From an uncultured Clostridia bacterium (GTDB lineage Bacteria > Bacillota > Dehalobacteriia > UBA4068), in NCBI GenBank assembly GCA_944393575.1, contig CALYAP010000073.1, forward strand, positions 1 to 32,513: a stretch of 32,513 nt of DNA, written 5' to 3'. Positions 1-32,513 of the stretch are shown here, in pieces (positions within the stretch are counted from its first letter, which is position 1; every line of letters starts with the position of its first letter). The position numbers and the translations under genes were made by a program. The notes under the pieces are model-generated. The model searched no databases. It had not been told where the DNA came from and saw only the letters and a program-made list of their open reading frames with translations.

Positions 1-303
1 GCCGGACATTATGGTTTGCTGTATAGTGAGGATCCTCCTTATCAGATTCTGGCTACTCCACAGATGAGCCCGGGTTATTTGTTGGCGCTGCACCGTGCGG
101 AGCGAGCCTTCAATGCTCTTTATAATAAAACCAAGGTTTACCGCAGCCAGCTGATCGATCTAGCTGAACGCTGCGGAGATGCCTTGAGCATCTATCAGCG
201 GGCTGCTGAACTGATGCCGCCGCGCGGGCTGAATCCAGCAGAGGCTGATCGGCTTGTCGCTCAACTGTGCATTGACCCAATAGGTGACTCTGTGGAGCAG
301 TAG
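1..303 (+). CDS. B12-binding-domain radical SAM protein, C-terminal fragment
   Basis: An open frame enters from the left edge with no start and ends at TAG 301-303, giving about the last 100 residues. The segment YSEDPPYQIL followed by ATPQMSPGYLLALHRAER and a helical region with NALYNKTKVYRSQL resembles the C-terminal domain (DUF4080 type) of cobalamin-binding radical SAM proteins, where a PPYxxLxTxxLS segment is followed by a helix carrying R/K-x-x-E and a YN stretch. The B12-binding and CxxxCxxC domains would lie outside the window, so the chemistry cannot be judged. A strong hairpin terminator follows 49 bases downstream. The family call is from pattern memory of this tail only and is moderate in certainty. 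Confidence 0.55.
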   Translation, partial: AGHYGLLYSEDPPYQILATPQMSPGYLLALHRAERAFNALYNKTKVYRSQLIDLAERCGDALSIYQRAAELMPPRGLNPAEADRLVAQLCIDPIGDSVEQ

Positions 304-351
304 AATTGCCATTAATACCGTTAAGAAAAGCTCTTCAAAATATCTTGATCT

Positions 352-392
352 AAATTAAAAGCTACGCACCAAAAGGGCGTAGCTTTTAATTT
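352..392. terminator. Intrinsic terminator, 16-bp perfect stem
   Basis: The arms at 352-367 and 377-392 are perfectly complementary (core AAAGCTACGC / GCGTAGCTTT) with a 9-base loop. The A-rich and T-rich ends of the stem supply a U tract on either strand, so it may work in both directions. It closes the partial radical SAM gene. Confidence 0.85.
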
Positions 393-519
393 GCTATCAG
401 AAAAGGTTTCTGTGAATAGCTGGGGGTGTTAAGTAGTTGCCAAGAAGTTAAGTAGATATTAGTTATGATTATTACGAGGAGCAGTTATGCCTTTTACCTA
501 CTGAAGCGGAGGAGCCAAT

Positions 520-684
520 TCAGACCATATTGCTCATCGTTCTGGTTTGCCATCCGCTCCTTGGTGGTTCCGTAAGAGCCGCTCGGAAGGAGAATACCAT
601 AGTTGCCAGGACAGCAATCCGCCGGAGTAATGCATTAATCAGCAGCTCCTTTTTGCAGTGCCAGCATGATACTCTTGACTTCAC
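520..684 (-). CDS. Small hypothetical ORF, possibly a gene remnant
   Basis: A 54-codon frame starts at GTG 684 on the minus strand, 9 bases after a perfect AGGAGG, and ends at TGA 520-522. The product begins MKSRVSCWHCKKELL and has no family I recognise. In a different minus-strand frame the same DNA encodes a longer, protein-like run ending at 494 (SYGTTKERMANQNDEQYGLN within it), interrupted upstream by a TAA. The pattern could mean a frameshifted remnant of a short gene lying downstream of the VIT-type gene, or a chance ORF. The remaining gene-free parts of 304-756 show only the terminator at 352-392. Confidence 0.25.
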   Translation of the reverse strand: MKSRVSCWHCKKELLINALLRRIAVLATMVFSFRAALTEPPRSGWQTRTMSNMV

Positions 685-756
685 CAAAATTATCCTCCTG
701 TTACATATCCTGGCAAATGTAAAAATAGAATGACAAATAATAGTTTTGTTGATTGG

Positions 757-1641
757 CTAGGCGTCGATGCCCAGCAGGTTTTTTGCCAGCAGCCCGATAA
801 CGAAAGCGATCACTGCTACGGATAGGGAGATTGCGGCCATTTCACCGAAGCGGCGCAGGAAAGGTTCGTCTTTGGCCACAGAGATATAATAATTGAAGAA
901 AATGATGATTAGAATCACGATAATGATCATCGCCACAAAAGCGGCGACATACATATGGATTGGGAACAGTAGATAGGGCAAGACCAATAATGCTACTGTT
1001 ATCAGGTAGGCGATGCCGGTATAGAGGCTTGATTTAAGAGCATTGGCATTGCCATTGGCGCGCTCAGCCAAATAGTTGGAGGCTGCCATCGATAGGGTGG
1101 CTGAGATGCCGGTGATGATCCCAGTCAAAGCGACCAGACGGGTGTTAGCCAGAGCAAAAGTCACACCGGCAATGGCTCCGGTCAGCTCCACTAGGGCGTC
1201 ATTAAGACCTAGCACCATTGATCCTACATACTGCAGCCGTTCCTCATCTAGCATTTCAGTCAATTCCGCTTCATGGCGTCGTTCATCAGCAAGGATCGCC
1301 CGCGCCTCCGGCAGTTCCTCGCTCATCTTTAGATAAGCCTCTTCAGCGAATTGTTCGTCTTTTTCCAGTGTTTTGAGTACAAAAGTAAAACCCAAAATAA
1401 CAGTTACCAGCTTCAGCCACAGGATTTTGCCTTTTTTAGGTTTTAGCTGCTCACCGGTATAGTTTCGCCAGGTTTCGGCATGGATTTTTTCGTCTGTAGC
1501 CATTTGCTGAAGCAATTCTTTATTTTTGCCATTTTTTTCCCGCTGTGCCATAAAAGCGTACATTATGGCGCCTGTTTCCTCATCGACCTGAGCTTTTCTG
1601 ATAGTAGCCATTAATTCAGGACTGATTTCTTGTTTATTCAT
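757..1641 (-). CDS. Ferritin-like / VIT1-CCC1 family fusion membrane protein
   Basis: The 294-residue protein has two parts. Residues 1-135 form a soluble ferritin/rubrerythrin-like helical domain with two ExxH signatures (E51-H54 and E120-H123) plus further glutamates (E21, E22, E100, E101) suited to a di-metal site. Residues 137-294 form a VIT1/CCC1-type transporter domain that starts GLNDALVELTGAIAG and holds about five membrane segments. Members of the family move Fe2+ or Mn2+ out of the cytoplasm (vacuole in plants and yeast, cell exterior in the bacterial MbfA type). The soluble domain probably senses or hands over metal to the channel. The ATG at 1639-1641 has only a weak upstream GAG-rich site. 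The gene stands alone on its strand, and no regulator is adjacent. Confidence 0.85.
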   Translation of the reverse strand: MNKQEISPELMATIRKAQVDEETGAIMYAFMAQREKNGKNKELLQQMATDEKIHAETWRNYTGEQLKPKKGKILWLKLVTVILGFTFVLKTLEKDEQFAEEAYLKMSEELPEARAILADERRHEAELTEMLDEERLQYVGSMVLGLNDALVELTGAIAGVTFALANTRLVALTGIITGISATLSMAASNYLAERANGNANALKSSLYTGIAYLITVALLVLPYLLFPIHMYVAAFVAMIIIVILIIIFFNYYISVAKDEPFLRRFGEMAAISLSVAVIAFVIGLLAKNLLGIDA

Positions 1642-1815
1642 AATAATACTCGCTTTCGGATGAATTTATTTGCCAAAAGTATCTCAAGCTATCAATTATG
1701 ACGGACCGTGCCATTATTCAGAAAACATTCACAGTATTTTCAGCAATTAGTTTTATACTGTGGCGCAGATACCGTTCTTGTGGCGAATATATTCTCTTTT
1801 TTGCCCTTTAATCCT

Positions 1816-1844
1816 GCACATTATCCGCTCTTGCTGCATATTAT
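1816..1844 (+). promoter_or_regulatory. Sigma-E-like sporulation promoter of yunB
   Basis: GCACATT (1816-1822), a 14-base spacer and CATATTAT (1837-1844) fit the mother-cell sigma-E pattern KMATATT-N14-CATACAnT at 6 of 7 and 6 of 7 informative positions. The SD AAAGGAGG (1856-1863) lies just downstream. B. subtilis yunB belongs to the sigma-E regulon, which supports the reading. This is a manual match, not a scored scan. Confidence 0.55.
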
Positions 1845-1868
1845 GTTGGCAACCAAAGGAGGAGCGGT

Positions 1869-2546
1869 ATGAATAAGTGGCGGGTGAAAAGGCGCAAACA
1901 AAAAAGAATCAGCTTCGGCCTCAAGCTGGTATTATTATTGGCCGCACTCGTCATCCTGCTCTTTGTCTTCGAGGCCAAGCTTTCGCCGGTTATCGAGGCC
2001 AAAGCTATGCAGCAAGTGCATAATATCGCCTTGAGCAAGATGGCTGCTGCTATTAATCAGCAGATCTCTGAGCATTCTGAGGCGGGAAATTATCACACTT
2101 TGATGCATATTGAACGGGATGAGCAGGGGAAGATAGTGATGATGACGGCAGATATGCCGCTTCTCAATACGCTGGTTGCCGGACTGATCGAGGATATTGA
2201 TAGCGCTTTGAATAATTTAGGCGAACAAGAATTGACTGTCCCGTTGATGTCGGTTACTGGCAGTAAACTGCTTTCTTCCATCGGGCCTGATATCCCTATC
2301 CATATCTCCGGTATCGCCACGCCGAGTGTCAAGCTCAGTGACAGCTTTGTCTCCGCGGGCATAAACCAGACTAAACACAGCATATATTTGGAAGTAGAGG
2401 CTGAGCTGCAAGTGGCGGTGCCCTTCCAGCAGGAAACCTGTACTGTTGCGACTAAGGTGCTGTTAGCCGAGGGCATTTTTATTGGCGATGTGCCGGAAAC
2501 ATTTTTGCAGCTTGATACGTCAAATGGTTTACCATGGGAACAATAA
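1869..2546 (+). CDS. yunB: Sporulation protein YunB
   Basis: This 225-residue protein has a basic N-terminus (KWRVKRRKQKR), one membrane segment at about residues 20-37, and an extracytoplasmic domain with a helical MQQVHNIALSKMAAAINQQI region, as in the YunB family. YunB is made in the mother cell and is needed for full spore formation, but its biochemical role is not known. Start ATG 1869 follows AAAGGAGG by 5 bases. A sigma-E-like promoter lies immediately upstream. The next gene (a penicillin-binding protein) has its own sigma-A promoter in the 136-base gap, so yunB appears to be monocistronic. An overlapping minus-strand ORF is a shadow. Confidence 0.85.
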   Translation: MNKWRVKRRKQKRISFGLKLVLLLAALVILLFVFEAKLSPVIEAKAMQQVHNIALSKMAAAINQQISEHSEAGNYHTLMHIERDEQGKIVMMTADMPLLNTLVAGLIEDIDSALNNLGEQELTVPLMSVTGSKLLSSIGPDIPIHISGIATPSVKLSDSFVSAGINQTKHSIYLEVEAELQVAVPFQQETCTVATKVLLAEGIFIGDVPETFLQLDTSNGLPWEQ

Positions 2547-2566
2547 TCGGCTAATTCGACTATGGA

Positions 2567-2595
2567 TTGCCATTCTAGCATGCCTGTGATATAAT
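2567..2595 (+). promoter_or_regulatory. Sigma-A promoter of the class A PBP gene
   Basis: TTGCCA (2567-2572), a 17-base spacer and a perfect TATAAT (2590-2595) lie about 88 bases before the start codon. No terminator separates yunB from this promoter. Confidence 0.75.
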
Positions 2596-2682
2596 AAGCT
2601 AGATTAAGACTGCGGGTAACATGCGTTTTAATCGGTTAATAGCATTTTATTTAAGAAAGATTTTCTCCAGTGGAGGTTTGAT

Positions 2683-5484
2683 ATGAGTAATAAAAAAGAG
2701 GACAAGCCCAACCGCCAAGTAGCGGAACAGGGAAATTCTATACCTAAAAAACGTAAGAAGAAAGGTAAAAAGAGAGTTCTCCTTACTATTTTGATGGTTT
2801 TTCTGTTGATCTGCCTCGTGGCCTGTTTGGCAGTGGGTATCTATGTGATTTCGATTGCCGCTGAGCTGCCGGATATTACCGCTGAGGATCTTGTTCAGGC
2901 TCAGACCAGCTTCGTTTATGACCAGATGGGAACGGAGGTGGCGGCCTTGCATGGCGCGGAGAACCGTGTCGCAGTGTCGCTGGATGAGATGCCTGATTAT
3001 TTGATTGACATGGTCATCGCTTCCGAGGACGAGCGTTTTTATGACCACAACGGCGTGGATGTTAAGGGCGTTATTAGAGCGGTAATAGTCAATATTACCG
3101 ATAGCTTCAGCAGCGGTGAAGTAGCAACAACCCAGGGCGCCTCTACTATTACCATGCAGCTGGTCAGAAACGTTATTGACGACCGTGAAATGACCATCAC
3201 CCGTAAGATCAAAGAGGCTCTCCTCGCCATAGAATTCGAGAAGAAATACGATAAGGATGAGATCCTTTACTATTATCTCAATGAGATTTACCTTGGTCCG
3301 AATATTTATGGTATGCAGGCTGCGGCTAACTATTATTTCAATAAAGATGTCGGTGATATCACGATGGCCGAGGCAGCTCTCCTGGTCGGTTTGATCCGCA
3401 GCCCGGGATATTATTCACCTTATGATAATCCGGACCGCGCTTTGAATATCCGCAACACCGTGCTTAATCTGTTAGCTGAATACGATTCAGAAAAATATGG
3501 CGTTAGCGCCATTGAGGCCAAGTCTGATGCCTTAGTTGTTTATGAGGGTGACGATGACTCTGGTGCTGATTATCAGTATCCATGGTATGTCGATTATGTC
3601 ATCTCTGAGGCTTCTGACATTTTGGAAGAATTGAACATGGATTCTTCTGCTGTTTATACCGGCGGTTTGCATATCTACACCGCTTTGGATGTCAATGTCC
3701 AACGGGCGATGGAAGAGGCCTATGCTGATGATGATAACTTCCCATCTTCGTCGACTGGTGATATCGTTGAATCAGCTATGGCGATTACCGATCCTAACAC
3801 CGGCCAGATCAAAGGTCTGGTAGGCGGACGTGTTTATGAGACCCGCCGCGGCTTTAATAGGGCTGTTGATCTGGTGCGTTCGCCTGGTTCAACGATCAAG
3901 CCGATCGTAGCCTATGGTCCTGCGGTGGCGCTAGGCTATGGCTCTGGTACCGTCATTGATGATTCGCCGACCACCTTTGGCGATTGGAGTCCTAAAAATG
4001 ATGACTGGACTTATAAGGGCCGTATCACTATGCGTCAGGCTTTAGTAGAATCGCGCAATATCTGCGCAGTGAAAATACTACAGATGATAGGCGAAGATGT
4101 CGGTTGGGAATATGGTGTTAAGATGGGTCTGCCCTTGGTCGCATCTGATGCTAACTTGGCTTTGGCTTTAGGCGGTTTGACGTATGGCGTTTCTCCGTTA
4201 GATATGGCTGCTGCTTTCTCCACCTTCGCCAATGAGGGTGTGTTTACTGAACCATATGCTATTACGAAGATTACCGATGCTCAAGGCAATGTGATTTATA
4301 CTGCTGAGCCGGAACTAACTGATGTCATGTCCGATGCCGCAGCTTATATTGTTACCGATATGTTGACTGATGCTGTACGCTATGGTACTGGTAGTGCTGC
4401 TGGTATCAGCGGTTGGCAGGTAGCTGGTAAGACTGGTACTAACGGGCTGCCGGATCCTGATGAAGACCCGGATTATGCCGGTAAGTCAGGTAATAAAGAC
4501 GCTTGGTTCGTCGGCTATACCACTGCGCTCTCCGGTGCGGTATGGATGGGCTATGATGATAAGAAAGACGATGACGGCAATCTGCAGTATCTCTCCATCT
4601 ATGGCGGTAGTTATCCAGCCAGACTCTTCCAAGAAGTGATGAGTAAGGCTTTGGAAAATTATGAAAACAAGAGCTTTGAACGTCCTGCTAGTGTCAAGAG
4701 CTCTAGTGTGGATACCAAAGTCGGCGGCTCACCTACTGAACTGACTCCGGATGCGTACATCCGATCGGAGCTGTATGAAGAGGGGTATGCTCCCTTTTCT
4801 GACGGGTCTGTAGAATGGGTATCAACTGAGGTTTGTGCTGATACCGGAGCTTTGGCTAGTCCCTATTGTCCAAATAAAACCCAAGGGGTATACCTTCAAT
4901 CTACCACTGGTGCTACTATCAGCACCAGTGTAGCTGATTATAACCTCTATGTTACCTCTTCAGTGTGTACTACCCACACCACTCCGCAAGCTGGTCTCCA
5001 TGCAGTTTATGTCTGTACGGACCCCCGGCATAACGGGGAGATCGTGCTAGCTAATATCCCAGGTATAAATGGCTCTGGCGGCTGCCCAGAGGAATATCGT
5101 GAGATCCGCTATTATTCATCGGCCTATACTCCTTCCACTTATTGTGCTTTGGAGGATCACCAGGTCACCGGCGGACAGGATGATAGTATCGTTGATGATA
5201 ATACGGATAGCGATGAGGATTTAGAAACGCCATATAATTTAAGCTATAATGTTGGTAATGGTATCACCATTTATTGGGAGGATGGCAATGACAGCTCGAC
5301 TACCACTTATGTAGTTGAACGTTATGTCGATGGTGGTGAGCGGACAAAGAATTGGAGCAATGGACGCAGCTATACCGATACTAATGTCAGCCCCGGCCAC
5401 ACCTACACTTATAGCGTTTATGCGTATAATCAAAATACCAATAAAACTAGCGGATGGTCCGACCAGGTGACTGTCAGCTATTAA
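2683..5484 (+). CDS. Class A penicillin-binding protein (PBP1A type) with C-terminal FN3 domain
   Basis: This bifunctional peptidoglycan synthase has 933 residues. A lysine-rich cytoplasmic N-terminus precedes one membrane anchor (about 31-59). The GT51 glycosyltransferase domain carries EDERFYDHNGVD (115-126) and the QGASTITMQL motif (151-160). The transpeptidase domain has the catalytic serine in SPGSTIKP (S403, K406), SRN (457-459) and KTGT (583-586). A Cys-containing segment (CADTGALASPYCPNKTQG) follows, then an acidic linker and a fibronectin type III-like domain at about 838-933. It acts at the outer face of the membrane, extending and crosslinking glycan strands. Start ATG 2683 follows GTGGAGG. 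All catalytic motifs are intact. The C-terminal FN3 domain probably contacts wall polymers; that role is inferred. Confidence 0.93.
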   Translation: MSNKKEDKPNRQVAEQGNSIPKKRKKKGKKRVLLTILMVFLLICLVACLAVGIYVISIAAELPDITAEDLVQAQTSFVYDQMGTEVAALHGAENRVAVSLDEMPDYLIDMVIASEDERFYDHNGVDVKGVIRAVIVNITDSFSSGEVATTQGASTITMQLVRNVIDDREMTITRKIKEALLAIEFEKKYDKDEILYYYLNEIYLGPNIYGMQAAANYYFNKDVGDITMAEAALLVGLIRSPGYYSPYDNPDRALNIRNTVLNLLAEYDSEKYGVSAIEAKSDALVVYEGDDDSGADYQYPWYVDYVISEASDILEELNMDSSAVYTGGLHIYTALDVNVQRAMEEAYADDDNFPSSSTGDIVESAMAITDPNTGQIKGLVGGRVYETRRGFNRAVDLVRSPGSTIKPIVAYGPAVALGYGSGTVIDDSPTTFGDWSPKNDDWTYKGRITMRQALVESRNICAVKILQMIGEDVGWEYGVKMGLPLVASDANLALALGGLTYGVSPLDMAAAFSTFANEGVFTEPYAITKITDAQGNVIYTAEPELTDVMSDAAAYIVTDMLTDAVRYGTGSAAGISGWQVAGKTGTNGLPDPDEDPDYAGKSGNKDAWFVGYTTALSGAVWMGYDDKKDDDGNLQYLSIYGGSYPARLFQEVMSKALENYENKSFERPASVKSSSVDTKVGGSPTELTPDAYIRSELYEEGYAPFSDGSVEWVSTEVCADTGALASPYCPNKTQGVYLQSTTGATISTSVADYNLYVTSSVCTTHTTPQAGLHAVYVCTDPRHNGEIVLANIPGINGSGGCPEEYREIRYYSSAYTPSTYCALEDHQVTGGQDDSIVDDNTDSDEDLETPYNLSYNVGNGITIYWEDGNDSSTTTYVVERYVDGGERTKNWSNGRSYTDTNVSPGHTYTYSVYAYNQNTNKTSGWSDQVTVSY

Positions 5485-5505
5485 TGCGAAAGAGGACGAT
5501 AGTTG

Positions 5506-6699
5506 ATGAAATCATATGAGGAAATAAATGCCAAGATTCGTGCTGGTAAGGCAGTAGTGGTTACCGCAGAAGAGGTGATCCATATCGCCAAAGATATCGG
5601 CATCAAAGAAGCTGCCCAAAAGATAGATGTTGTCACTACTGGTACTTTTGGCATCATGTGCAGCTCCGGCGCTTTTCTCAATTTTTGGCATACCAAACCC
5701 AAGATCAAAATGCAGCGGGTCTGGCTGGATAATGTTCCAGCTTATGGCGGCTTAGCGGCTGTTGATTGTTATTTGGGTGCTACTGAGCTTGATATCAACG
5801 ATCCTGCTAATACTCATCATCCTGGTAATTTCCGTCATGGCGGCGGCCATGTAATTGAAGACCTGATCGCTGGTAGGGAAGTGAAGCTGCGGGCAGAAGC
5901 CTATGGCACTGATTGTTATCCGCGGCGTACTTATGAGCAGACAATTACGATTAATGATTTGCGGCAGGCTTTTATCTTCAGCCCGCGTAATTGTTATCAG
6001 AACTATAATGTAGCCACTAACTGCAGCGACCAAACCATCTATACTTATATGGGAGTGCTAAAGCCCCATATGGCTAATATCCATTATTCCAGTGCTGGCC
6101 AACTATCACCGTTGCTTAATGATCCGTATTATCGCAGCATCGGTATTGGTACACATATCTTTTTGGGCGGCGGCGAGGGCTTTGTGGCCTGGCCTGGTAC
6201 CCAGCATGCACCTAGCGATCCGCGTAATGAGCGTGGTATTCCTTTAGGCGGCGCCGGCACTCTGGCTGTCATCGGCGATATGAAGCAGATGGACGCCCGT
6301 TTTATTCGCGGCGTATCAGTGACTGGCTATGGCGTTTCCTTGATGGTAGGCATTGGCGTGCCGATTCCGATACTTGATGAAGATATGCTTTATTACACTA
6401 CTGTTGAGGATAAGGATATCCAGGCTCCATTATGCGACTATGGCCCGGATGGCTATCCTACCGGCGAGCCCTGCACTTTAGGCTATCTGAATTATGCTGA
6501 GCTCAAAAGCGGCGAAGTTGAATTTGAGGGCAAGAAGATCCGCACCGCACCGCTGTCCAGCTACTCTAAAGCCCAGGAAATAGCCGGAACGCTTAAGCAA
6601 TGGATCAGCGATGGCAAGTTTGAACTGGGACAGCCCAGCCGCCTGATCCCGGGTGACAGCAGCTTCATCCGTAAGGAGGACCGTCATGACAACGAATAA
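5506..6699 (+). CDS. Homocysteine biosynthesis protein, HcyBio/DUF39 family (COG1900)
   Basis: The 397-residue protein matches the HcyBio family (methanogen MA1821 type), which acts with a NIL-ferredoxin to make homocysteine from aspartate semialdehyde and sulfide. The family's two hallmark cysteines are visible: C52 in GTFGIMCSSGAF and C137 in GTDCYPRR; persulfide chemistry on such cysteines has been proposed. GGGEGFVAWPGTQH and a glycine-rich segment (GIPLGGAGTLAV) also fit. No C-terminal CBS pair is present. ATG 5506 is chosen over in-frame TTG 5503 because AGAGGA lies at a better distance. The stop codon overlaps the start of the next gene by 14 bases, so the two are translationally coupled. 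The gene begins 21 bases after the PBP gene, so readthrough from that promoter is likely. Confidence 0.85.
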   Translation: MKSYEEINAKIRAGKAVVVTAEEVIHIAKDIGIKEAAQKIDVVTTGTFGIMCSSGAFLNFWHTKPKIKMQRVWLDNVPAYGGLAAVDCYLGATELDINDPANTHHPGNFRHGGGHVIEDLIAGREVKLRAEAYGTDCYPRRTYEQTITINDLRQAFIFSPRNCYQNYNVATNCSDQTIYTYMGVLKPHMANIHYSSAGQLSPLLNDPYYRSIGIGTHIFLGGGEGFVAWPGTQHAPSDPRNERGIPLGGAGTLAVIGDMKQMDARFIRGVSVTGYGVSLMVGIGVPIPILDEDMLYYTTVEDKDIQAPLCDYGPDGYPTGEPCTLGYLNYAELKSGEVEFEGKKIRTAPLSSYSKAQEIAGTLKQWISDGKFELGQPSRLIPGDSSFIRKEDRHDNE

Positions 6700-7105
6700 T
6701 ATCACCCAAAATGTTATCCTGCGTTATTCTCCTGATCTGGTCGGCGACCCCATCGTCTATTTGCTGGTCAAGGAGTATGACCTGATTCCGAATATCATCA
6801 AGGCTTCCGTGAATCCAGATAAGGAAGGTTATATTTTACTGGGCTTGACCGGCGAAAAAGAGAATTATAAGCGGGCTATTGAGCGGCTCCAAGAAATCGG
6901 CATCAGCGTCCAATCTTTGGTAGACCGGGTCAACTGGGATGAAGATAAATGCACCCAATGCGGAGCTTGCACTGCTGTTTGTCCTTCTCAGGCCTTAAGC
7001 CTCCAACGGCCGGAGATGACGGTGACCTTTGACGGCGATAAATGCGTGGTTTGCCATATGTGCATTCAGGCCTGCCCGGTTAATGCCGTCACCCTGGATT
7101 TCTAG
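6686..7105 (+). CDS. NIL-domain 2[4Fe-4S] ferredoxin (MA1822-like)
   Basis: The 139-residue protein joins a NIL domain (about 7-80; the ligand-binding fold also seen in methionine ABC transporters) to two [4Fe-4S] motifs: C89-C92-C95-C99 and C120-C123-C126-C130, each ending in CP. In Methanosarcina the equivalent protein partners COG1900 in homocysteine formation and is thought to supply electrons for reducing a persulfide or thioaldehyde intermediate. ATG 6686 follows AAGGAGG by 6 bases. A longer in-frame start at 6653 exists, but the SD position argues against it. It overlaps the HcyBio gene by 14 bases and is followed 11 bases later by the UPF0280 gene, so the three form one operon. Confidence 0.85.
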   Translation: MTTNNITQNVILRYSPDLVGDPIVYLLVKEYDLIPNIIKASVNPDKEGYILLGLTGEKENYKRAIERLQEIGISVQSLVDRVNWDEDKCTQCGACTAVCPSQALSLQRPEMTVTFDGDKCVVCHMCIQACPVNAVTLDF

Positions 7106-7116
7106 CCGGAGGAAAT

Positions 7117-7860
7117 ATGATCGAAGAGCGAAGTTACCGGCTGCTTTTCCCCTCAGAGCTGGAGCAGCATATGCTGGTAGTCGGTGAGACTGATCTGGCC
7201 ATCTGCCTGCCGAAAAATATTTGGAATGAGGCTGTGGAAAAGGGACTGCGAGATAAGATCATAGAGCACCGGCAATATTTGCAGGATTTTATCGTGGAGT
7301 ATCCTCAGTTTGCTGCCAGTCATCAGCCGTTAGAGGTTCCGCTAGCAGCGCCTCCTGTAGTACAAAAGATGGCGGCGGCAGCTAAAGCCGCAGGAGTGGG
7401 CCCTATGGCTGCTGTGGCGGGATATTTTTCTCAGCTAGCGGGGGAGTATCTTAATCGGCTGCCGGGGTGTAGCGAAATCATCGTCGAAAATGGCGGCGAT
7501 ATTTTTATTGCCAGCACTCAGGAACGAATCATCGGTGTTTACGCCGGCAAGGAAAATCCCTTTACCGGTAAAATAGCAGTGCGGCTGGCAGCAGAGTTGT
7601 TCCCTTGCGGAGTATGTACCAGTTCAGGTACTGTTGGCAGCAGTTTTAGTTATGGTGTGGCTGATGCTGCGATGATCGTGGCTCCAGATACTGCTTTAGC
7701 TGATGCAGTAGCTACAGCTGCGGCTAATCTGGTTAAAGATGGCGATTGCGTTGCAGCAGCTTGTAATTATGCGATGAGTATTCCCACCGTTCAGGCAGCT
7801 CTGATCGTCTGCGGCGATCAATTGGCAGCTGCTGGACAATTGGAGCTGGTGCAAATTTAA
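7117..7860 (+). CDS. UPF0280 family protein (COG2122, MA1715-like)
   Basis: The 247-residue protein has UPF0280/ApbE-like features: an N-terminal ERSYRLLF strand, a central segment around GVGPMAAVAGYFSQLAGEYL, and ENGGDIFI followed by VYAGKENPF, then CTSSGTVGSSFSYGVADAAMIVA. This is the fold of ApbE flavin transferases with altered active-site residues. In methanogens and sulfate reducers, COG2122 genes co-occur with COG1900 and NIL-ferredoxin genes, and MA1715 has been linked to sulfide-dependent homocysteine synthesis. The biochemical step is unknown. ATG 7117 follows CCGGAGGAAAT. It ends the three-gene operon; a new promoter for yebC follows within 30 bases. Confidence 0.8.
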   Translation: MIEERSYRLLFPSELEQHMLVVGETDLAICLPKNIWNEAVEKGLRDKIIEHRQYLQDFIVEYPQFAASHQPLEVPLAAPPVVQKMAAAAKAAGVGPMAAVAGYFSQLAGEYLNRLPGCSEIIVENGGDIFIASTQERIIGVYAGKENPFTGKIAVRLAAELFPCGVCTSSGTVGSSFSYGVADAAMIVAPDTALADAVATAAANLVKDGDCVAAACNYAMSIPTVQAALIVCGDQLAAAGQLELVQI

Positions 7861-7888
7861 GTCTGACAGATCTTTTGCAGGAAAAGAC

Positions 7889-7917
7889 TTGTGCATCAGC
7901 TGTTTTTTATTTATAAT
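7889..7917 (+). promoter_or_regulatory. Sigma-A promoter of yebC
   Basis: TTGTGC (7889-7894), a 17-base spacer and a perfect TATAAT (7912-7917) lie 42 bases before the yebC start, with an AAAGGGGA ribosome binding site between. Confidence 0.75.
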
Positions 7918-7958
7918 TTTATAGTAAGCAATAAATTTATATCAAAGGGGAATGATTT

Positions 7959-8708
7959 ATGTCAGGACATTCTAAATGGGCAAATATCAAAAGGAAAAAA
8001 GGCGCTAATGACGCCGAAAAGGCAAAAATTTTCACCAAGATAGCCAAGGAGATCCAGGTGGCTGTTCGCACCGGAGGCCCTGACCCTGACGGTAACTTCC
8101 GCCTTAAATTGTGCATCCAGAAGGCCAAGGCTAATAATATGCCGGCTGATAATATCACCCGCTGTATTCAAAAGGCTGCTGGTTTAGGCGAGAGCAATGC
8201 CATCGAAGAGTTTTTCTATGAAGGCTATGGTGCCGGTGGGGTGGCTATTCTCTGCGATATGATGACTGATAACCGCAACCGTACTGCCAGTGAGATCAGG
8301 TACATCTTTAGTCGCAATAATGGTAATTTAGGCGAGACCGGCTGCGTCAGCTATATGTTTGAGCGGGTCGGAGAGATTGTTGTGGAGCTGGACGGCAAGG
8401 ATGAAGACGGTTTGCTGGAAGTGGCTCTTGACGCAGGAGCTGAGGATGTAGAAACAGCCGACGGTACAGCCACTATTTATACTAGCGCCAATGATTTGGA
8501 GCCCGTACGCGCCGCAGTGATCGATGCCGGTTATAATGTAGCTAATGCCGCTATTATCATGAAGCCGTCCAATACCATCACGATTGATGATTTGGAGACT
8601 GCACAAAAATTGATGAAGCTGATCGATGCCTTGGAGGATAATGATGATGTCCGCGAGGTTTACGCTAATTATGATATCAGCGATGAGATCATGGAACAGC
8701 TGGATTAA
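7959..8708 (+). CDS. yebC: YebC/PmpR family protein
   Basis: This 249-residue protein starts MSGHSKWANIKRKKGANDA, the family's signature N-terminus, and keeps GGPDPDGNFRLK, the acidic central domain and the C-terminal DDLETAQKLMKLIDALEDNDDVREVYANYD segment. YebC proteins are cytoplasmic. They were described as transcription regulators and, more recently, as ribosome-associated factors that relieve stalling at proline-rich stretches. The start is fixed by the conserved N-terminus and the SD AAAGGGGA. A GC-rich hairpin terminator follows, making this a single-gene unit with its own promoter. ruvC, the usual neighbour in many bacteria, is absent here. Confidence 0.95.
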   Translation: MSGHSKWANIKRKKGANDAEKAKIFTKIAKEIQVAVRTGGPDPDGNFRLKLCIQKAKANNMPADNITRCIQKAAGLGESNAIEEFFYEGYGAGGVAILCDMMTDNRNRTASEIRYIFSRNNGNLGETGCVSYMFERVGEIVVELDGKDEDGLLEVALDAGAEDVETADGTATIYTSANDLEPVRAAVIDAGYNVANAAIIMKPSNTITIDDLETAQKLMKLIDALEDNDDVREVYANYDISDEIMEQLD

Positions 8709-8749
8709 TTGAGAGCAAATTAATTAAGCGCAATAGCTAAGTTATTGGT

Positions 8750-8773
8750 AGCGGGCTGCTGGGGCAGTCCGCT
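8750..8773 (+). terminator. Intrinsic terminator after yebC
   Basis: The arms 8750-8759 (AGCGGGCTGC) and 8764-8773 (GCAGTCCGCT) form a 10-bp stem with one G-T wobble and a 4-base loop, followed by a T-rich stretch (GCTTTGTTT). Confidence 0.75.
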
Positions 8774-8807
8774 GCTTTGTTTATCGGTAAGATGCTTGGC
8801 AGGTCTA

Positions 8808-8837
8808 TTGTCCGCTGTCAGGCAAGTATGATATAAT
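8808..8837 (+). promoter_or_regulatory. Sigma-A promoter of the aldo/keto reductase gene
   Basis: TTGTCC (8808-8813), an 18-base spacer and a perfect TATAAT (8832-8837) lie 64 bases before the start codon. Confidence 0.65.
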
Positions 8838-8901
8838 TAAAATTAAGCTGCACCGATATAGACGTTGACTATTGAATAATAAATGAAATAGGGGTGAGGA
8901 T

Positions 8902-9909
8902 ATGAAATACACTACTTTAGGCAAGAGCGGCCTGACAGTTTCTGTAGTAGGACTGGGCGGGATCCCGGTTCAGCGGATCGATGTCACTGCTACCAAAAAG
9001 CTGATCGATGCTTTAATCAGCAAAGGGGTTAATTTCATTGATTCTGCCCGGGGTTATACTGTTTCGGAAGAATATCTGGGGGAAGCATTATCCGGTAGAC
9101 GGGAAAAATTTATCCTTGCCACTAAGAGTATGGCTCGTAGCGCTGCTGATATGGCTCGCGATATCGATATCAGCCTTAAGAATTTTCGCACTGATCATAT
9201 CGAGCTTTATCAACTGCATAATTTAGGGTTAAAAGATATCGAGCGCGCCTTTGCCGACGATGGCGCCGTCGCTGCTATCCAGGACGCTATCCGAGCTGGT
9301 AAAGTTGGCCATTTAGGAGTGACGGCTCATTCTCCGGAGGCCTTGCGGAAAGTACTCGATTATCCTGAAGTAGAGACGGTCATGTTCCCGTTTAATATCG
9401 TAGAAAATCAGGCTGCCGAGGCGATGCAGATTGCCAAGGAGCGGAATATCGGCTTTATTGCTATGAAACCGCTGGCAGGCGGTAATATTACTAATGGCCG
9501 CCTGGCAATTCGTTATATTCTCAACGATGCCAACTGTACGATGGCTATCCCGGGGATGTATTGTGCCGAGGAGGTAGAGCAAAACACCTCTGCAGTAGAT
9601 GATCTTTCCCCCTTGACCGAGGCCGAATTGGCGGAGATCGCGGCTATTCGTGATAAACTATCTGATAATTTCTGCCGCCGCTGCGGCTATTGCGCTCCAT
9701 GCACGGTAGGCATTGATATCCCGGCCTGCTTTACCATGGCTAATTATCTGGAAAATTATGAGCTGGCGGATTGGGCCAGAAGCCGCTATTTTTCCTATCA
9801 AGCCCATGCGGAAGACTGTATCGGCTGCGGCAAATGCGAAGAACGCTGCCCCTATCAGCTGCCGATCAGGGAAAAATTGCAAGAGATTAAAGTCATTTTT
9901 GGCAAATAA
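8902..9909 (+). CDS. Aldo/keto reductase with C-terminal ferredoxin-like domain
   Basis: The 335-residue protein has an AKR barrel at about 1-245 with the catalytic tetrad D47, Y52, K75 and H106 (FIDSARGY, ATKS, LYQLHN). A cysteine-rich tail follows: C258-C261-C264-C267 (CRRCGYCAPC) and C306-C309-C312-C316 (CIGCGKCEERCP), the second a standard [4Fe-4S] motif. AKRs of this architecture are common in anaerobic Clostridia and Thermoplasmata. They reduce or oxidise a carbonyl/alcohol with NAD(P)H, and the cluster domain may exchange electrons with other carriers; the substrate is not predictable. ATG 8902 follows AGGGGTGAGGA. The lipoprotein gene begins about 45 bases downstream and may be co-transcribed. 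Confidence 0.9.
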   Translation: MKYTTLGKSGLTVSVVGLGGIPVQRIDVTATKKLIDALISKGVNFIDSARGYTVSEEYLGEALSGRREKFILATKSMARSAADMARDIDISLKNFRTDHIELYQLHNLGLKDIERAFADDGAVAAIQDAIRAGKVGHLGVTAHSPEALRKVLDYPEVETVMFPFNIVENQAAEAMQIAKERNIGFIAMKPLAGGNITNGRLAIRYILNDANCTMAIPGMYCAEEVEQNTSAVDDLSPLTEAELAEIAAIRDKLSDNFCRRCGYCAPCTVGIDIPACFTMANYLENYELADWARSRYFSYQAHAEDCIGCGKCEERCPYQLPIREKLQEIKVIFGK

Positions 9910-9957
9910 CTTTATTGCACTTTTATTGGTCAAATAGTCCTATTAGGAGGATGGATG

Positions 9958-10680
9958 ATGAATAAAAAATTATTGCTTGGATTGCTATTGGTGGTAGTAG
10001 CCTGCGGACTTTTGGCTGCTTGTACCACTCAGCCTGATGATACCAATACCCCTTCTGCGGGAGACATTACCGGGGTTAATACAGGGCTGGAGACCCATGA
10101 TTTGTCTTCAGAGCGCGGGATCAACAGCGTTATTACCCTGGGCACCTTGGAACTGACCTATGAAGGCGAGAATACAGCGGCTGCTGCTATCAATGCGGAT
10201 CTGCGGGCTCATTTGGACGCCTATTTGACCGAGACCGCCGATCAGGATGAGATGTTGGCCATGGAAAACGATAGTTTGACTTTTACCCATGAGCTCATTT
10301 ATGAGCCGGTAGCTATTGATGGCCAATATATCAGCATCATTGCCAGTGGTTATGATTATCAAGGAGGAGCTGCTCATCCCAATACCTATTTAGAAGGCTT
10401 TGTCTATGATGCCGCCACTGGCGAACGGCTGACCTTGGCCGATCTGCTGCCGGAAGGCTATCAGGAGGAGCTGCGTAACTCTGTTATCAACCAGATCAGC
10501 GCGGCAGGGGAAGAGAATAACTATTATCCGGGCTATGAAGATTTGATCGATGGGGTGATCGCTCAAGAAAACTGGTACCTCAAAGATAATAATATCTATC
10601 TTATTTTCAATCCGGATCAGATCGCACCCTATGCTTTGGGCGTTTTGGAATTCCCCTATCCATATCAAAGTGGGGAATAA
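9958..10680 (+). CDS. DUF3298/DUF4163-type lipoprotein
   Basis: The 240-residue protein has a lipoprotein signal peptide: KK at 3-4, a hydrophobic core, and the lipobox L-A-A-C22, so it should be anchored to the outer face of the membrane. The mature part shows the DUF4163/DUF3298 pattern of the RsiV-like group: a beta-rich first domain, then YQGGAAHPNTY and a segment around TLADLLPEGYQEELRN. RsiV-type proteins bind host lysozyme in B. subtilis, but here there is no cytoplasmic anti-sigma part, so that function should not be assumed. ATG 9958 lies 7 bases after AGGAGG; in-frame ATG 9955 is the alternative. It follows the AKR gene and ends before the rpsT promoter. Confidence 0.75.
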   Translation: MNKKLLLGLLLVVVACGLLAACTTQPDDTNTPSAGDITGVNTGLETHDLSSERGINSVITLGTLELTYEGENTAAAAINADLRAHLDAYLTETADQDEMLAMENDSLTFTHELIYEPVAIDGQYISIIASGYDYQGGAAHPNTYLEGFVYDAATGERLTLADLLPEGYQEELRNSVINQISAAGEENNYYPGYEDLIDGVIAQENWYLKDNNIYLIFNPDQIAPYALGVLEFPYPYQSGE

Positions 10681-10702
10681 TTAGCAACTTTGATTTTTTT
10701 GC

Positions 10703-10731
10703 TTGCATTTGTGCGGTGTACATGATACAAT
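10703..10731 (+). promoter_or_regulatory. Sigma-A promoter of rpsT
   Basis: TTGCAT (10703-10708), a 17-base spacer and TACAAT (10726-10731) lie 69 bases before rpsT. An alternative -35 (TTGCTT, 10699-10704) overlaps it. Confidence 0.6.
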
Positions 10732-10799
10732 AACCATTGCGTTTATTGAGCTATTAAGTTTTAACTTATAGATACACTTTCAGATTAGGAGGTGAAATC

Positions 10800-11060
10800 A
10801 TGCCTAATATTAAATCAGCGAAAAAACGGGTTATCGTTGCTGAGACCAGAAGAGCTAGAAACATGGCAGCTAAAGCTGCAATGAAAACTCAGCTTAAAAA
10901 GTTTGCCGCTGCTGTGGAAGATGGCGATAAGTCAGCTGCTGAACGTGAACTGCTCGCCTCAGTCAGCATTCTCGATAAAACAGCTAGCAAAGGCGTTATT
11001 CATAAAAATGCCGCCGCAAGACGGAAATCCAATCTTTATCGGGATTATAATAATATGTAA
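10800..11060 (+). CDS. rpsT: 30S ribosomal protein S20
   Basis: This 86-residue, lysine- and alanine-rich helical protein starts MPNIKSAKKRV, then ARNMAAKAAMKTQLKKF, and ends with IHKNAAARRKSNL, which is diagnostic of bS20. S20 binds 16S rRNA early in assembly of the small subunit. ATG 10800 follows AGGAGGTGAAATC. It is a single-gene unit bounded by its own promoter and a strong terminator. In many spore formers the germination protease gene gpr lies between rpsT and spoIIP; here spoIIP follows directly. Confidence 0.97.
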   Translation: MPNIKSAKKRVIVAETRRARNMAAKAAMKTQLKKFAAAVEDGDKSAAERELLASVSILDKTASKGVIHKNAAARRKSNLYRDYNNM

Positions 11061-11066
11061 CCTGCT

Positions 11067-11098
11067 TACGCCGCTGTTTTCAGCGGCGTATTTTTCTT
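11067..11098 (+). terminator. Intrinsic terminator of rpsT
   Basis: A perfect 10-bp stem TACGCCGCTG / CAGCGGCGTA (11067-11076 and 11081-11090) with a TTTT loop is followed by TTTTTCTT. It begins 7 bases after the rpsT stop codon. Confidence 0.93.
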
Positions 11099-11103
11099 AA
11101 AAG

Positions 11104-11132
11104 TCATGATTGAAGATGCCTCCGCATAAATA
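11104..11132 (+). promoter_or_regulatory. Sigma-E-like sporulation promoter of spoIIP
   Basis: TCATGAT (11104-11110), a 14-base spacer and CATAAATA (11125-11132) partly fit the sigma-E pattern, with the same spacer length as the yunB site. It sits between the rpsT terminator and the spoIIP ribosome binding site. SpoIIP is made under sigma-E control in the mother cell of known spore formers. The match is weaker than at yunB and the leader would be very short. Confidence 0.45.
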
Positions 11133-11150
11133 TCTATGTGGAGGTTATTT

Positions 11151-11963
11151 ATGAGAAGGTATCCCAAGATCAATCTGAGCTGGCGGACGGTCATCATTGC
11201 CATTTCGCTCTATGCCCTCTTTTTGACAGGCTTTTCTTTGGGCGCTCATAGTATTGGCCCCTCTACTAGTTCTGCCGCTGTTTTGACTGCTGAAGATGTG
11301 CCGCCAGTGGAGGAGAGCCTGTTAGTTATCGGCAGTGCCCAAGCAGAAGAGCCGGAAGCAGCAGCCTCTGACGAGCCCTTGGTGCCCCAAGCAGTAGTAT
11401 ACTGTACCCATACCTCAGAGGGTTATTATGGTCAAGAACGTCAAAACGGCGTAGCTGGCGGTGTTCTGGATGCTGCCCGTTCTCTCCGGGATGCATTGGA
11501 AGCCAACGGTATCGGCGTGATTCTGCTGGAGGAGGTTTTTGACGCTCCGGACTGGAATAATTCCTATGGATATTCTTTGGCTGCTGTGGAAGAAGTCAAA
11601 GCTCAATACCCGGATATCCAGCTCTATATAGACGTGCATCGTGACGCAGAGATCCCTGGTGTGGATACCCATTTTAGCGATGATAGCGGTTCTTATGCCC
11701 GGATGATGCTGATTATTGGCAGCAACGCTAACCTGCCGCACCCTAATTGGGAGCAAAACCGCGCTTTTGCTGATCAGCTTTATAATGAGCTGGAAAGCAG
11801 CAAACCAGGGCTGATGCGGGATTCTAAGATTTATAATGGCCGGTATAATCAGCATGTGGGTAATAAAGCCATCTTGGTTGAGATCGGTTCAACTTCCAAT
11901 ACTGTGGAAGAAGCAAAGGCCTCAGCTACCTTATTGGGAAATGCCATTGCCAAGCTGCTTTGA
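11151..11963 (+). CDS. spoIIP: Stage II sporulation protein P (cell wall hydrolase)
   Basis: The 270-residue protein has one N-terminal membrane segment (about 15-33), a linker, and a SpoIIP catalytic domain from about 80 to 270. Visible family motifs are CTHTSEGYYG (H87, E90), YIDVHRDA (H163), GSNANLPHPNWEQN and ILVEIGSTSNTVEEA (E244). SpoIIP works with SpoIID (and SpoIIM) during forespore engulfment and acts as an amidase/endopeptidase on septal and forespore peptidoglycan. It is shorter than the usual 330-400 residues because the linker is reduced. ATG 11151 lies 6 bases after TGGAGG; an in-frame ATG at 11136 overlaps the SD and is unlikely. It follows the rpsT terminator, and a sigma-E-like promoter precedes it. 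Confidence 0.9.
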   Translation: MRRYPKINLSWRTVIIAISLYALFLTGFSLGAHSIGPSTSSAAVLTAEDVPPVEESLLVIGSAQAEEPEAAASDEPLVPQAVVYCTHTSEGYYGQERQNGVAGGVLDAARSLRDALEANGIGVILLEEVFDAPDWNNSYGYSLAAVEEVKAQYPDIQLYIDVHRDAEIPGVDTHFSDDSGSYARMMLIIGSNANLPHPNWEQNRAFADQLYNELESSKPGLMRDSKIYNGRYNQHVGNKAILVEIGSTSNTVEEAKASATLLGNAIAKLL

Positions 11964-12025
11964 TAAATCATATCCAGCATAGATCGGCAATTATCTTCCA
12001 GCAGTTTTACAGAGGGAGAAGATTA

Positions 12026-12925
12026 ATGAAAAGCGACCTCCAAAAACTGGTAGAGATGGTCAGAGCGCTTCCTTTGACTTTAGAAAGCAATCAAACATCT
12101 ATCCAATATTTAACTGTATACTATTTTAATGCTAAGACGATAGAGATGCCGGACTTAGACTCACCGTATTTATATTTACCTCTTGATGGCTCGATGCGGC
12201 TTCATACCCCTTCGGGGATAATGGATTATCTGCCTGGGCAGTACTCCCTATCAGCAATCGATAACCCTATGTCTGGACAAGTCTTGACCTTTTCCGCCGC
12301 AGGTGATTTTTTAGCATTGGCTATTGAACTAACTTTGGATGATGTTATTTCTGTTATTTTGGCCATGGAGGATGATTTGGCGGAACGCATTGCCAATGAT
12401 CAAATAGCTAGCCAGACTATGGAGATAGCGGATAATAATGTTATCAGTGCCATAGCTAAATTATGCTCTCTGCTCGATGCCCCTGACCAGCTTGCTTTTA
12501 TGGGGCAACATATGAAACGGGAAATCATCTTTGAGGTATTATGCGGTTCATGCGGAAAGCAATTCCTGCAAAGCATTATCAATATCCAACAAGCTGGGGA
12601 AATCTATGCTGCCAACAGCTGGATAAAACAAAATTTCAAAAAACCTTTTACCGTGGAAGAGCTGGCTGAACAACGTAATATGAGTGTTTCAAGTTTTCAT
12701 CAAAAATTTAAAAGCGCAGTAGGCATGGGCCCACTGCAATGCCAGAAACGCTTGCGCCTTACTGAGGCCAGAAGAATGATGCTGGATGAGCAGGCCACGG
12801 TCACCGATGCCTCTCTTGAAGTTGGCTATGAAAGCGTCTCGCAGTTTATTCGCGATTATCGGAAAATGTTCGGGCTATCGCCTAAAGAGGATATCTTGAA
12901 TTTACGTCAACATTTGCAGAAATAG
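12026..12925 (+). CDS. AraC family transcriptional regulator
   Basis: The 299-residue protein has an N-terminal AraC_N-type sensing domain (about 10-160) and a C-terminal double helix-turn-helix domain (about 200-295), with FTVEELAEQRNMSVSSFHQKFKSAVG in the first HTH and SLEVGYESVSQFIRDYRKMFG in the second, typical of AraC/XylS regulators. The ligand is unknown. ATG 12026 follows AGAGGGAGAAG; an upstream in-frame TTG (11960) overlaps the spoIIP end and lacks an SD. It lies 62 bases after spoIIP and 121 bases before the GlcG-like gene on the same strand, which it may control. This gene marks the left edge of the redox/stress block. Confidence 0.9.
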   Translation: MKSDLQKLVEMVRALPLTLESNQTSIQYLTVYYFNAKTIEMPDLDSPYLYLPLDGSMRLHTPSGIMDYLPGQYSLSAIDNPMSGQVLTFSAAGDFLALAIELTLDDVISVILAMEDDLAERIANDQIASQTMEIADNNVISAIAKLCSLLDAPDQLAFMGQHMKREIIFEVLCGSCGKQFLQSIINIQQAGEIYAANSWIKQNFKKPFTVEELAEQRNMSVSSFHQKFKSAVGMGPLQCQKRLRLTEARRMMLDEQATVTDASLEVGYESVSQFIRDYRKMFGLSPKEDILNLRQHLQK

Positions 12926-12981
12926 GCAAATTATATGGAGGAATAGGCAAGCTCTCAAAACAATTTCGCTGTTAGGATAAA

Positions 12982-13032
12982 TATAGCAAGGGAATTACTT
13001 TGGCGAAGAGTTCCCTGTTGATATTCGCTATA
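12982..13032 (+). promoter_or_regulatory. Structured 5' leader of the GlcG-like/DUF6485 pair
   Basis: An outer stem TATAGC/GCTATA (12982-12987 with 13027-13032) encloses a hairpin: 12990-12996 (GGGAATT) pairs with 13009-13015 (AGTTCCC, one wobble), then CTT/AAG closes a TGGCG loop. The SD AAGGAGG (13032-13038) touches the outer stem, so folding could affect translation. There is no T tract, so this is not a simple terminator. I cannot assign it to a known riboswitch class. Confidence 0.4.
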
Positions 13033-13046
13033 AGGAGGGCCTAAAA

Positions 13047-13457
13047 ATGATCCTAACAGATGAATTATGTGACAAATTGTGTGCTGCTGCTCAAGAAAAA
13101 AGCAAAGAACTAGGCGTGGAAATCAGCTTTGCTATCAGCGATGCTAGTGGCTTGCCTAAGCTATACCGCCGTTTTGGTGAAGCGCTGGTATTAAGCATCA
13201 CCCTTGTCCCGGGCAAGGCCTATACAGCGGCTGTAACCCAGTGTAAAACCAAAGATGTGGCAGCCTGTGCTGCCGAGGGCGGTTCCTTGATGGCAATTCA
13301 GTCCAATGATCCGAGGATCACCCTTGTGGCGGGCGGTTATCCTTTGTTTGTCGATGGAAAAATCGCCGGCGCTATCGGTGTCGGCGGCGGTACAGAAGAG
13401 CAGGATTGCACCATCGCTGAATATGTTGTTGATGTTTTTGAAAGGCTGACCAAATGA
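13047..13457 (+). CDS. GlcG/HbpS-like (DUF336, PduO C-terminal type) protein
   Basis: The 136-residue, single-domain protein matches the GlcG/HbpS (DUF336) family: an N-terminal helix, ISFAISDASGLPKLYRRFG, KAYTAAVTQCKT, a GGYPLFVDGKIAGAIGVGGGT segment and a DCTIAEYVVDVF C-terminal helix. Relatives include heme-binding HbpS, GlcG and the C-terminal domain of PduO, but many are of unknown function. ATG 13047 follows AAGGAGGGCC. It overlaps the next gene by 4 bases (ATGA), so the two are translationally coupled. Upstream are a structured leader and an AraC regulator. Heme or corrinoid binding is possible but not shown by the sequence. Confidence 0.85.
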   Translation: MILTDELCDKLCAAAQEKSKELGVEISFAISDASGLPKLYRRFGEALVLSITLVPGKAYTAAVTQCKTKDVAACAAEGGSLMAIQSNDPRITLVAGGYPLFVDGKIAGAIGVGGGTEEQDCTIAEYVVDVFERLTK

Positions 13458-13669
13458 GTTGTTTAAGCAAATTTTGTACTTGTACTAATCTGGAATGTAC
13501 CTTACATCCTACTCGGCATGACCAGGGCTGTGCTCCATGCATCGCCAAAAATTTAAAACTTGGGGAAATTCCCAGCTGTTTTTTTAATTTGCTTGATAAT
13601 GCCGAGTCCAGGACAGGTGATACCTTTGAAGATTTTGCTGATTTGATAATCAAAAACCGTTGTAAATAA
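13454..13669 (+). CDS. Cysteine-rich DUF6485-type small protein
   Basis: The 71-residue protein has eight cysteines (C3, C8, C10, C15, C26, C29, C42, C70), in the order CTCTN, then C, then GCAPC, then IPSCFF. This is the pattern of the DUF6485 family found in anaerobes. It has no signal peptide or membrane segment, so it is likely cytosolic. The spacing suggests a zinc- or iron-sulfur-binding site, which is inference. It starts at ATG 13454 inside the end of the GlcG-like gene (ATGA overlap), so the two products probably work together. A long hairpin lies 42 bases downstream. Confidence 0.75.
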   Translation: MSCLSKFCTCTNLECTLHPTRHDQGCAPCIAKNLKLGEIPSCFFNLLDNAESRTGDTFEDFADLIIKNRCK

Positions 13670-13710
13670 AATGCTGGTCGGATACGCAGTTTGGGCTATG
13701 CATGATAATA

Positions 13711-13760
13711 AAGCGGATAGTGCTGTTACCAGATGGATCATCTGGGCAGACTATCCGCTT
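13711..13760. terminator. Compound hairpin between convergent genes
   Basis: The outer arms AAGCGGATAGT (13711-13721) and ACTATCCGCTT (13750-13760) are perfectly complementary over 11 bp, and the inner part holds a second stem CCAGAT/ATCTGG. T-rich ends occur on both strands, so it probably stops both the DUF6485 and the hxlR-type transcripts. Confidence 0.7.
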
Positions 13761-13830
13761 TTCGTTAATACGGGGAACACTTTGTCAAGATAAATAGGGC
13801 GTACAGAGTTCCCTAAAGGTTTTATAGCGT

Positions 13831-14166
13831 TTAGCGCCGGTTTTTATCTCCCCATTCGCACATGGAGTCGAGAATAGGGATCAAGGATTTGCCCCGTTCG
13901 GTCAGGCTATATTCAACCTTGGGTGGGATCTGGGGGTATTCCTCCCGATGGATCAGCCCGTCCGCCTCCAGCTCTTTGAGCGTCAAGCTGAGCGTTTTGT
14001 AAGAAATGGTACCGATATATTTTTTCATTTCATTGAAACGCACTACGCCAAATTCCATTAGGCAATATAGAATAACCATTTTATATTTGCCATTGATCAA
14101 CGACATCGTGTAGTAAAACCCGGTTTCCTCCCATTTGGCATCCGCGATACAAGTTAACCAACTCAT
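13831..14166 (-). CDS. HxlR family transcriptional regulator
   Basis: The 111-residue winged-helix protein has the HxlR signature: INGKYKMVILYCLM, then VRFNEMKKYIGTISYKTLSLTLKELEADGLI and EYSLTERGKSLIPILDSM. Like YodB/HypR-type members, it has a cysteine near the N-terminus (C6) and one near the C-terminus (C103), which in those proteins sense quinones, disulfide stress or aldehydes. That role is inferred here. ATG 14166 follows AAAGGGGA. It is divergent from a flavodoxin-type reductase with only 145 bases between, so it most likely controls that gene and itself. Its stop is followed by the hairpin at 13711-13760. Confidence 0.9.
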   Translation of the reverse strand: MSWLTCIADAKWEETGFYYTMSLINGKYKMVILYCLMEFGVVRFNEMKKYIGTISYKTLSLTLKELEADGLIHREEYPQIPPKVEYSLTERGKSLIPILDSMCEWGDKNRR

Positions 14167-14185
14167 TTTTAATTCCCCTTTGTTT

Positions 14186-14256
14186 GTACGCTTTACTTTA
14201 GGTTAGTATATAACATCCATGTGCGTACTTGACGATTGATTTATTTATTATAGAAT
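14186..14256. promoter_or_regulatory. Overlapping divergent promoters with GTACGC inverted repeat
   Basis: Plus-strand promoter: TTGACG (14229-14234), 16 bases, TAGAAT (14251-14256), towards the flavodoxin gene. Minus-strand -10: TATACT (14210-14205), towards the HxlR gene. GTACGC (14186-14191) and GCGTAC (14223-14228) form an inverted repeat that brackets the minus-strand -10 and abuts the plus-strand -35. This is a plausible HxlR operator arrangement. Confidence 0.45.
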
Positions 14257-14311
14257 TATAGTATGAGCTGTTGATCAAGTCAAGAATTTTTATTGATTGG
14301 AGGAAAGAGTT

Positions 14312-14857
14312 ATGGCCAAGAAGATTGTCGTGCTGACTGGCAGCCCCAGAAAAAAGGGTAATAGTATCGCTATGACCGAAGCATTTATCGCTGCCGCGCA
14401 AAAGAAGGGGCATCAGATAACCCGTTTTGATACCGCGCAGATGCAAATCAATGGCTGCCGTGCCTGCGATACCTGCTTTAGCCAGGGAAAAGCTTGTAGT
14501 TTTGATGATGATTTCAATAAGATCGCCCCTGAAATTGAGGCTGCAGATGTGGTCGTGTTCACGATGCCGGTATATTGGTACACGATGCCGGCGCAGATCA
14601 AGGCGCCTATCGATAAACTGTACTCTCTAGTGGTTGGCCAAAGGGATATTGCCGGCAAGCAATGCGCTTTGATCGCCTGCTGTGAAGAAGATGATATGTC
14701 GGTTTTAGACGGCGTGCTGATGCCTTATCAAAAAAGCATCGCTTTGCTAAAATGGACCTCCATCGGTGAGGTCTTGATCCCTGGTGTTTTAGCGGTTGGC
14801 GATATTGACAAAACTGATGGCTGCCAACAGGCGGCAGCATTAGCTGATAGGATTTAA
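14312..14857 (+). CDS. Flavodoxin-fold NAD(P)H-dependent FMN reductase family protein
   Basis: The 181-residue protein starts with the phosphate-binding loop LTGSPRKKGNS (9-18) and has VVFTMPVYWYTMPAQIKAPIDKLY, as in the FMN_red/flavodoxin_2 family. Four cysteines lie in NGCRACDTCFSQGKAC (C49, C52, C55, C62), the spacing seen in iron-sulfur flavoproteins (Isf type), though here the motif could be only partly conserved. It probably reduces quinones, nitro compounds or oxygen species in the cytosol using FMN. ATG 14312 follows GGAGGAAAGAG. It is divergent from the HxlR-type regulator and heads a run of three related redox genes. Confidence 0.88.
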   Translation: MAKKIVVLTGSPRKKGNSIAMTEAFIAAAQKKGHQITRFDTAQMQINGCRACDTCFSQGKACSFDDDFNKIAPEIEAADVVVFTMPVYWYTMPAQIKAPIDKLYSLVVGQRDIAGKQCALIACCEEDDMSVLDGVLMPYQKSIALLKWTSIGEVLIPGVLAVGDIDKTDGCQQAAALADRI

Positions 14858-14879
14858 CCAGGGGGAGTTTGCAGCACTG

Positions 14880-15170
14880 ATGACGGTAGCGCAAGCTCTA
14901 AAGAATAGATTCTTTCTTATAGTCAATTTTTGCTACAACTATTTTTCCCAAAGCCTGATGCTGTCTGCCATAGAGCATGGCCTGGCTACGATACCGGCAG
15001 CTGTTTTTGTCGGCTATCCTGATCTGATCCGCCGGGTATTGGCTATCCCGGAGGATAAGGCGGTTATTATCGGCATTGGTATCGGTTACCCTGATCTGAG
15101 TGTGAAGGTCAATCATTTTAAATCTAGCCGTAAACCAATCTCTGAAGTTGTTTACCGAGGGGTTGAATAA
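14880..15170 (+). pseudogene. Nitroreductase with internal deletion
   Basis: The 96-codon frame joins what looks like a nitroreductase N-terminus (MTVAQALKNR, normally followed by a basic RSIR-type FMN-binding segment) to the C-terminal third of the family: QSLMLSAIEHGLATIP, VFVGYPDLIRRVLAIPEDKAVI, IGIGYPDLSVKVNHF and SSRKPISEVVYRG. Full-length members have about 170-220 residues. The middle, about 100 codons holding the dimer core and flavin contacts, is missing and replaced by about 12 unrelated-looking residues (FFLIVNFCYNYF). The frame is still open and has a GGGGGAG site, but at a long 12-base distance. It is most likely non-functional. A stable small protein cannot be excluded. Confidence 0.7.
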
Positions 15171-15201
15171 ATTCTTGGCATAAGAAGGAAAAGGAGAGAT
15201 C

Positions 15202-15750
15202 ATGATGAGTAAAAAGATTATCATTTTGAATGGCAGTCCTAGAGCTAAGGGCAATACGATGGGGATTATCAAGGCCTTTACTGCCGGTGCTGAGGCGGCC
15301 GGTCATACTGTTACCAGATTCGATCTGCAAAAGATGAACATTCATCCTTGCATTGGCTGCTGCCAAGGTGGTAAAGATATCTCCAGCCCTTGCACGCAAA
15401 AGGACGATATGGATAAAATTTATCCTGCCTACCGTGAAGCAGATGTGGTTGTTTTGGCTTCCCCGCTTTATTATTGGACGATCAGCGGCCAGCTTAAATG
15501 CGCCTTTGACCGTCTCTTCGCTGTAGCGGAGTGTGATGCCAATTGCCGCAATCCGCATAAGGAAAGCGTTTTACTGATGGCGGCCGAGGGTTATGGCTTT
15601 GATGAAAGCAAGATGTATTATGAAGGCCTGATTAAACATCTGGGTTGGCAGGACCTGGGACAGGTTTTAATCGGCGGCGTTAATGATATCGGCGATATTG
15701 AAGGCCATCCTAGCCTGGCGGAGGCAGAAGCTTTAGGCAAAAATCTCTAA
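15202..15750 (+). CDS. Flavodoxin-fold FMN reductase family protein (second copy)
   Basis: The 182-residue protein has the LNGSPRAKGNT phosphate loop (9-19), a cysteine set at C50, C53, C54 and C64 (HPCIGCCQGGKDISSPC), and VVLASPLYYWTISGQLKCAFDRLFA, all typical of the flavodoxin_2/FMN_red family. It is related to, but clearly diverged from, the product at 14312-14857, so the two are paralogs and not a recent duplication. ATG 15202 or 15205 can be used; AAGGAGAG is better placed for 15205. It sits 31 bases after the nitroreductase remnant and probably belongs to the same HxlR-controlled unit. Confidence 0.88.
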   Translation: MMSKKIIILNGSPRAKGNTMGIIKAFTAGAEAAGHTVTRFDLQKMNIHPCIGCCQGGKDISSPCTQKDDMDKIYPAYREADVVVLASPLYYWTISGQLKCAFDRLFAVAECDANCRNPHKESVLLMAAEGYGFDESKMYYEGLIKHLGWQDLGQVLIGGVNDIGDIEGHPSLAEAEALGKNL

Positions 15751-15859
15751 ACCACCTTGCCAAAAGATTGCTGTATAAGGTTTATTTAGAAAGCTGATAT
15801 GCCGAAGGTTGGTATATGAAAAGTTAATAGAAAATCGGTAGATAGAAAGGAGCTTTATT

Positions 15860-16366
15860 ATGCAAGAGATATCCTTGGGTCAAGCAAGTAAATTCACCTC
15901 ACCTAATCCTCTGACTGTGGTTTGTACCGAGACCCCAGCCGGTAAGACTAACTTGGCGCCGGTTTCCTGGTGGAACTATTTGTCCTTTAATCCTAATATC
16001 ATTTGTTTCGCTATGGCTAAGACCTCCTACAGCGGCGAGATGGTACGCCAGAATAAACAGGTAGTTTTGGCGATGCCGGGTACCAGTATTGCTGATGCAA
16101 TCATGACCTGCGGCAGCCTCTCCGGACGGGATATTGACAAGGCAGAGGAACTAGCTATCGAACTGATCGATCTGCCGGAAGGCGCAATCAAGGTGCCAGC
16201 TCATAGCCGTATTGCTATTCAGTGCCAGTTGATGAATACCGTTGAGGCCGGTGATCATTGGCTCTATTTATGCACGGTGGATCATGTCTATATTGTTGCT
16301 AAAGAAGAAGCCTTATTTGCTTGGAATGGTTATGCTAAGCTGCGTCCCGCTAAGATGGCGGATTGA
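15860..16366 (+). CDS. Flavin reductase-like FMN-binding split-barrel protein
   Basis: The 168-residue protein fits the flavin_reduct (DIM6/NTAB) family: an N-terminal TSPNPLTVVCTETPAGKTNLAPVSWW flavin-binding part, FNPNIICFAMAKTSYSGEMV, then FVxxMP-like VVLAMPGTSIADA, and a C-terminal barrel strand set. Members bind FMN and pass electrons to flavodoxin-type or iron-sulfur partners. ATG 15860 follows GAAAGGAGC. It lies 109 bases after the second flavodoxin gene and is closed by a 17-bp hairpin terminator. The neighbourhood suggests it belongs with the flavoprotein cluster. Confidence 0.87.
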   Translation: MQEISLGQASKFTSPNPLTVVCTETPAGKTNLAPVSWWNYLSFNPNIICFAMAKTSYSGEMVRQNKQVVLAMPGTSIADAIMTCGSLSGRDIDKAEELAIELIDLPEGAIKVPAHSRIAIQCQLMNTVEAGDHWLYLCTVDHVYIVAKEEALFAWNGYAKLRPAKMAD

Positions 16367-16431
16367 TGAGTGCTGGCAGTAGTTTGCTATAGGTGAAAAA
16401 TTGTAGATATAGCTATTTTTAGCTACTGTTA

Positions 16432-16469
16432 AAAATAAAATGCCTAGTAATGACTAGGCATTTTATTTT
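16432..16469. terminator. Bidirectional intrinsic terminator, 17-bp perfect stem
   Basis: The arms 16432-16448 and 16453-16469 are perfectly complementary (core ATGCCTAGT / ACTAGGCAT) with a 4-base loop and A/T-rich outer ends. It lies between the flavin reductase gene and the convergent MGMT gene. A smaller hairpin TAGCTA-TTTT-TAGCTA (16410-16425) lies just upstream. Confidence 0.9.
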
Positions 16470-16492
16470 CTGAATAAACATAAGCGGCATTG

Positions 16493-17029
16493 TTACAGTG
16501 CTGTGCCCTTTTTAGGGACAAAGAGCTTGCTCAGATCAACTTTTTCTAAGGTCAGCAGCTGGATCTTTTTATCGATACCTCCGGCATATCCGGTCAGGCT
16601 GCCATTGCTGCCGACCACCCGATGGCAGGGAACAATCAGCGAGATCGGATTATGCGCTACTGCCCCTCCTACTGCCTGGGCGGACATAGTAGCGAGACCT
16701 TTCTGTTGAGCAACCATTTGCGCGATCTCCCCATAAGTAAGCGTTTGGCCATAGGGGATTTGCTGTAGAATATCCCATACCATAAGACGAAATGGCGTGC
16801 TGTCTAAAAATAATGGCGGAGTAAACCCTGGATCCTGTCCATCAAAATAGCAGTCCAGCCATTGTCGTGTTTGTTGAAAAACCGGCAGGTCTTTTTCTCG
16901 GCATTGTTCAGCCAGGGTATCGCCGAAATACTTTTGCCCGTCAAACCATAGTCCGGTCAGGCTATTCCCATCACTGGCGATAGTGATGCCGCCAAGCGGT
17001 GAATCGTAGTGATAAGTATAAGTCTGCAT
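16493..17029 (-). CDS. ogt: Methylated-DNA--protein-cysteine methyltransferase (Ogt type)
   Basis: The 178-residue protein carries the suicide active site IVPCHRVV (C135), the upstream helix-turn-helix segment IPYGQTLTYGEIAQMVAQ, and the AVGGAVAHNPIS asparagine hinge. It repairs O6-alkylguanine by moving the alkyl group to C135. The N-terminal domain (SPLGGITIASDGNSLTGLWF) is normal, and no Ada methyl-phosphotriester domain is present. ATG 17029 follows GGAGGGCAATGAACA. It is the second gene after the DUF1624 membrane protein gene on the minus strand (41-base gap), so the two are likely co-transcribed. Confidence 0.95.
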   Translation of the reverse strand: MQTYTYHYDSPLGGITIASDGNSLTGLWFDGQKYFGDTLAEQCREKDLPVFQQTRQWLDCYFDGQDPGFTPPLFLDSTPFRLMVWDILQQIPYGQTLTYGEIAQMVAQQKGLATMSAQAVGGAVAHNPISLIVPCHRVVGSNGSLTGYAGGIDKKIQLLTLEKVDLSKLFVPKKGTAL

Positions 17030-17070
17030 TGTTCATTGCCCTCCGACTAGTTGTTTAATAATAACCGCTA

Positions 17071-17886
17071 TCAGGCAAAAATTTTGCCCAGCAGCAGTAG
17101 TATTAAGTAGATGGCTGGTTGATGCAGGATATAAAGCAGCAGTGCATGCCGCCCGAGCCACATAAAGGGTTTAAGCGCCTTGCCATGGCCATGCTTGGGG
17201 AAAAAGCTCCGTTTTTCACGATAAAGCCAGCCGCCTAACACTGCACCGATGAGGAACCAGCCCAGATAGGGTATCAACGGAAAATAATCGGCAGAGAAGC
17301 CTTCGCTGCCCATCCCTAAGGCAAAGAGGATAAATCCACCACCGGAGCAACTTTCTGGTCCTACGAAAAGCGAGGCTACCAGGATAGCAGCGCCCAGAAC
17401 CAGTGAAGGCCAGGGGCCGAAACGGCTCAGCCCAGCATAGGCCAGCATCGAGAGCGCCAGCATATGCAAAACACCAAAGCTGATAAAAAAGCTTTGCTGA
17501 TCCATTATCAGATCCATCAGAGCGGTGGCGCCGCTTAAGGCCAGAGCTACTGCTAACAATTTTAACCCGCGTTTGAGATTAGAGCGGGAGAGTGAGCAGG
17601 AGATGCCGCAGCTGCCGATGAAACCGGCTAATACCATTACGCGAATGATATGGCGTACTGGCCAGTCCCAATAAAAATTGCGGGCAAAATAACAGATATC
17701 GTAGATGATACCACTGCCGCCATCAGCAAACCATTGCTGGGGAAAAACGAAGCCTAAGTCGTAGAATAGATGATCTAAGATCATCAGCGCGACACAAAGC
17801 CCGCGGATAAAGTCCAGCTCCCAGATGCGTTGCCGTGGCAGTGCAGGAGATATTGATGAATTGGTAATTTCTGTCCTTTGTTCCAT
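17071..17886 (-). CDS. DUF1624 / HGSNAT-like membrane acyltransferase family protein
   Basis: The 271-residue multi-pass protein starts with RIWELDFIRGLCVALMILDHLFYDLG, the DUF1624 (heparan-alpha-glucosaminide N-acetyltransferase catalytic domain-like) signature with the conserved arginine and DH pair. About seven membrane segments follow. A short SFGVLHMLALSM segment and the C-terminal WLGRHALLLYILHQPAIYL also fit the family. Members are thought to transfer acyl groups across the membrane to sugars, but the bacterial substrates are unknown. It starts at ATG 17886, is divergent from murJ (84-base gap), and precedes the MGMT gene on the same strand. Its link to DNA repair is likely positional only. 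Confidence 0.85.
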   Translation of the reverse strand: MEQRTEITNSSISPALPRQRIWELDFIRGLCVALMILDHLFYDLGFVFPQQWFADGGSGIIYDICYFARNFYWDWPVRHIIRVMVLAGFIGSCGISCSLSRSNLKRGLKLLAVALALSGATALMDLIMDQQSFFISFGVLHMLALSMLAYAGLSRFGPWPSLVLGAAILVASLFVGPESCSGGGFILFALGMGSEGFSADYFPLIPYLGWFLIGAVLGGWLYREKRSFFPKHGHGKALKPFMWLGRHALLLYILHQPAIYLILLLLGKIFA

Positions 17887-17910
17887 GCCCTTATCTTAAC
17901 ATATTTTGGG

Positions 17911-17938
17911 TGGAAAAAACCAGATTATATGTTATAAT
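17911..17938 (+). promoter_or_regulatory. Sigma-A promoter of murJ
   Basis: TGGAAA (17911-17916), a 16-base spacer and a perfect TATAAT (17933-17938) lie 32 bases before the TTG start. The -35 matches consensus at 4 of 6 positions. Confidence 0.55.
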
Positions 17939-17970
17939 ATAATTCAACGTACAAGTGGGGTGATATAGCT

Positions 17971-19569
17971 TTGGCGAAAATGGATAAGGGATTTGTGATC
18001 CGGGCTGCTGGCTTGCTGATGGTGATCCAGGTTCTTTCCCGGGTATTGGGATATGCCAGAGACTCGGTATTGCAAAACTTTTTCGGCAGAAGCTTCGTTA
18101 CCGATGCTTTTAATGCCGCTTTTTCGATCCCGGATTTTATTTACAATATTTTGATCGGTGGCGCGATTTCCGCTGCTTTTATCCCGGTCTTTTCTTCTTA
18201 CCTTGCTAAAGGGGAGACCAGGCAGGCCTGGCGGACAAGTTCTATCTTTTCCAGCTGGGTTTTATTGCTGATGATCATTCTGCTTTCGCTGGGTTATATT
18301 TTTACTGAGCCGTTGATGGGCATCCTCACCCAGTATGATGCTTCCCAGATGGATCTTCCGGTTACTTTAGCCAGGATCACTTTGATCCAAGCTCTCTTCA
18401 TGGCGCTCTCGGCCATTGCTACCGGCATCCTGCAGTCAAAACAACACTTCACCTGGCCGGCTATCGGTGTTCTCCTTTATAATGTTTGCATCATTCTTTT
18501 CGGTGTTCTGCTGGTCAAACCGATTGAATCAATGTGGCCTGGATATGGCGTAGCTGGTTTTTCGATTGGTGTGGTCATCGGCGCGATCATGACTTTGGTG
18601 GTACAGATCCCCACCTTGAAGCGAGTGGGATTTCAGTATTCACCCTGTCTTGATACCCATGACCCAGGCTTCCGCCAGATGCTCAAATTGATCCTGCCGG
18701 TAGTTATCGGTCTTTCGGTCTCGCAGATCAATATGTTTGTCACCCAATATCTGGCGACTGGTCTCGATGGCGGCATGCTGACCGCTCTGCGTACGGCCAA
18801 CCGCTTTATGCAGCTGCCGATCGGTGTTTTTGCTACCTCGATTGCGGTAGCTATTTTCCCCACCATGACCCAGCAGGCTTCTACCGGTGACTATCCAGAA
18901 TTGAAACGCAGCATCGGCATGGGACTGCGGACCAGCTTTTATATGATTATCCCTTCGGCTGTGGGGCTGATTATGCTCCGCGAGCCGATTATCCGTTTTC
19001 TCTATGAATTTTCCGGTGAATTCACTGCTCATGATACCTATATCACCGGGCAGGCATTATTGTACTATTGTATTGGTTTGGCCGCTTATGGTGCTATTTT
19101 GATCGCTTTGCGTGGCTTCTACGCGATTCAGAATACCTTGATCCCATTGCTGATTAGTGTGGCGGCGATTATCATCAATGTCCTCTTCTCTGTGATCTTA
19201 GTTGATCCGATGGGGCACTGCGGCTTGGCTTTGGCCTACTCGTTGGCTGGTATCGCCCAATTCTTATTACTGATGTATTTCCTCCGCCGCAAGATCGGTC
19301 AGATGGGATTGCGTTATATGGGCAAGTCCTTATTGCAGATTGTTATTGCTTGCGTAGTGATGGCTTTAGCTGTCTGGGGAGCTTCTGAACTGTGCGTAGT
19401 TGTCTTTGGCATAGAAACTAAGATTGCTCAATTGCTCCAGGTAGCAGTCGCTGTCGTAGTTGGTGTGGTTGTTTATATTATTTGCACTGGCTGGATGCGG
19501 ATGGAGGAATTCACTATGGTCAAAAATATGATCAAAACCAGAATACAGCGGCGCAAGGCTAACAAATAA
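17971..19569 (+). CDS. murJ: Lipid II flippase MurJ
   Basis: This 532-residue multi-pass protein of the MviN/MurJ branch of the MOP superfamily has about 14 membrane segments. Hallmarks are RVLGYARDSVLQNFFG, TDAFNAAFSIPDFIYNIL, GAISAAFIPVFSSYL and an LRTANRFMQLPIGVFATSIAVAIFPTMT stretch. It moves lipid-linked peptidoglycan precursor to the outer face of the membrane. The start is a rare TTG (17971): the GTGGGGTGAT ribosome binding site is 8 bases from it, while the first in-frame ATG (17980) is 17 bases away. lepA follows 91 bases later with no terminator between. Together with the PBP1A-type enzyme at 2683, the window holds both a flippase and a polymerase for wall synthesis. Confidence 0.92.
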   Translation: MAKMDKGFVIRAAGLLMVIQVLSRVLGYARDSVLQNFFGRSFVTDAFNAAFSIPDFIYNILIGGAISAAFIPVFSSYLAKGETRQAWRTSSIFSSWVLLLMIILLSLGYIFTEPLMGILTQYDASQMDLPVTLARITLIQALFMALSAIATGILQSKQHFTWPAIGVLLYNVCIILFGVLLVKPIESMWPGYGVAGFSIGVVIGAIMTLVVQIPTLKRVGFQYSPCLDTHDPGFRQMLKLILPVVIGLSVSQINMFVTQYLATGLDGGMLTALRTANRFMQLPIGVFATSIAVAIFPTMTQQASTGDYPELKRSIGMGLRTSFYMIIPSAVGLIMLREPIIRFLYEFSGEFTAHDTYITGQALLYYCIGLAAYGAILIALRGFYAIQNTLIPLLISVAAIIINVLFSVILVDPMGHCGLALAYSLAGIAQFLLLMYFLRRKIGQMGLRYMGKSLLQIVIACVVMALAVWGASELCVVVFGIETKIAQLLQVAVAVVVGVVVYIICTGWMRMEEFTMVKNMIKTRIQRRKANK

Positions 19570-19660
19570 ACAAATTTTCCGGAGAGACTTTGCTCTGAGT
19601 AATTGCGGCGTTTGGTAAAAAAATTTGTTGATTGAGGAGTTCGCCGATTGAGGTTTAGAG

Positions 19661-21463
19661 ATGACAGATAAGAATAAAATACGCAATTTTTGCATCATCG
19701 CCCATATTGATCATGGTAAAAGTACCTTGGCTGACCGGATTTTGGAATATACCGGTACGGTAGCTAGCCGTGATATGACCAAACAATTGTTGGACTCGAT
19801 GGAATTAGAGCAGGAACGCGGCATCACCATCAAGCTCAAAGCGGTGCGTATTATTTATCATGCTGATGATGGTGAGGAATATCAACTCAATTTGATCGAT
19901 ACTCCCGGCCATGTTGACTTTAATTATGAAGTTTCCCGTTCCCTGGCTGCTTGCGAGGGGGCGTTGCTGGTTGTTGACGCTGCCCAGGGCATCGAAGCCC
20001 AAACAATGGCCAATGTTTATTTGGCGCTGGAGCATGATCTGGAAATCATTCCGGTAATCAATAAGATCGACCTGCCAGGTGCTGATCCCGAGGGGGTGCG
20101 CAAGGAGATCGAAGAGGTGATCGGGCTTGATTGCTCTGATGCGATCCTGGCTTCTGCTAAGACTGGAGTAGGCACTAAGGAGATCCTGGAAGCGATCGTC
20201 AACTTGATTCCACCTCCGCAAGGAGATCCGCAAAAGCCCCTTTCGGCCTTGATCTTTGATTCCCATTTTGACAGCTATCGTGGGGTTATCCCCTGTATCA
20301 GAGTGGTTGACGGTCAGATCAGTAAGGGCATGAAAATCAAGATGTTTGGCTCCGGTAAAACTGCTGAGGTCACCGAGGTTGGCGTTTATAATCCTGCGGA
20401 ATTGCCGGTGGACCAGCTGAGCGCCGGTGAGGTTGGCTATTTTGCCGCTGCGATCAAGAATGTACGTGATACTCAGGTAGGCGATACTGTGACCAGTGCT
20501 GAGCATCCTGCTGATCATCCACTCCCTGGTTACCGCCAGGCGACCTCGATGGTCTACTGCGGTCTGTATCCAGTGGAGAATGCCGCCTATGATGATCTTA
20601 AGGATGCGCTGGAAAAATTGCAGCTTAACGATGCCTCGTTGGTCTTCGAGCCGGAAACCTCTGCTGCTTTGGGCTTTGGTTTCCGCTGCGGGTTCCTGGG
20701 CTTGCTGCACATGGAGATTATCAAGGAGCGCTTGGAACGTGAATACGGTCTGGATCTGCTGATTACAGCACCGTCGGTTAATTACCGTATCACCCGCACT
20801 GATGGCACGGTGGAATATATTGATAACCCAGTCAAACTGCCGCCAGCCAATGAATTGTTGATGATTGAGGAGCCGTATGTCAAGGCCACAATCATGTGTC
20901 CCTCTGAATTTATCGGCGCCATCATGGAGCTGGCCCGCGACCGCAGAGGCACTTTTATCAATATGGAGTACATCACTCCTACCAGAGTGATGCTGATCTA
21001 TGACCTGCCGCTTTCTGAAATCATTTATGATTTCTTTGACCAACTCAAATCACGTACTCGCGGCTATGCCTCTTTTGATTATGAGCTAGCCGGCTATAAG
21101 CAGTCTGATTTGGTTCGCTTGGATATCCTGGTTAACGAATCGATCGTTGATGCACTTTCGCTGATCGTTCATAAAGATAAAGCATATTACCGGGGCAAGG
21201 CGCTGGTGCATAAGATTCGCGGCCTGATTCCCCGACAGCTTTTTGAAATACCGATTCAGGCAGCTATCGGTAATAAGGTTATCTCCCGCGAAACAGTTTC
21301 CGCACTGCGTAAAGATGTTATCGCCAAGTGTTATGGCGGTGATATCAGCCGTAAGCGCAAACTGCTGGAGAAGCAGAAGGAAGGCAAAAAGCGGATGAAA
21401 CAGGTTGGTAGTGTAGAGATCCCGCAGGAAGTGTTTATGGCGGTGCTGGAGATCGACGAATAG
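19661..21463 (+). CDS. lepA: Elongation factor 4 (LepA)
   Basis: This 600-residue translational GTPase shows G1 AHIDHGKS (14-21), the switch motif QERGITI (51-57), G3 DTPGH (80-84) and NKID (134-137). The LepA-specific C-terminal part is intact ([35 protein letters not shown]-like region and [25 protein letters not shown]). LepA binds ribosomes and influences translocation and 30S biogenesis. ATG 19661 follows GAGGTTTAGAG. It has the usual length. In many Clostridia lepA follows spoIIP and precedes hemW; here murJ precedes it and a CBS protein follows after 35 bases. A long antisense ORF inside it is a shadow. Confidence 0.97.
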
Positions 21464-21498
21464 CGCTCCCAGCATAGGTCCGCCGGAAAGGGGTAAGT

Positions 21499-21900
21499 AT
21501 GAATCTTGCTTTTCTACTGACACCAAAAGCTGATGTAGCGTATATCTATGATGATTTTACTCTGCGCCAGGTTTTGGAGAAGATGGAGCATCATGGCTAT
21601 ACGGCGATTCCCATTATCAACCGCGAAGGGGAATATGTAGGCACTCTCACTGAGGGCGATCTTCTGTGGTATATCAAAAACGAACATTTACTTAATCTCT
21701 ACGATGCGGAGCAGGAGCCTGTCACCGAAGTACCACGGCATCATGATAACAGCGCATTACCTATTTCTACTGATATTCATGATATTTTTGATTTAGCGCT
21801 TAATCAGAACTTTGTACCGGTGGTTGATGATAGGGGCATCTTTATCGGCATTATTACCCGTAAAAATATCCTGCAGCATTGTTGTAATATCGATCGCTAA
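21499..21900 (+). CDS. Two-CBS-domain protein
   Basis: The 133-residue protein consists only of a CBS pair: CBS1 at about 8-62 (TLRQVLEKMEHHGYTAIPIINREGEYVGTLTEGDLL) and CBS2 at about 75-130 (DLALNQNFVPVVDDRGIFIGIITRKNIL). Such stand-alone modules bind adenine nucleotides (AMP, ATP, SAM or NAD-type ligands) and regulate partner proteins. The partner here is unknown. ATG 21499 follows GGAAAGGGGTAAGT, and the gene is 35 bases after lepA, so it is probably co-transcribed with it. pncB, an NAD salvage gene, follows; a link through adenylate sensing is speculative. Confidence 0.88.
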   Translation: MNLAFLLTPKADVAYIYDDFTLRQVLEKMEHHGYTAIPIINREGEYVGTLTEGDLLWYIKNEHLLNLYDAEQEPVTEVPRHHDNSALPISTDIHDIFDLALNQNFVPVVDDRGIFIGIITRKNILQHCCNIDR

Positions 21901-21944
21901 CTTTTTGGATCAGCTAATTTTCTAGATCAGACGAATATAAAATA

Positions 21945-21970
21945 GGCCGCTTGTTGCGGCCGGGGGAGGA
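21945..21970 (+). promoter_or_regulatory. Hairpin abutting the pncB ribosome binding site
   Basis: GGCCGC (21945-21950) and GCGGCC (21956-21961) form a perfect 6-bp GC stem with a TTGTT loop. The SD GGGGGAGGA (21962-21970) starts at the next base. There is no T tract, so a role in translation start, or no role, is more likely than termination. Confidence 0.35.
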
Positions 21971-21975
21971 TCGTA

Positions 21976-23418
21976 ATGGATAAGAGTCATCTTTCATTAC
22001 TCTGCGATTTTTATGAGCTGACTATGGCCAACGGCTATTTTGTCACTGGCTACAAGGACAAAATTACTTATTTTGACATCTTTTTCCGTGATGTGCCTGA
22101 TGATGGTGGCTATGCCATCTTTGCCGGCTTAGAACAGCTCATAGAGTATATTCAAAATCTCCACTTTGATGCTGAGGATATCGAATTTTTACGTACTAAG
22201 GGCTGCTTCAGCGAGGAGTTTCTTGCTTATTTGGCGGATTTCCGGTTCAGTGGTGATATCTATGCTATACCGGAGGGGACGCCAGTTTTCCCCAATGAGC
22301 CTTTGATTACGGTAAGGGCTCCAGCGCTGGAAGCGCAGCTGATCGAAACCTATGCCCTGTTGACCATCAATCACCAATCCCTGATCGCGACCAAGGCCAA
22401 TCGTATCGTCCGGGCTGCTGACGGACGGGTGGTGTTGGAGTTTGGCTCACGCCGTGCGCAAGGTGGCGATGCAGCGGTGATAGGCGCTCGGGCTGCCTAT
22501 ATCGGCGGCGCTCATGGGACAGCCTGCACGCTGACGGACGCTATCTATGGAGTGCCAGCCGGCGGTACCATGGCGCATAGCTGGGTACAGATGTTTGATA
22601 GTGAATATGAGGCTTTTAAGACCTATTGTGAGATCTATCCGCATAATGCTACCTTGCTGGTTGATACTTATAATACGCTCAAAAGCGGTGTGCCTAATGC
22701 TATCCGTGTTTTCAAAGAGGTCTTGCTGCCGCAGGGGATCACCAAGTGTGCGATCCGTCTTGATTCCGGCGATTTGGCTTTCCTTTCCCGCAAAGCGCGC
22801 GCGATGCTGGATGAAGCCGGCTTGACGGAATGCAAGATTACCGCCTCTAATGCCCTGGATGAATGGCTGATTCGCGACCTGTTGATGCAGGGAGCCTGCA
22901 TTGATACCTTCGGCGTAGGCGAAAAGATGATTACTGCTTGCTCAGATCCAGTTTTTGGCGGCGTTTATAAACTGGTGGCCATTGAGGATGAGGCCGGAAA
23001 TATTATCCCCAAGATCAAGGTGTCTGAAAACCCGACCAAAATCACTAATCCTCATTTCAAGAAGGTCTACCGCATTTATCGTAAATGTACTGGTAAGGCG
23101 ATCGCTGATCAGATCTGTGTTTGGGATGAGACTATCGATGAAAACGAGCCGTTGGAGATCTTTGATCCGCAGGCTACCTGGAAACGTAAGACAATCACCG
23201 ATTTTTCTGTGCGTGAGCTGCAGCAGCCGATTTTCAAAAACGGCCAGTTGATCTATGACCAGCCCACTTTACCGGAAATCCGTGAGTATTGCCAGCGAGA
23301 GATCAGCACTCTTTGGGAAGAGGTTCAGCGTTTTGAGAACCCGCATCATTATTATGTTGACCTCTCCTGGAAACTATGGCATATTAAAGAGGATATGCTG
23401 CATAACAAGAAGTTATAA
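21976..23418 (+). CDS. pncB: Nicotinate phosphoribosyltransferase
   Basis: The 480-residue enzyme joins nicotinate and PRPP to give nicotinate mononucleotide in NAD salvage. Family motifs are CDFYELTMANGYF (10-22), INHQS (131-135), EFGSRRAQGGDAA (155-167), the GTMAHS loop (197-202) with the histidine that is autophosphorylated in this family, and RLDSGDLAFLSRKAR with SGDL for PRPP binding. ATG 21976 follows GGGGGAGGA. A small GC hairpin lies directly before the SD. A clear terminator follows, shared with the leader of the next gene. The length fits the long Bacillota-type PncB. Confidence 0.95.
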   Translation: MDKSHLSLLCDFYELTMANGYFVTGYKDKITYFDIFFRDVPDDGGYAIFAGLEQLIEYIQNLHFDAEDIEFLRTKGCFSEEFLAYLADFRFSGDIYAIPEGTPVFPNEPLITVRAPALEAQLIETYALLTINHQSLIATKANRIVRAADGRVVLEFGSRRAQGGDAAVIGARAAYIGGAHGTACTLTDAIYGVPAGGTMAHSWVQMFDSEYEAFKTYCEIYPHNATLLVDTYNTLKSGVPNAIRVFKEVLLPQGITKCAIRLDSGDLAFLSRKARAMLDEAGLTECKITASNALDEWLIRDLLMQGACIDTFGVGEKMITACSDPVFGGVYKLVAIEDEAGNIIPKIKVSENPTKITNPHFKKVYRIYRKCTGKAIADQICVWDETIDENEPLEIFDPQATWKRKTITDFSVRELQQPIFKNGQLIYDQPTLPEIREYCQREISTLWEEVQRFENPHHYYVDLSWKLWHIKEDMLHNKKL

Positions 23419-23431
23419 ACAGCAATTAACA

Positions 23432-23461
23432 GCGGGAGAGATATCCTCTCCCGCATTTTTA
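23432..23461 (+). terminator. Intrinsic terminator after pncB
   Basis: A perfect 9-bp GC-rich stem GCGGGAGAG / CTCTCCCGC (23432-23440 and 23446-23454) with a 5-base loop is followed by ATTTTTAT. The SD of the next gene comes only about 10 bases later, so readthrough would feed the radical SAM gene. Confidence 0.88.
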
Positions 23462-23481
23462 TCAGCATAAAGGAGAAGAAG

Positions 23482-24741
23482 ATGGCTTCCTTGATTTTTG
23501 CCCGCCCGGATGGCCAATGGTTTGATTTCCCGCCTTTGCAGATGGCTGCTGCCTCTGGCGATAGGGTGTTGTTGCCAGCTAAGAGCGAACTGATTCCCTT
23601 ACCTGAAGGCGCTACGCTTACGATGATGCCTTGTTCTGCTCCAGTTGGCTTTGACCGTGAGACCGGCGAGTTCCTGGAGCTGGAAGAAAATCCCTATAAG
23701 AAGAAGGCTGAGCCAGTTTATGCGGTAGCGGCATTGCTGCCGCAGGGATTTACCCGTCTGCTATGCCCGGCCGCAGTGGTTGAGGGCGACCCTCTGCCGA
23801 TTTTGGGTTATACCGCAGTGGGCTTAGAGAAGGGTAAGCTGGTAGTAGCAGCTATGGCGACTGATGAACACCGCCGCTGGCATCCGCGTTATTTTAATAC
23901 CAAGGAGCTGCCGCAGTTAGTGCGCCAAAGACAAGCGGAATTTCCCGGGAACAAAGTCATCGAGCAGCTCTCCCGCTGTTCTTTAGAATATGGCTGTTTT
24001 ACTGCCCAGAATATCATGTATCGCCGCTGGGAGGGCGGTCTGCCGGTTTCTCCAGCTTGTAATGCCGCCTGCCTGGCCTGTCTTTCGGAGCAGGAGGAGG
24101 GTGGGCCGGAATCACCCCAGCAGCGCATCAAATGTTGCCCGCAGGCTGAAGAGATTGCGGCAGTAGCTATTGCTCATCTGGAGACAGCCGAGGAAGCGAT
24201 GGTCAGCTTTGGCCAAGGGTGCGAGGGTGAGCCCTCTTTAGCTTGGCCGCAGATCTGTGAGTCCATTCGCTTGATCCGCTCCGCAACCAAGCGTGGCTTG
24301 ATCAATATCAACACTAACGCCGGTAATACTCAGGCGATAGCTAAGATCATCGAAGCGGGCATCGATAGTATGCGCGTATCGCTCTTTTCCGCTCTGGCCG
24401 ATGATTATGCTGCTTATCATCGGCCGCGTGATTATGGTTTGTCCGATGTTTGCGCTTCCCTGGCGCTAGCGCAAAGCAACAAAGTACCGGTAGCGCTGAA
24501 CCTGCTCACCTATCCCGGATTTACTGATGACCCCAGACAGGCAGAGGCTTTGATGGAGCTGATTGGACGCTATGATATCGCCCAAGTGCAACTGCGCAAT
24601 CTCAACTGCGATCCCCGGCTGATGAGCAGTTTTTGCCAGGGATGCTCACCGATGGGCATCAGGCAGCTGGTGCAGCGGCTGGAGGAGCGGTTCCCCCATC
24701 TGCAAATTGGTAGTTATAGTCATGACCTGCGCCGGCGCTAG
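23482..24741 (+). CDS. Radical SAM protein with uncharacterised N-terminal domain
   Basis: The 419-residue protein has a radical SAM core starting unusually late, with C193-x3-C197-x2-C200 (PACNAACLACLSEQ), then VSFGQGCEGEPSL (about 241-253), NINTNAGNT and DSMRVSLFSAL. The 190-residue N-terminal part contains PKY-like strands, CSAPVGFDRETGEF and AAMATDEHRRWHPRYFN, a domain I cannot name. There is no SPASM or B12 domain; four C-terminal cysteines (NCDPRLMSSFCQGC) could hold another ligand. The family appears in anaerobes as an uncharacterised radical SAM enzyme. ATG 23482 follows AAGGAGAAGAAG. It has no promoter of its own that I can see apart from readthrough past the pncB terminator, and it is closed by a 14-bp hairpin. 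Confidence 0.8.
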   Translation: MASLIFARPDGQWFDFPPLQMAAASGDRVLLPAKSELIPLPEGATLTMMPCSAPVGFDRETGEFLELEENPYKKKAEPVYAVAALLPQGFTRLLCPAAVVEGDPLPILGYTAVGLEKGKLVVAAMATDEHRRWHPRYFNTKELPQLVRQRQAEFPGNKVIEQLSRCSLEYGCFTAQNIMYRRWEGGLPVSPACNAACLACLSEQEEGGPESPQQRIKCCPQAEEIAAVAIAHLETAEEAMVSFGQGCEGEPSLAWPQICESIRLIRSATKRGLININTNAGNTQAIAKIIEAGIDSMRVSLFSALADDYAAYHRPRDYGLSDVCASLALAQSNKVPVALNLLTYPGFTDDPRQAEALMELIGRYDIAQVQLRNLNCDPRLMSSFCQGCSPMGIRQLVQRLEERFPHLQIGSYSHDLRRR

Positions 24742-24782
24742 TTTAAGCCATTAGTCAGCGCTAAAGACCATAAGAAAATAGC

Positions 24783-24820
24783 AAAATCCCTCTTCTTTTC
24801 GTTAGAGAAGAGGGATTTTT
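24783..24820. terminator. Bidirectional intrinsic terminator
   Basis: A perfect 14-bp stem (arms 24783-24796 and 24806-24819, core ATCCCTCTTCT / AGAAGAGGGAT) with a 9-base loop and A/T-rich outer ends lies between the radical SAM gene and the convergent short-chain dehydrogenase gene. Confidence 0.92.
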
Positions 24821-24856
24821 ATTAGCGATGAATTATTATCCTGACAGACGGATTTT

Positions 24857-25684
24857 TTATTCTTCCGGTGCTGTCTTAGCGGCCGGGCGCTTCTTGGGGC
24901 AGTACATCATCCGCAGGATCATCTGGATCAAGGAGCAGGGGAGCACCTTGCCCAGGAAAAGGAAAAATTTATACTTGAGCCCACAGGTATATAGTGGTTT
25001 GAGCTTAGTTAAGGAACAGAGGTTATAGACAGCGTCAGCGATACGCTGCGGCGTCATACCTTGGCTTTCATCGCGTTCCATGATTGCGACAGAGATATCG
25101 ATGGCTTCTCCATAAAGTTCAGCTCCGGCATCATTTTTGATTCGGGCGGCAGTGAAACCGCTTTTGATGTCTCCCGGCATAAAGGCTGTTACCTGAATGC
25201 CAAAAGGCTTCAGCTCTAAAGCCAAGGCTGAGCTTAGAGCATTGATAGCTGCTTTAGCAGCAGAGTAAAAGCTCTGGAAAGGTATCGCAAAAACAGCGGC
25301 TACTGAGCTGATATTGATGATTTTTGCGGCTTTGCTTTTACGGAGCAAGGGTAAGGCTTCCTTAGCGCAGAGCCAAGCGGCGAAGAAATCGACGTCCATT
25401 AGCTGACGTGCTTCTTCTTCGCTGATGCATTCCGTGGCTCCCGAGACACCCATTCCGGCATTATTAATTAGAATATCAATGCGGCGGACGGAGCGGGCCA
25501 GTTCAGCGAAGGCTTCCTTGATCTGGGCAGAATCCGTTAAATCGCAGGTGATATGGTGGATGTGGGGTGTTGATTTGCCGCTGCGGGAGAGCTCATAAAC
25601 AATGTTCCCGGTGGCGGCAAACCTTTCGGCAATGGCTTTGCCAATGCCGGAACTACCGCCAGTGATAACGACGATCCTTTCCAT
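24857..25684 (-). CDS. Short-chain dehydrogenase/reductase, possible 3-ketosphinganine reductase
   Basis: The 275-residue classical SDR has the cofactor motif TGGSSGIG (8-15), NNAG (74-77), catalytic S127, and Y140-x3-K144 (FYSAAKAA). The usual tetrad asparagine is replaced by aspartate (D99 in MDVDFF). PGD(I)KSGF follows. The C-terminus has a hydrophobic stretch (FFLFLGKVLPCSLIQMIL) and a basic tail, suggesting membrane association. The gene follows the serine-palmitoyltransferase-like gene by 34 bases on the same strand. In sphingolipid synthesis the second step is reduction of the 3-keto product by an SDR, so this assignment is attractive but inferred; many SDRs of this shape act on other substrates. 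ATG 25684 follows AAGGAGGTATC. Confidence 0.8.
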   Translation of the reverse strand: MERIVVITGGSSGIGKAIAERFAATGNIVYELSRSGKSTPHIHHITCDLTDSAQIKEAFAELARSVRRIDILINNAGMGVSGATECISEEEARQLMDVDFFAAWLCAKEALPLLRKSKAAKIINISSVAAVFAIPFQSFYSAAKAAINALSSALALELKPFGIQVTAFMPGDIKSGFTAARIKNDAGAELYGEAIDISVAIMERDESQGMTPQRIADAVYNLCSLTKLKPLYTCGLKYKFFLFLGKVLPCSLIQMILRMMYCPKKRPAAKTAPEE

Positions 25685-25718
25685 AATGATACCTCCTTAG
25701 CCGGAGTTAACAGCCAAA

Positions 25719-26888
25719 TTATTCTTTAACTACCCGGGCGATGATATCCATTGCCTCATCCAGCAGTTCTTCAGTATGGCTAGCCATTAGGCTGGTACGC
25801 AGCAGACAGGCATCTGGCGAAGTAGCTGGCGGCAGAACGCAGTTGACATAAACGCCTTCATCATAAAGGCGGCGGTTAAGGGTGAGCGTGCGCATCGCAT
25901 CATAGGTGTAGATAGGGATGATTGGCGCTTTGCTCTCGCGGATCTCTACGCCACGTGCGGTCAGTCCTTTGCGCATATAATCTGCCAGGTCCAGTAGATG
26001 CTGCGGCAGTTCTGGATGCTCGCGAATCACCTTCAAGGCAGCCAGGGTGGCAGCGGTGCAAGCCGGCGGCATCGAGGCTGAGAAGATGAAGGGGCGGGCG
26101 CTGTGGCGGAGGAAGTCGATGATATCAGCGCTGGCGGCGATGCAGCCACCTAAAGAAGCAAAGGATTTAGAGAAGGTGCTCATGATGATATCGACTTTAT
26201 CGGTGAGGCCAAAGTAGGAGGCAGTGCCACGTCCGCCTTCACCGATCACTCCCAAACCATGAGCGTCATCAACCATTACCCGGGCTTGATATTTTTCTGC
26301 CAGCGCCACGATTTCCGGCAGGCGGGCGATATCGCCGCTCATCGAGAAAACACCGTCAGTGATGATGAGAATGCCAGCGTTTTCCGGCACTTTTTGCAGC
26401 TTGCGTTCCAGATCTTCCATATCGCTATGTTTATAGCGTAGCATCTTGCCATAGCTCATCTTACAGGCGTCATAAATGCTAGCATGGTTCTCGATATCGC
26501 AGATGGCATAGTCATGGGGACCAACCAGACTGGCGATAGCAGCTAAATTAGTCTGGTAACCGGTAGAAGTGGTCATAGCAGCTTCCTTCCCTACGAAATC
26601 AGCAAGCTGCTTTTCCAGTTCGATATGTAAGTCGAGCGTACCATTGAGAAAACGGGAGCCGGAACAACCAGTTCCGTAATGTTCTAGGGCATCGTGGGCA
26701 GCTTGGCAGACTTCTTCGTTGACAGTCAGTCCCAGGTAGTTGTTGCTGCCCAGCATGATGCGGCGTTTGCCTTCCATGATAACAGTGGTATCCTGCCTGC
26801 TTTGCAGCTCATGGAAATAAGGATAAACCCCGGCTTCCCGGATTTGGTTTACTAGCGGCGGCATTTTTAATTTGCTGAATAAGTCCAT
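25719..26888 (-). CDS. Alpha-oxoamine synthase, serine palmitoyltransferase-like
   Basis: This 389-residue PLP enzyme condenses an amino acid with an acyl-CoA or acyl-ACP. Visible features are GVYPYFHELQS (20-30), GSNNYLGLT, GTGCSGSRFLNGTLDLHIELE (72-92), ENHAS (H135), DDAHGLG (D207, H210) and the PLP lysine K241 in STFSKSFASLGG. The GVYPYF segment and the TFSKSFASxGG lysine motif look like Bacteroides-type serine palmitoyltransferase; E. coli Kbl has TLGKALGGASGG at that place and BioF differs as well. It is therefore more likely SPT-like than glycine C-acetyltransferase, but annotation pipelines may call it Kbl or BioF. ATG 26888 follows AAAGGAGTAATAACTTTT-type spacing. The SDR gene follows directly. 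Confidence 0.85.
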   Translation of the reverse strand: MDLFSKLKMPPLVNQIREAGVYPYFHELQSRQDTTVIMEGKRRIMLGSNNYLGLTVNEEVCQAAHDALEHYGTGCSGSRFLNGTLDLHIELEKQLADFVGKEAAMTTSTGYQTNLAAIASLVGPHDYAICDIENHASIYDACKMSYGKMLRYKHSDMEDLERKLQKVPENAGILIITDGVFSMSGDIARLPEIVALAEKYQARVMVDDAHGLGVIGEGGRGTASYFGLTDKVDIIMSTFSKSFASLGGCIAASADIIDFLRHSARPFIFSASMPPACTAATLAALKVIREHPELPQHLLDLADYMRKGLTARGVEIRESKAPIIPIYTYDAMRTLTLNRRLYDEGVYVNCVLPPATSPDACLLRTSLMASHTEELLDEAMDIIARVVKE

Positions 26889-26957
26889 AAAAGTTATTAC
26901 TCCTTTATAATAAAATCTAATTTAACGGGTTGAGCTAAAGCCCTTGGGGGATTAAGC

Positions 26958-27509
26958 TTAGAGTTGAAAGATGATTCCTACTGCTGCACCCAAGGCAATG
27001 AAGATGATCGGGTGCTTATTGAAATAGAAAACGGCCGGCGTCACCACTATCAGGAAGATCAGCGCTTTAAGATTGAGCTGTAGCCCAGGAGCAAAATGTT
27101 CTGTACCAAATAACGCTAGGCTGATTAGACTGATACTGATAGCTGCCAATAGTCCTGCCACCGCCGGACGTAAACCGCTAAAAACCATCTCTACATATTG
27201 ATTATCACGCCAGACAGCCATGGCCTTACAAATTAATAAAGAGATTATGATGGCCGGCATGATTAAGGCTAAGGTTGCCACTACTGAACCTAATAGTCCA
27301 CCGGTATGATAGCCAACATAGGTCGCCATATTGACTGCGATTGGTCCGGGGGTAGATTCGGAAATGGCGATCATATTAGTCAGCTCAGCAGTGGTGTACC
27401 AATCGTATTTATCCAAAAGATCGAAGAGAAAGGGCAGAGCTGCTAAACCTCCGCCGATAGCGAAAAGCCCGATTTTGAAGAACTCATAAAAAAGGAGCAG
27501 ATAGATCAT
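26958..27509 (-). CDS. Chromate transporter family protein, second half (ChrA2)
   Basis: The 183-residue protein is a single CHR domain with FFKIGLFAIGGGLAALPFL (11-28) and SESTPGPIAVNMATYVGY (50-67), and about six membrane segments. Short CHR proteins work as pairs of half-transporters; known members export chromate. In anaerobes without chromate exposure the true substrate may differ. It starts at ATG 27509, overlapping the stop of the first half by 4 bases (ATGA), so the halves are translationally coupled. A 69-base gap separates it from the SPT-like gene downstream on the same strand, with no clear terminator. Confidence 0.9.
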   Translation of the reverse strand: MIYLLLFYEFFKIGLFAIGGGLAALPFLFDLLDKYDWYTTAELTNMIAISESTPGPIAVNMATYVGYHTGGLLGSVVATLALIMPAIIISLLICKAMAVWRDNQYVEMVFSGLRPAVAGLLAAISISLISLALFGTEHFAPGLQLNLKALIFLIVVTPAVFYFNKHPIIFIALGAAVGIIFQL

Positions 27510-28066
27510 TGGCTATCCTCCTTTTTTAATTTCTTTTTGATTAATCCTATAACCAGTCCGGTGGCAGCAGCGGCCAAGACAATAATGATAGGATTGATCA
27601 AATCGAGCGCCAGTAGGACTAAAGCTGCTAGAAAAATGATCACTGTGGCGATATTTTTGATACCGGTTTTAGCCATACTGTAGGTGGAATACATCACCAG
27701 TGCAGCTACAACGACTTTGATCCCATTGAGAGCGTGTACGACAATAGGTATCGAAGCGAAGTTTTCCATTAGCATTGCCAGTATCAGAATAACAAGAAAA
27801 GAAGGCAGCGTCATTCCCAGAGCGCCGCATAATCCGCCCCATGCTCCATAGCGTTGAGCGCTGATGAGAACGGAAATATTGATCGCCAGCGGACCAGGTT
27901 GACATTGCGCCAAAGCAAAATAATCGGTCAGTTCTTCCTCGCTGAGCCAGTGTCTTTTAGTCACCAACTCTCCTTGGAGAAGCGGCAACATCGAATAACC
28001 GCCGCCGAAAGCACTGATGCCGATCTTGGCGAAAATAAGCAAGCATTTTAGGTATTCTTTGATCAT
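27506..28066 (-). CDS. Chromate transporter family protein, first half (ChrA1)
   Basis: The 186-residue CHR-domain protein has FAKIGISAFGGGYSMLPLLQ (12-31) and AQCQPGPLAINISVLIS (53-69), and about five or six membrane segments. It pairs with the following half (183 residues); the two copies are inverted-topology partners in the short-chain CHR group. Its start codon shares a base with the stop of the flavodoxin gene (TAATG), so all three are one tightly coupled operon. The C-terminus is basic (IKKKLKKEDSQ). The flavodoxin partner could reduce chromate or protect from redox stress; that pairing is inference. Confidence 0.9.
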   Translation of the reverse strand: MIKEYLKCLLIFAKIGISAFGGGYSMLPLLQGELVTKRHWLSEEELTDYFALAQCQPGPLAINISVLISAQRYGAWGGLCGALGMTLPSFLVILILAMLMENFASIPIVVHALNGIKVVVAALVMYSTYSMAKTGIKNIATVIIFLAALVLLALDLINPIIIVLAAAATGLVIGLIKKKLKKEDSQ

Positions 28067-28611
28067 TAGATAGAGAACCCCAGTTTGTATGCTTCTACCA
28101 GAGCGGGATTATCTTGGATACTGCCGGCAGCATTTACTCCATTAACCAGAATACGGCCCCGGTCTTTCCATTGGAGATAATCGACCAGTGCCAGCTCGTA
28201 GCTCTTTTCCGCTCCGCTAAAAGCTTGCGGATCCTTGTCTGCTGCCGTCATCAACAACGCTGTTTCCTTATGCCGGATTTGATACTGCGGGCCAAAAGCA
28301 TAGAGCCGGTCGATAACTAGTTTCAACTGCGCTGGCCAGTCATAAAAATATAGCGGCGCTGCCAAAACAATGCAGTCAGAACCGATGATCGATGGATAGA
28401 TCTTTTGCATATCATCATCTTGACAGCACTGGTGTTCATGCGTGCGGCAGTATTCGCAGGCAGTACAAGGTTCCACTTTAGCCAGCGCGACATTGATTCG
28501 TTTAACCCAGTTGCCGGCAGCCTCAGCGCCAGTGATAAAGGTTTCTGCCAAGGTATGGCTATTGCCATTAAGCCGAGGACTGGCATGCAGCACAAGAATA
28601 TTTTTGGGCAT
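28066..28611 (-). CDS. Flavodoxin-fold FMN reductase family protein (third copy)
   Basis: The 181-residue protein has LHASPRLNGNS (8-18), a cysteine-rich segment with C49, C52, C55, C62 and C63 (EPCTACEYCRTHEHQCC) and IVLAAPLYFYDWPAQLKLVIDRLYAF, so it is a paralog of the products at 14312 and 15202. ATG 28611 is chosen because AAAGGA lies 8 bases upstream; ATGs at 28641, 28638 and 28620 have no SD at useful distance. It heads the operon with the two ChrA halves. A palindrome with GATAAT/ATTATC arms overlaps its promoter, suggesting iron- or redox-dependent control. Flavin-dependent reductases of this kind can reduce chromate, quinones or nitro compounds. Confidence 0.87.
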   Translation of the reverse strand: MPKNILVLHASPRLNGNSHTLAETFITGAEAAGNWVKRINVALAKVEPCTACEYCRTHEHQCCQDDDMQKIYPSIIGSDCIVLAAPLYFYDWPAQLKLVIDRLYAFGPQYQIRHKETALLMTAADKDPQAFSGAEKSYELALVDYLQWKDRGRILVNGVNAAGSIQDNPALVEAYKLGFSI

Positions 28612-28671
28612 CAGCCCCATCCTTTCTTTAAATAGCATCATCCTGTTATACCTGTGATGGTATCAGTGTAA

Positions 28672-28707
28672 ATATACTTGTATATGATAATCAAAAACAA
28701 TTATCAT
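28672..28707 (-). promoter_or_regulatory. Operator/promoter region with Fur-box-like palindrome
   Basis: ATGATAAT (28684-28691) and ATTATCAT (28700-28707) are perfect inverted arms separated by 8 bases. This is close to the Fur box, which carries GATAAT and ATTATC separated by 7. A second palindrome ATATAC-TT-GTATAT covers 28672-28685. On the minus strand a TTGTTT/TTGATT -35 and TATATT/TACACT -10 overlap both, about 60-90 bases before the flavodoxin start. Confidence 0.45.
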
Positions 28708-29002
28708 CATACCATAAAAAACGGCATATTGGTAGTGTTATGAGGTAATTAAACGATAAATTAATAAAAAATTAAAGAAGATGTAGGGACTTTTGACATT
28801 ACGTGGAATTGCTTGATGCTTTTTTATTAGGTTGATTGGGTAGCCAAATAGTGATAAAATTGACTATAATCTATTCTAAATAGTGCCTTTTAGGTTCCTA
28901 AACTATAGCAAATAAAGAAATTTTTTCTTGAGGCTTGGCTTTGTCTAAGAAAACGCTTGCATTTTCAGATACAGTGTGATAAGATAATTTCGCTGTCTGT
29001 GT
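28708..29002. other. AT-rich intergenic stretch between the ChrA operon and tRNA-Cys
   Basis: I see no gene here. There are promoter-like elements on the plus strand: TTGATT-N17-TAAAAT (28832-28860) and an isolated TATAAT (28865-28870). A 14-base palindrome TTTAGG-TT-CCTAAA lies at 28889-28902. The stretch ends in the tRNA-Cys promoter. A short untranslated RNA is possible but unsupported. Confidence 0.4.
28957..28985 (+). promoter_or_regulatory. Probable promoter of tRNA-Cys
   Basis: TTGCAT (28957-28962), a 17-base spacer and TAAGAT (28980-28985) end 17 bases before the mature tRNA. A GATAAT overlaps the -10 at a longer spacer. Confidence 0.45.
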
Positions 29003-29076
29003 GGCGCCATGGCCAAGTGGTAAGGCAGAGGACTGCAAATCCTTCACCCCCAGTTCAAATCTGGGTGGCGCCTCCA
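29003..29076 (+). tRNA. tRNA-Cys (anticodon GCA)
   Basis: The acceptor arms GGCGCCA (29003-29009) and TGGCGCC (29066-29072) pair fully. The anticodon GCA is at 29035-29037 in loop CTGCAAA. The T arm is CCCAG-TTCAAAT-CTGGG. Discriminator U73 and an encoded CCA (29074-29076) are present. It is a single-gene unit with a terminator directly after it. Confidence 0.97.
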
Positions 29077-29107
29077 AAAGACCTTCTGATCTGGAAGGTC
29101 TTTTTTT
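29077..29107 (+). terminator. Intrinsic terminator of tRNA-Cys
   Basis: A perfect 10-bp stem AAAGACCTTC / GAAGGTCTTT (29077-29086 and 29094-29103) with a 7-base loop runs into seven T residues (29101-29107). It begins at the first base after the tRNA CCA. Confidence 0.93.
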
Positions 29108-29223
29108 GCATCTTTGATGGAAAGTATGCTTGACATTTTTGGTGGACCATGGTATATTGCCCATATGGAAAGCTCGCTTTACATTATGCTGCTTTATCTG
29201 GAAGTCTATAAGGGGGCGGTAAG

Positions 29224-29424
29224 GTGAAAAATCGGCTGGAGGAGATTCGTAAGCAGCAGGGAATCACTCAGGAAGAATTAGCTTCAGTACTGGAAGTATC
29301 GCGCCAGACGATTGGTTCTTTAGAGAATGGCCGCTATAATCCTTCGATTTTGTTGGCCTTTAAAATTGCCAGATATTTTGGGATGAAAATAGAGGATATT
29401 TTTATCTATGAGGAGGATCAGTGA
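29224..29424 (+). CDS. Small XRE-family HTH regulator
   Basis: The 66-residue protein is a single Cro/CI-type helix-turn-helix (about 4-58): IRKQQGITQEELASVLEVSRQTIGSLENGRYNPS, with FKIARYFGMKIEDIF after it. This compact group (YgzD/YvaO-like) is often encoded just before a small membrane protein, as here. The start is GTG 29224, preceded by an AAGGGGGCGG region. It shares bases with the next start (TGATG), so the pair is translationally coupled and the regulator likely controls its own operon. Target and signal are unknown. Confidence 0.9.
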   Translation: MKNRLEEIRKQQGITQEELASVLEVSRQTIGSLENGRYNPSILLAFKIARYFGMKIEDIFIYEEDQ

Positions 29425-29852
29425 TGAAAAGTACTAAGTATCTGTTGATATTGGCTGCTGGGGTGCTGTTATTTGCCGGTGGTTTTATCTTGCTGCGACT
29501 GATAACTGAACCAGAGGGCATGATGAAAGCTTTACCCTTTATTCTTATCGGCATTGGCTGTGGCACTTTTGGTTATGGCCTAGGGGAAACGGTGCGTATC
29601 ATTACGCTGAAAAAACGTCCTGATCTGGCCAAACAGCTAGCCATCGAGACTAATGATGAGCGCAACCAAGCGATCAATAATCTGGCTAAGGCCAAAGCCT
29701 TCGATATTACTATCTATGTCTTTGCTGCCCTATTACTGGCCTTTGCTTTGATGGGTACAGAAATGATGGTGATTATTCCTTTGGTAGTCGGATATCTGTT
29801 TATCGTTTGTTTTCGTATTTATTATCAATGCCGCTTGGCTAAAAAAATGTAG
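29424..29852 (+). CDS. Small multi-pass membrane protein paired with HTH regulator
   Basis: The 142-residue protein has about four hydrophobic segments (roughly 5-25, 33-55, 92-110 and 114-135) and a charged central loop with LKKRPDLAKQLAIETNDERNQAINNLAKAKA. The NDERNxxI motif between two membrane pairs is typical of DUF2178/DUF6442-like proteins encoded next to small XRE regulators in Bacillota. The function is unknown. ATG 29424 lies 7 bases after AGGAGG; GTG 29421 is a less likely start. There is no clear terminator after it. The next genes are tRNAs with their own promoter. Confidence 0.75.
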   Translation: MKSTKYLLILAAGVLLFAGGFILLRLITEPEGMMKALPFILIGIGCGTFGYGLGETVRIITLKKRPDLAKQLAIETNDERNQAINNLAKAKAFDITIYVFAALLLAFALMGTEMMVIIPLVVGYLFIVCFRIYYQCRLAKKM

Positions 29853-30032
29853 CCAGTAAATAAAATTTTTCACTTTTTCAGTAAAAAATAAAGGAAAAGC
29901 GGAAATCTTGTTTAATATATTAATCCCGTATAATTCAATTGGTGTGTACAAAATGGAGACTTGGGAGGTTCCGCCCAGCCCGTAGCCATGAATCGCTAGC
30001 AAAATCTGTTCAGGCGTTCGGTAAAAATGTTC

Positions 30033-30061
30033 TTGACAAGCGTCGGCGGTTTTGGTACCAT
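30033..30061 (+). promoter_or_regulatory. Promoter of the tRNA-His/Gln/Lys cluster
   Basis: A perfect TTGACA (30033-30038), a 17-base spacer and TACCAT (30056-30061) end 13 bases before the tRNA-His 5' end. The preceding 29853-30032 contains no gene that I can support. Confidence 0.7.
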
Positions 30062-30074
30062 ATTTGTTGTGCGT

Positions 30075-30151
30075 GGTGGATGTGGCGAAGCGGTTAACGC
30101 ACCGGATTGTGGCTCCGGCACCCGAGGGTTCGATCCCCTCCATCCACCCCA
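30075..30151 (+). tRNA. tRNA-His (anticodon GTG)
   Basis: The acceptor GTGGATG (30076-30082) pairs with CATCCAC (30141-30147). The extra G-1 (30075) faces C73 (30148), the identity mark of tRNA-His. The anticodon GTG is at 30109-30111, the T arm is GAGGG-TTCGATC-CCCTC, and CCA is encoded at 30149-30151. Confidence 0.96.
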
Positions 30152-30245
30152 ATTTACAACGGCGGATTCGCGCTGGGCAAAGCCGTCCTGCGACGGCCAG
30201 CGGCTTTGGCGGCGTTTCCATCCTTGACTTGGCAGTACCATACAT
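30152..30245 (+). other. 94-base spacer between tRNA-His and tRNA-Gln with competing hairpins
   Basis: GCCGTC/GACGGC (30182-30187 and 30192-30197) makes a tight hairpin. CAAAGCCG (30178-30185) can instead pair with CGGCTTTG (30201-30208), giving a mutually exclusive longer stem. There is no T tract. TTGACT and TACCAT occur near the end but too close together for a standard promoter. The spacer is GC-richer than its surroundings. Confidence 0.4.
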
Positions 30246-30320
30246 TGGGGTGTAGCCAAGCGGTAAGGCAACGGACTTTGACTCCGTCATCCGTAGGTTC
30301 GAATCCTGCCACCCCAGCCA
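30246..30320 (+). tRNA. tRNA-Gln (anticodon TTG)
   Basis: The acceptor arms TGGGGTG (30246-30252) and CACCCCA (30310-30316) pair fully. The anticodon TTG is at 30278-30280 in loop CTTTGAC, with stem ACGGA/TCCGT. G73 is followed by an encoded CCA (30318-30320). Confidence 0.96.
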
Positions 30321-30324
30321 ATAT

Positions 30325-30400
30325 GAGCCATTAGCTCAGTCGGTAGAGCACCTGACTTTTAATCAGGGTGTCCGGCGTTCGAGTCGCCGATGGCTCACCA
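30325..30400 (+). tRNA. tRNA-Lys (anticodon TTT)
   Basis: The acceptor arms GAGCCAT (30325-30331) and ATGGCTC (30390-30396) pair fully. The anticodon TTT is at 30358-30360 in loop CTTTTAA, the D arm is AGCTCAGTCGGTAGAGC, and the T arm is CGGCG-TTCGAGT-CGCCG. A73 is followed by an encoded CCA (30398-30400). Only 4 bases separate it from tRNA-Gln, so they share one transcript. Confidence 0.97.
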
Positions 30401-30402
30401 AG

Positions 30403-30450
30403 AAAAGCCTGTTGGATATGGTTATCTAAACCAATTCTGGCAGGCTTTTT
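30403..30450 (+). terminator. Terminator of the tRNA cluster
   Basis: AAAAGCCTG (30403-30411) pairs perfectly with CAGGCTTTT (30441-30449), with an inner TTGG/CCAA stem, and is followed by further T. It starts 3 bases after the tRNA-Lys CCA. Confidence 0.85.
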
Positions 30451-30599
30451 GCTTATTGTTCGTCAAGTTTATTCTAGATAACTCCTTGTTTTTATGTCTT
30501 TGGGTAGAGAATAGTTGCCATTTATCTTAATTTAGCTGGTAGCAGCAGTCATGATTTTTTAGTAATGAGAATGAAAACAGCAGAGATGTAAATAGATCT

Positions 30600-31436
30600 T
30601 TATGCTAAAAAAGCTGCTATCTTGCTGCCATCGTCATATCCTTTTTGATATAAATTTAAAAATGCTTCTTTATTTTTGGTAAAAGTATCGACCCCGCAGT
30701 TGCTGGAAGGAGCTATCAGCAGCGCTTTTCCTGCTTGCTGCAATTTTTTTATTTCTTGAATCGCTTGATTATATAATTCATGGCGGTGTTTCAGCCTGTC
30801 GATGATCTGGGGATACTTCCTTAATATCCAGGAGAGGGGCAGCATATGTTTTTGCTTAGCTTTAACATAGTCAATAGTTCTGGTGAGCAGTACGATAATT
30901 TTTTCGCAGCCATCAGCTAAGGCCTTTTTATAGGGGATAGGGTCTGATACCCCGCCGTCAAAATAGAGGCGGCCTTTTACCGGATAGGGTTTGCATGCGG
31001 CCGGAATAGCACATGATGCTTTGAGAATATCATAGCTATCCTGGGCAATATCTTCTCTTGAAAAATAGGTTGGCTTTCCTGTCTCAGCATCGGTAGCCAC
31101 TACAAAAAATGGGCAGGTGGTTTGGCTAAATGCCTGATAATCAAGGGGATATTCGCCTCCTTGGTTGGTAAGGGTCGAATAAATATAATCTAGACTAAGA
31201 TAGTTTTTTTCTTTCAGCCAATTAGCAAGACTCATGTATTGCTTACGAAAACTATATTCAGCAAAAAAGACCAAGGTACGGCCACGTTGCCCAGCTAAAA
31301 AGGTGATCATATTAGCTGCGCCTGCCGATACGCCGATGCCATAGTCAATAGTAATCTTTTGGTCTAATAAATAATCGTAGATACCGGCAGTATATACTCC
31401 CCGCATACCTCCGCCCATATCGATCATGCCAATCAT
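30600..31436 (-). CDS. Patatin-like phospholipase (RssA/YlbK-type)
   Basis: With start ATG 31436 the protein has 278 residues; numbering here counts from the GTG at 31448. The oxyanion-hole motif GGGMRG (12-17), the nucleophile elbow GVSAG (39-43, S41) and the catalytic aspartate in DGG (164-166) form the Ser-Asp dyad of patatin lipases. The rest (FVVATDAETGKPTYF, SCAIPAACKPYPV) is typical of the bacterial branch, which hydrolyses acyl lipids at the membrane or in the cytosol. ATG 31436 is favoured because GAGGTGA lies 8 bases upstream, overlapping the alternative GTG. It is a single-gene unit with an extended -10 promoter. Confidence 0.92.
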   Translation of the reverse strand: MIGMIDMGGGMRGVYTAGIYDYLLDQKITIDYGIGVSAGAANMITFLAGQRGRTLVFFAEYSFRKQYMSLANWLKEKNYLSLDYIYSTLTNQGGEYPLDYQAFSQTTCPFFVVATDAETGKPTYFSREDIAQDSYDILKASCAIPAACKPYPVKGRLYFDGGVSDPIPYKKALADGCEKIIVLLTRTIDYVKAKQKHMLPLSWILRKYPQIIDRLKHRHELYNQAIQEIKKLQQAGKALLIAPSSNCGVDTFTKNKEAFLNLYQKGYDDGSKIAAFLA

Positions 31437-31484
31437 TCCTGGTATCACCTCATTTATCAGCAGCAGATTGTTCGCATAAAAACA

Positions 31485-31493
31485 ATTATATCA
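31485..31493 (-). promoter_or_regulatory. Extended -10 promoter of the patatin gene
   Basis: On the minus strand TGATATAAT gives a perfect TATAAT with the TGn extension, about 50 bases before the start codon. The -35 region is poor. Confidence 0.5.
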
Positions 31494-31644
31494 TTTAAGA
31501 GTAGTAGCATTTTAGATCATTAGCTGCATAAAATAATAATTTCTCTATCTTTTAATGCAAAACCTGTCTTGTTGTTTCTTTTTCAGCAGGACTGCGCGCT
31601 GTTCTAATATTATCATGGAATATTAGCAGAAAAAATATTATAAA

Positions 31645-31686
31645 AGCTGAAGTGTGACAGACTGTTCAGTCTATCATACTTCAGCT
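31645..31686 (-). terminator. 19-bp hairpin with minus-strand U tract
   Basis: The arms 31645-31663 and 31668-31686 pair with one mismatch and one G-T wobble around a GTTC loop (ends AGCTGAAGT / ACTTCAGCT). On the minus strand it is followed by TTTTATAATATTTTTT, as in an intrinsic terminator. No minus-strand gene lies upstream of it in the window, so what it would terminate is unclear; a small RNA or a mobile-element end are alternatives. Confidence 0.5.
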
Positions 31687-32004
31687 GACGTTTGTTTGAT
31701 AATATCTTGTTGTTTATGTTATAAAATTGCTGGATATTGCTTTATTGCTTAGTTTCATGTTTTATGAGTTAAGACGGTGTTTTTAGCGATAGAAGTGATA
31801 ATAAAAATATTAAAACTGTGGCAATAAAAAATTTTCAAAAAATTTGTCACAATATGAAGCTAACTACTCTATATAATAATAGGAGAAGAATTGCCTGCTA
31901 GTATTATCTGTTGTTTTGATTAAGATATCTAGTATTAATAAAGGATTATCGATAAATTTGTGGAAATAGAAGGTGCTATGCCTAATTTTTGGTTAACCTG
32001 ACTT

Positions 32005-32026
32005 TTCAGCTAATATTTTAGCTGAA
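32005..32026 (+). terminator. Weak terminator-like hairpin
   Basis: A perfect 9-bp stem TTCAGCTAA / TTAGCTGAA with a TATT loop is followed after 6 bases by a T-rich run (TGTTTCTTTCTTTTTA). A 7-codon ORF (MPNFWLT) with a nearby GAAGGTG ends just before it, which gives an attenuator-like layout that is unproven. Confidence 0.3.
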
Positions 32027-32057
32027 TTAGCTGTTTCTTTCTTTTTATCAAAAATGT

Positions 32058-32081
32058 ATAAGATATCCTATTATATCTTAT
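32058..32081 (+). promoter_or_regulatory. Operator-like palindrome before the XRE regulator gene
   Basis: ATAAGATAT (32058-32066) and ATATCTTAT (32073-32081) are perfect 9-base inverted arms with a 6-base spacer. A possible promoter TTATCA-N18-TATTAT (32045-32074) runs through it. The site is about 105 bases before the start codon and suits self-repression by the HTH protein. Confidence 0.4.
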
Positions 32082-32184
32082 AATAAGCTAGTATTTCTTG
32101 ATTGTCAAGAGTTTTTAAAGATTTTTTGTAATAAAAATGTTTGGTGCTTATTTTCTAATTTTATAAAAAGAGAGGTATTTAATT

Positions 32185-32513
32185 ATGGCAACACTTGGCA
32201 AGCGGATAAGAGAGGCGCGTGAAAATAAAGGTTTGCTGCAAACTCAGCTTGCCAAAATGATCGGTGCTCGTTCCGCCGGTGTAATTAGCAATTGGGAAAA
32301 TGATCTCAATAAACCGGATATTGATAAGATCATTGCCATGTGTAAGGCTATGGACGTTTCTATCAGCGTCTTGGTTGGCTATTCCGCTGAGGATGAATTT
32401 GTTTGTTCGCCATCCGAACAACGGATAATTGAAAAATACCGTTGTTTGAATGATCATGGCAAAACATCAGTCGATTTGATTTTAAACCATGAATATGAAG
32501 CGGTAGCGCCAAT
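32185..32513 (+). CDS. XRE-family HTH transcriptional regulator, 3'-truncated by window end
   Basis: The frame starts at ATG 32185 after AGAGGTATTTAATT and is still open at the right edge (109 codons). Residues about 5-65 form a Cro/CI helix-turn-helix: RIREARENKGLLQTQLAKMIG, then SAGVISNWENDLNKPDIDKIIAMCKAMDVSISVLVGY. Next is SPSEQRIIEKYRCLNDHGKTSVDLILNHEYE, the helical segment common in XRE repressors of Clostridia and their phages or mobile elements. The remaining part may add a short tail or a further domain. The AT-rich upstream region and the operator-like palindrome suggest autoregulation. An antisense ORF here is a shadow. Confidence 0.88.
   Translation, partial: MATLGKRIREARENKGLLQTQLAKMIGARSAGVISNWENDLNKPDIDKIIAMCKAMDVSISVLVGYSAEDEFVCSPSEQRIIEKYRCLNDHGKTSVDLILNHEYEAVAP

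Follow-up and report, generated by a model that had tools for sequence, protein, structure and literature searches.

Within the window (the entire 32,513-nucleotide stretch analysed here), a gene for a divergent protein of the HbpS fold shares an ATGA overlap with a gene for a small protein carrying a six-Cys motif, and this overlap is likely to couple the two genes translationally. They lie in what is probably an acquired block of stress-type genes, and the coupling was found in this genome only. The pair is mostly ordinary, and neither the pairing nor the hairpin in front of it turned up in any other genome examined.

The first-pass annotation of this DNA, made from the sequence alone, had described a GlcG/HbpS-like gene preceded by a Shine-Dalgarno (SD) sequence and overlapping by ATGA a gene for a small DUF6485 protein with eight Cys. 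These assignments hold: both proteins match the corresponding Pfam families far above the gathering cut-offs (Table 1), eight Cys residues are counted in the smaller one, and the shared ATGA and an AGGAGG motif ahead of glcG are seen in the sequence. The two genes differ in GC3, which is 0.467 for glcG versus 0.319 for the DUF6485 gene.

Table 1. Positions of the features of the glcG-DUF6485 region in the window
Feature	Position	Strand	Basis and details
5.1-kb block that the same-genus genome G005 lacks at this site	11962-17070	.	homology to L164 stops at 11961 and restarts at 17071
AraC_N/HTH_18 transcriptional regulator	12026-12925	+	Pfam PF06719, PF12833
5' arm of the dominant outer stem, CTGTTAGGAT	12969-12978	+	folding
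Inner hairpin, GGGAATTACTTTGGCGAAGAGTTCCC	12990-13015	+	folding, -8.9 kcal/mol
SD-like AGGAGG of glcG	13033-13038	+	by sequence; partly paired in the ensemble
GlcG-like protein, 136 aa	13047-13457	+	Pfam: HbpS-like PF03928, residues 3-128, 95.2 bits versus a gathering cut-off of 25
3' arm of the dominant outer stem, ATCCTAACAG, codons 2-5 of glcG	13050-13059	+	folding
DUF6485 protein, 71 aa	13454-13669	+	Pfam: PF20095, 98.7 bits versus a cut-off of 24
Long hairpin between the DUF6485 gene and the convergent HxlR-type gene	13710-13761	.	23 pairs, 12 of them forming a perfect closing stem
HxlR-type regulator in the block	13831-14166	-	Pfam; the RrpA model gave 154 bits, under the cut-off of 185
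Block genes for two NADPH-dependent FMN reductase-like proteins and one flavin-reductase-like protein	14312-16366	+	Pfam
O6-methylguanine-DNA methyltransferase in the block	16493-17029	-

Distribution of the pair and of the surrounding block

The DUF6485 protein was used to scan 84,980 species genomes by exact short peptide patterns, an approach that misses distant members and that yielded 67 DUF6485 loci. The full 2.5 kb of upstream sequence was available for 55 of them, and two (L006 and L009) had less than 70 bases upstream and were uninformative. With one profile seeded with the window protein and another grown over 32 other HbpS loci, we found no HbpS-like gene beside DUF6485 in the available flanks of any of the 67 loci, nor, with the latter profile, in the 1.5-kb flanks of 29 further loci from the phylum. 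In a sample of 398 genomes of the phylum, DUF6485 was present in 79 and PF03928 in 44; both families were found in 16 genomes, compared with about nine expected if they were independent (kinship ignored). The window's own genome was the only one of these 16 in which the two are adjacent. Four of the other 15 carry both families on a single contig, with at least 0.38 Mb between them, and in the other eleven the families are on different contigs; one of the eleven (G293) has HbpS only as a fragment with stops. Within these samples, the linkage check of the pair that had been set beforehand fails, and one conserved joint function is not supported.

The genes next to DUF6485 vary between lineages (among the DUF6485 loci up to L101, minus L001 and L070), which argues for a stand-alone role of this protein and leaves its partnership with GlcG without comparative support. 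No relative of the AraC regulator was detected in a search of the remaining DUF6485 and HbpS loci. Among plasmids, 72 records had an HbpS-like match, all at less than 60% identity, and one had DUF6485; no relative of GlcG was found in the viral collection.

In the same-genus genome G005, the site of the 5.1-kb block is occupied by about 87 unrelated bases that separate SpoIIP (77% identical) from a convergent HGSNAT-like gene (83%), followed by MurJ (90%). SpoIIP and MurJ also occur together, with the block absent, in G016 (S20); a third stretch, from G015, yielded no MurJ and is therefore uninformative. Among the 35 genomes of the order, both families are found in a single genome (G000) and neither in the 34 others, and in the class (43 genomes) DUF6485 is found in one genome and PF03928 in three. 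The matches to the AraC protein in the order's other genomes begin at query residue 140 or later, i.e. in its HTH half. To judge by its absence from relatives, the block is probably an acquired cassette, and it could also represent several insertions or an old block that was lost in the relatives. No integrase or transposase was found among the identified genes of the block, and searches of PADLOC and PHROGs for a defence or phage origin gave no matches.

Besides the pair, the block encodes two regulators, three flavin enzymes and a methyltransferase for DNA repair (Table 1). AraC_N-type regulators are tied to the aldehyde response through YqhC. The HxlR-type neighbour has Cys6-Ile-Ala and no Cys-x-Lys (Cys11, Lys13) near its N-terminus. 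The araC gene is possibly the first gene of an operon with glcG and the DUF6485 gene. No promoter-like match was found on the plus strand in 12926-13046, so both the position of the promoter and the co-transcription with araC are guesses. The long hairpin downstream of the pair, between it and the convergent HxlR-type gene, possibly terminates transcription. It falls in grid windows 13681 (+) and 13694 (-), with z about -5.5, has no long T run and is absent from the list of the terminator scan. A weak terminator-like site was seen inside the DUF6485 gene, at 13560-13575 (the scan found two such sites, with 2.3 expected by chance).

Two further observations concern the flavoprotein genes. The 96-aa ORF at 14880-15170, located between the two FMN-reductase-like genes, matched no Pfam family at E 0.001; by eye it resembles the tail of a nitroreductase. 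A third FMN-reductase-like gene (28066-28641) lies outside the block and is kept in G005 at 71% identity.

The GlcG-like and DUF6485 proteins

The GlcG-like protein was compared with 34 domains from the 32 other HbpS loci fetched, the window copies L001, L002 and L070 being excluded. It has five Cys residues, versus 0 to 3 (median 0.5) in the other domains, and not a single His in its 136 residues, a property shared by two of the 34. K57 and D120 are kept and G113 occupies the site of the pocket Ser, while all 34 other domains have the Ser, the Lys and the Asp. Thus, the pocket Lys-Ser-Asp triad, which lies outside Pfam's definition of PF03928, is incomplete in the window protein. We regard the five Cys and Gly113 as an oddity of the sequence and not as evidence of function.

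Conservation of Cys in DUF6485 was assessed in alignment A1, a hand-picked set that consists of the window protein, 49 of the 67 loci from the species genomes and 12 of the 29 further loci from the phylum. Six positions are nearly or fully invariant: C8 and C10 (60/60 each), C15 (60/61) and C26, C29 and C42 (62/62 each). Of the 62 aligned rows, that of the window is the only one to have the other two, C3 and C70. Identity of the window protein to other family members reaches 69%. The conserved pattern suggests a metal or cluster site, and a metal on DUF6485 appears plausible from its sequence. The AlphaFold2 model (62 sequences) has a mean pLDDT of 87.9 and a pTM of 0.71 and consists of four short helices, without any strand as long as three residues; a Foldseek search with it returned no PDB chain. 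No papers naming 'DUF6485' or 'PF20095' were found in the PubMed Central library searched. For a small Cys-rich family that is present in 79 of the 398 sampled genomes of the phylum, the overlap with an HbpS-fold gene, even if confined to a single lineage, provides a concrete pair for a binding test.

The PF20095 matches in the phylum fall into two groups, with 5 of the 79 rows scoring 74.6-98.9 bits and 74 scoring 43.1 bits or less. In the low-scoring rows shown (L077, L081, L086 and L098), the HP/GC part is missing and the sequence is CTCTYxxC and C(C)xC; such rows may constitute a separate family.

The hairpin in the glcG leader

The first-pass annotation had drawn a two-level hairpin in front of glcG, of which the inner level holds and the outer one does not. 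The inner stem, formed by GGGAATT (12990-12996) and AGTTCCC (13009-13015) with CTT/AAG on top, has pair probabilities of 0.93-1.00 over its seven pairs. The outer stem had been assigned to TATAGC (12982-12987) and GCTATA (13027-13032), which are indeed complementary over 6 nt but pair with a probability of only 0.09-0.10, i.e. in about 10% of the ensemble. With both levels as drawn, the 73-nt structure comes to -11.7 kcal/mol; in their best fold, these nucleotides reach -16.2 kcal/mol. The dominant pairing, overlooked earlier, is a perfect 10-bp outer stem (Table 1) with pair probabilities of 0.90-1.00. Its 3' arm is located within codons 2-5 of glcG, so the SD sequence and the start codon come to lie between the two helices.

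The apparent rarity of this fold varies with the chosen edges. Shuffling the 135-nt region 1000 times gave an inverted repeat of 10 bp or more in six cases, and, of the window's 13 other gene starts, one carries such a repeat. Folding of 12926-13060 gave z -1.09, with 31 of 200 shuffles equally good and a lower z at 4 of the 13 other gene starts; the 73-nt piece 12978-13050 gave z -1.12 (29 of 200 shuffles equally good). For 12965-13064, with edges picked to include both arms, z was -3.23 (1 of 200 shuffles). When all 100-nt subwindows of 12926-13080 were scanned in real and shuffled sequences alike, one of the 300 shuffles got down to -30.7 kcal/mol. Across the contig, a coarse grid over both strands (25 shuffles per window) contained 32 windows out of 812 with z of -3.23 or below. 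The leader fold is thus locally stable and not exceptional. No intrinsic terminator was listed for the leader by the terminator scan.

On the same grid, again with 25 shuffles each, the local folds with the lowest z lie at 31614-31713 (-), with z -8.4, and at 334-433 (-), with z -6.8. Separately, CTGTTAGGAT was considered as a DNA operator: with at most one mismatch, five sites were found in the window (both arms included), versus 1.9 expected, and 5 of 100 shuffles reached five, so this candidate was set aside as having little support.

Comparison with known RNAs and with other genomes brought out no convincing relative of the leader. At the gathering score, the 4227 families of Rfam matched the window only at four tRNAs, none of them at the leader, and the best weak match in 12880-13120 was caiA (15.3 bits versus 55.5, E 4.3). 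The covariance model used (R1), whose input was the window leader entered twice, is free of variation and poorly suited to distant copies. Within the window it matched only the leader itself, and in the 398 phylum genomes, with stricter filters, it matched the leader and a single site in G381 (E 0.0026 for that single genome). Because 398 genomes were searched, the latter match is at about chance level, and we take it as such; it is located at the start of a gene, presumably thiC, in a genome that is not among the 44 with PF03928. Two weak matches were obtained in 99 DUF6485 and HbpS loci, L038 (E 0.048), where the match sits 1.2 kb beyond the DUF6485 match, and L029 (E 0.81). The viral collection contained no exact copy of the inner hairpin (one base left free). 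Neither family was found among the order's 34 other genomes searched, and the closest HbpS-like domains fetched share about 40% identity with the window GlcG, so no orthologous leader was available for comparison.

The earlier suggestion that the leader may be a new cis-regulatory RNA is therefore unsupported: it has no Rfam match, no convincing second copy and only one leader sequence behind it, and its outer stem was misdrawn. The leader serves rather as a caution, a designed-looking hairpin without comparative support among what could be searched.

Possible roles of the pair and known relatives

The best explanation, which we put forward tentatively, is that a small-molecule binder is translationally coupled to a six-Cys, probably metal-holding protein in a probably acquired block. 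The two genes would be the last ones of a transcription unit, perhaps araC-glcG-DUF6485, carried in the 5.1-kb block, whose absence from relatives and gene content make acquisition most likely. Through the ATGA overlap, translation of DUF6485 would depend on that of glcG and the two products would be made in a fixed ratio. GlcG, as a Cys-rich binder of the HbpS/DUF336 family that lacks the usual pocket Ser, would probably bind or buffer a metal or some reactive small molecule, the six-Cys DUF6485 protein being its putative metal-holding partner, and the 5' hairpin, with its outer stem over codons 2-5, may lower initiation at glcG. We prefer this explanation because of the identity of the two families and their ATGA overlap, the absence of the block from G005 and G016, the redox- and stress-type neighbours, the hairpin after DUF6485, the five Cys and Gly113 of GlcG, the conserved Cys of DUF6485 and the rarity of both families in the class.

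Nearly as likely is an accidental junction, in which unrelated genes were brought side by side in the acquired block, share no function and are preceded by an incidental hairpin. The ATGA overlap speaks against such an origin, as does the location of a Cys-enriched GlcG next to a Cys-rich protein, itself possibly due to chance, whereas the absence of the pair from all 67 DUF6485 loci and from the 15 other sampled genomes with both families, the differences in DUF6485 neighbours from lineage to lineage and the unequal GC3 values of the two genes all favour it. A further alternative, which we consider unlikely, is that the leader works as a translational switch operated by a ligand, a protein or temperature, with the 10-bp stem over codons 2-5 blocking the ribosome until it is opened. 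The high pair probability of this stem would fit a switch, and so would the best 100-nt fold (z -3.23, matched by 1 of 300 shuffles scanned alike), but a z as low is found in 32 of the 812 grid windows of the contig, the z of the leader rises to -1.09 with wider edges, the single sequence allows no covariation, and neither an Rfam match nor a convincing second copy was obtained.

Two more specific proposals appear less probable still. The pocket-Ser-less, Cys-enriched HbpS-fold protein and the DUF6485 metal protein might form an obligate complex that acts as a thiol- or metal-based sensor of electrophiles or metals, its synthesis restrained by the 91-nt hairpin at 12969-13059 with the outer stem over codons 2-5. 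We regard this as improbable; if true, it would provide the first function for DUF6485. The least probable is that GlcG is an EfgA-like formaldehyde sensor in an aldehyde-response block. EfgA of Methylorubrum extorquens (PDB 6BWS, 6C0Z) is the second-best relative of solved structure (62 bits), its contacts K57 and D121 correspond to K57 and D120 of GlcG, which are kept, and the neighbouring genes are of redox type. However, EfgA is reported to bind formaldehyde in a pocket with K57, S114 and D121, and S114N is among the loss-of-function alleles described for EfgA (PMC8153426), so the presence of Gly113 at the site of S114, where all 34 other domains have Ser, weakens the case for formaldehyde sensing. 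In addition, the HxlR-type neighbour lacks the Cys-x-Lys pair that PMC7835342 describes for HxlR as a sensor of formaldehyde.

Among known systems, DUF6485 (PF20095) is an uncharacterised family, whose window member follows an HbpS-like gene, unlike its members in the 67 and 29 other loci. HbpS proper is a secreted heme sensor with a Tat signal sequence (PMC8153426), whereas the domain of GlcG starts at residue 3 and, by inspection, leaves no room for such a signal. The C-terminal domain of PduO (PDB 5CX7) belongs to the same family (61 bits) and uses His18 as the heme-iron ligand (PMC4923194). The PduO-C mode of binding was therefore rejected for heme or a corrinoid in GlcG: GlcG has no His to serve as a His18-type ligand, which makes the heme binding proposed earlier impossible in the mode described for PduO-C (PMC4923194), and it has no fused adenosyltransferase domain. 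The best relative of solved structure is OrfY of Klebsiella pneumoniae (PDB 2A2L), of the HbpS/DUF336 fold, which matches residues 7-134 at 67.9 bits. OrfY has the GVSG serine, whereas the window GlcG has Gly at this position, together with its five Cys residues.
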